A DNA stretch of 64,000 nucleotides, taken from assembly GCF_027213785.1 (NCBI RefSeq), contig NZ_JAPWGO010000009.1, positions 1 through 64,000 of the forward strand, given 5' to 3'. The first letter of the stretch is position 1. Every line of letters starts with the position of its first letter. The notes under the pieces are model-generated. The model was not told the DNA's origin and searched no databases. It saw only the letters and a list, made by a program, of their open reading frames with translations. Origin of the DNA: Limimaricola sp. G21655-S1. Its GTDB lineage: Bacteria > Pseudomonadota > Alphaproteobacteria > Rhodobacterales > Rhodobacteraceae. Position numbers and translations under genes: made by a program. Below, one piece after another: positions 1 to 64,000 of this stretch.

Positions 1-180
<180 letters not shown>

Positions 181-203
181 TTTCTATGCCGCTCCGCGCC
201 GCC

Positions 204-4737
<4,534 letters not shown>

Positions 4738-4751
<14 letters not shown>

Positions 4752-5457
4752 GGAAGATCTCCTTCGCGGTGGAGGCGGGCGCCGACGACATGGTCGCGCC
4801 GCAGCCGTGTTTGGGGTTGGACGAGAGGAAGCCCGGCTCGTCCGGAAAGATGAATTCGACGGGGCTGTCGTCGGAGGTGAAGGTGCCTTGCGCGTTGGTC
4901 ACCTCGCTGGTGCCCGACAGGAAGATGCGCCGCGTCCGGTCGATGAACTCCGATCCGGTGCTGCGCCAGATCTGCTCGCCATCGGGGCCGATGGCGCGGA
5001 CCTCGTAATCGGTGCGCTCCAACTCGACGCCGTCGATGGTGACGGTCTCGCCGGTCAGGCTGTCGAAGCCGACATAGCGGGTCTCGCCGACCTGGTCGGA
5101 GATCGTACTGAAATCGAAGCTGTCGGCGCCGGTCTCGACCAGCTCGCTGAACGAGGCCGGGTCGGCCGGGTCGGGGGCGAGTTCCTCGCGCCGGTCGGCG
5201 CGGGGATAGACGCTCTCGACCCATTGGGTCTCGGCGTCGATGGCCCCGAAATAGCTCACGCCGTCGAGGTCGAGATCGACCCTGCGGCGCCAGCCCTCGG
5301 GGTCGCCCTCGCAGGTGAAATGATGCGAGACGGTGCAGTTCGCGGCCTGCACGGTCATCTCGGCGGTGCAGCCCTCTGGCAGCGTCACCTGACGCGGCCC
5401 CTGCGCGGCGGCCGCCATCGGCAGCGCGCAGATCAGGAGGGCGATGGGCGTCTTCAT
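4738..5457 (-). CDS. Secreted protein of unknown function within glt operon
   Basis: I do not recognise a named family. The 239-aa product begins with a clear Sec signal peptide (residues 1-19, cleavage after AAA-A-Q). The mature part is acidic, probably beta-rich and periplasmic, with cysteines near residues 30, 37 and 45 and one near the C-terminus that could form disulfides. It sits between gltD and gltB in the same direction. Its 3' end overlaps the gltB start by 14 bases, so it is translated with the GOGAT subunits although it cannot share their compartment. The 145-base gap to gltD contains a GC-rich hairpin (5510-5531, 9-bp stem) without a T-run, which might lower downstream expression. 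Function is open. Confidence 0.85.
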
Positions 5458-5602
5458 GGCGGTCTCCGAAAACAGGATCGCGGGACGTGGTGTGATCGGG
5501 GGTCAGGCCGCCCCGGCCATCTGGCCGGGGCCTCGGCCCCTGAACCGAGACATGGATCGCGCGCGGGCCCATCGGGCCTCGCGCCACTGGTTCACGCGTG
5601 GC

Positions 5603-7042
5603 TCACTCGGCGGCGACGCCGGCGCTGGCCGACTGATCGAGATACTCCACGATCGCCGAAGCGCTGTCACGCCCGTCGCGGATCGCCCAGACGACGAGCG
5701 AAGCGCCGCGCACGATGTCGCCCACGGCGAAGACGCCGTCGAGCGAGGTGGCACCGGTGCCGAACTCGGCCCGCACCGTGCCCCAGCGGGTCACTTCCAG
5801 CCCCTCGACGCCCCAGAGCTGCGGCAGGTCCTCGGGCTCGAAGCCCAGCGCCTTGACCACCAGATCGGCCTCTTCGAGGTAATCCGCGCCCTCGATCTTC
5901 TCGGGCATGCGGCGGCCCGTGGCATCCGGCGTGCCGAGGCGCATCTTGTGGACATGCACGCCCTTGACCCCGTCGGGGCCGCATTCGAAGCCCTTCGGAG
6001 CCGAGAGCCAGACCAGTTCGACGCCCTCCTCCTCGGCATTGGCCACCTCGCGCTGGCTGCCCGGCATGTTGGCCCGGTCGCGGCGATAGAGGCACTTCAC
6101 GCTGGTCGCGCCCTGGCGGATCGCGGTGCGCACGCAGTCCATCGCGGTGTCGCCGCCGCCGATCACGACGACCTTCTTGCCCTCGGCGTTCAGCTCGCCG
6201 CTGTCGTATTCCGGCACCTCGTCACCAAAGTTCTTGCGGTTCGAGGCGGTGAGGTAGTCGATGGCGCGGACCACGCCGCCATGGTCGCTGTCGGGCAGGT
6301 CGCGCGACTTGTAGACGCCGGTGGCGATCAGCACCGCGTCGTGCTTGCCACGGATCGCGTCGAAGGAGATGTCCTCGCCGACCTTGCAGTTCAGCACGAA
6401 CTCGACGCCCGACTCCTCGAACTGCCTGGTGCGGCGGTCCACGACCTCCTTCTCGAGCTTGAAGCCGGGGATGCCGTAGGTCATCAGCCCGCCGACGCGG
6501 TCGTAACGGTCATAGACGGTGACCTGCACGCCGGCGCGGCGCAGATAGTCGGCCGCGGCGAGGCCGCCGGGCCCGGCGCCGATGATGCCGACGCTCTCGG
6601 GGCGCTCGCGAGCGGGGCGGATCGGCTGGACCCAGCCCTCCTCCCAGGCGGTGTCAGTGATGTATTTCTCGACCGAGCCGATGGTGACGGTGCCGTGGCC
6701 CGACTGCTCGATCACGCAGTTGCCTTCGCAGAGCCGGTCCTGCGGGCAGATGCGGCCGCAGATCTCGGGGAAGGTGTTGGTCGCCTGGGAGACCTCGTAG
6801 GCCTCCTGCAAACGGCCTTCGGCGGTCAGGCGCAGCCAGTCGGGGATGTTGTTGTGCAGCGGGCAATGCGTCTGGCAGTAGGGCACGCCGCACTGGCTGC
6901 AACGGCTCGACTGCTCGGCCGCCTTGTCGCGGGCGAACTCGGCATAGATCTCGTGGAAGTCCTCGCGCCGCGCGGCCGCCAGACGCTTCTCCGGCATGTC
7001 ACGCGGCACGGACACAAATTTCAGCATCTTGTTTTCGGCCAT
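5603..7042 (-). CDS. gltD: Glutamate synthase (NADPH) small subunit
   Basis: Small (beta) subunit of GOGAT: it takes electrons from NADPH through FAD and 4Fe-4S clusters and passes them to the GltB FMN site. From the chosen start it has 479 aa, the usual length. Two N-terminal cysteine groups (C48/C51/C56/C60 and C95/C99/C105/C109) match the 4Fe-4S ligands. The FAD motif GAGPGG is at 155-160 and the NADPH motif GGGDTA at 295-300. The ATG at 7042 is preferred over an upstream start at 7084 because a strong purine-rich ribosome site (GAGGGAGA) precedes it and the family begins near MAENKMLKF. It is the first gene of the glt operon, behind a region rich in inverted repeats. Confidence 0.97.
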   Translation of the reverse strand: MAENKMLKFVSVPRDMPEKRLAAARREDFHEIYAEFARDKAAEQSSRCSQCGVPYCQTHCPLHNNIPDWLRLTAEGRLQEAYEVSQATNTFPEICGRICPQDRLCEGNCVIEQSGHGTVTIGSVEKYITDTAWEEGWVQPIRPARERPESVGIIGAGPGGLAAADYLRRAGVQVTVYDRYDRVGGLMTYGIPGFKLEKEVVDRRTRQFEESGVEFVLNCKVGEDISFDAIRGKHDAVLIATGVYKSRDLPDSDHGGVVRAIDYLTASNRKNFGDEVPEYDSGELNAEGKKVVVIGGGDTAMDCVRTAIRQGATSVKCLYRRDRANMPGSQREVANAEEEGVELVWLSAPKGFECGPDGVKGVHVHKMRLGTPDATGRRMPEKIEGADYLEEADLVVKALGFEPEDLPQLWGVEGLEVTRWGTVRAEFGTGATSLDGVFAVGDIVRGASLVVWAIRDGRDSASAIVEYLDQSASAGVAAE

Positions 7043-7113
7043 GGCTGGTCTCCCTCTGGCTGGGCGTGCCGAGGGGATAGCCAATGCTTGACCACATTAA
7101 AAGTCAGCATGGT

Positions 7114-7192
7114 TGACCTAATTGGCGCTTTTCGCGCCAATCGGATCGAAATCTTCGGCCCGATTGGCGATTTTAGGTCATAACTAATGACC
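7114..7192 (-). promoter_or_regulatory. Nested inverted repeats upstream of gltD
   Basis: The AT-richer gap between uppP and gltD holds three dyads. ATTGGCGC/GCGCCAAT (7121-7141) has a 5-base spacer. GGTCAT/ATGACC (7176-7192) also has a 5-base spacer. A distant pair TGACCTAA (7114-7121) and TTAGGTCA (7173-7180) encloses the first dyad, and ATTGGCG recurs at 7163. Such spacing is typical of operators for dimeric or multimeric regulators. In other bacteria GOGAT genes answer to Lrp-family and nitrogen regulators, but which protein binds here is inference. Confidence 0.5.
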
Positions 7193-7199
7193 CATAACT

Positions 7200-8006
7200 T
7201 CAGCCAGCTAGGAAAATGCCCAGCAACGCCCCCGCCCCGATCACGATTCGCCACCAGCCGAACAGCGCGTAGCCATGCCGCGACACGTAGCCCAGCAGCC
7301 ATTTCACCACGACCACGGCGGTGACGAAGGCCACGACGAAGCCGATCGCGATCTCGTTGAGCGCGCCCCAGTCGAGCACGTCGCGATTCTGGAACAGGTC
7401 ATAGGCCACGGCCCCGGCCATCGTCGGCATCGACAGGAAGAATGAGAACTCGGCCGCCGCGCGCTTGCCCACGCCCATCGACAGCCCGCCGACGATGGTC
7501 GCGCCCGAGCGCGACACGCCCGGCACCATCGCCAGCACCTGGAAGAAGCCGATCGCCAGCGCCGTTCGGACCGGCAGCCGCATCGCGTCCTCATGGCGCG
7601 GCTCCGGTGCCATGCGGTCCGCGAAGAGCAGCACCACCCCGCCCAGCACCAGCATCACCGCGATCAGGGACGGCGTCTCGAACAGCACCGTCTTGATCAG
7701 GTCATGCGCCAGCACGCCGATCACCGCCGCCGGCAGGAAGGCGATCAGGACCGCCCAGACGAAGCGCCGCGCCGCCGGGTCCGCGGGCGCCGCCCGCAGC
7801 ACGCCCCAGAGCTGTCCGAAATAGACGGTGAGCAGCGCCAGCACCGCGCCGAGCTGGATCACCACCTCGAAGGTGCGCCCGGCGCTCTCGAATCCCAGGA
7901 AGTGCCCCGCCAGCAGCAGGTGCCCGGTCGAGGACACCGGGATGAACTCCGTCAGCCCCTCCAGAAGGCCCAGGAGGAGTGGCAGGAGAATCGTGTCTCC
8001 GGTCAT
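7200..8006 (-). CDS. uppP: Undecaprenyl-diphosphatase (UppP/BacA)
   Basis: Integral membrane phosphatase that converts undecaprenyl diphosphate to undecaprenyl phosphate, recycling the lipid carrier for peptidoglycan and other surface glycans. It also underlies bacitracin tolerance. The 268-aa protein has the family length, about eight hydrophobic segments, and both signatures: the glutamate-rich [15 protein letters not shown] stretch (16-30) and PGVSRSG (162-168) with the essential arginine at 166. It starts 16 bases after the NDUFA9-like gene on the same strand, so the two are probably cotranscribed. Lipid-carrier recycling fits the many glycan genes nearby. Confidence 0.97.
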
Positions 8007-8022
8007 GGCGATGTCCGTCCGT

Positions 8023-9006
8023 TCAGTGGTTGCGCAGGTTCCGCGCCGATTCCTTGATGGCCAGATACTGCCCCGAGGGGCGGAACCGCCACAGGTAGTC
8101 CGGCAGCACGGCCTCCATCGCGATCGGCGACAGGCCCAGATCGGCGAAAGTCTTGGCGCCCGGGCTCACGACATTGTCGCGGCGCAGATTGGCGACCTGA
8201 TCGGCGGTGATCGGCGCCCGCACCAGCCCGAGGCTCAGCGTCTGCACCAGCCCGCCGACGCCGGCCATGATCCGGCCCACGCCGAAGGGCAGCGACAGCA
8301 CGAGGCGACGGCGGCGGATGTAATGCAGCATCTGCACGATCAGCTCGCGGAAGGTATGCACGTCCGGCCCGCCCAGCTCGTAGACCCCCGGCGCGGCGCG
8401 GCCCTCGATCGCCAGCGCCGCGGCATGCGCCACGTCGTCGACATGCACCGGCTGGAACCGGGTGCCGGCCCCGACCACCGGGATCACCGGCGAGATCTGC
8501 GCCATCGAGGCGAAGCGGTTGAAGAACTCGTCCTCGGCTCCGAACAGGATCGAGGGGCGCAGGATCACCGCCTGCGGCATGTGCCGCAGCACGCCCTGCT
8601 CGCCCGCGGCCTTGGAGCGCGCGTATTCGCTCTCGCTGTCGGCATCGGCGCCGATCGCCGAGACATGCACCATCCGGGCCACGCCCAGCTCGGCGGCGAG
8701 GCGGGCGATCCGCTCGGGGCCCTCCTCCTGCACCGCCTTGAAGGTGTTGCGGCCCTTCTCGGCCAGCACGCCCACGCAATTGACCACCGCCTGCGCGCCG
8801 GTCATCGCCGCGCGCACGCTGTCATCGTCGCGGATGTTGCAGAACACCGGCTCGACCTGGCCCACCACGCCGTAGGTGCGCACGAAGAGCGCCTCCTCGG
8901 GGCGGCGGCAGGCCACGCGGACGCGCCAGCCCTGCTGCGCCAGCCGGCGCGTGATATAGCGCCCGAGGAAGCCCGATCCGCCGTAGATGGTCACAAGTCC
9001 GGTCAT
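8023..9006 (-). CDS. NDUFA9-like NAD(P)-binding atypical SDR protein
   Basis: The 327-aa protein is an atypical short-chain dehydrogenase of the group annotated as complex I NDUFA9 subunit family. The N-terminal Rossmann glycine motif GGSGFLG is at 9-15, followed by a nucleoside-diphosphate-sugar epimerase-like fold. In mitochondria NDUFA9 binds NADPH and stabilises the Q-module junction of complex I; in alphaproteobacteria the family is conserved but a role in respiration or quinone biology is inferred. The ATG at 9006 is chosen because the Rossmann strand starts there; the extra 68 codons upstream look non-coding and run towards the tRNA promoter region. It leads into uppP. Confidence 0.85.
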
Positions 9007-9191
9007 CGGCCCCGCCCTGATAAGGTGAATTGACGCCTCGCGGTTTACCCGCCGGGGCGGGCGCGGACAAGCGCCGATCCGGACAGCTCTCCCTGTCACC
9101 GGCATCGGCGTCGCCGCATGCCCGGCAAGAGACGCGTCCCGAGCGACCGCCCGCTTCCGCAGCGACAACCGAAATTCCCGCGAATTGCCCG

Positions 9192-9220
9192 TTGACACCC
9201 CCCGCGGCATTCCGTAGATC
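9192..9220 (+). promoter_or_regulatory. Sigma-70 promoter of tRNA-Leu
   Basis: A perfect -35 TTGACA (9192-9197), a 17-base spacer and -10 TAGATC (9215-9220) stand 16 bases before the mature tRNA 5' end. Position, spacing and near-consensus boxes make this a strong vegetative promoter. With no visible terminator after the tRNA, it may also drive rnd and the kdsD-lpt genes. Confidence 0.75.
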
Positions 9221-9236
9221 GCCCATCACACGACCT

Positions 9237-9322
<86 letters not shown>

Positions 9323-9323
<1 letters not shown>

Positions 9324-9353
9324 TCCCTCCTCGTATTGCGAAACGCGAGGGAT
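9323..9353 (+). promoter_or_regulatory. Hairpin hiding the rnd ribosome site
   Basis: ATCCCTC (9323-9329), whose first A is the last base of the tRNA CCA, is perfectly complementary to GAGGGAT (9347-9353), which contains the rnd ribosome-binding site just before its ATG at 9355. A shorter alternative stem CCTCG/CGAGG also covers the site. In a tRNA-rnd read-through transcript the ribosome site would be paired. Regulation is inferred. Confidence 0.45.
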
Positions 9354-9354
9354 C

Positions 9355-9966
9355 ATGGCGAACCATCTCTACCAGAACGATATTCCCGACGATCTCGATC
9401 TTGGCCCCGTCGTGGCGATCGATTGCGAGACCATGGGCCTGAACCCGATGCGCGACCGGCTCTGCCTGGTGCAGATGTCGGGCGGCGACGGCCATTGCCA
9501 CATGATCCAGGTCCATCCCGGCCAGTCCGAAGCCCCCAATCTCGTGCGGCTGCTCGAAGACCCAGACATCCTCAAGCTGTTCCATTTCGGCCGGTTCGAC
9601 ATCGCCGCGATGCAGCACGCCTTCGGCGCCACCGCATCCCCGGTCTACTGCACCAAGATCGCCTCGAAGCTGGTGCGCACCTTCACCGACCGGCACGGGC
9701 TGAAGCAGCTGCTGCAGGAGCTGGTCGGCGTCGACATCTCCAAGCAGCAGCAGCAATCCGACTGGGGCGCCGAGGAGCTGAGCCCGGCGCAGCTCGACTA
9801 CGCCGCCTCGGACGTGTTGTACCTGCACCGGCTGAAGGAGGCGCTCGACGCCAAGCTGGCGCGCGAGGGGCGCAGCGAACTGGCGCAGGCCTGCTTCGAT
9901 TTCCTGCCGACCCGCGCCAGGCTCGACCTCGCGGGCTGGCCCGACACCGACATCTTCTCGCACTGA
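9355..9966 (+). CDS. rnd: Ribonuclease D-type 3'-5' exonuclease
   Basis: A 203-aa DEDD-family 3'-5' exonuclease of the RNase D kind, which trims the 3' ends of tRNA precursors and other structured RNAs. Visible motifs are Exo I with the metal-binding Asp-Glu pair (AIDCETMGL), Exo II (LFHFGRFDI) and Exo III (YAASDVLYL, the Y-x3-D form). It is much shorter than E. coli RNase D and lacks the C-terminal HRDC domains, the common alphaproteobacterial form. The ATG at 9355 is chosen because the preceding in-frame codons lie in the tRNA. One base separates it from kdsD, so it opens an operon with kdsD-lptCAB, directly behind the tRNA gene. Confidence 0.93.
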   Translation: MANHLYQNDIPDDLDLGPVVAIDCETMGLNPMRDRLCLVQMSGGDGHCHMIQVHPGQSEAPNLVRLLEDPDILKLFHFGRFDIAAMQHAFGATASPVYCTKIASKLVRTFTDRHGLKQLLQELVGVDISKQQQQSDWGAEELSPAQLDYAASDVLYLHRLKEALDAKLAREGRSELAQACFDFLPTRARLDLAGWPDTDIFSH

Positions 9967-9967
9967 C

Positions 9968-10948
9968 ATGACCGAGGACACCCAGCGCCCCGACGACCTG
10001 GAAGTCGCGCGGCAGGTGATCGCCGACGAGGCGGCGGGCCTCGCCGCGCTGGCGCGCGGGCTCGATGGCGGTTTCGGCGCGGCGCTCGAGGCGATCCGCG
10101 CGGCCCCCGGACGGGTCATCGTCTCGGGCATGGGCAAGTCGGGCCACGTCGCGCGCAAGATCGCCGCCACCCTCGCCTCGACCGGCACCCCCGCCTCCTT
10201 CGTGCATCCCGCCGAGGCCAGCCACGGCGATCTCGGCATGATCACCCGCGGCGACGTGGTGCTGGTGCTGTCGAATTCCGGCGAGACCCCCGAGCTGGCC
10301 GATCTCGTGGCGCATACCCGCCGCTTCGGCATCCCGCTGATCGGCGTCGCGGCGCGGCGCGAAAGCACGCTGATGACCCAGGCCGACATCGCCATCGTCC
10401 TGCCCGCCCTGCCCGAAGCCTGCGGCATCGGCGTGGTGCCGACCACCTCGACCACGATGACGCTGGCGCTGGGCGACGCGCTGGCGATCGCGCTGATGCG
10501 CGGGCGCGGCTTCACCGCCGCCGATTTCCGCGCCTTTCATCCGGGCGGCAAGCTCGGGGCCCGGCTGGCGCGGGTGCGCGACCTGATGCACGGGGCCAGG
10601 GAACTGCCGCTGGTCGATCGCGACACGCCGATGGCCGACACGCTTCTGGCGATCACCGGGGCCGGGTTCGGCGTGGTCGGCGTCACCGATCCGGATGGCG
10701 GCCTTTGCGGCATCGTCACCGATGGCGATCTGCGGCGTCACATGGCCGGGCTGCTCGATCATGTGGCCCATGAGGTGATGACGCCGGCGCCGCGCACCAT
10801 CCGCCCCGACGCGCTGGCGGCCGAGGCGCTGGCGCAGATGAACGAGCGCAAGATCACCTGCCTCTTCGTGGTGGACGAGGACGACGCGGCGCGCCGGCCC
10901 TTGGGCATCCTGCACATCCATGACTGCCTGCGCGCCGGCGTCGCCTGA
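9968..10948 (+). CDS. kdsD: Arabinose-5-phosphate isomerase
   Basis: Interconverts D-ribulose 5-phosphate and D-arabinose 5-phosphate, the first committed step towards Kdo for LPS core or capsule. The 326-aa protein matches the KdsD/KpsF/GutQ family: an N-terminal SIS sugar-isomerase domain (about 35-185; GMGKSGH at 54-60, SNSGET at 102-107) and two C-terminal CBS domains (about 205-320). It starts one base after the rnd stop and its own TGA abuts the lptC ATG, so rnd-kdsD-lptC-lptA-lptB is a tight operon. Placing Kdo synthesis with LPS transport is a conserved arrangement. kdsB lies about 11 kb away in the polysaccharide region. Confidence 0.96.
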   Translation: MTEDTQRPDDLEVARQVIADEAAGLAALARGLDGGFGAALEAIRAAPGRVIVSGMGKSGHVARKIAATLASTGTPASFVHPAEASHGDLGMITRGDVVLVLSNSGETPELADLVAHTRRFGIPLIGVAARRESTLMTQADIAIVLPALPEACGIGVVPTTSTTMTLALGDALAIALMRGRGFTAADFRAFHPGGKLGARLARVRDLMHGARELPLVDRDTPMADTLLAITGAGFGVVGVTDPDGGLCGIVTDGDLRRHMAGLLDHVAHEVMTPAPRTIRPDALAAEALAQMNERKITCLFVVDEDDAARRPLGILHIHDCLRAGVA

Positions 10949-11560
10949 ATGCACGCCCGCGACAACGCCTATTCGCGATTCATCGGCTGGGCCAAGGTGG
11001 CGCTGCCGCTGATCGGGCTGATCCTGCTCTCGACGCTGTTCCTGATCGCCCGGGGCCCCTCCGGGCCAAGCGAGATTCCCTTCGCCGAGATCGAGGCGAT
11101 CGCCGCAGAACAGCGCGTCAGCGCGCCGCGATTCGCCGGCCGCACCGAAAGCGGCGCCTCGATCGCCATCGCCGCCGATACGGTACGACCGCGCGAGACC
11201 GGCGAGGGAATCTTCGCGGTCGAGGCGCCACGCGGCACCATCGAAGGCCCCGGCGACACCCGGATCGAGCTGAGCGCCGCGCGCGGTGAGATCGAGACCG
11301 GCCGCAACCTGCTGCGCCTCGACGGGCCGGTCTCGGTCACCAGCAGCAACGGCTACAGCGTCGAGACCCCGACGCTCGAGGCCGATCTGGGCACCGGCGG
11401 GCTGGTCTCGACCGGGGAGATCAGCGTCACCGCGCCCTATGGCACGCTCAGCGCCGCCGCGATGCGAGCCACCCTGCCCGAGGGCGGCACGCCGCGCATG
11501 GTGTTCTCCGGCGGGGTTCGGCTGCTATATGATCCAGCGAACCAGGGAGAGCGCCGATGA
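10949..11560 (+). CDS. lptC: LPS export protein LptC
   Basis: Bitopic inner-membrane component of the Lpt bridge that receives LPS from LptB2FG and hands it to LptA. The 203-aa protein has one N-terminal membrane segment (about 12-34) followed by a periplasmic beta-jellyroll region, as in the LptC/YrbK family; sequence conservation is low, so the call rests also on position between kdsD and lptA. Its ATG directly follows the kdsD stop, and its end overlaps the lptA start in an ATGA. Confidence 0.9.
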   Translation: MHARDNAYSRFIGWAKVALPLIGLILLSTLFLIARGPSGPSEIPFAEIEAIAAEQRVSAPRFAGRTESGASIAIAADTVRPRETGEGIFAVEAPRGTIEGPGDTRIELSAARGEIETGRNLLRLDGPVSVTSSNGYSVETPTLEADLGTGGLVSTGEISVTAPYGTLSAAAMRATLPEGGTPRMVFSGGVRLLYDPANQGERR

Positions 11561-12039
11561 CCCGCATGATGACCGCCATGCTGACGATCCTGCTGATGCT
11601 GCCGGGCCTCGCCGCCGCGCAGACGCAGATGGCGCTGGGCGGGCTCGCCGCCGATCCCGACGCGCCGGTCGAGATCACCTCCGAGCGGCTCAGCGTCGAC
11701 CAGGCCACGGGCCGCGCCACATTCGAGGGCGAGGTGCTGATCGGCCAGGGCGAGATGAAGATCTCCGCCGCCACGGTCGAGGTGGTCTATGACGACGCCA
11801 CGGGCGAGATTTCGCGGCTGGAGGCCGAGGGCGGCGTTACCTTCGTCACCCCGACCGAGGCCGCCGAGGCCGACCGCGCGGTCTATGACATCGCCGGCGG
11901 CAACCTCACCCTTACCGGCGACGTGCTGCTGACGCAGGACCGCACGGCGCTGTCGTCGCAGAGCATGGTGATCGACCTCGCCGCCGGCACGGCGCAGCTC
12001 GAAGGTCAGGTGCGCACCGTGATCGAGCCCGCGCAGTGA
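11557..12039 (+). CDS. lptA: LPS transport periplasmic protein LptA
   Basis: Periplasmic bridge protein that polymerises into a beta-jellyroll slide carrying LPS to the outer membrane LptDE complex. The 160-aa precursor has a Sec signal peptide (about 1-21, ending AAAQ) and an OstA-like domain with the typical run EITSERLSVDQATGRATFEG near residues 38-57. The ATG overlaps lptC by four bases, and its stop overlaps the GTG start of lptB. Confidence 0.94.
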   Translation: MTRMMTAMLTILLMLPGLAAAQTQMALGGLAADPDAPVEITSERLSVDQATGRATFEGEVLIGQGEMKISAATVEVVYDDATGEISRLEAEGGVTFVTPTEAAEADRAVYDIAGGNLTLTGDVLLTQDRTALSSQSMVIDLAAGTAQLEGQVRTVIEPAQ

Positions 12040-12794
12040 CTCCGCCCGAGCTTGACGTGACGCCGGGCGAAGGCGGGCTGCGGGTCGCCGGGCTGCGCAA
12101 GAGCTACCGCAAGCGCCCGGTGATCCGCGACGTGTCGCTGCATCTCGACCGCGGCGAGGTGGTGGCGCTCCTGGGCCCCAACGGCTCGGGCAAGACCACT
12201 TGCTTCTATTCGATCGCGGGCCTCGTGACGCCCGAGGGCGGCCAGGTGACGATCGACGGGCGCGACGCGACGCTTTTGCCGATGTACCGCCGCGCCCGGC
12301 TCGGCATCGGCTACCTGCCGCAGGAAATGTCGGTCTTCCGTGGCCTCAACGTCGAGGACAACATCCTCGCGGTGCTGGAGATCGCCGAGCCCGACCGCAC
12401 CTCGCGACGCGAGCGGCTCGAGGAGCTCCTGTCGGATTTCTCGATCGGCCATCTGCGCCGCGCCCCCGCGCTGGCGCTGTCGGGCGGCGAGCGCCGGCGC
12501 GTGGAGATCGCGCGCTGCCTTGCCGCGAACCCGCGCTACGTGCTGCTCGACGAGCCCTTCGCGGGCGTCGACCCGATTGCGGTGGGCGACATCCGCGACC
12601 TCGTCGCGGCGCTCAAGACCCGGGGCCTCGGCGTGCTGATCACCGACCACAATGTCCGAGAGACGCTGGGCATCGTCGATCGCGCTTACATCCTGCATGA
12701 CGGCCGCGTGCTGATGTCGGGGACCACCGACGAGGTGGTGCGCGACGAAAATGTACGTCGCGTCTATCTTGGCCAGGGCTTCCGCATCGGCTGA
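12036..12794 (+). CDS. lptB: LPS export ABC ATPase LptB
   Basis: Cytoplasmic ATPase that powers extraction of LPS by LptFG. In the 252-aa protein, Walker A GPNGSGKT is at 47-54, followed by the Q-loop (YLPQEMSVFR), the ABC signature LSGGERRR, Walker B VLLDEP and the switch histidine in ITDHNVRET. It starts at GTG inside a GTGA overlap with lptA; no other start gives an intact N-terminal strand. In many alphaproteobacteria rpoN follows lptB, but here the next gene is hpf after a 214-base gap, which contains a TTGACA (12804) without a convincing -10. Confidence 0.96.
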   Translation: MTPPELDVTPGEGGLRVAGLRKSYRKRPVIRDVSLHLDRGEVVALLGPNGSGKTTCFYSIAGLVTPEGGQVTIDGRDATLLPMYRRARLGIGYLPQEMSVFRGLNVEDNILAVLEIAEPDRTSRRERLEELLSDFSIGHLRRAPALALSGGERRRVEIARCLAANPRYVLLDEPFAGVDPIAVGDIRDLVAALKTRGLGVLITDHNVRETLGIVDRAYILHDGRVLMSGTTDEVVRDENVRRVYLGQGFRIG

Positions 12795-13008
12795 ACGGCG
12801 AAGTTGACAAGCGGGGCCGCGATCGGGCGAGATGGGACTCGATGACGCAGGCCAGACACCCTTGTCCACAGCTTCAGACGGCTCCGACGCAACGGGCCGC
12901 ACGGCGCGCGGACAGCGCGGGCCCTGCCCATCCTCACCCCTTGCCGGCCCCTGAGCGACGCGAGCCCGAGGCCCGCTTCGCGGAGCCGTGCCCCCAAAGG
13001 AGACGTCC

Positions 13009-13584
13009 ATGCGCTACCAGATCACCGGCAAGCAGATCGAGATCGGCGAGTCGCTGCAGATACATGTGCAGACCGAACTGGGCGCGACCGTCGGCAAATA
13101 TGCCGGTCGCCCGACCGATGCCAACGTGGTGTTCTCGCGCTCCGGCCATGAGCATGTCTGCGAAGCCGTGGTGCATCTGTCCACCGGGCTGAACGCCCAG
13201 GCCACCGGCCGCGCCACCGAGATCTACGCCGCTTTCGAGGCCTGCTGCGAGAAGATGGACAAGCAGCTCAGGCGCTACAAGCGCCGCCTGAAGGACCACC
13301 ACAAGGCGCGCCCGAACCCGGTTGAACAATCCCTCGCGGGCTCCTATATCCTCGCCGCGTCAGGAGACAATGAAGAGACCGAGCAGGACGGCCTGGCACC
13401 GATGATCGTCGCGGAGATGGAATCGAAGATTCCCGAGCTCTCGGTCGGTGAAGCGGTGATGCAGCTTGAGCTGGCGGATGCGCCGGTGCTGGTGTTCCGA
13501 AACGAGAAGCATAGCGGGATCAACGTGGTCTATCGCCGCGAGGACGGCAATTTCGGCTGGATCGACCCGCGCAACATCGGCTAG
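13009..13584 (+). CDS. hpf: Long-form ribosome hibernation promoting factor
   Basis: Binds the 30S decoding region and pairs ribosomes into inactive 100S dimers in starved cells. The 191-aa length and two-domain layout mark the long form: an N-terminal S30AE (RaiA/YfiA) domain (about 1-100), a linker, and a C-terminal dimerisation domain (about 130-188, containing VFRNEKHSGINVVYRREDGNFGWIDP). The ATG at 13009 has a fine ribosome site (AAAGGAGA) and replaces an in-frame start seven codons earlier. It lies between lptB and ptsN, its usual alphaproteobacterial place. Confidence 0.96.
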   Translation: MRYQITGKQIEIGESLQIHVQTELGATVGKYAGRPTDANVVFSRSGHEHVCEAVVHLSTGLNAQATGRATEIYAAFEACCEKMDKQLRRYKRRLKDHHKARPNPVEQSLAGSYILAASGDNEETEQDGLAPMIVAEMESKIPELSVGEAVMQLELADAPVLVFRNEKHSGINVVYRREDGNFGWIDPRNIG

Positions 13585-13637
13585 GAGGGCGCCAGATCCT
13601 GGCTCTCCGAGCCCGCCTCGCAGACAGGGGATTCCCT

Positions 13638-14102
13638 ATGCAGATTTCCGAGATCCTACCCTCCGAGGGCGTGAAGATGCTGGCCTCCACCAGCTCCAAG
13701 AAGCGCCTGTTCCAGGATCTCGGGGACCTCGCCGAGAGCTGCTACGACTTGCCCTCGGGCCGCGTGGTCGAGGCGCTGCTCGAGCGCGAAGGCCTCGGTC
13801 CGACCGGCGTCGGTCATGGCGTGGCGCTGCCGCATGCTCGGCTCGAAGGGCTCGAACGGGTGCGCGGCCTGTTCATCCGCTTGGAAAAGCCCCTCGAATT
13901 CGATTCGATCGACCGCCAGCCCGTGGACCTCGTCTTCTGCCTGCTGGCGCCGGATGGCAGCGGCGTCGAGCACCTGAAAGCGCTGGCGCTGGTGTCGCGC
14001 ACGCTGCGCGACGCCGCCACCTGCCAGAAGCTGCGCGCCAATGCCGAGATCGGCACGCTGCACGCGATCCTCACCGAGGGCCCGGCGATACAGGCCGCCT
14101 GA
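13638..14102 (+). CDS. ptsN: Nitrogen PTS phosphoacceptor EIIA-Ntr
   Basis: Terminal phosphoacceptor of the regulatory nitrogen phosphotransferase system (PtsP-PtsO-PtsN). It signals carbon/nitrogen state to kinases and transporters rather than importing sugar. The 154-aa protein is a complete PTS EIIA type-2 domain with the phosphorylatable histidine at about 66 in GVALPHAR. It is 53 bases after hpf and likely cotranscribed. It ends 13 bases from the convergent sulfotransferase gene; no clear terminator is visible between them. Confidence 0.95.
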   Translation: MQISEILPSEGVKMLASTSSKKRLFQDLGDLAESCYDLPSGRVVEALLEREGLGPTGVGHGVALPHARLEGLERVRGLFIRLEKPLEFDSIDRQPVDLVFCLLAPDGSGVEHLKALALVSRTLRDAATCQKLRANAEIGTLHAILTEGPAIQAA

Positions 14103-14115
14103 TTCTCCGGGGCCC

Positions 14116-15537
14116 TCAGCCGGGCAGCGGCTGCCAATCCTCGAATCCGAAGCGATCGTAATCGCGCGCATAGACCGTGCGAATCGCCCGTTCGACCTCG
14201 GCATCGTAGATCGCCACGAGCGCGGCCTCCTGCGGGCCCTGTGCGGGCCGCCATGGCGGCGCCTCGCGCCCGAGCTGCGCGGCGATCCAGGGCAGGTCGC
14301 GCGCCAGCTCCGTCTCGCGCAACACCGCATCCGGACTTTCGACCGAGGCCGCGCCCTGCAACAGCGCGCTCTGGCTGGCCCATGCCGCATCGACGCGGAG
14401 CGCGGTCTGGCCGCCGAGATTGGCCTTCAGAAAGCCCGCGAACTGCAAGAAGGCCGCGCGGTGCCGCGCCGGATCGGGGTCGGGCCCGTTCGCGGCCGCA
14501 TCAATGGGAAGCCCGTGGCGGCGACGCAGCGTGTCGCGGATCTCGCCATAAGAGCCGGGGCCCGTGGACAGGATCCGGTCGCAAAAGGCGGCATGGGCCC
14601 GCGCCACCGGGTGGCGCAGCACCGCGAAGCTGCGATGCCCGGGATGGGCGCGGCGCCAGTCGCGCAGCGTCTTTTGGGTGAACCCCTCGCGGACCGGCGC
14701 GCCATCGAGCGCTTCGAGCCAATGCCGAAGCGCCGCCTCGGGCCCCGATGTCAGCGGCAGGCACAACAGCCCCGTGGTCGCGGCGGCGATGTAGCCCGGC
14801 ACCATCGCGCCGCGCCGCGGCTCGAAATTCGGTGTGCGGTGCAGGTCGAACCTGTCGATCCGCGCCAATGCCGCCTGCATTTCCTCGACATTCTCGACCT
14901 TGTCCGCGATCGGGCCGGGGTTCTGTTTCTTGAGCCCCCGGTCGAGAGCGTCGAGCCGCCCCGTCACCCCGAGCCAGGCCGCGAGGCCGTTCAGGACCTC
15001 GACATCCTGCAGATCCGCGTAATCGACGTAGAAGGCGGTCTGGCCGCTCCGCTGCAGCGCCCCCATGATCCGGATCTGCGTCTCTTGCAGCCGCTGCAGA
15101 TGCGCCTCGAATCCCTCCGGCTCGAAACGGATGCGCGCGGCGCGGGCATGGCGCGCATCGGTAAGCTTCCACTGCCCGGTGGCCGCGGCGATGCGGTGGC
15201 TGACATAGGAATCGAGCGGGTTGCGGGTCAGCACGATCTTGGCGATGCGCGGCTCGTCCATGATCGGCCCGAAGAGCCTCGGATCGTGATCGCCGAAATA
15301 GCGAAACCCGTTGAGACCGGGTGCCGCCCGCAGCCGCGCCAGGAGCGCAGTGGGATCGGCATCGCGCGCGGCGCGATCAAACCCGAGGATCGGCGGGTCC
15401 TGCGGGCTGCCGATGAAATGCGGGTTGAACGCCTCGCCATGGCAGCGCACGCCGTCGAGCGCGTTCAGATTGGCTTCGAGGAAGTTCGAGCCGGTGCGCA
15501 TCTCGGCGAGCACCACGAAGCTGTCGAATTCAGGCAT
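14116..15537 (-). CDS. Two-domain sulfotransferase-like protein
   Basis: This 473-aa protein resembles PAPS-dependent carbohydrate sulfotransferases. The N-terminal half starts with a Stf0/NodH-like phosphosulfate loop (AEMRTGSNFL, R14-N18) and later has a 3'-phosphate-type motif TRNPLDSYVS near 104-113. The C-terminal half, from about 245, carries a second sulfotransferase-like signature (AVLRHPVARAH, about 305-315) as in the Sulfotransfer_2 group. Two such units in one chain are unusual. It overlaps the GT14 gene upstream by eight bases and is the last gene of the glycosyltransferase operon. Sulfation of a surface glycan is inferred, supported by cysQ in the same locus. Donor, acceptor and activity of the second half are unproved. 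Confidence 0.75.
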   Translation of the reverse strand: MPEFDSFVVLAEMRTGSNFLEANLNALDGVRCHGEAFNPHFIGSPQDPPILGFDRAARDADPTALLARLRAAPGLNGFRYFGDHDPRLFGPIMDEPRIAKIVLTRNPLDSYVSHRIAAATGQWKLTDARHARAARIRFEPEGFEAHLQRLQETQIRIMGALQRSGQTAFYVDYADLQDVEVLNGLAAWLGVTGRLDALDRGLKKQNPGPIADKVENVEEMQAALARIDRFDLHRTPNFEPRRGAMVPGYIAAATTGLLCLPLTSGPEAALRHWLEALDGAPVREGFTQKTLRDWRRAHPGHRSFAVLRHPVARAHAAFCDRILSTGPGSYGEIRDTLRRRHGLPIDAAANGPDPDPARHRAAFLQFAGFLKANLGGQTALRVDAAWASQSALLQGAASVESPDAVLRETELARDLPWIAAQLGREAPPWRPAQGPQEAALVAIYDAEVERAIRTVYARDYDRFGFEDWQPLPG

Positions 15538-17230
15538 GGGGTCTCACAAGGTAGGGCCGCGGCGCAGGTCGGCGCGGCGCCGGCGGTTCGATCGGAATGT
15601 CGCCGGTCAGATAGGGATGCATGCCGAGATTGCGCATCTCCTGCAGGAACCGTCCCAGCCCGTCGAGCGGCACCATGGCGGGCGGTGGCGGCGGCGCTCC
15701 CGCGCGGCCCGGCGCGATGTCCGACAGCATCAGCGCCAGCGCCTCGGCCGGCGCCTCGAGAAATTCCGCCAGCGTCCAGACGCGGATCCGCGCCTTGGCA
15801 TGGGGCGAGCGCAGCGCCGCGAGGTGATCGGCCTCGACCTGCTGAAGCCGCGCCGCCAGATCGCATAGCCGTGCCGCCGGTCGGCCCGAACGGAGAAGCG
15901 GCACCGCCCAAGCCCCCGAGATGACGCCGATCCTGGCATTGGGGTCCTTGGCGATGTCCCAGCTTACCCGCTGGCTGTCGCGCGGACCGAACTGGAACAC
16001 CTGCCTCGCGCCGCGCCCGTTCCAGATCAGGTTGGTGAGAAAGCGCCGCCCCTGATGGTCGCGCAGCGCCGCGTTGTCCGACATGGCGCCGCGCCAGACC
16101 GTCGCGCCATCCGCGAACTCGACCCGCTCCGGTGCGAAGATATGGCCATGCACAGTGGCGCCGCTGGCGCGGGCGAACCACTCCGTGAAGCCGTCATGCA
16201 GCTCGGCGAAGCCTTCGAGCACGCCATAGGGAGCGGCGGTAAAGCCGTTCTCCCAGCCCGGATTCGGCAGACGGCTCTGCATGTAGAGACCCGACCGGCC
16301 GCGCACCCGCCGCTCGGTCGCCTCGGCAAAGACCCGGTCGATGCGCGCGGGCGAAGGCGCGGCCTCGCCTGCCGGATGGCCGCCCGCGGCCATCTCGTCG
16401 TAGATCGCCTGCGCCCGGGGCCAGATCTTGCGCGCCACGAAACAGCCCGAGCGGCGCAGCAATGGCAAGTGATCATCGTAGAACAGGTGCGGCTTGCCCT
16501 GAAAATCAAACTTGCACATCGTCAGCGATCGGCTCTCGATATGCGTCGCCCAGCGCCGCGCGAGGCTCTGGAAATAGCTCTCGTCGGGAATCCAGACCCG
16601 GCGAAAATAGCGGTCGATCTCGGGGCGCTGCGGATCCGACAGGATCGCGCGCAGCGTCGCCGCCGACAGGCACCACCATTGCGAACCCATATACGGCTCG
16701 AACCCGGCGGGCAGTCTCCGACGCACCCCGAGCCGGCGCTGCAGCGCGACGTAACGGTCGAACAGCCAGCGCCGTCGTTTCCAGGAAAACGGGAAGCGCA
16801 GCGTGAAGCGCTCCTCGGACAGGCCGCCCACGGTCCAGGGCACCTGCGTGACCCGGGCGCTCTCGATGAAATCGGTGCGGGGCCGCCCGGCGAGGAAGGC
16901 GTCGAGTTCCGCCACGGGGCGCAGCGGCACGCAGGAGCCAGAAGCCAGATAGACGTGTCCCAGGCCTGGAAACCGTTCCAGCAGCAATTCCGCCCCGGAC
17001 TGGGTCGCCGCGACGATGCCCCAGCCGCCCCATTCGCAGCGGTGGCGCGAGCAGAAAAGCACCCGGTCGGAAAGATCGCCGAGCTCCGCGCGAAACCGGT
17101 CGAACCGGGCGCGACGCACGGCGCGGTCGACATGCACCACCACCGGGCAGCCCGCATCCGCCCAGTGCCGGATCACCTGGGCCGCGCGGTCCAGCGCGTT
17201 GTGCACCAGGATGACGACCCCGAAGCTCAT
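15530..17230 (-). CDS. Core-2/I-branching GT14-like glycosyltransferase with DUF5928-like tail
   Basis: A 566-aa protein. The first roughly 300 residues resemble the core-2/I-branching beta-1,6-N-acetylglucosaminyltransferase family (GT14): an N-terminal strand (VVILVHN), HVD at 33-35, a YLASGSCVPL stretch, and later QWWCLS and PDESYFQSL. The remaining part resembles the DUF5928 region found joined to these enzymes in Rhodobacteraceae; its role is unknown. The ATG at 17230 overlaps the stop of the upstream GT2 gene (ATGA), and its end overlaps the sulfotransferase start by eight bases. A role in building a surface polysaccharide that is then sulfated is inferred from neighbours. Confidence 0.8.
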   Translation of the reverse strand: MSFGVVILVHNALDRAAQVIRHWADAGCPVVVHVDRAVRRARFDRFRAELGDLSDRVLFCSRHRCEWGGWGIVAATQSGAELLLERFPGLGHVYLASGSCVPLRPVAELDAFLAGRPRTDFIESARVTQVPWTVGGLSEERFTLRFPFSWKRRRWLFDRYVALQRRLGVRRRLPAGFEPYMGSQWWCLSAATLRAILSDPQRPEIDRYFRRVWIPDESYFQSLARRWATHIESRSLTMCKFDFQGKPHLFYDDHLPLLRRSGCFVARKIWPRAQAIYDEMAAGGHPAGEAAPSPARIDRVFAEATERRVRGRSGLYMQSRLPNPGWENGFTAAPYGVLEGFAELHDGFTEWFARASGATVHGHIFAPERVEFADGATVWRGAMSDNAALRDHQGRRFLTNLIWNGRGARQVFQFGPRDSQRVSWDIAKDPNARIGVISGAWAVPLLRSGRPAARLCDLAARLQQVEADHLAALRSPHAKARIRVWTLAEFLEAPAEALALMLSDIAPGRAGAPPPPPAMVPLDGLGRFLQEMRNLGMHPYLTGDIPIEPPAPRRPAPRPYLVRPHA

Positions 17231-18237
17231 GTCCAGTTGCCCCGCGACATCAGCCCCAGCACCTCGAGCTGACGCCAGTTGATGTATCTTTCGCTCCATC
17301 GGCACCACAGCTCGGGCTCCGCCTCAAGCGCGGCGGCATAGGCTTTGTATTCGGCGCTTGCGGCGTAATGTTGGCGGCGCTGCAGCTCCTCGTGGGCCTT
17401 GTCGGAAAAGCCGTCGAGAAACTTGGTATGGAGCAGCATGCCGCAGGTCTTCTCGCCGCCCCATTCGTCGTAGACGAGGTTGAGCCCGCGCGGCAGCAGC
17501 ATGTGGGTCGAGCTGACATAGGCGAAGCGGCGGTCCCACTTCACCAGCGGGATCTTGTTGAGCGCGGGCGCGCGTTCGGGGTCGTCCGCGAAGAAGCTGC
17601 GCGCCCGCGGCCCGCCCTGAATCCACAGATTGCCGTAGGTCGCGTTGCGCGACAGGCTGTAATTGCCGGGATCGAACCAGCAGGCGATGTCGAGCGGATC
17701 GTCTCCGCGTGCGTAAGGCTGCGCGCCGATCGGCCCCTTCGGGTAGAGGTCGAGCAGCATCGCCCCGAAGCTGCGGATCGACGACGCGTCGAGCCAGTCG
17801 GTCAGCGCCCTGAGCGGCCGCGTATCGCAAAACGGATAGACCAGCAGCTCGTCGGGATCGACGGTCAGGCACCAATGGCCATGGCCATGGCGGCGCGCCA
17901 GCCAGTTGAGCCAATCGACCCCGAAGCGCGCGCGCTTGTAGCTCGCCTCGGTGCGCCACAGCGACACGTCCTCCTGCGCCGCGAGATATTCGGCGCCGCC
18001 ATCCGTGCTGCCATTGTCGACCACCAGGAAATGGCCCACCCCGAGCCCCCGGTAGTAGTCGAGGAAATGCGGCAGCCGCGCGTTCTCGTTGCGCAGGGTG
18101 GTCAGCACGAGGATGTCGGCGGGGCGGATCTTTTCGGTGCGGTCGGCCACCACCGACAGCTCGCGTCGCTTGCGCAGCGCGCGCAGCCGCCAGCGCCTGC
18201 GTTGCAGTCTCAGCCGATATGCCTGCCAGGCCTTCAC
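17227..18237 (-). CDS. GT2-type glycosyltransferase (Glyco_tranf_2_4-like)
   Basis: A 336-aa glycosyltransferase of the family-2 type represented by Glyco_tranf_2_4. After a very basic N-terminus comes the nucleotide-sugar region ILVLTTLRNE (42-51), DNGSTDG (74-80) and the metal-binding DPDE (127-130). I place the start at GTG 18237, which has an AGGAGG ribosome site nine bases upstream; the longer in-frame extension runs inside the preceding GT4 gene and has no protein-like character. It is followed by the GT14 gene in an ATGA overlap. Donor and acceptor sugars cannot be read from sequence. Confidence 0.85.
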   Translation of the reverse strand: MKAWQAYRLRLQRRRWRLRALRKRRELSVVADRTEKIRPADILVLTTLRNENARLPHFLDYYRGLGVGHFLVVDNGSTDGGAEYLAAQEDVSLWRTEASYKRARFGVDWLNWLARRHGHGHWCLTVDPDELLVYPFCDTRPLRALTDWLDASSIRSFGAMLLDLYPKGPIGAQPYARGDDPLDIACWFDPGNYSLSRNATYGNLWIQGGPRARSFFADDPERAPALNKIPLVKWDRRFAYVSSTHMLLPRGLNLVYDEWGGEKTCGMLLHTKFLDGFSDKAHEELQRRQHYAASAEYKAYAAALEAEPELWCRWSERYINWRQLEVLGLMSRGNWT

Positions 18238-18265
18238 GCGCCTGCCCCTCCTCGCGATCCGCGTC

Positions 18266-19450
18266 TTACAGCCCGTCCAGGGCACGGGCGACATGGGCCT
18301 CCCAGCTGGGCGGGTCGAGACGAGGCGGGGTTGCGGAGATCGCGGTCTGCGCCCGGACCGCCCGCTCCCACTGGTAGCGATCGGTCGGGTCGCAGTAAAC
18401 GGCGCGGTCCCCGAGCAATTCGCGGCAGATGGCAAGATCGCCACATATCACCGGGCAGCCCAGCGCCAGCGCCTCCAACGGCGGCAGCCCGTAACCCTCG
18501 GCCAGCGAGGGAAAGACCAGCGCCCGCGCCCGTTCCAGAAGCGCCGCGATCGCTGCGTCCGACAGGCCCGGAAACTCGGTCACGCCGGCCACGCCCCGGT
18601 CGAGCCGGGCAAATACCTCGGCATTGTTCCAGCCGCGCGCCCCGCAGATCAGCAACCGCGGCGCCTGCGGCCCCAGCCGTTCCCAGACGTCGAGCAGCAG
18701 CGCGTGATTCTTGCGCGGCTCGATGGTGCCCAGCGCCACCATGAAGGGCGCTTCCAGATCGAGCCCCGGAGGCAGGGCCGTGGGGTCGGGCCGGGCCGGT
18801 GTGACGCCCAGCGGCGCCACGACGATCTCGGGCAGGCGACCGCGCCCGGCCAGATGCGCCGTCACCGGCGCAGCCGTGGTCCGGGCAGTGACGATGACCC
18901 GGTCGGCATGGCGCGCCACCACGTCGAGCTTCGCGGCAAAGCCCTCCGCCGTGCCGGGCCGCGCGGCCCGAGGCAGATCGAGCGGGATCGTGTCGTGCAG
19001 CAGCACCGCGCTCCGCGCGCCAACACCCCGCATCGCCCGCATCACCCGGTCGTCGAGATCGGCATGGCCGGTATTGAGATAGAGTGCACCGGGCGGCAGA
19101 TGACGGCGCAGCATCCGTTCGAGCCCGGGCCGCGTGCTGCGGGCAAGGGCATGGCGACGAACATGGCCCTGCGCCGCGCGCCGGGGGGGATCCAGCTTGC
19201 GAAACAGCGATGCCACGCGTCCCGCTGCGCCCCATTCATCGGTATCCGACGCGGCCGCAAAGCGCGCCAGCCCGGCGCGATCGAGAAGCAGAAAACCGAT
19301 CGGCGTACGCAGCAGTCCGAAGACCGGCCGCGTTTCGGCGAGGCAGGCATCGAGCCAGGCCCGCTCGACCCGGTCGACGCCGGTCCTCGTCCGCCCGGCG
19401 CGGCTCGCGAGCCGCGTCAGGTCGAGAACCAGCGCCTTGGGCGCGCCCAT
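18266..19450 (-). CDS. GT4-family glycosyltransferase
   Basis: A 394-aa GT-B glycosyltransferase of group 1 (GT4). The C-terminal domain shows MVALGTIEPRKNH, LLICGARGW, and the EX7E-type donor region FPSLAEGYGLPPLEALALG, all typical of retaining GT4 enzymes that use nucleotide-activated sugars on the cytoplasmic face. The N-terminal acceptor domain opens with LVLDLTRLASR and a GVDRVERA stretch that recurs in mannosyl- or rhamnosyltransferase-like proteins. It lies 27 bases after galU and 28 bases before the GT2 start, so it is part of the same operon. Sugar specificity is not determinable. Confidence 0.88.
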   Translation of the reverse strand: MGAPKALVLDLTRLASRAGRTRTGVDRVERAWLDACLAETRPVFGLLRTPIGFLLLDRAGLARFAAASDTDEWGAAGRVASLFRKLDPPRRAAQGHVRRHALARSTRPGLERMLRRHLPPGALYLNTGHADLDDRVMRAMRGVGARSAVLLHDTIPLDLPRAARPGTAEGFAAKLDVVARHADRVIVTARTTAAPVTAHLAGRGRLPEIVVAPLGVTPARPDPTALPPGLDLEAPFMVALGTIEPRKNHALLLDVWERLGPQAPRLLICGARGWNNAEVFARLDRGVAGVTEFPGLSDAAIAALLERARALVFPSLAEGYGLPPLEALALGCPVICGDLAICRELLGDRAVYCDPTDRYQWERAVRAQTAISATPPRLDPPSWEAHVARALDGL

Positions 19451-19477
19451 GCGGCCGGGTATCCGCCTGCGGGGCGA

Positions 19478-20371
19478 TTACTGCGCGGCGTTGCGCAGCC
19501 CCATGACCTCGTTGAGATACTGGCCGAACTCGTCGCGCAGTTCCTCGCGGGCGAGGCCGAAAGCCACGGTCGCCTGCAGGAAGCCCGCCTTCGAGCCGCA
19601 ATCGTAGCGCTCGCCCGCGAAACGGTAGCCATAGACCCCGCGCGGCCCGTCGATTTCCTTGGCGATCGCATCGGTCAGCTGGATCTCGCCGCCCGCGCCC
19701 TTCTCGCCGGAATCGAGGTGGTGCATCACCTCGGGCGACAGGATGTAGCGCCCGATCACCGCGAGGTTCGAAGGCGCGTCGGCAGGCTTGGGCTTTTCGA
19801 CCATGCCGCGTACCTTCATCGAATTGCTCTCGCCCGGTTCGACGTCGAGCACCCCGTAGGAGGATGTGCGCTCGTTCGGCACCTCCATCGCGGCCACCAT
19901 GCAGCCGCCGGTTTCGCGATGTGCCTCGACCATCTGCTGCAGGCAGGGCTTGTCGGCCGCGATCACGTCGTCGGGCAGAATCACCGCGAAGGGCGCGTCG
20001 CCGATCAGGTGACGGGCGCACCACACGGCATGGCCGAGGCCCAGCGCCTGATGCTGGCGGATATAGGCGATGGCGCCCGACGGCATGTAGGTCGATTTCA
20101 GCACGTCGAGCAGCTGCTGCTTGCCATCCTCGGCCAGACGCGTTTCCAGTTCGGGGGAATGGTCGAAGTAGTCCTCGAGCGCCGATTTTCCACGCGCGGT
20201 GACGAAGATGAACTCCTCGATCCCGGCCGCGCGGGCCTCGTCGATCGCGTATTGGATCAACGGCTTGTCGACGAGGGTCATGATTTCCTTGGGCACCGAT
20301 TTGGTGGCCGGAAGGAAACGTGTTCCAAGTCCTGCAACGGGGAAGACGGCCTTGGTCACGCGTTGTGTCAT
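19478..20371 (-). CDS. galU: UTP-glucose-1-phosphate uridylyltransferase
   Basis: Makes UDP-glucose from UTP and glucose 1-phosphate, the donor for capsule, exopolysaccharide and LPS glycosylation. The 297-aa protein is family length. The nucleotidyltransferase signature GLGTRFLPATK spans 14-24 and is followed by KEIMTLVDKPLIQYA; the region from about 170 shows VEKPKPADAPSNLA, typical of bacterial GalU. The ATG at 20371 follows an AAAGGA ribosome site. It is the first gene of the galU-GT4-GT2-GT14-sulfotransferase operon and has a small dyad upstream. Confidence 0.97.
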   Translation of the reverse strand: MTQRVTKAVFPVAGLGTRFLPATKSVPKEIMTLVDKPLIQYAIDEARAAGIEEFIFVTARGKSALEDYFDHSPELETRLAEDGKQQLLDVLKSTYMPSGAIAYIRQHQALGLGHAVWCARHLIGDAPFAVILPDDVIAADKPCLQQMVEAHRETGGCMVAAMEVPNERTSSYGVLDVEPGESNSMKVRGMVEKPKPADAPSNLAVIGRYILSPEVMHHLDSGEKGAGGEIQLTDAIAKEIDGPRGVYGYRFAGERYDCGSKAGFLQATVAFGLAREELRDEFGQYLNEVMGLRNAAQ

Positions 20372-20430
20372 CTGTCTAGGTCCTTTGGGTCGCCACTCCG
20401 AAAAAGCGGAGGCGTAGAAAACGAAATCAC

Positions 20431-20446
20431 GATGTGCTGTCACATC
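20431..20446 (-). promoter_or_regulatory. Inverted repeat upstream of galU
   Basis: GATGTG-CTGT-CACATC forms a 6-bp dyad 60 bases before the galU start codon, in an otherwise AT-richer stretch. It could be an operator or a short RNA hairpin in the leader. No matching regulator is identifiable from the sequence. Confidence 0.3.
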
Positions 20447-20489
20447 TGTCTATCACAGAACACGCGATTACAATGACGGTTTCATCGCA

Positions 20490-21734
20490 TCAGACCGCAC
20501 CACCGGCAGCGGGGTCGCGCAGCGCTCTCTGACGCGCCTCCTCGAAGGCCGCGCGCTCGGCGAAACGCCAGTAGCGGAAGGCCGGGTCACCCGGAAGCGA
20601 CGGCCCGAACAGCCCGCCCGACTGGACCCAGACGCCGCGCGGATCGAAGCGCAGCCGGTGGCGCCGGGCATCGGGCCACAGCACCAGCAGCGTCACCACG
20701 TGTCCGCGCGCCGCGAGCGTCGCGGCCTCGGCCATCTGCGCCCGCGCGGTGAAGGGCCGGGCCGACAGCCAGACGCTGGGCATATCGGGCATGTCGTCGT
20801 GCAGGGGCGCGAAGGGCGGCGGCGGCTCGTCGAGCGGCGACAGCCGCCTCAACTCCCGCAGCCGTCCCTCGGAGACGCCGGCATCGAAGCCGGCCATCAG
20901 CGGCCCGACATCGCTCGGTGCGATCCGGCCCCATTGCATGTGGTGCAAGAGCCTGCGCCGCTGCGCCGCGCGCTCGGCCTCGATCCGGGCGTTGCCGTCG
21001 AGCCGGGCGCCGTGGCGCCGCAGGAACACCGCCAGGCTGGCGCCGATCTCGGACAGGTCGCGCGGCACCCTGTCATGGCGGCGGCGCGGGCTCTCGAGAT
21101 AGCCGTGATGGACCTGCGCCCCCGGCACCACGGCGGTGCGCGCGCCCAGCGCCGCGAGGCGCAGATTGAGGTCGGTCTCGTCGAGATAGAACCGGTAGGC
21201 CGGATCGAAGCCACCCATCGCGGCGAGCACCGAGCGGCGCAGCGCCATGTTGGTGCCCTCGGTCTTGATGCCGCGCCCGAGCCGGCCGCGCAGCACCATG
21301 GTCTCGTCCCTTTCCATGACGAGGTCGCGGCAGCTGCCATCGGCGAAGGCCGCCCGCGCCCGCCATTGCCAGCCCAGATGGCCCGGGCCGCGCACGAAGC
21401 CGCCCGCCGCCGCCACCGTCTCGTCCGCGAATGGCGAGGTGAGCGCGGCGAGCCAGCCCGGCTCGGGCAGCGCGTCATCGTCGAGAAAGGCCACCACCTC
21501 GCCCGCCGCCGCCTCGATGCCGATGTTGCGCGCGAGGCTGATATTGGCCTCGTCGCAACGCCGCACCCGGATGCGGTCGCCCCATGGCGCCAGCGTGGCC
21601 TCGCCCTCGGCATCGGTGACGACGATCACCTCATAGGCGGGGTGACGGTTCTGCGCCAAGGCGGTGAGGCACAGCCGCAGCGCCGATGCGCGGCCGCGGC
21701 TGGCGATGACGACGCTGACGCGCCCCGGCGTCAC
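20490..21734 (-). CDS. Glycosyltransferase family 2 with extended C-terminus
   Basis: A 414-aa protein. Residues 1-260 form a GT-A family-2 domain: VSVVIASRGR (6-15), the metal-binding DDD (85-87) in VAFLDDDALPEPGW, and a base region ending DETDLNLRLA, the conserved ED-type motif of these inverting enzymes. The last about 150 residues are less conserved and contain a WLSARPFTARAQM stretch of unknown role. It starts at GTG in a GTGA overlap with kdsB, so kdsB and this gene are coupled; cysQ-kdsB-GT2 form one operon. It probably adds a sugar to a Kdo-containing glycan, which is inference from context. Confidence 0.88.
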   Translation of the reverse strand: MTPGRVSVVIASRGRASALRLCLTALAQNRHPAYEVIVVTDAEGEATLAPWGDRIRVRRCDEANISLARNIGIEAAAGEVVAFLDDDALPEPGWLAALTSPFADETVAAAGGFVRGPGHLGWQWRARAAFADGSCRDLVMERDETMVLRGRLGRGIKTEGTNMALRRSVLAAMGGFDPAYRFYLDETDLNLRLAALGARTAVVPGAQVHHGYLESPRRRHDRVPRDLSEIGASLAVFLRRHGARLDGNARIEAERAAQRRRLLHHMQWGRIAPSDVGPLMAGFDAGVSEGRLRELRRLSPLDEPPPPFAPLHDDMPDMPSVWLSARPFTARAQMAEAATLAARGHVVTLLVLWPDARRHRLRFDPRGVWVQSGGLFGPSLPGDPAFRYWRFAERAAFEEARQRALRDPAAGGAV

Positions 21735-22534
21735 GCCACCCGCATCTCGGCGAGCATCGCCTCGATCCGCGGCACGTCCTGCGGGTTGTTCAGCTCCCAG
21801 AACTGCCGTCCCCGCGCCTCGACCTCGACGCAGAGGATCGGCACCCGACGCTCGAGAAAGCGCAGCTGCTCCAGCCCCTCGAGCGTCTCCAGCGGCCCCT
21901 GCGGCCAGCGGCCATAGGCGGCGAGCGCCGAGGGGCGGTAGGCATAGACGCCGACATGGTGGAACACCGGCGTCGCCTCGTCGGCGGCGTAATCGTCGCG
22001 GCCCGTGTAGGGGATGACTTCCTTTGAGAAGTAGAGCGCGGTGTTGTCGGCACCGAAGACCGCGGTGGTGCCGCCGACCCGGCCGGCGCGGCGATCCTCG
22101 CGGAATCCCCGCAGCGCCGCCGCGTCGGCCCGCAGCACCGGCGTGGCCACCTCGGCCACCGGGTGGTCGCGCAGATCCTCGATCAGCCGCTCCACGAACC
22201 AGGGCGGCGTCAGCGGCGCGTCGCCCTGCAGGTTCACGACGATCTCGAAGCCACCGCCCAGCACATCGAACGCCTCGGCGCAGCGCTCGGTGCCGTTGCG
22301 GCAGGCTTCCGAGGTCATCACCACCTCGGCGCCGAAGCCCTCCGCATGGTCGCGGATTCGCTCGTCATCGGTGGCGACGACGATACGCGGGTCGCCAGAC
22401 ACCTGCCGCGCCGCCTCCCAGGAGCGGCGGACGAGGCTGCGCGCCTCGCCGGTGGCGCCCCTGAGTTCGACCAGCGGCTTGCCGGGATAGCGGGTCGAGG
22501 CATAGCGCGCGGGGATGACGATCAGCACGGACAT
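21731..22534 (-). CDS. kdsB: CMP-Kdo synthetase
   Basis: 3-deoxy-manno-octulosonate cytidylyltransferase: activates Kdo with CTP to CMP-Kdo for lipid A-core assembly or Kdo-linked capsule anchors. The 267-aa protein opens with VIPARYASTRYPGKPL (about 6-21), the CMP-sugar synthetase signature, and contains VNLQGDAPL and VIPYTGRDDYAADEATPVFHHVGVY regions consistent with the family. The ATG at 22534 overlaps the cysQ stop in TGATG. Together with kdsD at 10 kb it gives two steps of the Kdo pathway; kdsA and kdsC are not in the window. Confidence 0.94.
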   Translation of the reverse strand: MSVLIVIPARYASTRYPGKPLVELRGATGEARSLVRRSWEAARQVSGDPRIVVATDDERIRDHAEGFGAEVVMTSEACRNGTERCAEAFDVLGGGFEIVVNLQGDAPLTPPWFVERLIEDLRDHPVAEVATPVLRADAAALRGFREDRRAGRVGGTTAVFGADNTALYFSKEVIPYTGRDDYAADEATPVFHHVGVYAYRPSALAAYGRWPQGPLETLEGLEQLRFLERRVPILCVEVEARGRQFWELNNPQDVPRIEAMLAEMRVA

Positions 22535-23328
22535 CAGGGTTTCGCCAGTTCCACGCCCGGCGCATGGGCGATGAAGAACGGGTTCTCGAAGCCCGGCTTG
22601 CCATAGCCCAGCGGGGTGTGATCGTCGAAACGGACCACGCGGCCGCCCGCGCCCGCCAGCACCGCGTGACCGGCGGCCGTGTCCCATTCCATGGTGCGGC
22701 CGAGCCGCGGGTAGAGATCGGCCTCGCCGGTCGCTACGAGGCAGAACTTGAGCGAGGATCCCGCGCTCTTCATGTCTGCGACCTCGTACTTGTTGATATA
22801 GTCGTCGGTGGCGGCGTCGCGGTGGCTCTTGGAGGCGACGACGCGCAGCGAGGTCTCGGGCGCCGAGACCGAGATCGGCGTCGTGGCGCCGGCGGTCCGG
22901 GCGTCGAACGGGCCCTGCTCCTCGACCGAGACGCCGGAGGCATCGGTGTAGAACAGGCGCTGCTTGGCGGGGGCGTAGACGACGCCGCGGGTGGGCTGGC
23001 CGTCCTCGACCAGGGCGATGTTGACGGTGAAATCGCCGCGGCGCTGCACGAATTCCTTGGTGCCGTCGAGCGGATCGACGATCAGGAAGGTCGAGACGGA
23101 CTGGCCATGGCTGTCGGCCTGCTCCTCGGTGACCAGGGGCAGGTCGGGAAAGGCCTCGCGCAGACCGGCCGAGATCAGCGCGTCGGCGGCCTCGTCGGCG
23201 GCGGTGACGGGGCTGTCGTCGCCCTTGGCGCGGACGTCGAAATCGGGGCCGTCATAGATCTCCATGATCTTCTCGCCCGCCTCGATGGCCAGGGTGCGCA
23301 TCACCTGCATCAGCCGTTCGAAATCCAT
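22534..23328 (-). CDS. cysQ: 3'(2'),5'-bisphosphate nucleotidase CysQ
   Basis: Lithium-sensitive, Mg-dependent phosphatase of the inositol monophosphatase fold that removes the 3'-phosphate from PAP (and PAPS). This relieves product inhibition wherever PAPS is used. In the 264-aa protein, metal ligands lie in VTEEQ (66-70) and DPLDGT (85-90), with WDTAAGHAVLAGAGG near the C-terminus. The ATG at 23328 follows AAAGGGA. It heads cysQ-kdsB-GT2; placement next to CMP-Kdo synthesis, with a sulfotransferase-like protein in the adjoining operon, suggests PAP recycling for glycan sulfation as well as for cysteine synthesis. Confidence 0.93.
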   Translation of the reverse strand: MDFERLMQVMRTLAIEAGEKIMEIYDGPDFDVRAKGDDSPVTAADEAADALISAGLREAFPDLPLVTEEQADSHGQSVSTFLIVDPLDGTKEFVQRRGDFTVNIALVEDGQPTRGVVYAPAKQRLFYTDASGVSVEEQGPFDARTAGATTPISVSAPETSLRVVASKSHRDAATDDYINKYEVADMKSAGSSLKFCLVATGEADLYPRLGRTMEWDTAAGHAVLAGAGGRVVRFDDHTPLGYGKPGFENPFFIAHAPGVELAKP

Positions 23329-23385
23329 GCAATCGTCCCTTTCAACAATGTGGTGCCCCGAAATCGTCATCCGCTTCGTGCAAAG

Positions 23386-23413
23386 TTGATAGGCGGAGCG
23401 ATATCCTTATGAT
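23386..23413 (+). promoter_or_regulatory. Candidate promoter of the KpsM-like permease
   Basis: TTGATA (23386-23391), a 16-base spacer and TATGAT (23408-23413) stand about 60 bases before the permease ATG, in the 147-base gap divergent from cysQ. Both boxes are close to sigma-70 consensus. Confidence 0.5.
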
Positions 23414-23475
23414 GTCCCGTCTGAAGATCGGCAAGAAATTCGTCGCCGGCCCCGCCGGCCGCCAAGCGAGGTCAG

Positions 23476-24297
23476 ATGTTCGAAAGCGAGCGCCCCCGTG
23501 GCACCGGCAGACGCGCCGCCGGACTGGCCGAGCTGATCTATCATTCCACGGTGCGCGAGGTGCGCCGGAGCCATCGCAACGCGCTGGCCGGGCTGTTGTT
23601 GAACATCGTGCAGGCGGTGATCTTCGTGCTCGCCTTCTACCTGATGTTCACCCTGATCGGCGCGCGCGGCGCCGGGCTCAGGGGCGATTTCCTGCTCTAC
23701 CTGATGTCGGGGATCTTCCTGTTCCTGACCCATACCAAGGCGGTGACGGCCGTGGTCAAGGCCGACGGCCCGGCCTCGTCGATGATGAAGCACGCGCCGC
23801 TCAACACCGCCGTGACCATCTCCGCGGCGGCCTTGGGCGCGCTCTACATCCAGCTGCTGTCGCTCCTGGTGATCCTGTTCTTCTACCACGTGCTGGTGAC
23901 GCCGGTGGAGATCGACGACCCCGTCGGCGCGATGGGCATGCTGCTGGTCGCGTGGTTCTCGGGCGTCGGCGTCGGGATGATCTTCATGGCGATCAAGCCC
24001 TGGCTGCCGGAATTCACCCAGATCGGCGTCTCGGTCTATGCCCGCACCAACATGATCGCCTCGGGCAAGATGTTCGTCGCCAACACGCTGCCCGGCTACC
24101 TGCTGCCGGTGTTCGACTGGAACCCGCTGTTCCACGCGATCGATCAGGCGCGCGGCCATGTCTTTCTCAACTACACGCCGCATTTCACCTCGGCCCTCTA
24201 CCCGCTCTGGGTCGGGCTGGCGCTGGTGTCGATCGGCATGATGGCCGAGTTCTTCACCCGCAAGCGCGCCTCCGCGAGCTGGAGCGCCGGACGATGA
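23476..24297 (+). CDS. KpsM-like ABC-2 polysaccharide export permease
   Basis: A 273-aa membrane protein with about six hydrophobic segments and the layout of ABC-2 permeases that export capsular polysaccharide or O-antigen (KpsM/Wzm type). The amphipathic N-terminus REVRRSHRNALAGLL leads into the first membrane helix, and WNPLFHAIDQARGHVFLNY near the end matches the conserved C-terminal part. No KpsT-type ATPase or KpsE/KpsD partner lies beside it, so the ATPase must be elsewhere. The last bases overlap the SH3b gene (ATGA). Export of the glycan made by the flanking genes is inferred. Confidence 0.85.
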   Translation: MFESERPRGTGRRAAGLAELIYHSTVREVRRSHRNALAGLLLNIVQAVIFVLAFYLMFTLIGARGAGLRGDFLLYLMSGIFLFLTHTKAVTAVVKADGPASSMMKHAPLNTAVTISAAALGALYIQLLSLLVILFFYHVLVTPVEIDDPVGAMGMLLVAWFSGVGVGMIFMAIKPWLPEFTQIGVSVYARTNMIASGKMFVANTLPGYLLPVFDWNPLFHAIDQARGHVFLNYTPHFTSALYPLWVGLALVSIGMMAEFFTRKRASASWSAGR

Positions 24298-24896
24298 GGT
24301 GGCTGGCGCTGCTTTTCGGGCTCTGGGCCGCGCCCGTCTCGGCCACGGTCGATGCCTGGCCGGCGCTGTTCGACGTGGCGCGTGTGGCGGCGGATGACGC
24401 GCTCAACATCCGCTCGGGCCCCGGTGCCGGCCACGAGGTGATCGGCAGGCTCGCCCATGACACGCGCGGCGTCGAGGTGATCGAGATGTCGCGCGACGGG
24501 CACTGGGGCCGGGTCAATGCCGGGGAGGGCACCGGCTGGGTGGCGCTGTCCTTCCTCGACCGTCGCCCCGGGCAATGGGACGGGGCAATCCCGCCCCTCG
24601 CCGCCTGCTTCGGGACCGAGCCGTTCTGGCGTCTCGAGACCGGTGCGACATGGCGCATGGATACGCCCGAGGAGGTGATCTTCGACGTGCCCGCCCCCGA
24701 CCTCGTGGGCAGCGCCGCCCATCGCGGCCGCTTTGCCGGGGCGGTGACGGCGGGCGGGGCGATCTGGACCCTGTCGGTGTTGAACCAGCCATGCTCAGAC
24801 GGCATGTCCTCGCGCCGCTACGGCTTCGAGGCGATGCTGATCGGCGCGGCGCCCGAGACCAGCCTCCGCACCGGCTGCTGTTCGCTCGCCCCCTGA
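24294..24896 (+). CDS. Secreted SH3b-domain protein
   Basis: A 200-aa precursor with a signal peptide (about 1-17, ending VSA). A bacterial SH3 domain (about 30-88; ALNIRSGPGAGHEVIGRL and GWVALSFL) is followed by a C-terminal part with CFGTEPFW, reminiscent of the COG3650-like lipoprotein domain, and several cysteines. SH3b domains in such proteins often bind cell-wall peptides. Its ATG overlaps the permease stop, so the two are co-translated, which links it to polysaccharide export or envelope assembly. The exact role is unknown. A tandem palindrome follows it. Confidence 0.8.
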   Translation: MRWLALLFGLWAAPVSATVDAWPALFDVARVAADDALNIRSGPGAGHEVIGRLAHDTRGVEVIEMSRDGHWGRVNAGEGTGWVALSFLDRRPGQWDGAIPPLAACFGTEPFWRLETGATWRMDTPEEVIFDVPAPDLVGSAAHRGRFAGAVTAGGAIWTLSVLNQPCSDGMSSRRYGFEAMLIGAAPETSLRTGCCSLAP

Positions 24897-24908
24897 GCCT
24901 TTCGCGCC

Positions 24909-24953
24909 AAAAGCCTTCCAAGGCTTTTGCAAAAACTCTTGCAAGAGTTTTGC
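24909..24953. terminator. Tandem palindromes between SH3b gene and alkB
   Basis: Two adjacent AT-rich palindromes: AAAAGCCTT-CC-AAGGCTTTT (24909-24928) and a second with arms AAAACTCTTG/CAAGAGTTTT (24932-24951), joined by GC. They share the pattern AAAANCNTT...AANGNTTTT. Each arm ends in A/T runs, so both strands could carry terminators for the convergent SH3b and alkB genes. They might also be copies of a dispersed genomic palindrome. Confidence 0.6.
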
Positions 24954-25561
24954 TACCGCACCACCCGCAGGGTGACATTGATCCGGCCGCCGCCCGGGAT
25001 CAGCGTCGAGGACCCCGCCCGGACCCGGTCGATGCCGTGATGCACCAGCCGCGCCGCGCCGCCCATCACCGCCACATCGCCCGAACGCAACCAGATCGAG
25101 GCGGTCGAGCCGCCCCGCTCGACCGATCCCACCCGGAACAGCGCCTCGTCGCCGAGGCTGATCGACACCACCGGGTAGGAGAAATCCCCCTCGTCGCGAT
25201 CCTGGTGCATGCCCATCTTCGCCCCTTCACGGTAAAGATTGACCAGGCAGCTGTCGAGATCGACCGCGACCCCGGCGACCGCACGCCAGACGCCGAGCAC
25301 GCTGTCGGGGATCGGCGGCCAGGGCATGCCGGTCTCGGGATGCACCGGCGCGTAGCGATAGCCGCGCCGGTCCGCGACCCAGCCCAGCCGGCCGGCGGAG
25401 GTCATCTGCACGCTCATCGGGCCGCGCCGGGTCACCGGGCGCATCATCGGGGCGGCGCGCGCCACCTCGCGCAGCTCCGCCAGCATCGCGGCCTGCGCAT
25501 CCGCATCGATGAAGCCCGGCAGCACCTTCACGCCGCGCAGCTCGATCTCCTCGCCCCTCAT
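24953..25561 (-). CDS. alkB: AlkB-type DNA dealkylation dioxygenase
   Basis: Fe(II)/2-oxoglutarate-dependent oxygenase that removes methyl groups from 1-methyladenine and 3-methylcytosine in DNA or RNA by oxidation. The iron ligands HxD lie in MGMHQDRDE, the distal histidine in ARLVHHGIDRV, and the 2-oxoglutarate-binding RxNxTxR in GGRINVTLRVVR at the very C-terminus. The rough length of 202 aa fits the short AlkB form. I chose ATG 25561 because GGGAG lies five bases upstream; ATG 25576 is nearly as good and would add five residues. It is a single gene, divergent from dnaK. Confidence 0.93.
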   Translation of the reverse strand: MRGEEIELRGVKVLPGFIDADAQAAMLAELREVARAAPMMRPVTRRGPMSVQMTSAGRLGWVADRRGYRYAPVHPETGMPWPPIPDSVLGVWRAVAGVAVDLDSCLVNLYREGAKMGMHQDRDEGDFSYPVVSISLGDEALFRVGSVERGGSTASIWLRSGDVAVMGGAARLVHHGIDRVRAGSSTLIPGGGRINVTLRVVR

Positions 25562-25624
25562 CCGCTCTCCCGCCATCCGGTTCCGGCCATACGGCAAAAT
25601 GGCGCGTCTCGGCCAATGCTGCCA

Positions 25625-25655
25625 GTTGCAGCCCGAAAATGCCCTCCCTATATAG
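25625..25655 (+). promoter_or_regulatory. Candidate RpoH (heat-shock) promoter of dnaK
   Basis: GTTG (25625-25628), about 17 bases, then CCCTATATAG (25646-25655) resembles the alphaproteobacterial sigma-32 pattern CTTG-N17-CYTATNTNNG, about 105 bases before the dnaK ATG. A heat-shock promoter is expected here from the biology of dnaKJ. Confidence 0.5.
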
Positions 25656-25760
25656 CCCAGTGATCCGCGACGGGCCCGTCCCGCCGCAAAATTCCTGTCC
25701 GGGGCAGATGCCTCAACGGGTCCGCACCGGAAAACCGCCTAGAGCTAGAGGGTTTTGAAC

Positions 25761-27683
25761 ATGGCTAAAGTAATCGGCATCGACCTTGGGACCACCAATT
25801 CCTGCGTCGCGATCATGGATGGCTCGCAGCCCCGCGTGATCGAGAACTCGGAAGGCGCCCGCACCACCCCGTCGATCGTCGCCTTCACCGATGACGAGCG
25901 TCTCGTCGGCCAGCCAGCCAAGCGGCAGGCCGTGACCAACCCGTCCAACACGATCCATGCGGTCAAGCGCCTGATCGGCCGCCGCATGTCCGACGCCGCG
26001 GTCGAGAAGGACCGCAAGCTCGTGCCCTACAAGATCGTCGATGGCGGCAATGGCGACGCCTGGGTCGAGGTGAAGGGCGAGAAGTATTCCCCGTCGCAGA
26101 TTTCCGCCTTCACCCTACAGAAGATGAAGGAGACCGCCGAGTCCTATCTCGGCGAGGAGGTGACGCAGGCCGTCATCACCGTTCCCGCCTATTTCAACGA
26201 CGCCCAGCGTCAGGCCACCAAGGATGCCGGCAAGATCGCCGGCCTCGAAGTGCTGCGCATCATCAACGAGCCCACCGCGGCGGCGCTGGCCTATGGCCTC
26301 GACAAGAAGGATTCGAAGACCATCGCCGTCTACGACCTCGGCGGCGGCACCTTCGACGTCACCATCCTCGAGATCGATGACGGCCTGTTCGAGGTGAAGT
26401 CGACCAATGGCGACACCTTCCTCGGTGGCGAGGATTTCGACATGCGCATCGTGAACTACCTCGCCGAGGAGTTCAAAAAAGAGCATGGCAGCGACCTCAC
26501 CCAGGACAAGATGGCGCTGCAGCGCTTGAAGGAAGCGGCCGAGAAGGCCAAGATCGAGCTGTCCTCCAGCCAGCAGACCGAGATCAACCAGCCCTTCATC
26601 TCGATGGACGGCAAGACCGGCACGCCGCTGCACCTGGTCATGAAGCTGACCCGCGCCAAGCTGGAAAGCCTCGTCGGCGACCTGATCAAGGCCTCGATGA
26701 AGCCCTGCCAGGCGGCGCTCAAGGATGCCGGCATCTCGACCTCCGAGATCGACGAGGTGGTTCTCGTCGGCGGCATGACCCGCATGCCCAAGGTGATCGA
26801 GGAAGTGACCAAGTTCTTCGGCAAGGAGCCGCATAAGGGCGTGAACCCCGACGAGGTGGTGGCGCTCGGCGCGGCGATCCAGGCCGGCGTGCTGCAGGGC
26901 GACGTCAAGGACGTGGTGCTGCTCGACGTGACGCCGCTGAGCCTTGGCATCGAGACGTTGGGTGGCGTGTTCACCCGCCTGATCGACCGCAACACCACGA
27001 TCCCGACCAAGAAGAGCCAGATCTTCTCGACCGCCGAGGACAACCAGAACGCGGTGACGATCCGGGTCTTCCAGGGCGAGCGCGAGATGGCCGCCGACAA
27101 CAAGATGCTCGGCCAGTTCAACCTCGAGAACATCCCGCCCGCGCCGCGCGGCATGCCGCAGATCGAGGTGACCTTCGACATCGACGCCAACGGCATCGTC
27201 TCGGTCTCGGCCAAGGACAAGGGTACCGGCAAGGAGCAGAAGATCACCATCCAGGCCTCGGGCGGTCTCACCGACGAGGACATCGAGAAGATGGTGCGCG
27301 AGGCCGAGGAGAACGCCGATGCCGACAAGAAGCGGCGCGATCTGGTCGAGGCCAAGAACCAGGCGGAGAGCCTGATCCACTCGACCGAGAAATCGCTCGA
27401 GGAGCACTCCGACAAGGTCGATCCCTCGACCGTCGAGGCGATCGAGCTGGCCATCGCGGCGCTCAAGGACGAGCTCGAGGGCGACAACCCCGAGAAGATC
27501 CGCTCCGGCATCCAGAACGTCTCCGAGGCTTCGATGAAGCTGGGCGAGGCGATCTACAAGGCCAGCCAGGCCGAGGCCGGCGAGGAAGAGCCCGCCGAGA
27601 GCGACAAGCCGCGTGACAACGATGACGACGGCATCGTCGACGCCGACTTCGAGGATCTGGACGACGACAAGCGGGGCCGCTGA
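25761..27683 (+). CDS. dnaK: Molecular chaperone DnaK (Hsp70)
   Basis: Hsp70 chaperone that binds exposed hydrophobic peptides under ATP control, aids folding and disaggregation with DnaJ and GrpE, and in this group feeds back on the heat-shock sigma factor. The 640-aa protein is full length: nucleotide-binding domain starting [11 protein letters not shown] (about 5-15), [12 protein letters not shown] near 193-204, the linker [14 protein letters not shown] near 388, the substrate-binding domain, and an acidic tail ending [14 protein letters not shown]. The ATG at 25761 is preferred to an upstream TTG two codons earlier. It is followed by a strong hairpin and then dnaJ; grpE is not nearby. Confidence 0.99.
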
Positions 27684-27705
27684 GGCGCCGCGAGAGCTCT
27701 AGTCC

Positions 27706-27738
27706 AAGGAGCCGGCCCGGCGACCGGGCCGGCTCCTT
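27706..27738 (+). terminator. Strong hairpin between dnaK and dnaJ
   Basis: A perfect 15-bp stem (AAGGAGCCGGCCCGG paired across loop CGA) is followed by TT-CC-GTTT. It would act as a partial terminator or an RNA-stability element, explaining more DnaK than DnaJ from one promoter. The T-run is weak, so read-through is likely. Confidence 0.65.
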
Positions 27739-27764
27739 CCGTTTCCGAAAGGTAGGACGATCCT

Positions 27765-28919
27765 ATGGCAAAACGCGACTATTACGAAACGCTCGGGGTC
27801 TCCAAGGGCGCGTCCGCCGACGAGATCAAGAAGGCCTATCGCCGCAAGGCGAAGGAGCTGCATCCCGATCGCAACTCCGACAACCCGCAGGCCGAGGAGC
27901 AGTTCAAGGCCGCCAACGAGGCCTATGACGTGCTCAAGGATGCCGACAAGAAGGCCGCCTATGACCGCTATGGCCACGCCGCCTTCGAGGGCGGCATGGG
28001 CGGGCGTCCGGGCGGCGGCGCCGGTGGCTTCCGTGGCCAGGGCGATTTCGCCTCGGCCTTCTCGGACGTGTTCGACGATCTGTTCGGCGATTTCATGGGT
28101 CAGCGCGGCGGTGGCGGCGGTCGGTCCCGCGCCGCGCGGGGCAACGACCTGCGCTACAACCTGCGCATCAATCTCGAGGACGCCTTCGCCGGCATGCAGA
28201 AGACCGTGACGGTGCCGACCTCGGTCACCTGCGGCAAGTGCCACGGCTCCGGCGCCTCCGACGGCTCCGAGCCCGCCACCTGCCCGACCTGTTCGGGCAT
28301 GGGCAAGGTCCGCGCGCAGCAGGGTTTCTTCACGGTCGAGCGCACCTGCCCGACCTGCAACGGCATCGGCCAGATCATCAAGGATCCCTGCCGGGCCTGC
28401 CAGGGCGCGGGACGCGTCGAAAAGGAGAAGTCGCTCTCGGTCAACATCCCGGCGGGCGTCGAGACCGGCACCCGGATCCGTCTCGCGGGCGAAGGCGAGG
28501 CCGGGCTCAGGGGTGGTCCTTCGGGCGATCTCTACATCTTCATCGACGTGGCCGAGCATCAGCTGTTCAAGCGCGACGGCCATGATCTCTACTGCCGCGT
28601 TCCCGTCTCGATGGCGGCGGCGGCGCTGGGCGGCGATATCGAGGTGCCGACCATCGATGGCGGCAAGAGCCGGGTGAAGATCCCAGAGGGCAGCCAGTCG
28701 GGCCGGCAGATGCGGCTGCGTGGCAAGGGCATGCCGGCGCTGCGCGGCGGCCAGCGCGGCGACATGTTCATCGAGCTCGCGGTCGAGACGCCGGTGAACC
28801 TCACCGCGCGGCAGCGCGAATTGCTGCGCGAATTCGACGAGGCGAGCGAGAAGAACAACCCGCAGAGTTCGAACTTCTTCTCCGCCGTGAAGGGGTTCTG
28901 GGACTCGATGAAGGGCTGA
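27765..28919 (+). CDS. dnaJ: Co-chaperone DnaJ (Hsp40)
   Basis: J-domain co-chaperone that delivers substrates to DnaK and stimulates its ATPase. In the 384-aa class I protein, the J domain (1-70) has the HPD motif in ELHPDRN, and a Gly/Phe-rich segment follows (about 75-120). Four zinc-binding CxxCxGxG repeats ([32 protein letters not shown]) lie within about 148-215, and the C-terminal substrate and dimerisation domains are complete. It lies 81 bases after dnaK, with an AAAGG ribosome site. Confidence 0.98.
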
Positions 28920-28939
28920 GCCTCTTAAGCCCGTCTTAA

Positions 28940-28968
28940 CCATGCCCGCGAGACATTCGCGGGCATGG
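28940..28968 (+). promoter_or_regulatory. 12-bp hairpin enclosing the radC start codon
   Basis: CCATGCCCGCGA (28940-28951) pairs perfectly with TCGCGGGCATGG (28957-28968) across the loop GACAT. The radC ATG (28965-28967) lies inside the 3' arm. There is no T-run, so this looks more like a translation-blocking or dnaJ 3'-end structure than a simple terminator. Function is inferred. Confidence 0.5.
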
Positions 28969-29726
28969 CACCCGACCCGTCATTCTCCGAGCGCCCCCTG
29001 CCCTTCGACGCCGACGAAGTGGCCGAGATCGCGCCGCTGCCCAAGGGTCGCCTGCCGTCCTACATGGCCGACCACCGCCGCCGCCTGCGCGAGAGGTTCC
29101 TCTCTGGCGGCGCCGAGGCGATGCCCGATTACGAGCTTCTGGAGCTGCTGCTGTTTCTCGCGGTTCCGCGGCAGGACATGAAACCTCTGGCGCGGCAGCT
29201 GATCGACGAGTTCGGCGATCTCAACCGGGTCCTCGCGGCTCCGATCCCGCGATTGTCCGGGGTCGAGGGCGCCGGGCCCTCGGTCGTCGGCGCCCTGAAG
29301 CTGGTCGAGGCCGTCGCCCACCGCATGGCCCGCGCCCGGGTCATCGCGCGCCCCGTGCTGTCGGGCTGGGAGCCGCTTCTCGACTACTGCCGCACCGTGA
29401 TGGCGCATCGCGAGACCGAGCAGTTCCGGGTGCTGTTCCTCGACCGGCGCAACGTGCTCGTCGCGGACGAGGCGCAGGCGCGCGGCACGGTGGACCACGT
29501 GCCCGTCTATCCGCGCGAGGTGGTCAAGCGGGCGCTGGAGCTGAACGCCTCGGCGCTGATCCTCGTGCACAACCACCCTTCGGGGGATCCCACCCCGTCC
29601 GAGGCCGACATCGCCATGACCGCGCAGATCGAGGCGGCGGCCGGGGCCTTGGGCATCATGCTGCACGACCACCTCGTCATCGGCAAATCGCGCGAGACCA
29701 GCTTTCGCGCCGCAGGGCTGCTCTAG
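28965..29726 (+). CDS. radC: RadC/JAB-domain protein
   Basis: A 253-aa member of the RadC family: helix-hairpin-helix-like N-terminal half (GDLNRVLAAPIPRLSGVEGAGP) and a C-terminal MPN/JAMM metalloprotease-like domain with the metal-binding run HNHPSGDPTPSEAD near 205-218. Despite its name, a direct repair role is unproved; the family is linked to DNA processing. The ATG at 28965 has no clear ribosome site and sits in a perfect hairpin. ATG 29061 (MADHRRRLRERF) is a possible alternative that keeps the whole conserved core. It follows dnaJ by 45 bases, and its last four bases overlap the convergent OmpA-family gene. Confidence 0.93.
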   Translation: MAPDPSFSERPLPFDADEVAEIAPLPKGRLPSYMADHRRRLRERFLSGGAEAMPDYELLELLLFLAVPRQDMKPLARQLIDEFGDLNRVLAAPIPRLSGVEGAGPSVVGALKLVEAVAHRMARARVIARPVLSGWEPLLDYCRTVMAHRETEQFRVLFLDRRNVLVADEAQARGTVDHVPVYPREVVKRALELNASALILVHNHPSGDPTPSEADIAMTAQIEAAAGALGIMLHDHLVIGKSRETSFRAAGLL

Positions 29727-31333
29727 CGTAGCGGTGCCACCCAGAGCTCGACCCGGCGATTGATGCCGCGCCCGGTCTCGGTGTCGTCGCAGCCCATCGG
29801 CAGCGCCTCGCCGAAGGCCGCGACCTCGAGCGCCACGCCTGCGGGCAGCGTGCCGCCAAGCAGCGACAGCACCGATGCGCGCACCGCCTCGGCCCGTTCC
29901 AGCGACAGGTCGTGATTGGCCACGGGCCCGCCGAGTCCGTCGCTGAACCCCGCCAGCAGCAGCGACTCGCCGTTGTGACGCCCGTCCCGGATCGCGTGGG
30001 CGAGCTGCACCACATGGCTGCGCGACACCGCGTCGAGCGCCGCCGCGCCGGGCTCGAAGCGGAAGGTGGTCGACAGGCGCTGGCGCGGCTCAAGCACCCG
30101 CAGCATCCGTTGCAGCTCGCCCAGCCCCACATCCTCGCCCGCCGCGAGCACCGCCCCCGCGAGGCGGCGGCCCTGCGCCTCGATCGGAATCGGTAGCGGC
30201 GCCAGCCCGGTCACCCCGGCGCGGCGCAGCACCAGCTGCGCCTCGGCGCTGGCAATCCAGTCGAGAAACGCCTCGGCCGCTTCCGGCAGGCGGCGCATCG
30301 GGCGGTAGAGCACCAGCGGCAGGGTGAGCGGGAAATCCCCGGTCATCACCGTCTCGGCGCTGGCGTTGCTGCGCAGGCCGCAGGGTCCGCCGAGCGTCAG
30401 CGGCTGCGTCGTACCGAGCCGCCCGAAGGGCAGCATGCCGATGCCGCCGGGATCGGCGGCCACGGCGGTGGCCAGCGTATCGGTGTCGGGATGGCGGATC
30501 ACCTCGGGCGACAAGACGCGCTCCGAGCGGCCCAGCACCAGCGCCTCGAAGCCCTGCATCTGGCCGCTGGCCTCCGGCCCGAGATGCAGCCGCACCGGCC
30601 CCGGCGTACCGCCCAGCCGCGACCAGTCGGTGATCTCGCCCGCATAGAGCCGCGACAGCTGCGGCAGCGACAGGGCCCGAAGCCTGCGCCCCGGCGCCAC
30701 CACCGGCACCAGCGCATCGAGGCCGATCAGCTGCAACCGCCCGGGGCTGTCGAGCCGACCCAGACCGGCATCGCGCGCCAGGGCCAGCTCTTCGGCGTCG
30801 AGCAGCCGCTCGGCCATGGCGAGATCGGCTTCGTCGGCGAGCAGGTCGGCAAAGCCGTCCTCGGTCGAGGTGAGCCGGAACGACACCCGCAGCCGCGTCT
30901 CGCCCCCCTCGGCCTCAACGAGAGCGTAATGCCGATGCGTGGCATCGGTCTCGACGGTTTCGATCGCCAGCCCCCGTTCGCGCGCATAGCCGTCGACCAG
31001 CGCCGGCAGCACCAGCTCGCCCAGCCGCGCCGCGCCAGACAGCCGCAGTTCGGGCACCCATGTCTCGGGATCGGGGCAGGCCATGCCCTCGCAGCTCACG
31101 CCCGACAAGGGCAGCGTCAGTTCGCCATGCTCGGTCGCCACCCGCAGATAGCGCCCGTCATAGCCCAGCAGGCTGCCGGTGAGGCGCAGCGAGCCGCTGC
31201 GCGAGGTGAGCTGCACGGTGGTGTCCGGCTCCTGCGCCAGCGCCGGAAGCGGCCAGAACGCCAACGCGGCCCAGAGGGCCGCGCGGCGCAGGATCTGCTG
31301 AAACGATGGGGGTGCGGGGCGTTGCGGCGTCAT
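29723..31333 (-). CDS. PstS-like substrate-binding/OmpA-domain chimera
   Basis: A 536-aa secreted protein. After a long signal region (about 1-34, ending LPALAQ) comes a short beta segment with a Cys pair (VSCEGMACP). A type-II periplasmic-binding (PstS-like) domain spans about 95-395, including YAGEITDWSRLGG, the typical phosphate-binding-like loop. An OmpA-type peptidoglycan-binding domain follows from about 420 (FRFEPGAAALD, AGFSDGLGG, LSLERAEAVRASV, NRRVELWV). Such fusions tether a ligand-binding sensor to the cell wall; the ligand is unknown and no transporter genes are beside it. The ATG overlaps the stop of the membrane-anchored gene upstream (ATGA), so the two are probably co-produced. 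Confidence 0.85.
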   Translation of the reverse strand: MTPQRPAPPSFQQILRRAALWAALAFWPLPALAQEPDTTVQLTSRSGSLRLTGSLLGYDGRYLRVATEHGELTLPLSGVSCEGMACPDPETWVPELRLSGAARLGELVLPALVDGYARERGLAIETVETDATHRHYALVEAEGGETRLRVSFRLTSTEDGFADLLADEADLAMAERLLDAEELALARDAGLGRLDSPGRLQLIGLDALVPVVAPGRRLRALSLPQLSRLYAGEITDWSRLGGTPGPVRLHLGPEASGQMQGFEALVLGRSERVLSPEVIRHPDTDTLATAVAADPGGIGMLPFGRLGTTQPLTLGGPCGLRSNASAETVMTGDFPLTLPLVLYRPMRRLPEAAEAFLDWIASAEAQLVLRRAGVTGLAPLPIPIEAQGRRLAGAVLAAGEDVGLGELQRMLRVLEPRQRLSTTFRFEPGAAALDAVSRSHVVQLAHAIRDGRHNGESLLLAGFSDGLGGPVANHDLSLERAEAVRASVLSLLGGTLPAGVALEVAAFGEALPMGCDDTETGRGINRRVELWVAPLR

Positions 31334-32232
31334 CTCGACGCGACTGTCAGTCCCGGCTCGAGGTTTTGCAAGACGAGAAGCTCGCCCACCGCGTCGCAGC
31401 CCGGAAGCGTGACTTCGATATCGGTGCTGGCGATGCTCTCGGCGTCACCCACGCGGACCAGCTCGGCCGCGACCGGGCTGCCGCAATTCGTCGCGGTGAC
31501 CTCGATCTCGACGCTGATCGCGGCGGCATCGCCCACGGGCGCGCTATAGATCTCGGCCAGACGCGGCGCCGGTGCGGCCGGATCGCCAAGCCCGATCATC
31601 GAGGCCCCGCCTGCCGCGCCCGGTGCCATGTCGCGGCTCACATGGCCAGACTCGCCATACCGCGCGCCGGGCGCCAGCGCGTGGAGCGAGAGCCCGTCGC
31701 CATCGCGCCACTGCAGCGCCACGCGGTGCCATTCGGCCATGTCCGGAAGCTCGGTGCGGGCCACCGCCATGGCGCCCCCCGCCTCGGCCATGAAGACCGC
31801 GTCGCGCGAGAGCGCCGGGAACAGCACCCCGGCCTCGCCCTGCGCATCGGTCAGCAGCGTCACGGTCAGCCCTTGGTGGCGAAGCGTGACGCGGGCCAGC
31901 GGCGCGCAGGGCGCGGCAAGCTGCAACTCCGCGATGGCGCCGGGGCGCGGCTCGGCCGAAAGGCGCAGATCGCAGCCCTCCTTCGCGGGCACCGGCCCGA
32001 GTCGCGCCAGCCGGGCGGGGCTGCGCGGCGGCTGAGGCAGGTCGAACGCCCCGGAAAGACGCGGCGCCATCTCGGTGACGGCGGCGGTCAGCACCGGCGC
32101 TTCGGGATAGGTTTCGGGGAGGTCGACCGGCGTCGCAGCGGCGCGCGACACGCCGCTTTCCATGAACTGTCCGATCGCGACGGCCGCGCCCGCGCAGGCG
32201 GTCGCGGTCAGGAGAAAACGCAAGACGGCCAT
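31330..32232 (-). CDS. Membrane-anchored periplasmic protein of unknown function
   Basis: I do not recognise a characterised family; relatives near secA are sometimes labelled translocase from their position only. The 300-aa product has one N-terminal hydrophobic segment (about 5-25) that could be a signal anchor. A proline- and alanine-rich linker is followed by a predicted beta-rich periplasmic region with paired cysteines (GCDLRL, AAPCAPLARV, ATNCGSP, LPGCDAVGE). The ATG at 32232 follows AGAGGAT and replaces an in-frame start eight codons upstream. Its stop overlaps the start of the PstS/OmpA chimera, suggesting they work together at the cell wall. Confidence 0.8.
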   Translation of the reverse strand: MAVLRFLLTATACAGAAVAIGQFMESGVSRAAATPVDLPETYPEAPVLTAAVTEMAPRLSGAFDLPQPPRSPARLARLGPVPAKEGCDLRLSAEPRPGAIAELQLAAPCAPLARVTLRHQGLTVTLLTDAQGEAGVLFPALSRDAVFMAEAGGAMAVARTELPDMAEWHRVALQWRDGDGLSLHALAPGARYGESGHVSRDMAPGAAGGASMIGLGDPAAPAPRLAEIYSAPVGDAAAISVEIEVTATNCGSPVAAELVRVGDAESIASTDIEVTLPGCDAVGELLVLQNLEPGLTVASR

Positions 32233-32366
32233 GACCAGATCCTCTTTCAACTCCACCGATCATGGCACCCCCGCAAGGCCCGGGCGCGTCCGCAACCCGG
32301 CACCTTGGGGGAGTCATCCGGGCACAATTGCGGCAAAACCCGCGGCCCGGAGGGGAGATAGGAGGA

Positions 32367-35192
32367 TCAGAGCTTGCCGTGGCAGTGCTTGAACTTCTCG
32401 CCCGAGCCGCAGGGGCAAGGCTCGTTGCGCGAGGGCGCGCCCCAGGTCGCGGGATCGTTCTCATCGAAGCCCGGCACCGCTCCGGCAGCCGCGTCGGCGG
32501 CAGGTGCCGCCCCGGCGGTGGCCAGCTCGGGCGCCTCGCGGCGCGGCGCGGGGGCGGGCTGAGCCGCCGCACCGGCCGCACTGGCGGCACCGGTCGCACC
32601 GGCGGCCGCACCGGTCGCGGCCGAGGCACCGGCAGCCGCGGCGCCGTTGCCACCGGAGGCCTGCGCCCGCGCCTGCATCGCGCGCTGCAACATCGCCTGC
32701 TGCTCTTCCTTGGAGATCGGCCGGATCTGCGCCAGCTTCTCGGTCACCTCGGTCCTGAGCCCGTCGAGCAGCCCCTCGAACAGCTGGAAGCTCTCGGTCT
32801 TGTACTCGTTGAGCGGATCGCGCTGCGCATAGCCGCGGAAACCGACTACCGAGCGCAGATGCTCGAGCATCAGCAGATGTTCACGCCACTTGCCGTCGAT
32901 GGTCTGCAGCAGCACCTGCTTCTCGATGCTCTTCATGGTCTCGGGGCCGAAGGTCTCGGCCTTCTCGGCCATCAGCTTGTCCGAGGCCTCTTCGAGCCGC
33001 TCGCGGATCTCCGCGTCGTCGACGCCTTCCTCCTCGGCCCATTTCATCACCGGCACGTCGATGCCGAGCACCTGGATCGCCTGGGCGTAGAGCCCCTCGG
33101 TGTCCCACTGGTCGGCATAGGCCTTGGGCGGGATATGGGCGGCGACGAGGTCCTCGATCACCTGATGGCGCATGTCGGCGACGATCTCCGACAGGTCCTT
33201 GGCCTCCATGATCTCGCGGCGCTGGGAGAAGATCACCTTGCGCTGCTCGTTCATCACGTCGTCGTATTTGAGGAGCTGCTTGCGGATGTCGAAGTTGCGG
33301 CCCTCGACCTTGGCCTGCGCGCGTTCCAGCGACTTGTTCACCCAAGGGTGCACGATCGCCTCGCCTTCCTTCATGCCCAGGCCCGACAGCACCTTCTCGA
33401 GCCGCTCCGAGCCGAAGATCCGCATCAGGTCGTCTTCGAGCGACAGGAAGAAGGAGGACCGGCCCGGATCGCCCTGCCGGCCCGAGCGGCCGCGCAGCTG
33501 GTTGTCGATGCGGCGGCTCTCGTGGCGCTCGGTGGCCAGAACGAACAGGCCGCCGGCTTCCAGCACCGCCTTCTTCTCGTCGGCATGCTCGGCCTCGATC
33601 CGGGCGCGGATCTCGTCGGGATGCGCCTCCGGATCGGCGGCCAGCGCCTCGAGCACCTTCAGCTCGACATTGCCGCCAAGTTGGATGTCGGTGCCGCGGC
33701 CGGCCATGTTGGTGGCGATCGTCACCGCACCGAGCTTGCCGGCATCGGCGATGATCTGCGCCTCCTGCTCGTGCTGGCGGGCGTTGAGCACGTTGTGCTT
33801 GATGCCCTCCTTTTCGAGCAGCTGGCTCAGGAACTCGGATTTCTCGATCGAGGTGGTGCCGACGAGGATCGGCTGGCGCTTCTCATGCGCCTCCTTGATC
33901 GCCTTGACCACGCCGTCGAACTTCTCGCGGGCGGTGCGGTAGACCTGATCGTGCTCGTCGATCCGCTGGATCGGGCGGTTGGTCGGCACCTCGACCACGC
34001 CGAGCCGGTAGATCTCGTAGAACTCGTCGGCCTCGGTCAGTGCGGTGCCGGTCATGCCCGCGAGCTTGTCGTAGAGCCGGAAGTAGTTCTGGAAGGTGAC
34101 GCTGGCCAGCGTCACGTTCTCGGGCTGGATGTCGAGGTTTTCCTTGGCCTCGATCGCCTGATGCAGCCCGTCCGAAAGCCGGCGGCCATGCATCATCCGG
34201 CCGGTGAACTCGTCGATCAGCACGGCCTGGCCGTCGCGGATGATGTAGTCCTTGTCACGGGTGAAGAGCTTGTGCGCCCTGAGCCCCTGGTTGACGTGGT
34301 GCACGATCGTCGTGCTCTCGGGGTCGTAGAGCGTCTGCCCCTCGGGCAGGATGCCGAGCGCCTGCAGCCGCGTCTCGAGAAACTCGTTGCCCTCGTCGGT
34401 ATAGGTGACCGAGCGGGTCTTTTCGTCGAGCGTGTAATGCTCGTCGGTGAGGTCCGGGATCACCCGGTCGATGCTCCGGTAGAGCTCGGAACGGTCCTGG
34501 CTCGGACCCGAGATGATCAGCGGCGTGCGCGCCTCGTCGATCAGGATCGAGTCCGTCTCGTCGACGATCGCGAAGTTGTGGCCGCGCTGGTTCATCTGGG
34601 ACAGCTCGGACTTCATGTTGTCGCGGAGATAGTCGAAGCCCAGCTCGTTGTTGGTGGCATAGGTGACGTCGGCGGCATAGGCCCCCTTCTTCTCGGCCTC
34701 GGGCTGCTGCGGATAGACCACGCCGGTGCTGAGCCCCAGCGCGCCATAGACCTTGCCCATCCACTCCGCGTCGCGCTTGGCGAGGTAGTCGTTCACGGTG
34801 ACGACGTGCACGCCCTTGCCCGACAGCGCGTTGAGATAGGCCGGGAAGGTCGCGACCAGGGTCTTGCCCTCACCGGTCTTCATCTCGGCGATGTTGCCCT
34901 GATGCAGGAAGATGCCGCCCATCAACTGCGTGTCGAAGGCGCGCAGGCCAAGCGCGCGGCGCGCCGCCTCGCGGCAGTTGGCGAAGGCCTCCGGCAGCAG
35001 GTGATCGAGGCTCTCGCCCTTCTCGATCCGCTCCTTGAACTCGACGGTCTTGGCCTTGAGGCCCGCGTCATCCAGCGCCTGGAACTCGGGTTCGAGCGCG
35101 TTGATCTTCTCGATCAGCGGTCGCGTGGACTTGATCTTGCGGTCGTTCGGCGTGCCGAAGACCTTCTTGGCCAGCGATCCGATACCCAGCAT
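32367..35192 (-). CDS. secA: Preprotein translocase ATPase SecA
   Basis: Motor ATPase that pushes unfolded preproteins through SecYEG. From the ATG at 35192 it has 941 aa. The N-terminus [13 protein letters not shown] is followed by DEAD-type motor motifs (Walker A region [11 protein letters not shown] near 105, [14 protein letters not shown] near 210) and the second motor half with [10 protein letters not shown] near 500. An alanine-rich linker precedes the C-terminal zinc tail [16 protein letters not shown], which binds SecB. The 35 extra in-frame codons upstream overlap the promoter region and are not coding. It is monocistronic behind a good promoter, divergent from a secreted parvulin. 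Confidence 0.98.
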
Positions 35193-35238
35193 TGGCGATT
35201 GTCTCCTGCCGTCGTCCTGTGATCTGCAAGGAGGTCGC

Positions 35239-35267
35239 TTGTCGCCCCCGCATGTGGGGCATAGATA
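35239..35267 (+). promoter_or_regulatory. Candidate promoter of the parvulin-argJ-mutT genes
   Basis: TTGTCG (35239-35244), a 17-base spacer and TAGATA (35262-35267), about 110 bases before the parvulin ATG. It faces away from secA and interleaves with the secA leader. Confidence 0.45.
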
Positions 35268-35302
35268 GGGCGCAAGTGCCGCCCTTTGCCAGCCCATCCG
35301 GC

Positions 35303-35331
35303 GATGTAAGGGGCGGGGGACCGAGTGTCAA
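35303..35331 (-). promoter_or_regulatory. Sigma-70 promoter of secA
   Basis: On the minus strand a perfect TTGACA (35331-35326), 17 bases, then TACATC (35308-35303). Transcription would start near 35296, leaving a leader of about 100 bases before the secA ATG, long enough for the autoregulation known for secA elsewhere, though no specific element is recognised. Confidence 0.65.
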
Positions 35332-35377
35332 CGTCGCGCCCGGGACGCGTCCCCGCGCGGCTAGGGAAGGAAACCAC

Positions 35378-36220
35378 ATGATCCGCACGCTGCCCGCCGC
35401 CGCCCTGATGGCCGGCTTCGCCACGATGGCCTCCGCGCAACAGGCTTCGGACGTCGTCGCCACGGTGAACGGCACCGAGATCACGCTGGGCGAAATGATC
35501 ATCACCCGCAGCCAGCTGCCGCAGCAATACCAGCAGTTGCCGCCCGAGACCCTGTTTCAGGGCATTCTCGACCAGCTGATCCAGCAGCAGGTGCTGGCCG
35601 ACACGCTCGAAGGCACCCCGGCCCGGGTCGAGCTGGCCCTGCAGAACCAGCGCCGCTCGCTGCTCGCGGGCGAGGCGATCAACGCGATGATGCAGGAAGA
35701 GGTCTCCGACGAGGCGCTGCAGGAGGCCTATGACGAGGCCTTCGCCGATGCCGAACCGGTGCAGGAATACAACGCCAGCCACATCCTCGTGGAGACCGAG
35801 GAAGAGGCGCAGGCGGTGCTCGAGCGGCTCGCGGCGGGCGAGGATTTCGCCGAGGTGGCCAAGGAGGTCTCGACCGATCCGGGCTCGGGCGCGCAGGGCG
35901 GCAGCCTCGGCTGGTTCGCCGAGGGCATGATGGTCGAGCCGTTCCAGGCCGCGGTGGCGGAGCTGGAAAAGGGCGAGATGACCGAAACCCCGGTCGAGAC
36001 CCAGTTCGGCTTTCACGTGATCCGGCTCGACGACACCCGCACGCAGGAGCCGCCCTCGCTCGACGAGGTGCGCGAGGATCTCGCCAGCCAGATCCAGCAG
36101 GGCAAGATCGAGGAGCGCCTGACCGAGCTCGAGGGCGAGGCCGAGATCACCCGCCCCGAGGAGGGCGCGTTCGATCCGGCGCTGCTCACCGATCTCGACC
36201 TGCTCGAAGAAGGCAACTGA
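35378..36220 (+). CDS. Periplasmic parvulin-type peptidyl-prolyl isomerase
   Basis: A 280-aa secreted foldase that isomerises X-Pro bonds in exported proteins. Signal peptide about 1-20 (ending ASA), an N-terminal helical chaperone-like region, and a PpiC/parvulin (rotamase) domain at about 130-225 with ASHILVETEEEAQAVLERL and GGSLGWFAEGMMVEPF; HVIRLDDTR closes the fold. The ATG at 35378 follows GGAAGGAAA and directly opens the signal peptide. It is divergent from secA and two bases upstream of argJ. Helping SecA-exported proteins fold is the natural inference. Confidence 0.93.
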   Translation: MIRTLPAAALMAGFATMASAQQASDVVATVNGTEITLGEMIITRSQLPQQYQQLPPETLFQGILDQLIQQQVLADTLEGTPARVELALQNQRRSLLAGEAINAMMQEEVSDEALQEAYDEAFADAEPVQEYNASHILVETEEEAQAVLERLAAGEDFAEVAKEVSTDPGSGAQGGSLGWFAEGMMVEPFQAAVAELEKGEMTETPVETQFGFHVIRLDDTRTQEPPSLDEVREDLASQIQQGKIEERLTELEGEAEITRPEEGAFDPALLTDLDLLEEGN

Positions 36221-36222
36221 TC

Positions 36223-37440
36223 ATGGCCGGTCCGGTCTCGCCTCTGGCGCCCGCCGCCTTTCCCGCCCTGCCCGAGATCGCGGGCGTGCGTTTCGCCTCG
36301 GTCGCGGCCGGGGTGCGATACGCGAACCGGACCGACGTGATGCTCGCGGAGCTGGCCGAAGGGTCGGCGGTGGCGGGGGTGTTCACGCGCTCCTCAACCC
36401 GCTCGGCCCCGGTCCGCGACTGCGAGGCGAAGATCGGCGCGCAGACCTCCCGCGCCGCCTTCCTCGTCAATTCCGGCAATTCCAACGCCTTCACCGGCCA
36501 GGCGGGCGAACGCTCGGTGGCCGAAATCTGCGCCGCCGTGGCACAGGCCACCGGCATCGACGCGGCGCGCGTCTTCACCTCATCGACCGGGGTGATCGGC
36601 GAGCCGCTTCCGCATGAGCGGATCGTGGCGAAGCTGGGCGAGCTGAAAGCCGCGCTGGAGCCGTCGGGCATCGAGGGCGCGGCGCGCGCCATCATGACCA
36701 CCGACACCTTTCCCAAGGGCGCGACCGAGACGGTCGAGATCGACGGAAAGAGCGTGAAGATCGCCGGCATCGCCAAGGGGTCGGGCATGATCGCGCCCGA
36801 CATGGCGACGATGCTGGTCTACATCTTCACCGACGCCAAGCACGACCAGCCCGCGCTGCAGGCGCTTCTGCGCGAGATCACCGACCGGACCTTCAACTGC
36901 ATCACCGTCGACAGCGACACCTCGACCTCGGACACGCTCTTGATGGCCGCGACCGGGGCCTCGGGCGTCGATGCGACCGGCAACGCCGATTTCGCGGCCG
37001 GGCTGGAGCGGGTGATGCTCGACCTCGCGCATCAGGTGGTGCGCGACGGCGAGGGTGCGACCAAGTTCGTCGAGATCCGGGTCAGCGGCGCCGCTTCCGA
37101 CGCCGATGCCCGCCGCGTCGCCATGGCCACCGCCAATTCGCCTCTGGTGAAGACCGCCATCGCCGGCGAGGACCCGAACTGGGGCCGCGTCGTCATGGCG
37201 GTGGGCAAGTCCGGCGCCGAGGCCGATCGCGACCGGCTCTCGATCCGCTTCGGCGAGATCCTCGTGGCCGAGAAGGGCTGGGTCAGCCCCTCCTACAGCG
37301 AGGAAAAGGCCGCCGCCTACATGAAGGGGCAGGAGATCGTGATCAGCGTCGATCTCGGTCTCGGCACGGGCAAGGCCGTGGCCTGGACCTGCGATCTCAC
37401 GCATCGCTACATCGACATCAACGCCGACTATCGGTCGTGA
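36223..37440 (+). CDS. argJ: Bifunctional ornithine acetyltransferase/N-acetylglutamate synthase
   Basis: ArgJ transfers the acetyl group from N2-acetylornithine to glutamate, closing the cyclic arginine pathway; in many bacteria it also makes N-acetylglutamate from acetyl-CoA. The 405-aa proenzyme self-cleaves; the site is visible as DMATML, with the nucleophilic threonine at about 196. TTDTFPKGATE (159-169) and the C-terminal VAWTCDLTHRYIDINADYRS are family hallmarks. It starts two bases after the parvulin gene and its stop overlaps the mutT start (GTGA). Confidence 0.97.
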   Translation: MAGPVSPLAPAAFPALPEIAGVRFASVAAGVRYANRTDVMLAELAEGSAVAGVFTRSSTRSAPVRDCEAKIGAQTSRAAFLVNSGNSNAFTGQAGERSVAEICAAVAQATGIDAARVFTSSTGVIGEPLPHERIVAKLGELKAALEPSGIEGAARAIMTTDTFPKGATETVEIDGKSVKIAGIAKGSGMIAPDMATMLVYIFTDAKHDQPALQALLREITDRTFNCITVDSDTSTSDTLLMAATGASGVDATGNADFAAGLERVMLDLAHQVVRDGEGATKFVEIRVSGAASDADARRVAMATANSPLVKTAIAGEDPNWGRVVMAVGKSGAEADRDRLSIRFGEILVAEKGWVSPSYSEEKAAAYMKGQEIVISVDLGLGTGKAVAWTCDLTHRYIDINADYRS

Positions 37441-37835
37441 AGATCGTTCTCGTCGCCGCCGTCGCCCTGATCGACGCCGATGGCCGGGTGCTGCTCGCGC
37501 AGCGCCCGGAGGGCAAGTCGATGGCGGGTCTGTGGGAGTTTCCCGGGGGCAAGGTCGAGCCGGGCGAGACGCCCGAGGCGGCGCTGATCCGCGAGTTGCA
37601 CGAGGAGCTTGGCATCGACACGCAGGAGAGCTGCCTCGCACCGCTCACCTTCGCCAGCCATGCCTATGAGAGCTTTCACCTGCTGATGCCGCTCTATGCC
37701 TGCCGCCGCTGGCAGGGCACGGCGCATGGGCGCGAGAATCAGGCGCTCGAATGGGTGCGGCCGAACCGGCTGCGGGAATACCCGATGCCACCGGCGGACC
37801 TGCCGCTCATTCCCGTTTTGCGCGACTGGCTCTGA
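37437..37835 (+). CDS. mutT: 8-oxo-dGTP diphosphatase MutT
   Basis: Nudix hydrolase of the MutT type, which removes oxidised guanine nucleotides (8-oxo-dGTP) before they are incorporated. The 132-aa protein has a complete Nudix box, GX5EX7REX2EEXG, at about 38-60 (GGKVEPGETPEAALIRELHEEL spans it), and the usual short length. It starts at GTG overlapping the argJ stop, so it belongs to the parvulin-argJ-mutT transcript. No terminator follows before the 130-base gap to the small gene. Confidence 0.93.
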   Translation: MKIVLVAAVALIDADGRVLLAQRPEGKSMAGLWEFPGGKVEPGETPEAALIRELHEELGIDTQESCLAPLTFASHAYESFHLLMPLYACRRWQGTAHGRENQALEWVRPNRLREYPMPPADLPLIPVLRDWL

Positions 37836-37965
37836 GACAGCTCTCGTAACCCTGCGTCGAAACCGGCCAATTGGTTCCATATCCTATCAAAAAGACGTCA
37901 GATTGGTGTATTCTTCACACACCCGCGCTTAATGTGCGGGGCGTGAACCAACTCTGGAGTCCATT

Positions 37966-38106
37966 ATGCTGCAAACCATCCTGATCGGAAGCTGCATCTC
38001 GGTGCAGGGTCTCCTCGTCAAGAAGCTCGAGAACGGCCGCATGCGCATTCGCGTGGGCGAGCGTTTCTACGAGGGCCGCCCCGCAAACGTCGCGAAGGCT
38101 GCCTGA
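37966..38106 (+). CDS. 46-aa conserved-looking small protein
   Basis: A 46-residue open frame starting MLQTILIGSCISVQGLLVKK and ending ANVAKAA. The N-terminal half is hydrophobic, the rest basic with a GERFYEGRP turn, suggesting a small SH3-like or beta-strand fold rather than a membrane protein. Coding is supported by the codon pattern, an upstream ribosome-like GGAGT, a leader hairpin CCCGC/GCGGG (37922-37940) and a strong terminator right after the stop. Proteins of this look recur in Rhodobacteraceae from memory, without known function. It stands alone between mutT and a convergent kinase gene. Confidence 0.75.
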   Translation: MLQTILIGSCISVQGLLVKKLENGRMRIRVGERFYEGRPANVAKAA

Positions 38107-38150
38107 TCCCTTTCGCGTTGCCCGCGTTTTACGAGTGTTCCGCACGCGAA

Positions 38151-38180
38151 GGGGACGGCTCCGGGCCGTCCCTTTTCTTT
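38151..38180. terminator. Intrinsic terminator after the small gene
   Basis: GGGACGGC pairs with GCCGTCCC across TCCGG and is followed by TTTTCTTTT on the plus strand. It lies 45 bases after the stop of the 46-aa gene and 6 bases before the end of the convergent kinase gene. AA before the stem gives only a weak T-run on the other strand. Confidence 0.8.
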
Positions 38181-38185
38181 TGCCT

Positions 38186-38731
38186 TCAGCGATGCGGCAA
38201 TCCGAGATTACCCCGCTTTACCGCCTCCGACAGGCCGTACAGGTAGGCCGTGACCTCGCGCCGACTGCGCAGGCGGTGACGGTCCTTGCCCTCGGGGATC
38301 TGGCCATAGAACCAGTTCAGCCGCGAGCGCATCGAATGCCGGGTGCGCCAGACCCATCGGTAGAATTCGCGGTCGAACCGCTCCGGACAGCCCTGCGGCA
38401 TGTCCGGCCGGGTCCAGCCATGGTGGCGCAGCGTTCTCCACAGCAGCCGTGGCAGCCTGCGCCGTAACGGCAGATCCAGCCAGATCACCGTGTCGGTCCG
38501 GGCCAGCCTTTCGCCCCAGGTCGAAGAATGCCCGCCCTCGAAGATCCATTCGGGCCGCGCATGGACCTCCGCGCAGAGCCGGTCCTTCTCGGCGCGCGAC
38601 CGTTCGATCCAGCCGGGGGCCCAGTGGATATGGTCGATATGGACCACCGGCAGGTGCGTGATCGCACCCATCCGCCGTGCCAGCCACGACTTGCCCGATC
38701 CGGGCTGCCCGATGATCATCACCCGCTTCAT
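38186..38731 (-). CDS. P-loop adenylate-kinase-like (FlaR/topology modulation) protein
   Basis: A 181-aa P-loop NTPase. The Walker A GQPGSGKSW is at about 7-15, and HIDHIHWAPGW, WIFEGGHSSTW and VIWLDLPL resemble the small adenylate-kinase-like proteins labelled FlaR or topology modulation protein. The basic C-terminal half (RRRLPRLLWRTLRHHG) is also typical. The substrate is unknown; a nucleotide or small-molecule kinase is likely. The ATG at 38731 is chosen because the 33 codons before it overlap the infB terminator. It is convergent with the 46-aa gene. Confidence 0.85.
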   Translation of the reverse strand: MKRVMIIGQPGSGKSWLARRMGAITHLPVVHIDHIHWAPGWIERSRAEKDRLCAEVHARPEWIFEGGHSSTWGERLARTDTVIWLDLPLRRRLPRLLWRTLRHHGWTRPDMPQGCPERFDREFYRWVWRTRHSMRSRLNWFYGQIPEGKDRHRLRSRREVTAYLYGLSEAVKRGNLGLPHR

Positions 38732-38790
38732 GGCCCATGGATCGCGGCCCGCCCATGCGGCGTCAAGCGGCGGACACGTCGCTTGACGGA

Positions 38791-38818
38791 AAAGGGGCGG
38801 CCCGAAGACCGCCCCTTT
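38791..38818 (-). terminator. Terminator of the rimP-nusA-infB operon
   Basis: A 10-bp stem AAAGGGGCGG/CCGCCCCTTT with an 8-base loop lies 25 bases beyond the infB stop, followed on the minus strand by TTTT-CC. Next to it is a second dyad CGTCAAGCG/CGCTTGACG (38761-38788), directly upstream of the kinase start. Confidence 0.75.
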
Positions 38819-38842
38819 CCAATTCTCCATCGCGCGGGATGG

Positions 38843-41344
<2,502 letters not shown>

Positions 41345-41349
41345 CAGAT

Positions 41350-41973
41350 TTACATATCCTTCCCGGAGGCCGTATCGCCGCCGTTGCTCTCTCGTAGACC
41401 GCGCAGTTTCGCGGCCTCCTCTACAACACGGTCGCTGAGTCCGCCAGCGGCGAGCGCGCCGTGTATCACACTTTGCCGGCCGAAAGCCAAACCCAATTCT
41501 TCCGAGGTCAGGCAGCCGTAATATCTTGCCCCCGTGGGGGTCCAGAGCTTGGACTTGCCGCGCACCGACCCGTCGGAGGCCTGAAGCAGCACGCGGACGT
41601 GATCGCCAGCAAGCGCCGCCTTCACCTTTTCGAAGCCGGCGATCGCCAGCCCCGCCTTGCGGGCCAGAGCGATCAGATCGACCACCCGGCGCGCCTGCTG
41701 ACGCTCCACCTCGGCCGCCAGCCCGTCCGGCACCGTCACCGGCGCCTTGGCGGCGCGGGCGAATTGCCCGCGCTTCGCCGTTTCTATCACGGCCTTCTCG
41801 GCCGTCACGTAAATGCCCCGTCCCGGCAGCTTGCCGAGGATGTCGGGCACCACCTGGCCGTCGGGGCCGATCACGAAGCGGATCAGGCCGGATTTCGGCT
41901 GCACGTCACCGGTGACGATGCATTTCCGTTCCGGCCCGTCGGCCCGCTCCGCCTTCATTCCACCGCGACCCAT
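41350..41973 (-). CDS. YlxR-family RNA-binding protein with L7Ae-like domain
   Basis: A 207-aa protein uniting two small RNA-binding modules: an N-terminal YlxR (DUF448) domain (about 14-80; [17 protein letters not shown] and LPGRGIYVT) and an L7Ae/L30e-like domain from about 95 ([21 protein letters not shown]). In many alphaproteobacteria this fusion sits between nusA and infB. YlxR has been connected with RNase P and transcription control in other phyla; here the function is inferred to be in ribosome or RNA metabolism. It starts seven bases after nusA and ends five bases before infB. Confidence 0.9.
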
Positions 41974-41980
41974 GCGTGTC

Positions 41981-43597
41981 TCAGACCTCTTCCTCGTCGT
42001 TCTCGGCCGCCGCGGCGGCCTCTTCGGCGGCGAGCTCGTCGGGATCGACCCAGCCCAGCGCCACGCGCGCGGTCATCACCAGCTCCTGCGCCTCTTCGAG
42101 GCTCACGTCGAAGGGCTCCAGCACGCCGTCATCCTTCACGCGCTCGCCGTTCTGGGTGGTCCAGCCGCCGGCCAGTTCCCAATCCGCGCAGGTCGCGAAA
42201 TCCTCGAGCGTCTTGACGCCGTCCTTGGCAAGCGCCTCGACCATCTGCGGGCTCAGTCCCGGGAAGCCGATCAGGCTGTCCTCGACCCCCAGCTCGCGGG
42301 CCCGCTCCAGCGCGGCCTTGTTCTGGGCGTCGATATAGTCGCGGGCACGCGCCTGAAGCTCGGCGGCGGTGTCGCTGTCGACACCGTCGATCACCAGAAG
42401 CTCGTCCTGATCGACATATGCGACCTCGTCGAGATTTGTGAACCCCTCGGAGACGAGAAGTTGCGCGAAGAACTCGTCGAGATCGAGCGTGTCCATGAAC
42501 AGCTTGGTGCGGGTCTCGAACTCGGCCTGGCGGCGCTTCGATTCCTGCTCCTCGGTCATGATGTCGATGTCGAGCCCGGTGAGCTGCGACGCCAGACGCA
42601 CGTTCTGGCCGCGACGGCCGATGGCGAGCGACAGCTGCTCCTCGGGCACCACCACCTCGATCCGCTCGGCCTCTTCGTCGAACACGACCTTGGAGACCTC
42701 GGCCGGCTGCAGCGCGTTGACGAGGAAGGTCGGCATGTCCTCGTTCCACGGGATGATGTCGATCTTCTCGCCCTGCAGCTCGCCGACCACGGCCTGGACG
42801 CGGCTGCCGCGCATGCCGACGCAGGCGCCGACCGGATCGATCGAGTTGTCATAGGAGATCACGGCGATCTTCGCGCGCGAGCCGGGGTCGCGGGCCACGG
42901 CCTTGATCTCGATGATGCCCTCGTAGATCTCGGGCACCTCCATCTTGAACAGCTCGGCCATGAACTCAGGCGCGGTGCGCGACAGGAAGATCTGCGGGCC
43001 GCGGACCTCGCGGCGCACGTCCTTAACGTAGCAACGGATCCGGTCGCCGGGGCGATAGGCCTCGCGGCCGATCTTCTCGTTGCGGCGCAGCACCGCCTCG
43101 CCGGCGCCGGGCAGCTCGACGACGATGTTGCCGTATTCCTCGCGCTTGACGGTGGCGTTGATGATCGTGCCGGCGCGGTCCTTGAACTCCTCGTATTGCC
43201 GGTCGCGCTCGGCCTCGCGGACCTTCTGCAGGATCACCTGCTTGGCCGATTGCGCCGCGATGCGGCCCAGCTCGACCGGCGGCACCTCCTCGGCATAGAC
43301 GTCGCCGACCTTGGGGTCGTCGAGATACTGCTTCGCCTGCTCGACGGTCATCTCGGCCTGGTAGTTCTCCAGCTCGTCATCGGCGACGACGGTGCGCACG
43401 CGGGTGAAGCGGGCGCGGCCGGTCTTGCGGTCGATGTTGACCCGGATGTCCATCTCGGCGCCGTAGCGCGACTTGGCGGCCCGGGCGAGGCTCTCTTCCA
43501 TCGCCTCGACCACGAGCGCGGGGTCGATCATCTTCTCGCGCGCCACCGCCTCGGCGGTCTGCAGCAATTCCAGCTGGTTTGCGGACGTGATGGCCAT
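41981..43597 (-). CDS. nusA: Transcription termination/antitermination factor NusA
   Basis: RNA-polymerase-bound factor that controls pausing, hairpin-dependent termination and antitermination. The 538-aa protein has the N-terminal polymerase-binding domain (1-130), S1 (about 135-200), two KH domains (about 230-345; [27 protein letters not shown]) and two C-terminal helix-hairpin-helix acidic repeats (about 375-515). Its ATG overlaps the rimP stop (TGATG). Because a terminator-like hairpin lies in the leader of this very operon, NusA may regulate its own synthesis. Confidence 0.98.
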
Positions 43598-44175
43598 CAG
43601 TCGTTCTCCTCATCACCATCAATGATGGTTTCAACATCGTCGAATTGGGTCTCGTCGATCTGCCCCGCATCCTTGCGGTTGCGCAGCACCTCGCGAATGA
43701 GCTCGTCGGTCAGCACCAGCTTGGCATCCGACAGCCATTCGAATTTCAGCCCGATCGTGCCTTCCTCGATCTCGATCAGCACCTCGTCGCCCTCGGTGCC
43801 CGCCAGCTCGCCCTTGAAGCGGCGGCGGCCGTCGATCAGCTCCTCGGTCTCGATCTTGGCCTCGTAACCCTTCCACTGCTCGAAATCCTTGAGCCGGGTC
43901 AGCGGCCGGTCGATGCCGGGCGAGGAGACCTCGAGCGTATAGGCGTCGAGGATCGGGTCCTCGACATCGAGCACCGCCGAGACGGCGGTGGAAATCTGGC
44001 CGCAATCATCGACCTCGATCGTGCCGTCGGGCTTCTGCGCCATGATCTGCAACGTCGTGGACTTGCCCGACATCAGCCGCACGCGCACCAGCTCGAAGCC
44101 CATGTCACTGATGACGGGCTCGATGATCTCCTGGACGCGGCGGTCGATCGCGGCCTTGGCGATGAGGTCGGACAT
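43597..44175 (-). CDS. rimP: Ribosome maturation factor RimP
   Basis: Assists 30S subunit assembly. The 192-aa protein has the two-domain RimP layout: an N-terminal alpha/beta domain ([19 protein letters not shown], about 30-48) and a C-terminal Sm-like domain; [13 protein letters not shown] near 90-102 is the family signature. The ATG at 44175 has a GGAGG ribosome site five bases upstream; the long in-frame extension towards the GST gene spans the promoter and terminator hairpin and is not coding. First gene of rimP-nusA-ylxR-infB. Confidence 0.97.
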
Positions 44176-44191
44176 GGGGTCCTCCAAGCAC

Positions 44192-44214
44192 AAAAAAACG
44201 GGCCAGCGGCCCGT
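44192..44214 (-). terminator. Intrinsic-terminator-like hairpin in the rimP leader
   Basis: On the minus strand ACGGGCC pairs with GGCCCGT (44214-44198) across GCT and is followed at once by seven T (44198-44192). This is a textbook intrinsic terminator, yet it lies after the promoter at 44299-44271 and only 17 bases before the rimP start codon. Either it attenuates the rimP-nusA-infB operon or it ends GST read-through while the real start is internal. Confidence 0.75.
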
Positions 44215-44230
44215 CGATCTTTCCCGGTGG

Positions 44231-44253
44231 GCGCCGGTTGTGGAGGCCGGCGC
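44231..44253 (-). promoter_or_regulatory. Leader hairpin with anti-Shine-Dalgarno loop before rimP
   Basis: GCGCCGG/CCGGCGC (7 bp) encloses a nine-base loop. The loop contains CCTCCA (44246-44241), exactly complementary to the rimP ribosome site TGGAGG (44186-44181). A loop-to-ribosome-site interaction would enclose the terminator hairpin and block initiation. Seen in sequence; the function is inferred. Confidence 0.5.
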
Positions 44254-44270
44254 GCCGCTGTTCTGAGGGG

Positions 44271-44299
44271 GATATAGAGGGACGGATCCGAGTCTGCAA
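44271..44299 (-). promoter_or_regulatory. Sigma-70 promoter of the rimP-nusA-infB operon
   Basis: On the minus strand TTGCAG (44299-44294), 17 bases, then TATATC (44276-44271). A start near 44264 gives a leader of about 90 bases that contains an anti-Shine-Dalgarno hairpin and a terminator-like hairpin. Confidence 0.65.
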
Positions 44300-44323
44300 G
44301 GGTGGCGTGTCGGGTCCGCCGGA

Positions 44324-44941
44324 TCAGGCCTCCGGAAAGAAGGCCTCGGGCGCGCGGGCCGCCGGCAGCGCGCGCATCCGCTCGATCCAGCCGGCCATCG
44401 CCGGGCTCGGCGAGACGCCGGCCTCGGTGAGCCACTGCACGTAGCCCCAGACCGCGCAGTCGCCGATCCCCGGCGCCGCGCCATGCAGGAAATCGGCGCC
44501 GTTCAGCATCCGGTCGAACCGCGCGCGGTCGACCGCGAAACGCCCCTCGAGCCAGTCGATCACCGCCGGGTCGAAGCGCGCCCCGCCCAGCCGCCGCGCC
44601 TCCTTGAGTTGCGGCAGGCACATGCCGATGCGGTTGGCCTCCCACAGGACCACCTCGCGACCGCGCCGAAGCCCGGCCGCGCTCTCGCCGCCCAGCGTGC
44701 GGAATCGGCTGGCGATCTCGATCAGGATCGCGCCGGACTGGGCATGGGCCACGCCGTCGATCATCAGCACCGGCACCTCGGCCGCCGGGCTCGCGGCGAG
44801 GAATGCCGCCGGGCGGCTGTCCGGCGGCGCCCAGATGTCGACCCGGGCCGGGCGCCAGTCGAGCCCGGCCAGGGACAGCGCCAGCGCCACCTTGCAGGCA
44901 TGGCCCGAATCCGGGTGTCCATAGAGTTCGAGATCGGTCAT
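44324..44941 (-). CDS. Glutathione S-transferase family protein
   Basis: A 205-aa cytosolic GST-fold protein: thioredoxin-like N-terminal half with the GSH site ([15 protein letters not shown] near 8-22 and the cis-proline region [10 protein letters not shown] near 54-63), and an all-helical C-terminal half with the conserved capping region ([20 protein letters not shown]). The catalytic residue at the GSH site is probably Ser12, as in beta- or zeta-like bacterial GSTs. The substrate is not predictable. It lies between a DUF2165 gene and the rimP leader, on the same strand. Confidence 0.9.
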
Positions 44942-44972
44942 GCGGACAGCTTCCGCCCGGGCGCGGCCGCCG

Positions 44973-45467
44973 TCAATGCTCGGCCGGTTCGGGCTGCATG
45001 ACGAAGATGATCACCGCCAGGATGGTGATATAGAAGCGGAACGCCGGTTGCTGGCCATTCCAGATATCGGATTGCCACATCAGGAACCACTCGGCCCCGA
45101 TCGCCATGAAGCCGACGAACCAGACCAGGAAACCGGTGGTCGCGCCTAGAACGGCCCAGTCCTTGGCCCCGTGGAAGACGGCCACCGGTGCCCGCAGCGC
45201 CATCGCGAGCCGGACCGCGCCGAAGCCGAGCAGCAGCGCGGTAAGCCCCTCGCCCGCGATGATCAGCCAGTAGCCCGCGTGCCACATCCATTCGGTGGTG
45301 ATCGCACGGCCCATCAGCGCGTTGCCTTCGAAGGTGGTGTCCATCGACAGCACGTGCTGCACGAAGGCGAAGTTCGAGCCGTAATCGAGAATGTTGTTGA
45401 GCGTGACGAGGAAGGCGAAGAAGGCGAGGCCGAGCAGCATCGCGATCTTGGAGAGACGCAGGGGCAT
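44973..45467 (-). CDS. DUF2165 small integral membrane protein
   Basis: A 164-aa inner-membrane protein with about four hydrophobic helices. The segments NNILDYGSNFAFVQHVLSMDTTF and EWFLMWQSDIWNGQQPAFRFY match the DUF2165 family of unknown function. The ATG at 45467 follows AAAGGACC; the 54 upstream in-frame codons have no protein-like character. It is 31 bases ahead of the GST gene on the same strand, but nothing links their functions. Confidence 0.88.
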   Translation of the reverse strand: MPLRLSKIAMLLGLAFFAFLVTLNNILDYGSNFAFVQHVLSMDTTFEGNALMGRAITTEWMWHAGYWLIIAGEGLTALLLGFGAVRLAMALRAPVAVFHGAKDWAVLGATTGFLVWFVGFMAIGAEWFLMWQSDIWNGQQPAFRFYITILAVIIFVMQPEPAEH

Positions 45468-45638
45468 GAGGGTCCTTTCGGGCAGGTCTGAAAGCATGGC
45501 CGCCACGCGCCATAGGCGAGTGAAGCGGCAAGCAGCACCGACTAGAAGTGGCAGGCCGCCGCGCTGTCCATCGCCAAATCCCCTATGCCCTCCATGCTGT
45601 GGCCCGATTGCCGCCCCCTTGCCCGGCATGTCGAACGA

Positions 45639-45674
45639 GAACGGCCCGCCCTCCGGTCGGAGAGCGGGCCGTTC
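45639..45674 (-). terminator. Hairpin terminator of dps
   Basis: An 11-bp perfect stem GAACGGCCCGC/GCGGGCCGTTC with a 14-base loop lies 22 bases beyond the dps stop. The downstream T content on the minus strand (TTCTCGTTCG) is modest. Confidence 0.65.
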
Positions 45675-45695
45675 ATGCGGCGCAGGGGTGCGTGA

Positions 45696-46169
45696 TCAGC
45701 CGTTGGCGCCGATGAACCACGCATCCTTGTCGATGGTGCGGCTGACCTCGGTGAACAGGTCGGCGGTGTCCTCGTCACCGGCATCGCCCGCTTCCTCCAT
45801 CGCCTTGCGGATTTCGCCGCCGACGAACACGTAGCGCGACTTCAGCTCCTCGACATGCTGCTTGATGTCGGAGATCTCGACCGGATAGGCGTCCAACTGC
45901 GCCTTCTCGGCCGCGACCTCGAGGGTGCCGCGGGCAAAGCCGCCGAGGATCACGGCGCGCTCGGCCATCAGGTCGGCGCCCTCGCGCAGCCGGTCGGCGG
46001 CTTCGTCGAGCAGCTCGTGCACGCCGATGAAGCCCGGGCCCTTGAGGTTCCAATGCGCCTGCTTCACCGCCAGCGTCAGCGCAAGCATGTTGGCAAGGTT
46101 CTTATTGAGCAGATCGACCATCTGGGTGCGGACGTCCTGCGTCAGTTCTCCGGCGAAATTCTCGGGCAT
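45696..46169 (-). CDS. dps: Dps-family ferritin-like protein
   Basis: Twelve-subunit mini-ferritin that oxidises and stores iron with peroxide and may protect DNA in stationary phase. The 157-aa protein has the ferroxidase signature AHWNLKGPGFIGVHELLDEAADRL in pieces (histidines of AHWN and GVHEL, Asp/Glu of LDEAAD). It keeps the four-helix length but lacks a long basic N-terminal tail. The ATG at 46169 is chosen because upstream in-frame codons lack protein character. It is a single gene, with a 351-base gap to the next gene on the plus strand. Confidence 0.93.
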   Translation of the reverse strand: MPENFAGELTQDVRTQMVDLLNKNLANMLALTLAVKQAHWNLKGPGFIGVHELLDEAADRLREGADLMAERAVILGGFARGTLEVAAEKAQLDAYPVEISDIKQHVEELKSRYVFVGGEIRKAMEEAGDAGDEDTADLFTEVSRTIDKDAWFIGANG

Positions 46170-46520
46170 CGTGGTCCTCGTTCGTGACGATAGGTCATGT
46201 GTCAGGCAGCCAACGCCGCGGCGAAGCGTCGGTTCCTGAGCGGTCGGGAGCGGCTGGAGAACCGGCAGGGGACCGGATTCGTCCCTCGAATCGGCCGGGA
46301 AACCGGCAACGATCGCGTCACGCACCATGTAGGCAAAGGCGGTCGCAACCTGAAGTGGCGCTGGCGGCAGGACTCCGCGGCGGGCCCGCGCGCGGGTGAG
46401 CGCGTTCCCGCCGGATCGGCCCTGTCAGGCCGTGCCGTGTTTTTCAGCAGTCGGTCTGCCACGTATCCGGGCAAGGTTCGGGCGCCGGGATCGAAGGGCG
46501 CCCCAAAGAGGAGATAAGAC
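46170..46520. other. 351-base intergenic region between dps and the Glu/Arg-repeat gene
   Basis: No credible gene or RNA is visible. Open frames here (for example a basic 106-residue one) look random. It must hold the dps promoter, where I see only a weak TATCGT near the dps side, and the promoter of the plus-strand gene. A hairpin GGGCGCC/GGCGCCC (46480-46503) stands immediately before that gene's ribosome site AGAGGAG (46507-46513). Confidence 0.5.
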
Positions 46521-47153
46521 ATGATCATCCGCAAGAGCATCCTCGCCGGCCTGTCGGCAGCTTGCATCACCCTCGCGGCGCCGGCCGCGATGGCCGCCCC
46601 GAGCCAGGAAGTCGTCGAAGCCCTGGTTGCCGAGCTCGTGGAGCAAGGCTTCAACGGCGAGATCCGCATCCGCCCGAGCGGCGACCGGATCGAGGTCGAG
46701 GCCAGCGGTCCCAGCGGCTACACCGAGCGGGTCTACAGCGAGGATGGCGGGCTGCTCTTCGAAGAAGAGACCGAGATGGCGGACGGCTCGCGCGTCGAGC
46801 GCGAATACGACAGCGCCGGCCAGCTGGTGTCCGAAGAGTACGAGGCCAGCGACGAGGCCGAAGAGCTTCGCGAGATCGAGGAAGACGAGGCCGAGGAGCG
46901 GCGCGACCGCGAGGAGGACGAGGCCGAAGAGCGTCGCGAGCGCGAAGAGGAAGAAGAGGAAGAGCGCCGCGAGCGCGCGGAAGAGGAAGAAGAGGAGCGC
47001 CGCGACCGCGAGGAAGACGAGGCCGAGGAGCGCCGCGAGCGCGCAGAGGAAGAAGAAGAGGAGCGCCGCGAGCGCGAAGAGGAGCGGCGCGACCGCGAGG
47101 CTGACGAGGAAGAGGAGCGCCGCGAGCGCGAGGAAGAGGCCAACGACGACTGA
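46521..47153 (+). CDS. Secreted PepSY-like protein with long Glu/Arg repeat helix
   Basis: A 210-aa precursor of unknown function. A Sec signal peptide (about 1-26, ending MAA) is followed by a small helix-strand-strand region (about 28-105) resembling PepSY-type periplasmic domains (VVEALVAELVEQGFNGEIRI, YTERVYSEDG). From about 108 the chain is almost entirely Glu and Arg, with some Asp and Ala: eight 11-residue units of the type EERR[ED]R[EA]E[ED]E[EA], with unit 6 three residues short. Such i/i+4 salt bridging predicts a stable single alpha-helix or a hendecad coiled coil of some 15 nm. A ribosome site AGAGGAG and a perfect terminator frame the gene, so it stands alone. A periplasmic spacer or ion-binding protein is possible; this is inference. 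Confidence 0.85.
   Translation: MIIRKSILAGLSAACITLAAPAAMAAPSQEVVEALVAELVEQGFNGEIRIRPSGDRIEVEASGPSGYTERVYSEDGGLLFEEETEMADGSRVEREYDSAGQLVSEEYEASDEAEELREIEEDEAEERRDREEDEAEERREREEEEEEERRERAEEEEEERRDREEDEAEERRERAEEEEEERREREEERRDREADEEEERREREEEANDD
46893..47138 (+). repeat. 33-base tandem repeats encoding 11-residue Glu/Arg units
   Basis: About seven and a half imperfect copies of a 33-base unit built on GAGGAGCGCCGCGAGCGC and GAA/GAG codons, covering codons 125-206. Unit 6 has lost nine bases, so the reading frame is kept. Synonymous GAA/GAG and CGC/CGT/CGG changes between copies show the repeats are not recent identical duplications and that the protein pattern is selected. Confidence 0.85.
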
Positions 47154-47188
47154 GGCCAACGCCCGCGGCCACGGCGCCTCCATCTTCG

Positions 47189-47224
47189 GGACCTGCCGGG
47201 CATTCCGGCAGGTCCTTTGCTTTT
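47189..47224 (+). terminator. Intrinsic terminator of the Glu/Arg-repeat gene
   Basis: GGACCTGCCGG pairs with CCGGCAGGTCC (11 bp) across GCATT and is followed by TTTGCTTTT, 36 bases beyond the stop codon. Confidence 0.88.
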
Positions 47225-47368
47225 GCCCCTCCCGCCGGCGGCTTGGACCGGGCGCAACGCCGGTGCCGCCGACGCCAGGAACGGGCCGCTCGCCTCGCCT
47301 GCCCGGATGCGGTCATGCCGATGGCCCGGGCCGGGAGCCGCGCCGTGGAGGCACCGACCAAACGAAAA

Positions 47369-47393
47369 CGCGCCGCCCCGGGGGGACGGCGCG
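47369..47393 (-). terminator. Terminator of the peptide ABC importer operon
   Basis: On the minus strand CGCGCCG-T-CCCC pairs with GGGGCGGCGCG (one bulged base) and is followed by TTTTCGTTT, about 25 bases after the substrate-binding protein stop. Confidence 0.75.
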
Positions 47394-47417
47394 CCAAATC
47401 GCGGAGAGCGGCTGGCC

Positions 47418-48962
47418 TCAGGCCATCCACCACCGTTCGCAGATGCGGTTGCTGTCGAGATCGAACACGTTGCCGACCACCTCGGGGTGACCGAGCTTGA
47501 TGTTGTAGCCGTCGACGAAGTTCGCATACATCGGGATCGCCGTCGCGCCCTCCTTCGAGCACAGCGCCTGCATCTCGTGATACATGTCGCGGCGCTTGTC
47601 GCTGTCGAGCTCGGCGCGCGCTTCCTTCAGCAGCGTCTGGAACCGCTCGTTCTCCCAGTGCGTGTCGTTCCACGCCGCGCCGGTCTCGTAGCCCAGCGTG
47701 AACATCCAGTCCTCGGTGACCCGGCCCGACCAGTAGGAGGCGCACCAGGGCTTCTTGATCCAGACGTTGGACCAGTAGCCGTCGGCCGGCTCCTGCACGA
47801 CGTTGATGTCGATGCCGCAGTCGCGGGCCGAGGCCTGGTAGAGAAGCCCCGCGTCGATCGCGCCGGCAAAGGCCGCCTCCGAGACCGAGAGATCGATGCT
47901 CAGGCCGTCGAGCCCGGCCTCCTTCAGCAGCGCCTTCGCCTTCTCGGGATCGTAGTCGTTCTGCTCCAGATCGGCGTGGTAGTACTGGTTCGCCGGGCCG
48001 ATCGGGTGGTCGTTGGCCACCGCCCCGTGGCCCATCAGGATCTTCTCGACCATCTCCTCGCGCCGCACCGCGTGCTTGAGCGCCCGGCGCACCGTGACGT
48101 TGTCCATCGGCGACAGGTCGGTGAGCATCGGGAAGGTGTAGTGCTGGTTGCCGGTCACCTCGTTGAGCGCGAGCTGCGGGTTGGCCTTCAGCAGCGGTTC
48201 GACCTGGAACTCGACGTTGTTCACCGCGTCGACCTGCCCGGTCATCAGCGCCGTCATCCGCGCCGAGCCGTCATTGATCGCGATCACCTCGATCTGGTCG
48301 AACCAGCCGGCCTTGCCGTCCTTGTAGTGGCCGTCGACGCGGCTCAGCAGCGTGCGCACGCCGGGATCGAAGCTCTCGACCTTGTAGAGACCGGTGCCAA
48401 TGCCCTGCGCGATCGCCTCCTCGACGTTCTGATGCGGGTACATCAGCAGGTGATAGTCCGACATCAGGAACGGGAAGTCGGCATTGCCCGCCTCGAGCGT
48501 GAACTGCACCTGGTGATCGCCGAGCTTCTTCATCTCGGTGATCGGCGCGACGATCGGCCGGGCGGCGGATTTCGCATCCTCGTCCAGATGCAGCTTGAGC
48601 GAGGCGATCACGTCGTCGGCGGTGAAGGGCTGGCCGTTGTGGAAGGTCACGCCCTCGCGCAGGTCGAAGGTCCAGGTCTTCGCGTCCGGCGTCGATTCCC
48701 ACGAGGTCGCCAGCTCGCCCACCAGCTCGCCATTGGCGGCGATCTCGGTCAGGCAGTCGAACACCGCGCCATAGGCGGTGACGATCATGTAGGTGTCGGA
48801 ATGGGTGCGCCCGTCCCAGCTGTCGGAGGTATTGGCGCCCGCGAGGCCGAGCCTCAGCGTGCCGCCGCGCGACTGCGCGCGAAGCGGCAGGCCGGTGACC
48901 GACAGAAGGCCCGCGGCGGCCCCGGACCTGAGCAATCCCCGGCGGCTGATCTGTGGCAACAT
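47418..48962 (-). CDS. Peptide/nickel-type ABC transporter substrate-binding protein
   Basis: A 514-aa periplasmic solute-binding protein of family 5 (OppA/DppA/NikA type). The leader has a Tat-like twin-arginine motif (ISRRGLLRSG, Arg at 7-8) and a hydrophobic stretch ending LRAQ. Family features include EGVTFHNGQPFTADDVIASL and the AKALLKEAG stretch. The ATG at 48962 follows GAGGGAGA; in-frame codons upstream overlap the ATPase gene end and are non-coding. It is the last gene of the permease-permease-ATPase-binding protein operon. The substrate could be a peptide, an opine or another small solute and cannot be assigned. Confidence 0.93.
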   Translation of the reverse strand: MLPQISRRGLLRSGAAAGLLSVTGLPLRAQSRGGTLRLGLAGANTSDSWDGRTHSDTYMIVTAYGAVFDCLTEIAANGELVGELATSWESTPDAKTWTFDLREGVTFHNGQPFTADDVIASLKLHLDEDAKSAARPIVAPITEMKKLGDHQVQFTLEAGNADFPFLMSDYHLLMYPHQNVEEAIAQGIGTGLYKVESFDPGVRTLLSRVDGHYKDGKAGWFDQIEVIAINDGSARMTALMTGQVDAVNNVEFQVEPLLKANPQLALNEVTGNQHYTFPMLTDLSPMDNVTVRRALKHAVRREEMVEKILMGHGAVANDHPIGPANQYYHADLEQNDYDPEKAKALLKEAGLDGLSIDLSVSEAAFAGAIDAGLLYQASARDCGIDINVVQEPADGYWSNVWIKKPWCASYWSGRVTEDWMFTLGYETGAAWNDTHWENERFQTLLKEARAELDSDKRRDMYHEMQALCSKEGATAIPMYANFVDGYNIKLGHPEVVGNVFDLDSNRICERWWMA

Positions 48963-49008
48963 GTGTCTCTCCCTCTTGATTCCCTCTCGGCCCACCGGAC
49001 CGATTCGC

Positions 49009-50652
49009 TTACATCTTATCAGTCGCCGCCTCGCCCAAGGCCTCAACTCTCCGTTCGGCCAGAAGCCGGTCGAGCCAGTCGGGATCCATCTCGGGCACCG
49101 AGGACAGCAGCAGGTCGGTGTAGGGGTGGTGCGGCGGCGTGAACATCTCGGTCTTGGGACCCTGCTCGATCACCCGGCCCTCCTTCATCACCACCACCTC
49201 GTCGGCGATCGCCTTCACCGTGGCGAGATCGTGGGTGATGAACATGTAGCTCAGCCCGAGCTCGTCCTGCAGCCGGGCGAGGAGCTTGAGGATGCCCTCG
49301 GCCACCAGCTGGTCGAGCGCGCTCGTCACCTCGTCGCAGATGATCAGCCGCGGCTCGGCGGCGAGCGCGCGGGCGATGCCGACGCGTTGCTTCTGCCCGC
49401 CCGACAGCTCGCCCGGCAGCCGGTCGCGGTAGATGGCGGGGTCGAGCTCGATCTGCTCGAGCAGCTCGTCGACGCGGGCCGCCAGCCGGCGCCCCTTGAG
49501 CCCGGAATAGAACCGCACCGGCCGCCCGACGATCTGCGCGATGCTCTGGCGCGGGTTCAGCGCGGTATCGGCCATCTGGTAGATCATCTGGATCTGCCGC
49601 AGCTGGTCCTTGGAGCGCTGGCGGTAGCTCGGCGGCAGCGCCTCGCCCTCGAAGCGCACCACACCGCTCCTTGGCGGCAGCAGCCCGGTGATCACCCGCG
49701 CCGTCGTCGACTTGCCCGAGCCGCTCTCGCCCACCACCGCCACGGTGCGGCCGGGATGGATGTCGAAGCTCACCTCGTTCAACACGACCTGTTCGCCGTA
49801 AGCCGCCGTCACCCCCTCGACCGCCAAGATCGGCACGCTCTCCGGGCCGGGCTTCGGCTTTTCGGGGCGGTGATAGCCGCGCACCGCCCAGAGCGACTTG
49901 GTGTAGTCCTCGCGCGGTGCATCGAGCATCTCGCGCGTCGGCGCGGTCTCGACCTCGTCGCCCCGGAGCAGCACCTTGATGCGGTCGGCCATCTGCGCCA
50001 CCACCGCGAGGTCGTGGGTGATGTAGATCGCCGAGGTGCCGAACTGGTCGACGATGTCGCGGATCGCCGCCAGCACCTCGATCTGGGTGGTCACGTCGAG
50101 CGCGGTGGTCGGCTCGTCGAAGATGATCAGGTCGGGGCGGCAGGACATCGCCATCGCGGTCATCGCGCGCTGCAACTGCCCGCCCGAGACCTGGTGCGGA
50201 TAGCGAAAGCCGATCTCCTCGGGGTTGGGAAGCCTGAGCTTGGCATAAAGCTCGATCGCGTCCTCGATGCTTTCGCCCCGGTCCTGCACGCCGTGGCGCA
50301 CCGGTGCCTCGACATGCTGGTCGATCAGCTTGTGGGCGGGGTTGAAACTCGCCGCCGCCGATTGCGCGACATAGGCGATGCGGCGGCCCAGCAGCGAGCG
50401 CTTCTCCTCGGTCGAGGCGTTCATCAGGTCGATGCCGTCGAACATCACCGAGCCGCCCGAGATCCGCACCCCGTCGCGCACATAGCCCATCGCGGCGAGG
50501 CCCAGCGTCGATTTGCCGGCCCCGGATTCGCCGATCAGCCCCAGCACCTCGCCCCGGCCCAGCGTCAGGTCAACGCCGTTGATGATCGGGTGCCACTCCT
50601 CGTCTGAGCGGCCCTCGATCCGCAGGTCGCGGATTTCCAGAAGCGGCGTCAC
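49009..50652 (-). CDS. Fused dual ATPase of peptide ABC importer (DppD-DppF type)
   Basis: A 547-aa protein with two complete ABC ATPase domains in one chain, equivalent to DppD plus DppF. The first has Walker A GESGAGKS at 41-48, signature [10 protein letters not shown] and Walker [13 protein letters not shown]. The second has Walker [10 protein letters not shown] near 307, signature [10 protein letters not shown] and Walker [13 protein letters not shown]. Each is followed by the oligopeptide-transporter C-terminal region ([10 protein letters not shown] near the end). The GTG start overlaps the upstream permease stop in GTGA. It powers the importer encoded by its neighbours. Confidence 0.94.
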
Positions 50653-51821
50653 GATTTCAGCCCCGACGCGCGGTGCAGCATCCAGTCCACCACGAAGTTC
50701 ACCCCCACCGTCAGGATCGCGATGGCCAGCGCCGGCAGCAGCGGCGCCAGCGCCACCATCGGCGCGAAGGCCGCGAAATTGATGAACTGCGCGAGGTCGC
50801 GGACCATGGTGCCCCAATCCGCCAGCGGCGGCTGGATGCCGACCCCGAGGAAGGACAGCGAGGCGATGGTCAGGAACACGAAGCAGAACCGCAGCCCGAA
50901 CTCGGCCAGAAGCGGCGCCATGGCGTTGGGCAGGATCTCGCGGAACACGAGATGGCCCATTCCCTCGCCCCTGAGCTTCGCGGCCTCGACGTAATCCATC
51001 ACCACGATGCCGATGCCGACCGAGCGCGCGAGGCGGAACACCCGCGTGCTGTCGATCACCGCGATGATCAGCACCATGTAGAAGGTGAGCAGCCCGCGCG
51101 CGCCATCGGCCCAGACCGAGGCGATGGTGAGCAGCAAGAGCGCGAAGATCAGCGAGGGGATCGCCATCAGCACGTCGACGCCCCGGCTCAGCACCTGGTC
51201 GAGCCAGCCGCCGACGACGGCGGCCAGAAGCCCCAGCGAGCCGCCGAGAAAGAAGGCCAGCAAGGTCGTCGCGAAGGCGAGGCCCACGGTGTTCTGCGCC
51301 CCGTAGATCAGCCGCGAGAGGATGTCGCGGCCGATCCGGTCGGTGCCCAGCGGAAAGGCCGGGTCGCCGCCCATCGCCGGATCGCCGCCCGGCACCACGT
51401 TGGCCGCGCCCAGCACCGCCTCCTGCCCGTGCGGGGCGATCCAGCCCGCGAAGATCGCGACGAAGGCGTAGATCAGGATCACGAGGATGCCGAAGGCCGC
51501 CGTCAGCGGCATCTTGCGGAACTGCCGCTTCAGCCTCTCGGGCCCGAGGTGGCGCCCGGCGAGACGGAACAGGAAGGCCGCGACCGCGCAGATCGCAAAT
51601 CCCATCACCGCCCAGCGGAAATACACCGCTCCCGGCTTCATCCACAGCCAGATCCCGGCCGCGATGGCGGCGAGCGCCAGCGCGTAGCCGAAGGCCACGC
51701 CATAGGACATGTCGCGGTAGCGCGGCGCGTTGCCGCTGAGCCTGCGCGCCGCCCAGAGACCGATCCAGGCCAGCGCCGCGATGGCGGCAAGCGCGCCGAG
51801 GAGCCAGATCCAGAGACTCAT
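50649..51821 (-). CDS. Peptide ABC transporter permease (DppC type) with extra N-terminal segments
   Basis: A 390-aa inner-membrane permease. From about residue 105 it matches the OppC/DppC family: RQFRKMPLTAAFGILVILIYAFVAIF, GTDRIGRDILSRLIYGA, and the EAA loop EAAKLRGEGMGHLVFREILPNAMAPLLAE that contacts the ATPase. The first about 100 residues add three hydrophobic segments (WIWLLGALAAIAALAWIGLW and two more) not found in typical members of roughly 290-300 aa. The ATG at 51821 overlaps the end of the other permease (ATGA). The role of the extension is unknown. Confidence 0.92.
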   Translation of the reverse strand: MSLWIWLLGALAAIAALAWIGLWAARRLSGNAPRYRDMSYGVAFGYALALAAIAAGIWLWMKPGAVYFRWAVMGFAICAVAAFLFRLAGRHLGPERLKRQFRKMPLTAAFGILVILIYAFVAIFAGWIAPHGQEAVLGAANVVPGGDPAMGGDPAFPLGTDRIGRDILSRLIYGAQNTVGLAFATTLLAFFLGGSLGLLAAVVGGWLDQVLSRGVDVLMAIPSLIFALLLLTIASVWADGARGLLTFYMVLIIAVIDSTRVFRLARSVGIGIVVMDYVEAAKLRGEGMGHLVFREILPNAMAPLLAEFGLRFCFVFLTIASLSFLGVGIQPPLADWGTMVRDLAQFINFAAFAPMVALAPLLPALAIAILTVGVNFVVDWMLHRASGLKS

Positions 51822-52801
51822 TTCGGGTGCCTCAGACGCGGGTTCGAGATGATCGACAGGATGTCGGCGGTGAGGTTCAGCAAGATGTAGGCGGCGGCAA
51901 AGATCAGGCAGCAGGCCTGCACCACCGGGATGTCGCGCAGCTTCACGCTGTCGACGAAGAGCTGGCCGATGCCGGGATAGACGAAGACCACCTCGACCAC
52001 GACGACGCCGGTGACGAGATAGGCGAGGTTGAGCGCCACCACGTTGACGATCGGCGCCAGCGCGTTCGGCAGCGCGTGGCGCCAGATCACCCGCAGCGGC
52101 CGCATCCCCTTGAGCCGGGCCATCTCGATATAGGGCTGCGCCATCAGGTTGAGGATCGCGGCGCGGGTCATCCGCATCATGTGCGCGGTGACCACCAGCG
52201 TCAGGGTCAGGGCCGGCAGCAGGGTCTTTTCCAGCCGCTCGCCGAAGCTCATCCCGGGAAAGATGTTCGACAGCGACGGCAGCACCGGGTTCACCACGGC
52301 GAACAGCAGGATCAGGATGTAGGCCACGAAGAATTCGGGGCTGGAGATCGAGGACAGCGTCGCGATGTTGGCGCCCTTGTCGAAGGCGGTGTCGCGCCAC
52401 AGCGCCGCGAGGATGCCGAGGCCCACCGCCAGCGGCACGGCGATGGCCGCCGTCACGCCCGCGAGGAACATGGTGTTGGCGAAACGCGGCCCGATCTGCG
52501 CCAGCACCGTGGCCGAGGGGTCGACCCGGCCCGTGAAGCTCGCGAAATTCGCCTGCGCGAAGCTGACGCCGAGATCACCGCGCGCCGCGTCCCAGAGCCA
52601 CTGCGCGTAGCGGACCGGCAACGGCTGATCGAGACCGAGCTGGGTGCGGATCGCGGCGACCGCCTCGGGCGTCGCGGACTGGCCCAGCACGGCCTGCGCG
52701 AAATCGCCGGGGAGCAGATTCACCGCGCCGAAGATCACCGCCGAGACGATGAGCAGCGTCAACAGGCCAAGCGCCAGACGCTGCAGGACGATACGGATCA
52801 C
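51818..52801 (-). CDS. Peptide ABC transporter permease (DppB type)
   Basis: A 327-aa inner-membrane permease of the OppB/DppB family: N-terminal helix (RIVLQRLALGLLTLLIVSAVIFG), the conserved GLDQPLPVRYAQWL stretch, and the EAA loop region YIEMARLKGMRPLRVIWRHALPNALAPI near 210-240. The likely start is GTG 52801, just after GGGGAG; upstream in-frame codons include the leader palindrome and do not resemble the family. It is the first gene of the four-gene importer operon. Confidence 0.9.
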   Translation of the reverse strand: MIRIVLQRLALGLLTLLIVSAVIFGAVNLLPGDFAQAVLGQSATPEAVAAIRTQLGLDQPLPVRYAQWLWDAARGDLGVSFAQANFASFTGRVDPSATVLAQIGPRFANTMFLAGVTAAIAVPLAVGLGILAALWRDTAFDKGANIATLSSISSPEFFVAYILILLFAVVNPVLPSLSNIFPGMSFGERLEKTLLPALTLTLVVTAHMMRMTRAAILNLMAQPYIEMARLKGMRPLRVIWRHALPNALAPIVNVVALNLAYLVTGVVVVEVVFVYPGIGQLFVDSVKLRDIPVVQACCLIFAAAYILLNLTADILSIISNPRLRHPK

Positions 52802-52852
52802 GCTCCCCAAACTGCCGTGCTCTCCCCTGGGACCCGGGATGCGGGTCGCTGC

Positions 52853-52868
52853 GGTGCGGTTCCGCACC
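52853..52868 (-). promoter_or_regulatory. Palindrome in the leader of the peptide importer operon
   Basis: GGTGCGG-TT-CCGCACC is a perfect 7-bp dyad about 50 bases before the permease start codon and just after the predicted transcription start, suitable for an operator or an RNA hairpin. Confidence 0.35.
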
Positions 52869-52883
52869 TTCTTGATTGCGGTC

Positions 52884-52911
52884 AGGTTAGCGAAGCCTCG
52901 GAATCTGTAAA
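52884..52911 (-). promoter_or_regulatory. Candidate promoter of the peptide importer operon
   Basis: On the minus strand TTTACA (52911-52906), 16 bases, TAACCT (52889-52884), upstream of the DppB-type gene. The boxes are moderate matches. Confidence 0.4.
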
Positions 52912-52937
52912 GCCTTGTGGTGATTACCCAACGTCGC

Positions 52938-53930
52938 CTAGCCGAAGATCGGCCCGTCATTGCCCCGGCCCAGCGCGTCGGTGGCGCGCACCAGCTCGGC
53001 CGAGATGCCCGGCTCGGACAGCGCGTGACCGGCGCGCGGGATCATCCTGAGCGTGGCGGCGGGCCAGCGCGCGACGAGGCTGTGCGCCCCGGCGGGCGGG
53101 CAGATCATGTCGTAGCGCCCCTGCACGATCAGCCCGGGGATCTGCGCGATCCTGCCCATCCGTTCGAGGATGCCCTGCCCCGGCGCAAGAAAGCCGCGAT
53201 TGTGGAAGTAATGGTTCTCCAGCCGGGCAAAGGCGCGGGCGTATTCGGCGGGACCGTCGCCCAGCGGCCCGTCATTGTCGATCGAGGCCAAGGCGTTCTC
53301 CCACGAGGCCCAGCTGCGGGCATGGCGCAGCTCGCAGCCCGCATCGCCCGAGAACAGCCGCCGGTGATAGGCGCCGATCAGGTCGTCATGCTCGGCCTCC
53401 GGGATCGGCGCGGTGAAGCGCTGCCACAGCTCGGGCCAGAACTGCCCGGCGCCGCCGCCATAGAACCACTGCAACTCGGGCTCGGTCATCAGGAACACGC
53501 CGCGCAGGATCAGCGCCGCGGCCCGCTCGGGGTGGGTCTGCGCGTAGATCAGCGCCAGCGTCGCGCCCCATGAGCCGCCGAACAGCACCCAGCGCTCGAT
53601 CCCGAGCATCTCGCGGATATGCTCCATGTCCGAGACCAGATGCCACGTCGTGTTGGCCTCGACGCTGGCATGCGGGCGCGAGCGGCCGCAGCCGCGCTGG
53701 TCGAACAGGATCACCCGCCAGGCCGAGGCATCGAAATAGCGGCGCATCGCGGGCGAACAGCCGCCGCCCGGGCCGCCATGCAGCACTACGACCGGCTTAC
53801 CGTCCGGGTTGCCGCATTGCTCGACATAGATCCGGTGCCCGTCGCCGACATCGACCATGCGCTGGTCGAAGGGCTCGACGGGGGGATGAAGATGCGCGAT
53901 GGCGCGACGGTGACCTGAGACCTTGTCCAT
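52938..53930 (-). CDS. pip: Proline iminopeptidase
   Basis: Alpha/beta-hydrolase that removes N-terminal proline from peptides, cytosolic. The 330-aa protein shows HGGPGGG (oxyanion hole), the nucleophile elbow GGSWG within LFGGSWGATLALIYA, the catalytic aspartate region VQGRYDMICPP, and the catalytic histidine in RAGHALSE, all typical of family S33. The ATG at 53930 is preferred; a TTG seven codons upstream lacks support. It lies just upstream of the peptide importer operon on the same strand, so it may digest imported peptides, though it has its own gap of 136 bases. Confidence 0.94.
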   Translation of the reverse strand: MDKVSGHRRAIAHLHPPVEPFDQRMVDVGDGHRIYVEQCGNPDGKPVVVLHGGPGGGCSPAMRRYFDASAWRVILFDQRGCGRSRPHASVEANTTWHLVSDMEHIREMLGIERWVLFGGSWGATLALIYAQTHPERAAALILRGVFLMTEPELQWFYGGGAGQFWPELWQRFTAPIPEAEHDDLIGAYHRRLFSGDAGCELRHARSWASWENALASIDNDGPLGDGPAEYARAFARLENHYFHNRGFLAPGQGILERMGRIAQIPGLIVQGRYDMICPPAGAHSLVARWPAATLRMIPRAGHALSEPGISAELVRATDALGRGNDGPIFG

Positions 53931-53993
53931 GCCCGACCTATATAGGCACAAGCATCATGCCGTCACCCGCCCGCGACGAAGAAGGACCGAAAC

Positions 53994-54761
53994 ATGCCGC
54001 AGACCGATCCCGCCCGCTCCACCGTCGATGCGCAGGAGGTCGCCAAGTTCGAGGCGATGGCCGCCGAATGGTGGGACGAGAACGGCAAGTTCAAGCCGCT
54101 GCACATGCTCAACCCCTGCCGGCTGGGCTACATCACCGACCAGATCGCGGCGCAGTTCGACCGCGAACTTTCAGCGAAGACACCGTTCGAGGGTCTGCGG
54201 ATTCTCGACATCGGCTGCGGCGGCGGGCTGTTGTGCGAACCGATGGCGCGGTTGGGCGCGACGGTGGTGGGTGCCGACGCGGCCGAACGCAACATCCCCG
54301 TGGCACGGCTCCATGCAAAGCAGTCGGGGCTCGAGATCGACTACCGCCACACCACCGCCGAGGCGATGGCCGAGGCGGGCGAGCGCTTCGACGTGGTGCT
54401 CAACATGGAGGTGGTCGAGCACGTCGCCTCGCCGATCGACTACCTCAGCGCCTGCCACGACCTGCTAAAGCCCGGGGGCCTGCACATCTGCTCGACCCTG
54501 AACCGCAACGCCAAGAGCTTCGGCATGGCGATCCTCGGCGCGGAATGGGTGATGCGCTGGCTGCCCAAGGGCACGCATGACTGGAAGAAGTTCATCACCC
54601 CGGACGAGCTCTACGACCTGCTCAGGCGCGCCGGGCTGACGCCGGTGGACCGCAAGGGCATGGTGTTCAACCCGATCTCCTGGAGCTGGTCGCTCTCGGA
54701 GCGCGACCTCTCGGTCAACTACGTCACCGCGAGCCTGCGGCCCGAGCGCGTCACGCTCTAA
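53994..54761 (+). CDS. ubiG: Ubiquinone biosynthesis O-methyltransferase UbiG
   Basis: S-adenosylmethionine-dependent enzyme that carries out both O-methylations of ubiquinone synthesis. The 255-aa protein opens with the UbiG stretch [21 protein letters not shown], has the SAM-binding motif [11 protein letters not shown] near 67-77 and the terminal [12 protein letters not shown] region. The ATG at 53994 follows GAAGGACC. It is divergent from pip (63-base gap) and its stop overlaps the convergent marR-type gene by four bases. Confidence 0.97.
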
Positions 54762-55201
54762 TCCACGTCCGAAAGCCTCAGCCTGAGCTCGCGCAGCACC
54801 GGCAGCGCGGCGCGGGCCCGCTCGGCGCCGACCCGTTCGACCACGTCAGAGACGATCGGCGTGATCGCGGCGACGGCGGCGTTGCGCGCCTCGAGCCCGG
54901 CGGGGCTGATCGCCACCATCTTGCGGCGCGCATCGTCCCAGTCGGGACGGATATGCACCCAGCCCGCCCATTCCAGCTTGCCCAGCGTGTTGGTCATCGC
55001 CCCGCGCGTCAGGTGAAAGGTCTTGGCGAGCTGCGCCGGGCTGCGCTCGGACCCCGAGAAGGCGAGGTGGTTCAGCACCGAGAAATGCGACAGTTCCATG
55101 CCCTTGGGCAGCACCTTCGACATGGTGTTGCGCGCCAGCTGGTCGACGGCCAGGATCTCGCTGAACAGCGTGATGGCGAGATTGTCGAGAGGCTGGCTCA
55201 T
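54758..55201 (-). CDS. MarR-family transcriptional regulator
   Basis: A 147-aa winged-helix DNA-binding protein: helix-turn-helix region [28 protein letters not shown] (about 56-83) and the wing [14 protein letters not shown], the classic MarR signature D-R-K (here DARRKM). Such dimers usually respond to phenolic or oxidant ligands. It overlaps the end of the nitrilase-family gene upstream by four bases, so it is translated with nitrilase and glutaredoxin genes. Its targets are unknown. Confidence 0.93.
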
Positions 55202-56034
55202 GCGGGTCCTTCATAGGGGCGGTCATGCGCGAGCGAGGGCACCCGCCGTCTCGCTTGTGCCACTTCGGCCATGTCCAGATCAACGATGCTGATACCGGCG
55301 GCCGTGCCGGCATCGGCGATGACCGCGCCCCATGGATCCACCGCGAGGCTGTGGCCCCATGTCTCCCTGGCCCGGCCCTCGGTCGCGGCGTGGCGCCCGC
55401 TCTGCGCCGCCGCCAGCACGTGGCAGCCGGTCTCGATGGCGCGGGCCCGCAGCAGCGTTTCCCAATGCGCGGCGCCGGTGACCAGGGAAAAGGCGCTGGG
55501 CACCAGCAGGATCTCGGCCCCGGCCTGCGCCAGCGCCCGGTAGAGATGCGGAAACCGCACGTCGTAGCAGATGGTCAGCCCGATCCTGCCCAACGGTGTC
55601 TCGGCCAGCACCGCACGATCGCCGGGGCGGTATCCGGCGGATTCGCGGTAGGTCTCGGTCTCGCTGACCTCGACATCGAACATGTGGATCTTGTCGTAGC
55701 GGGCATGGATGCCGCCATCGGGCCCGATCAGCAGCGAGCGGTTGGCAAAGCGCCCATCCGCGTCCCCGGTCTTCACCGCGATCGAGCCCAGCGACAGCCA
55801 GATGCCCGCCCGCGCCGCCTCGTCGCGCAACGCCGCGAGCATCGGATCCTCGGCCTCGTGCCGCAGCACCGCGAGTTGCCGCGCCCGGCTGGCCGAGACG
55901 CAATTGGAGACCTCGGGCGTGCAGACGAGCTCCGCGCCCTGCGCCACCGCCTCGCGGACCATCCCGCGCAGCGCCTGGACGTTCTGCGCCGGCTCGTCCG
56001 AGGCGGTGAATTGCAGGAGCGCGGCGCGGGTCAC
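55198..56034 (-). CDS. Nitrilase-superfamily amidohydrolase (NIT1/Nit2-like)
   Basis: A 278-aa carbon-nitrogen hydrolase with the Glu-Lys-Cys triad: CTPEVSN (Glu), RYDKIHMFDVEV (Lys) and LTICYDVRFPHLYRAL (Cys). Such NIT1/Nit2-like enzymes are linked to repair of deaminated glutathione or to omega-amidase activity. Its start (GTG) overlaps the glutaredoxin stop in GTGA; cotranscription with glutaredoxin agrees with a glutathione-related role, which remains inference. Confidence 0.9.
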   Translation of the reverse strand: MTRAALLQFTASDEPAQNVQALRGMVREAVAQGAELVCTPEVSNCVSASRARQLAVLRHEAEDPMLAALRDEAARAGIWLSLGSIAVKTGDADGRFANRSLLIGPDGGIHARYDKIHMFDVEVSETETYRESAGYRPGDRAVLAETPLGRIGLTICYDVRFPHLYRALAQAGAEILLVPSAFSLVTGAAHWETLLRARAIETGCHVLAAAQSGRHAATEGRARETWGHSLAVDPWGAVIADAGTAAGISIVDLDMAEVAQARRRVPSLAHDRPYEGPA

Positions 56035-56300
56035 TTGCCCAGCATCGGGTCGAGCCCGCCGCGACGGTCGAGAAGCGCCATGTCGTCATAGCCGCCGACA
56101 TGGGTGCCGCCGATGAAGATCTGCGGCACGGTACGGCCGCCATTGGCACGCTGCACCATCTCGGCGCGGCGCTCGGGCTGAGCCACCACGTTGATTTCGG
56201 TATAGCTGACGCCCTTCTGGGCCAGCAGGCGCTTGGCGGCGTGGCAGTAGCCGCAGGTGGGCGAGGTGTAGATCTCGATCTGTGGGGTCGTCTCGGCCAT
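56031..56300 (-). CDS. grxC: Glutaredoxin 3
   Basis: An 89-aa dithiol glutaredoxin that reduces protein disulfides and glutathione mixed disulfides. Active site CGYC near 15-18 (a CPYC variant with glycine), cis-proline TVPQIFIGG and the GGYDDM glutathione-binding turn. The ATG at 56300 follows GGAGAA; eleven further upstream codons are in frame but unsupported. It lies 36 bases after comF and overlaps the nitrilase gene. Confidence 0.95.
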   Translation of the reverse strand: MAETTPQIEIYTSPTCGYCHAAKRLLAQKGVSYTEINVVAQPERRAEMVQRANGGRTVPQIFIGGTHVGGYDDMALLDRRGGLDPMLGK

Positions 56301-56336
56301 TCGTGTTCTCCGGAAAACAAAGAGGTTTCCCATGAT

Positions 56337-57047
56337 CTAGGCATCCGGAGCGGCGCGGGCCAGTGCGATCACGCAGATCTCTTTCGCCCCAGCGGCGCGG
56401 GCCGCGGCGGCGCAGGCCGCGAGCGTGGCGCCGGAGGTCAGCACGTCGTCGGCGATCAGAACCTCGCGCCCCGCCAGCCGCGCGCCGCGGCGCGGATGCG
56501 GCACGATCGCCCCGTCGAGCGTCGCGCGGCGGGCACGGGCATCGCCGGACAGGCTATCGGTCGCGCGGCGCCGCCACAGCGCGTCGGGGCAATAATCGAG
56601 CCGCAATTCCCGCGCGATGCGCGCGGCCAGCAGCGCCGACTGGTTGTAGCGGCGCTGCCAGAGCCGGCCGCGATGCAGCGGCACCGGCACCACCAGCATG
56701 CCGGGCCGCGCCAGATCCACCGCCGCGCGCGCCATCCAGCGCCCCAGAGGCCGCGCCAGATCGGTGCGGTCGCCATGCTTGAGCGCCAGCGCCAGCCGCC
56801 GCCCGCCATCGCGGTAGCGCAGCACCGCCCGCCCCGCGCGCCATGGCGGCGGGGTGACAAGGCAGGAATCGCAGCGCAGCCCCGGCTCCGCCTCGCCCGG
56901 CAGCGGCCGCGCGCAAAGATCGCAGAGCGCGCCACCGAGGAACGGCGTGTCGCGCCAGCAGGCCCCGCAAAGCCCGTGATCCGCCTCGGTCATTTCGCCG
57001 CAGCCCATGCAGACCGGAGGGTAGATCGCCCTCAACACGCTTTGCAT
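56337..57047 (-). CDS. ComF-family double zinc ribbon phosphoribosyltransferase-like protein
   Basis: A 236-aa ComF-type protein: N-terminal zinc-binding cysteines (C13, C16, C27, C30, with another group in CDLCARPLPGE and CDSC) and a C-terminal phosphoribosyltransferase fold with the PRPP loop VLIADDVLTSGATLAA near 196-211. In naturally competent bacteria ComF is needed for DNA uptake; in others its role is unknown. It is the first gene of comF-grxC-nitrilase-marR and is divergent from the NDUFAF5-like gene. Confidence 0.93.
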   Translation of the reverse strand: MQSVLRAIYPPVCMGCGEMTEADHGLCGACWRDTPFLGGALCDLCARPLPGEAEPGLRCDSCLVTPPPWRAGRAVLRYRDGGRRLALALKHGDRTDLARPLGRWMARAAVDLARPGMLVVPVPLHRGRLWQRRYNQSALLAARIARELRLDYCPDALWRRRATDSLSGDARARRATLDGAIVPHPRRGARLAGREVLIADDVLTSGATLAACAAAARAAGAKEICVIALARAAPDA

Positions 57048-57075
57048 TCCGGTGCCGCCCCCCTATCTGCGGCGG

Positions 57076-57903
57076 ATGTCACAGACCCAGCGCCCCGCCC
57101 TGTTCGATCGCCCCGCCCTCGCGCTTCGCCGCGCCCGCGCCGCGCGTGCGCCGGCCCTGTTCCTGCAGGAGGCGGTGGCCGACGACGTCGAGGATAGGAT
57201 CGCCGAGGTTAACCGCAGCTTTACCGACCCGGCGGTGGTGACGCCCTGGCCCGGTCTCTGGGCGCGGCGGCTGCCGGAGGCGAAGATCGTTCCCGATGCC
57301 GAGATCCTCGATCTCGCCCCCGGTACGCATGACCTGGTGATCCACGCGCTGGCGCTGCACTGGGCCGAGGACCCGATCGGCCAGCTGATCCAATGCGCCC
57401 GGGCACTGCGCCCGGACGGGCTCCTGATCGCGACGCTGTTCGGCGGAGAGACGCTGGCGGATCTGCGCGCGGCGCTGACCGCCGCCGAGACCGCCGTCAC
57501 CGGCGGGCTGTCGCCCCGGGTCGCGCCGATGGGCGAGATCCGCGATCTCGGCGCGCTGCTGCAACGCGCCGGGCTGGCGCTGCCGGTGGCCGATGGCACG
57601 CCATTCGACGTCAGCTACGAAACCCCGTTCCACCTGATGCGCGATCTGCGGGCGATGGGCGAGACCAACGCGATGGCGGGCCGCCTGTGCCGTCCCACCC
57701 GCCGCGCCGTGATGGCCGAGGCGGCGCGGCTCTATGCCGAAAGCAACATGCGCCCCGATGGCCGGGTCGGCGCGCGTTTCGAGGTGATCACCCTGACGGG
57801 CTGGGCGCCGTCGGCGGACCAGCCGCAGCCGTTGCGCCGCGGCTCGGCGACGCATAGCCTCGAAGAGGCGCTGCGGCGCGCCCGCGACGAAAGCGCCGAT
57901 TGA
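57076..57903 (+). CDS. NDUFAF5-like SAM-fold protein (BioC/complex I assembly family)
   Basis: A 275-aa class I SAM-dependent methyltransferase-like protein. The run ALFDRPALALRR at the start, the LALHWAEDPIGQL stretch, FGGETLADLRAAL and LRAMGETNA correspond closely to mitochondrial NDUFAF5, which hydroxylates an arginine of complex I NDUFS7. The glycine-rich SAM loop is not obvious, so chemistry is uncertain. A link to respiratory complex I assembly is inferred. The ATG at 57076 is used; an upstream in-frame ATG at 57052 would add eight residues. Divergent from comF, upstream of hemH. Confidence 0.85.
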   Translation: MSQTQRPALFDRPALALRRARAARAPALFLQEAVADDVEDRIAEVNRSFTDPAVVTPWPGLWARRLPEAKIVPDAEILDLAPGTHDLVIHALALHWAEDPIGQLIQCARALRPDGLLIATLFGGETLADLRAALTAAETAVTGGLSPRVAPMGEIRDLGALLQRAGLALPVADGTPFDVSYETPFHLMRDLRAMGETNAMAGRLCRPTRRAVMAEAARLYAESNMRPDGRVGARFEVITLTGWAPSADQPQPLRRGSATHSLEEALRRARDESAD

Positions 57904-58020
57904 CCCGATGGCCGCGGGACCCGATCCCTGCGGCCGAACCTGCCGGCAGCTTGTCGGGACCGCATTTCCGCTACCTTGCTTTGAAAACATTCATTAACGC
58001 CGCAGCCCCGAGGACAGACG

Positions 58021-59070
58021 ATGCTCGACGCGACCCGACCGACCCACGCCCCCGCCGATCACCCGGCGCTGCCGAAATCCCGCGTCGGCATCCTCGTCGC
58101 CAATCTCGGCACCCCTGACGGCACCGATTACCGCTCGATGCGGCGCTACCTGTCCGAGTTCCTTTCCGACCGCCGTGTCGTCGATACCAACCCGTTGATC
58201 TGGCAGCCGATCCTGCAAGGCATCATCCTGTCGAAGCGGCCGCAGAAATCCGGCGCCGCCTACCGCTCGATCTGGAACGAGGAACTGAACGAGAGCCCGC
58301 TCCGGACCATCACCCGCGCCCAGACCGACGCGCTGCGCGCCCGCTTCGAGGCGGAGCATGGCGACGCGGTGCAGGTCGAGTTCTGCATGCGCTACGGCAA
58401 TCCCTCGACCAAGTCGGTGGTGCGTCGCATGGTCGAGAACGGCTGCCGCAAGATCCTGTTCTTCCCGCTCTACCCGCAATATGCCGGTGCCACTTCCGCC
58501 ACCGCCAACGACGCCTTCTTCAAGGCGCTCTCCAAGGAGAAGTGGCAGCCCACCGCGCGGGTGGTGGACCCCTATTTCGACCGGCCCGACTACATCGAGG
58601 CCCTGGCCAACTCGGTGCGCCGCGCGCATCCCACGCCTGAAAGCCGCCCCGAGGTGCTGGTCTGCTCCTATCACGGCCTGCCCAAGCGCTACCTGCTGGA
58701 GGGCGACCCCTATCACTGCCAGTGCCAGAAGACGACGCGGCTGCTGCGCGACGCGCTGGGCTGGGAGGACACGCGCGTCGTGACCACCTTCCAGTCGGTC
58801 TTCGGCCGCGAGGAATGGCTCAAGCCCTACACGGTCGAGGAGGTGGCGCGGCTCGCCAAGGACGAGGGCGTGCGGAAGATCTCGGTCTGTGCCCCGGCCT
58901 TCTCGGCCGACTGCATCGAGACGCTCGAAGAGATCAACGAGGAGATCCGCGAGAGCTTCGAGCATGCGGGCGGCGAAAGCTTTACCTACATCCCCTGCCT
59001 GAACGAGCACCCCGAGCATATCGACATGCTGGAGCGGGTGATCCGCGAGAACCTCTCCGGCTGGATCTGA
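58021..59070 (+). CDS. hemH: Ferrochelatase
   Basis: Inserts Fe(II) into protoporphyrin IX, the last step of protoheme synthesis, at the inner membrane face. The 349-aa protein is family length. Signatures include GILVANLGTPDG near the start, the catalytic histidine in VCSYHGLPKRYL near 219-230, and CPAFSADCIETLEEINEE-type C-terminal residues (here CAPAFSADCIETL). A cysteine pair YHCQCQK near 239-245 is common in bacterial ferrochelatases. It stands alone between the NDUFAF5-like gene and a bidirectional terminator. Confidence 0.97.
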   Translation: MLDATRPTHAPADHPALPKSRVGILVANLGTPDGTDYRSMRRYLSEFLSDRRVVDTNPLIWQPILQGIILSKRPQKSGAAYRSIWNEELNESPLRTITRAQTDALRARFEAEHGDAVQVEFCMRYGNPSTKSVVRRMVENGCRKILFFPLYPQYAGATSATANDAFFKALSKEKWQPTARVVDPYFDRPDYIEALANSVRRAHPTPESRPEVLVCSYHGLPKRYLLEGDPYHCQCQKTTRLLRDALGWEDTRVVTTFQSVFGREEWLKPYTVEEVARLAKDEGVRKISVCAPAFSADCIETLEEINEEIRESFEHAGGESFTYIPCLNEHPEHIDMLERVIRENLSGWI

Positions 59071-59079
59071 GACACGAAA

Positions 59080-59101
59080 AAGGGGGCCGTGCGGCCCCCT
59101 T
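59080..59101. terminator. Bidirectional terminator between hemH and L,D-transpeptidase
   Basis: AAGGGGGCC pairs with GGCCCCCTT across GTGC. The plus strand follows with TTCCC, the minus strand with TTTTTCG, so it ends hemH weakly and the convergent L,D-transpeptidase gene well. Confidence 0.85.
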
Positions 59102-59124
59102 CCCGCATGCGCTGCGGCGCGATT

Positions 59125-59724
59125 TCAGATCAGCATGACCTGCGTGCCGATCTTCGACAGCGAGAACAGCTCGGCGATGTGCTCGTTGTAGAGACCGATG
59201 CAGCCATTCGAGGACCGGCGACCGATCTTGCGCGTGTCGTGGGTGCCGTGGATGCGGTAATACTGCCAGGTCAGCCACATCGCATGGGTCCCCAGCGGGC
59301 TGTCGGGACCGGCGGGGATGTATTCGGGCCATTCGGGGTTGCGCTGGCGCATCTCGGGCGTGGGACGCCAATCCGGGCCCTCGACCTTCTTGATGATCTC
59401 GGTGCGGCCGAGGCGGGTGAGATCGGGCGTCAGCGGCACCGAGCTCGGATAGAGCCGGTAGACGCTTTCGTCCTCGCTCCAGAAATGCACGGCCCGGCTC
59501 TGGGTATCGGCGAGGATCGCGCCGTTGCGCAGGTCGGAGAAATAGGGCCGCCAGTCGAGCGAGCGGAAGCTCGAGACGTTGCGGCTCACGGAGGACGAGA
59601 TGTCGCCTTCGATCTCGGTCGAGCCCGACAGGGCGAGCGCGGGGCTGGCCAGCGCGGCCGCGCCCAGCGCGGCGGTTGCGGCGATGAAGCCGCGGCGGTT
59701 CAACGCTTTGGGGTCGTTACCCAT
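59125..59724 (-). CDS. L,D-transpeptidase (YkuD, Tat-like signal)
   Basis: A 199-aa secreted peptidoglycan or outer-membrane-protein cross-linking enzyme. The N-terminus (ALNRRGFIAATAALGAAALASPALA) is a twin-arginine-type signal. The YkuD catalytic motif is visible as HGTHDTRKIGRRSSNGCIG near 160-178 with the nucleophilic Cys. LGTHAMWL belongs to the same fold. The ATG at 59724 is chosen; 31 upstream in-frame codons are without protein character. A CAP-domain lipoprotein and a second L,D-transpeptidase follow within 1.3 kb. Confidence 0.93.
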   Translation of the reverse strand: MGNDPKALNRRGFIAATAALGAAALASPALALSGSTEIEGDISSSVSRNVSSFRSLDWRPYFSDLRNGAILADTQSRAVHFWSEDESVYRLYPSSVPLTPDLTRLGRTEIIKKVEGPDWRPTPEMRQRNPEWPEYIPAGPDSPLGTHAMWLTWQYYRIHGTHDTRKIGRRSSNGCIGLYNEHIAELFSLSKIGTQVMLI

Positions 59725-59888
59725 GCGAATCTCCAGACAGGGGGTGACGTCACCGGAATCTGGTAGATCGCGATCTCGTGAGGCGCAATTCACGCAAACG
59801 TCAGGGTGGCGGGGCACCGCCGATCTCGTTTGATCTGTCGCTTCAACGCCGCTAATCAGGCGCCTGTTCTCGATCTCACAGGTGACGC

Positions 59889-60398
59889 ATGCAGCGACGC
59901 GAGCTGATTCTCGGTCTTCTCCTCACCGGCCTTTCGGCCTGCGCCGCGCCCTCGGGCCGGATCGGTCCGGACGGGCTGCCGCTGCCGCAGGTCTACCGGA
60001 TCAAGCCCGAGGACGAGGCGCAGATCCCCTACCGGATGCTCGATGGCGTCAACACGCTGCGCCGGGCGCGCGGCCTGTCGCAGCTGACACTCGACGCGCA
60101 GCTCAACGCCGCCGCCGCGACGCATTCGCGCGACATGAGCGTCCAGAACCGGCCCTGGCATTTCGGCTCGGACGGCTCCTCGCCGGTCGACCGGCTGCGC
60201 CGCGTCGGCTTTTCGGGGCGGCTCGTGGGCGAGGCGATCTCCGAGACCTACGAGACCGAGCTCGAGACCCTCGCCGCCTGGATGGAGGAGCCGGCGACGC
60301 GCGACGTGATCCTCGACCCCGCGGCGACGCGGATGGGCCTTGCCTGGTTCCAAGAACCGGCGGGCAAGATCTGGTGGACCATGGTGCTCGCGGCCTGA
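59889..60398 (+). CDS. CAP-domain lipoprotein
   Basis: A 169-aa precursor with a lipoprotein signal (lipobox LSAC, Cys18) and a CAP/SCP-like domain (about 50-169). Visible CAP signatures are LDGVNTLRRARGL, HSRDMSVQNRPWHFGSDG and GEAISETYET. CAP proteins bind or cut cell-wall- or lipid-related ligands; bacterial ones are poorly known. It lies between two convergent L,D-transpeptidase genes, so a peptidoglycan role is likely by inference. A terminator follows about 25 bases downstream. Confidence 0.88.
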   Translation: MQRRELILGLLLTGLSACAAPSGRIGPDGLPLPQVYRIKPEDEAQIPYRMLDGVNTLRRARGLSQLTLDAQLNAAAATHSRDMSVQNRPWHFGSDGSSPVDRLRRVGFSGRLVGEAISETYETELETLAAWMEEPATRDVILDPAATRMGLAWFQEPAGKIWWTMVLAA

Positions 60399-60423
60399 GC
60401 CCCGCCAAGGATCACGCATGAAA

Positions 60424-60445
60424 AAGGGGCGCCGCGGCGCCCCTT
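60424..60445. terminator. Bidirectional terminator between CAP and second L,D-transpeptidase genes
   Basis: AAGGGGCGCC pairs with GGCGCCCCTT, giving a 10-bp stem with a GC turn. The plus strand follows with CGCAT; the minus strand follows with TTTCATG, so it suits mainly the minus-strand gene. Confidence 0.75.
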
Positions 60446-60471
60446 CGCATGTCGGGGATGCCGCTGTCGGC

Positions 60472-60966
60472 TCAGGCCTTGACGAAGACCGGCGTATAGT
60501 CGCCGACCATCGAGTAGATCTCCTCGACCTCGTTGTTCATCACCGCGATGCAGCCGGCGGTCCAGTCCTGCTTGTTCTCGAAGGCCCGGGGCGTGCCGTG
60601 GATGAAGATCTCGCCGCCCGGGCTCTTGCCATGCGCCTCGGCGAAGGCGCGGTCGCGGTCGTTCGGATAGGAGATCCCGACCGACAGGTGATAGGCGCTG
60701 TTGGGATTGCGGCGGTCGATGATATAGGCGCCCTCCGGCGTCTTGCCGTCGCCCTCGAACTGCTTGTGGCCCACCGGCGCGAAGCCGAGCTGGAACGGAT
60801 AGGCCTTCAGCGCCTTGTTGCCATGCATGAGATAGAGCCTGCGCTGCGACTTGAAGGCCATGATCGAGGTCACTTGCGGCCCGTCATAGCTCAGCACCTT
60901 GCGGCCCGAGCACGCCGCGAGAAGCGCCGGCGCGGCGAGGAGGATCTTGCGTCTGTCGATGGTCAT
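60472..60966 (-). CDS. L,D-transpeptidase lipoprotein (YkuD)
   Basis: A 164-aa YkuD protein with a lipoprotein signal: MTIDRRKILLAAPALLAAC has a lipobox LAAC, so it is probably anchored in a membrane. The catalytic region HGTPRAFENKQDWTAGCIAV holds the HGT and the nucleophilic Cys (about 140-143). This short form is close to ErfK/YafK-type enzymes. The ATG at 60966 is preferred to a GTG three codons upstream. It is separated by a bidirectional terminator from the CAP gene. Confidence 0.92.
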   Translation of the reverse strand: MTIDRRKILLAAPALLAACSGRKVLSYDGPQVTSIMAFKSQRRLYLMHGNKALKAYPFQLGFAPVGHKQFEGDGKTPEGAYIIDRRNPNSAYHLSVGISYPNDRDRAFAEAHGKSPGGEIFIHGTPRAFENKQDWTAGCIAVMNNEVEEIYSMVGDYTPVFVKA

Positions 60967-61008
60967 GCTGCCCACTGTCCCGGTCTGATGCCGTTTGATT
61001 GAAATTAC

Positions 61009-61024
61009 CGGATTCGCGAATCCG
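61009..61024. promoter_or_regulatory. 16-bp perfect palindrome upstream of the second L,D-transpeptidase
   Basis: CGGATTCG-CGAATCCG is a perfect dyad 43 bases before the L,D-transpeptidase start codon, in the 87-base gap behind the RNA methyltransferase gene. It could be an operator; no regulator is identifiable. Confidence 0.35.
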
Positions 61025-61053
61025 CGCCTAGGGGGCAGCTTGAGGCGACATCC

Positions 61054-62304
61054 TTAGCGCCGCGTGAATCGTGTCGCCAACTCCACATGCGGCGACCAGC
61101 GGAACTGATCGACCACGGTGACCGGGCCCATCTCGAACCCGTTGTCGATCAGGGTCTTCGCATCGCGCGCGAAACTCGCGGGGCTGCAGGAGACCATCGC
61201 GATCACGTCGATCCGCGCGGCGGCAAGCTGCGCCACCTGCGCCTGCGCCCCGGCCCGCGGCGGGTCGATCACGGCGGCGTCGAATCGCGCCAGCTCGTCC
61301 GGCAGAAGGGGCCTGCGGAACAGGTCACGGGTCTCCGTGGTGACCCGCTTGAGGCCGGGCACGCCGCGCCAGCCCCGGTCGAGCGCGGCCAGCATCGCCG
61401 TCTCGCCCTCGACGGCGTGGATCTCGGCCGTTTCGGCCAGCGGCAGCGAGAAGGTGCCGCAACCGGCGAAGAGATCGACGATGCGCGGCGCCCCGGCCAC
61501 CGCCTCCCGCACCGCCTCGAGCAGCGCCGCCTCGCCATGGGCGGTGGCCTGAAGGAAGGCACCGGGCGGCGGCACCACCCGGGCCCGGCCCATGCGCTGC
61601 ACCGGCGGCTCCAGCTCGGCCACGATCTCGTCGGCCCAGACGAGCCGCGCCAGCCCGGCCTCGCGCGCGATCTCGGGCAGCGCGATGCGCAGCTCCTCGG
61701 TCAGCGGCTTGTCGGTGTCGATATGCAGATCGGGCCCGGCCTCGCTGTCGGTCACGGTGAGCCCGGCCTCGCCCTTGCGCGAGGCCGCGAGCGCGGCGAT
61801 GCGCTCCAGGGCCGGGATCAGCCCGGTCAGCTGCGGCAGCATCAGCCGGCAGCCGGGCACCTCGATCACCGTGTCGGAGGCCCGGGCATGGAAGCCCACC
61901 AGAGCGCCCTTCTTGGTGCGTCGCCCGGCCAGCCGCGCCCGGCGCCGGCTGTCGGGCGGCGAGGTGAGCACCTCGGCGATTTCGCCCTCGATCCCCTGGG
62001 CGCGCAGGGCGGTGCGCACGATCTCGGCCTTCCACGACGCCACGAAGCCATCCGAAGCATGCTGCATCGCGCAGCCGCCGCAGGATCTGAAATGCCGACA
62101 GGGCGGCGCGACGCGCTCGGGCGAGGGGGTCACGATCTTCGGGCCATCGGCGGCCAGCGTCACCACCTCGCCGGGCAGCACGCGCGGCACCAGCGTGCCA
62201 TCCGCAGCCCGTCCCATGCCATGATGCGTCACCGCCTCGATCGTCACCTCCCCCCGGGGCGCGGGATCGGGCTGCGGGGTCTTCGGCGGCAGGGTCTCGG
62301 TCAT
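61054..62304 (-). CDS. RNA m5U methyltransferase of the TrmA/RlmD family
   Basis: A 416-aa SAM-dependent RNA methyltransferase that makes 5-methyluridine in rRNA or tRNA. Short N-terminal region with a TRAM-like start, the 4Fe-4S cysteines in CRHFRSCGGC (about 69-78; the fourth Cys in VPGCRLM), the SAM site DLFAGCGTFSLPLA (about 290-303), and the catalytic cysteine in MVSCSPASFARD near 366-377. Whether it modifies 23S or other RNA cannot be settled from the sequence alone. It is followed 87 bases later by an L,D-transpeptidase gene and preceded by the ABC exporter gene on the same strand. Confidence 0.93.
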   Translation of the reverse strand: MTETLPPKTPQPDPAPRGEVTIEAVTHHGMGRAADGTLVPRVLPGEVVTLAADGPKIVTPSPERVAPPCRHFRSCGGCAMQHASDGFVASWKAEIVRTALRAQGIEGEIAEVLTSPPDSRRRARLAGRRTKKGALVGFHARASDTVIEVPGCRLMLPQLTGLIPALERIAALAASRKGEAGLTVTDSEAGPDLHIDTDKPLTEELRIALPEIAREAGLARLVWADEIVAELEPPVQRMGRARVVPPPGAFLQATAHGEAALLEAVREAVAGAPRIVDLFAGCGTFSLPLAETAEIHAVEGETAMLAALDRGWRGVPGLKRVTTETRDLFRRPLLPDELARFDAAVIDPPRAGAQAQVAQLAAARIDVIAMVSCSPASFARDAKTLIDNGFEMGPVTVVDQFRWSPHVELATRFTRR

Positions 62305-62315
62305 GGCGTCCTCTT

Positions 62316-64000
<1,685 letters not shown>

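Follow-up and report, generated by a model that had tools for sequence, protein, structure and literature searches.

A PepSY_2-like secreted protein of Limimaricola with a Glu/Arg repeat tail, and its relatives beside a LuxR-type membrane regulator

What purpose would a small secreted protein have for a tail of some 100 residues that are almost all glutamate and arginine? The gene that raises this question lies in a 64-kb stretch of Limimaricola DNA, the whole of which is called the window here. A preliminary description of the gene had read it as a signal peptide, a PepSY-like domain and an 11-residue repeat, and had proposed that the repeat forms a rigid single alpha-helix or a hendecad coiled coil. 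The features on which our analysis rests are listed below.

46521-47153, plus strand: open reading frame of 210 aa with an ATG start
46507-46513, plus strand: Shine-Dalgarno-like AGAGGAG, read directly, its end 7 bases 5' of the ATG
46521-46598, plus strand: signal peptide, about residues 1-26, cleavage site placed by eye
46599-46850, plus strand: PepSY_2-like domain, residues 27-110, one helix and six strands in the model, weak PepSY_2 match
46851-47138, plus strand: Glu/Arg hendecad array, residues 111-206, eight 11-residue units and one 8-residue unit
47082-47105, plus strand: short unit, residues 188-195, nine bases short, in the same place in L. soesokkakensis
46851-47147, plus strand: predicted continuous helix, residues 111-209 (AlphaFold2)
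47188-47216, plus strand: intrinsic terminator, 13-pair stem and T-rich tail
45696-46328, minus strand: Dps/ferritin-like neighbour, divergent (Pfam Ferritin, E 1e-25), not thought to be part of the system
47418-49046, minus strand: family 5 extracellular solute-binding protein, convergent (Pfam SBP_bac_5, E 4.2e-73), not thought to be part of the system

Minus-strand open reading frames of 252, 264 and 364 aa overlap the gene. The signals and the conservation of the plus-strand frame lead us to take it as the gene: compared with the orthologue in genome G299, which is very probably L. soesokkakensis and is so named below, residues 1-111 have a dN of 0.004 and a dS of 0.026, and the first 120 residues are 98% identical. 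The signal peptide is marked by a hydrophobic segment (hydrophobicity is highest over the 19 residues from residue 7, mean 1.88), and pLDDT is below 50 over residues 1-24. The mature protein, residues 27-210, contains 72 Glu, 14 Asp and 31 Arg and no Lys, giving a net charge of -55. A lipoprotein was considered and rejected: Cys15 has Ser at -3, which is not the usual lipobox, and by reading the cysteine is absent there in three of the four congeneric orthologues. No plasmid match was found for the N-terminal 111 residues at E ≤ 0.01.

By score, the domain is PepSY_2-like and not a member of PepSY_2. The first 115 residues match PepSY_2 (PF13670) at E 0.05 and 14.1 bits, under the gathering cut-off of 24.3, and a Pfam search with the full-length protein returned no PepSY_2 match at E ≤ 10. 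Homology to PepSY_2 is reached through a chain of relatives, made up of member matches, identity between relatives and the domain tree described below. PepSY_2 is matched at E ≤ 1 by 16 of 24 aligned members (best 9.5e-7), a paralogue in the same genome scores 28.9 bits and so passes the 24.3 cut-off, and the closest relative outside Limimaricola matches the window protein at E 1.5e-13 with 41% identity. The description of a secreted PepSY-like protein is supported, the PepSY likeness being weak.

The PepSY fold is a helix packed on an antiparallel sheet, and the domain modelled alone is a helix with six strands (mean pLDDT 85.2). A Foldseek search of this model against the PDB (350,542 chains) gave no match at E ≤ 0.001. 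Its top two entries, YpmB (E 0.096), which we take to be a PepSY protein, and UipA (E 0.29), had TM-scores of 0.35-0.36, and with such E-values they are supportive only. The window protein has no match in NCBIfam, and the full model has none at E ≤ 0.001 in a search of viral structures. Sequence matches in the PDB obtained with the profile (ribosomal S3 and designed proteins; best E 0.0019) were judged to be chance.

The repeat array is real and beyond chance. Tandem Repeats Finder reports a 33-bp period at 46851-47077 (6.9 copies, score 237) and a 99-bp period with a score of 317. Its other rows are the same array (167, 74 and 60) and, at the edge of the window, a run of poly-C (232); every row in the rest of the 64-kb window scores 62 or less. 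That edge, positions 1-179, is almost pure poly-C at the end of contig C584 and looks like a sequencing or assembly artefact. As first described, about 100 residues are almost wholly Glu and Arg with an 11-residue period: 79 of the 99 residues from 111 to 209 are one or the other, the remainder being mostly Asp (9) and Ala (8), in eight full units and one short one. The 96-residue array itself holds 62 acidic and 25 basic residues for a net charge of -37, and its two hydrophobic residues (1 Leu, 1 Ile) both fall within the first unit. The loss of nine bases had been assigned to unit 6. The short unit is there, but it is the eighth counted from residue 111, and the sixth only if the count starts at 133.

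For the full protein, AlphaFold2 predicts one continuous helix over residues 111-209, that is 99 residues, or 14.85 nm at 0.15 nm per residue. Its pLDDT is 97-98 over residues 121-200 and 84-89 in the end blocks, in a model with a mean pLDDT of 83.3 and a pTM of 0.47. The alignment behind this model consisted of two nearly identical rows, the window protein and one close orthologue, and AlphaFold2 readily yields helices for Glu/Arg-rich sequence, so the predicted helix is not proof of one. The composition agrees with that of an ER/K-type single alpha-helix, namely a long Glu/Arg stretch with 2 hydrophobic residues in 96 that is predicted to be helical. The tail is thus predicted to be one straight alpha-helix, probably a single charged helix. 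Of the rigid helix or hendecad coiled coil of about 15 nm first proposed, the continuous 99-residue helix stands as a prediction and the coiled coil is contradicted by the near absence of hydrophobic residues.

The helix had also been argued from charge pairing at i/i+4, and that argument proves weak. Glu-to-Arg i+4 pairs are in mild excess in the window protein (20, against 15.6 ± 2.1 in composition shuffles) and number 20 against 15.0 ± 2.1 in L. soesokkakensis, whereas three congeners fall below their shuffles (5 vs 6.9, 6 vs 9.6 and 8 vs 14.3). When all opposite-charge pairs of the window protein are counted, z is 1.2. Nine copies of the consensus unit hold 52 such pairs, below the shuffled-unit mean of 62.3, and 83% of 3000 shuffles reach 52. 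The suggestion that the helix is sized to the depth of the periplasm is not supported by comparison within the genus, where the Glu/Arg/Lys stretches of five orthologues are 46, 59, 84, 96 and 96 residues long.

Relatives of the protein are numerous. Within the genus, the window-type gene occurs in five of eight genomes and in none of G296, G297 and G298. NCBI taxonomy places Limimaricola in the Paracoccaceae, Rhodobacterales; the family of our genome counts we take to be the wider Rhodobacteraceae of GTDB, sampled as 295 genomes from 294 genera. A single-sequence search finds matches at E ≤ 0.001 in 27 of these 295 genomes, and a profile built from 24 members finds matches at E ≤ 1e-5 in 146 (145 of the 294 sampled genera), some of which could rest on the acidic end columns that the profile includes. 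The relatives, also small and secreted, share this domain, and what follows it is generally a long acidic tail, in most cases poly-Asp or a mix of Asp with Arg, Gly or Ser. No system of this architecture had been known to the preliminary description. In the light of these relatives, the repeat protein is a variant within a family defined by a PepSY-like domain and an acidic tail, and not a lone architecture. The repeat count that it had proposed as a check gives, by eye, about 4 and 5 units in G107 and G300 and 8 in G295, so that unit number ranges from about 4 to 9 in the genus.

What the family keeps is best seen in its tails. The comparison covered 138 tails, each 25 residues or longer, taken from 141 domain-bearing open reading frames in 78 loci, with the profile cut before the acidic columns. 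The loci were L033-L060, L092, L094, L095, L101-L147 and the window, with a PepSY frame in 78 of 79; L147, an arbitrary stretch of G026 picked without a known match, has no PepSY frame by reading, and L093 and other overlapping loci were excluded. Net charge is -10 or lower in 127 of the 138 tails, with a median charge of -37.5 and a median length of 82.5 residues, and Asp outnumbers Glu in the acidic core of 129. On a helix-cost scale, a 40-residue stretch with a mean cost of 0.40 or less is found only in the five Limimaricola orthologues, the next tail having 0.43. Three of these five have Asp-rich sequence after a Glu/Arg/Lys stretch of 46, 59 or 84 residues (net -1, -3 and -7). The window protein and its L. 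soesokkakensis orthologue have lost this Asp-rich part, and in them the hendecads supply net charges of -37 and -38; tail charge has thus been kept through changes in sequence, length and predicted structure. Across the tails compared, it is net negative charge that the family keeps, and not sequence, length or predicted helicity.

Tails shorter than 25 residues occur in 3 of the 141 frames. The long arm is not universal, since a few members (L055, an 86-aa protein; L038, a 111-aa protein; and L057) have very short acidic tails. The tails of the relatives in L102, L105, L007 and L012 are, by eye, tandem repeats as well, built of RDDD, GEDDDD or a 12-residue Ser/Asp/Gly/Glu unit. The L. soesokkakensis genome has two other, similar PepSY paralogues (L094, 5662-6216, minus strand; L095, 6095-6736, minus strand), with Lys/Gly/Asp tails, that of L094 having a net charge of +4.

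In other genera, relatives of the gene have a characteristic setting. Neighbourhoods were fetched for 24 of the 25 non-Limimaricola genomes found by the single-sequence search; G041 (locus L016) was left out, as its match lies in a frame that is not PepSY-like in look. A LuxR-type gene is present in all 24 loci, trpB in 22, DUF2237 and pth in 21 each, trpF in 18 and rplY in 16. The recurring order is trpF, trpB, a first PepSY gene (pepsyA), a second one (pepsyB) and the LuxR-type gene, then, convergent to these, DUF2237, pth and rplY. By reading, at least two PepSY frames lie in 22 of the 24. In one locus (G229, L041, 9834-11557, minus strand), two further PepSY-like frames lie on the opposite strand, just past the LuxR-type gene. 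Two hydrophobic stretches, which are predicted membrane segments, lie close to the start of the regulator, and its DNA-binding part matches the LuxR-type (GerE) family at E 1.1e-4 and 22.2 bits, just below the 23.5 cut-off.

The same pairing holds across the family. The regulator is found at E ≤ 1e-15 in 169 of the 295 genomes, and together with a PepSY match in 142 of the 146 genomes that have one; 27 genomes have the regulator alone and 4 the PepSY match alone (Fisher p 9e-50 over 295 genomes of 294 genera, uncorrected for ancestry). Among the matches listed for both, which cover 99 genomes, the two lie within 5 kb on one contig in 97 and on different contigs in the other two. This count uses one PepSY row per genome, and for the window's own genome that row is the copy on contig C220 described below and not the better-scoring window copy; without that genome it is 96 of 98 among the matches listed. 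In the open-licence literature we found no description of PepSY genes paired with a LuxR-type membrane regulator. The linkage is a hint of an envelope-sensing system, one that has been little studied, and not of a structural strut; it is a more interesting lead than the tail itself. A second, more distant LuxR-type protein was seen in G300 (L097, 7347-7973, minus strand; 41-43% identical over about 75 residues), apparently with hydrophobic segments ahead of its DNA-binding part, and similar matches lie at G000:C329:203842 and G299:C15:68158.

The window gene stands outside this arrangement. Its four neighbours on one side are the genes for Dps, DUF2165, GST and RimP, and on the other those for the solute-binding protein, an ABC ATPase, a permease and a hydrolase; no kinase, response regulator or LuxR family is found among these eight. 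The near neighbourhood is common to the window genome and L. soesokkakensis. In G107, G295 and G300, the window-type gene instead adjoins genes for an NAD(P)-binding protein and oligopeptidase F. As the location differs between the two groups, neither neighbourhood is likely to define the function of the gene. A close copy of the regulator is absent from G107, G295 and G300 (best E 1.7e-6, 1.9e-6 and 3.5e-13), so three of the five carriers show that the window gene can exist without it.

The window's own genome does have the usual arrangement elsewhere. On contig C220 (L092, 46000-60000, about 6402-8503) a pepsyA-like gene, whose product combines two PepSY domains with a poly-Asp tail, is accompanied by a second PepSY gene and a membrane LuxR-type gene, which makes the window gene an extra copy. 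In a tree of 59 domains (64 columns, with 28 of 56 inner branches open), the five Limimaricola genes group together (100/99) within a 16-row clade (98/94) whose 11 other members are all, by reading, the first PepSY gene of a pair. Sequence and place in the tree mark the window gene as a pepsyA-type copy that has been displaced.

The array itself has been rebuilt rapidly. Aligned position by position with that of L. soesokkakensis, it has a dS of 0.51 and a dN of 0.083. The high positional dS arises because units have shifted between the species: unit 144 of the window protein is identical to unit 155 of L. soesokkakensis, units 155 and 166 are each two bases from its 166 and 177, and unit 177 is one base from its 144. 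Gain and loss of units would explain the shift, and conversion between units might do so too. Both proteins are still 210 residues long. With the units shifted, we dropped a position-by-position test of selection and used pN/pS among units instead. Among the six full units it is 0.18 in the window protein and 0.17 in L. soesokkakensis, and among seven units in G295 it is 0.34. In neutral simulations with a star-shaped history, run under 16 settings, the window protein's value was reached in at most 2 of 297-300 runs each, at a simulated pS of 0.16-0.41, which is lower than the observed 0.55. The reading of synonymous variation between units as a sign of selection on the protein therefore holds. 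The low values, set against these simulations, show that residue type is under selection and unit identity is not.

How might these observations fit together? Sequence comparison establishes the family, its locus and the near-universal acidity of its tails, and it places a helix-prone Glu/Arg stretch, among the tails examined, in the Limimaricola orthologues only. The explanation that we favour, tentatively and with a little less than even confidence, is that the gene encodes a soluble periplasmic PepSY_2-like protein, a displaced pepsyA copy, whose polyanionic, cation-collecting arm has been turned into a charged helix. The partner onto which the PepSY-like domain would dock is probably a membrane signalling protein, by the example of DbfQ and DbfS. 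The charge of the arm would let it gather cations close to the envelope, whether Ca, Mg, Fe, other metals or cationic peptides, and in most genera the LuxR-type regulator would be the likely output. In Limimaricola, turnover of 33-bp units would have made a stiff charged helix out of a flexible Asp-rich arm with little change in net charge, selection acting on residue type and not on exact length. That the arm works by charge is suggested by its conserved composition; docking or sensing by the domain and cation collection by the arm are proposed by analogy with DbfQ and LanP. An Arg in every unit should weaken cation binding relative to poly-Asp. Against this explanation we count the lack of a signalling gene among the four neighbours of the window gene on either side, the three of five carrier genomes without a close copy of the LuxR-type regulator, the 27 of 169 regulator genomes that have no PepSY match, the limits of the helix model and of the profile given above, and the few relatives that are almost tail-less. 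A bolder version is possible and, in our judgement, doubtful: widely in the family, one or two periplasmic PepSY proteins, their polyanionic tails serving as cation sensors, would act on the LuxR-type regulator in one-component envelope sensing, and one Limimaricola PepSY protein would have left the locus and exchanged a disordered Asp arm for a stiff Glu/Arg helix of roughly equal charge.

Several other readings of the tail have to be weighed against the charged arm. It could be largely a by-product of repeat slippage, the acidic codons being GC-rich, and do little more for the exported protein than keep it soluble or adapted to salt. The wide variation in tail length and unit type (RDDD, GEDDDD, 12-residue Ser/Asp, 11-residue Glu/Arg) and the fast unit turnover implied by an array dS far above that of residues 1-111 (0.51 vs 0.026) would suit such drift. 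We consider it rather unlikely, given a net charge of -10 or lower in 127 of 138 tails and among-unit pN/pS values of 0.18, 0.17 and 0.34, the window protein's own lying well under the neutral simulations. We give distinctly less weight to a strut or ruler, a rigid single alpha-helix that bridges the periplasm or holds the PepSY domain off the membrane. In its favour, the helix is predicted to run unbroken for 99 residues (about 15 nm), and nine units and 210 residues are retained in both of the closest species despite the exchange of units. The three congeners, however, have Glu/Arg/Lys stretches of only 46, 59 and 84 residues that give way to Asp-rich sequence, the other tails compared are not helix-prone on the propensity scale, and no anchor is seen at the free end of the helix, which ends in ANDD.

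Two further possibilities depart from the charged arm in other directions. The gene might work with the divergent dps-like gene in metal stress, for instance by retaining iron or other metals in the periplasm; it adjoins that Ferritin-family gene in the window and, from the order of open reading frames alone, in L. soesokkakensis. The orthologues in G107, G295 and G300 lie elsewhere, beside the NAD(P)-binding protein and oligopeptidase F genes, and we hold this partnership to be very improbable. Least credible of all is an oligomer of two or more molecules with their tails wound around one another as a hendecad coiled coil. The 11-residue period invites that idea, as does the hendecad frame, in which Ala and Asp each gather on one face (resultants 0.94 and 0.92). 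We rejected it for want of a conventional hydrophobic core: the only two hydrophobic residues sit in the first unit, and each array has a net charge of -37.

If the charged-arm explanation is correct in its wider form, the family would extend PepSY control from two-component to one-component signalling. The Limimaricola orthologues, in which charge is kept and predicted shape is changed, would then permit a direct test of tail charge against tail shape, and the copy in this genus would be a natural experiment that separates the two.

Known systems resemble the window protein in part. TolA and TonB have charged periplasmic helices with an inner-membrane anchor and a C-terminal domain; the window protein shares a predicted charged helix with them, but neither an anchor nor a C-terminal domain is seen. 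Single alpha-helix domains are closer to a balance of acidic and basic residues, unlike the window array, where acidic residues outnumber basic ones by more than two to one (62 vs 25). The array is also terminal and not, as in single alpha-helix proteins, a linker between two domains. It resembles the ER/K single alpha-helix, as set out in the parts of two reports drawn on here, in being a long, near-pure Glu/Arg stretch that is predicted to be helical and has few hydrophobic residues (PMC5347031, PMC5378345). The same sources report, in those parts, single alpha-helix domains from bacteria as well (PMC5378345) and aggregation of the Arg-rich designed sequence AEEERRR (PMC5347031).

Among PepSY proteins, UipA is the second-ranked Foldseek match of the domain (E 0.29), a weak match that is non-significant alone. 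UipA has reportedly been shown to bind metal. LanP (Lanpepsy) is periplasmic, has two PepSY domains and binds lanthanides at sites with Glu and Asp, as summarised in part of a review (PMC11845868). It shares its periplasmic PepSY nature with the window protein, and the portion of the review used here describes no long charged tail for it (PMC11845868).

The closest parallel is DbfQ of Vibrio cholerae, which the section of the report consulted describes as a small Sec-secreted periplasmic PepSY protein of 135 aa with a single domain that acts on a histidine kinase (PMC12714742). The window protein is likewise a small secreted PepSY-type protein, predicted to be periplasmic; its acidic tail has no counterpart mentioned for DbfQ in that section (PMC12714742). 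The window copy adjoins neither a histidine kinase nor a LuxR-type regulator among its four neighbours per side. According to the same section, PepSY genes lie near two-component genes more than 60 times as often as expected, sometimes two in tandem (PMC12714742). Genes for relatives of the window protein likewise sit beside one for membrane signalling, and often two PepSY genes occur there in tandem, like PA2659/PA2658 of Pseudomonas aeruginosa (PMC12714742). In these relatives the linked gene encodes not a histidine kinase, as for DbfQ, but a one-component, membrane-anchored LuxR-type regulator.
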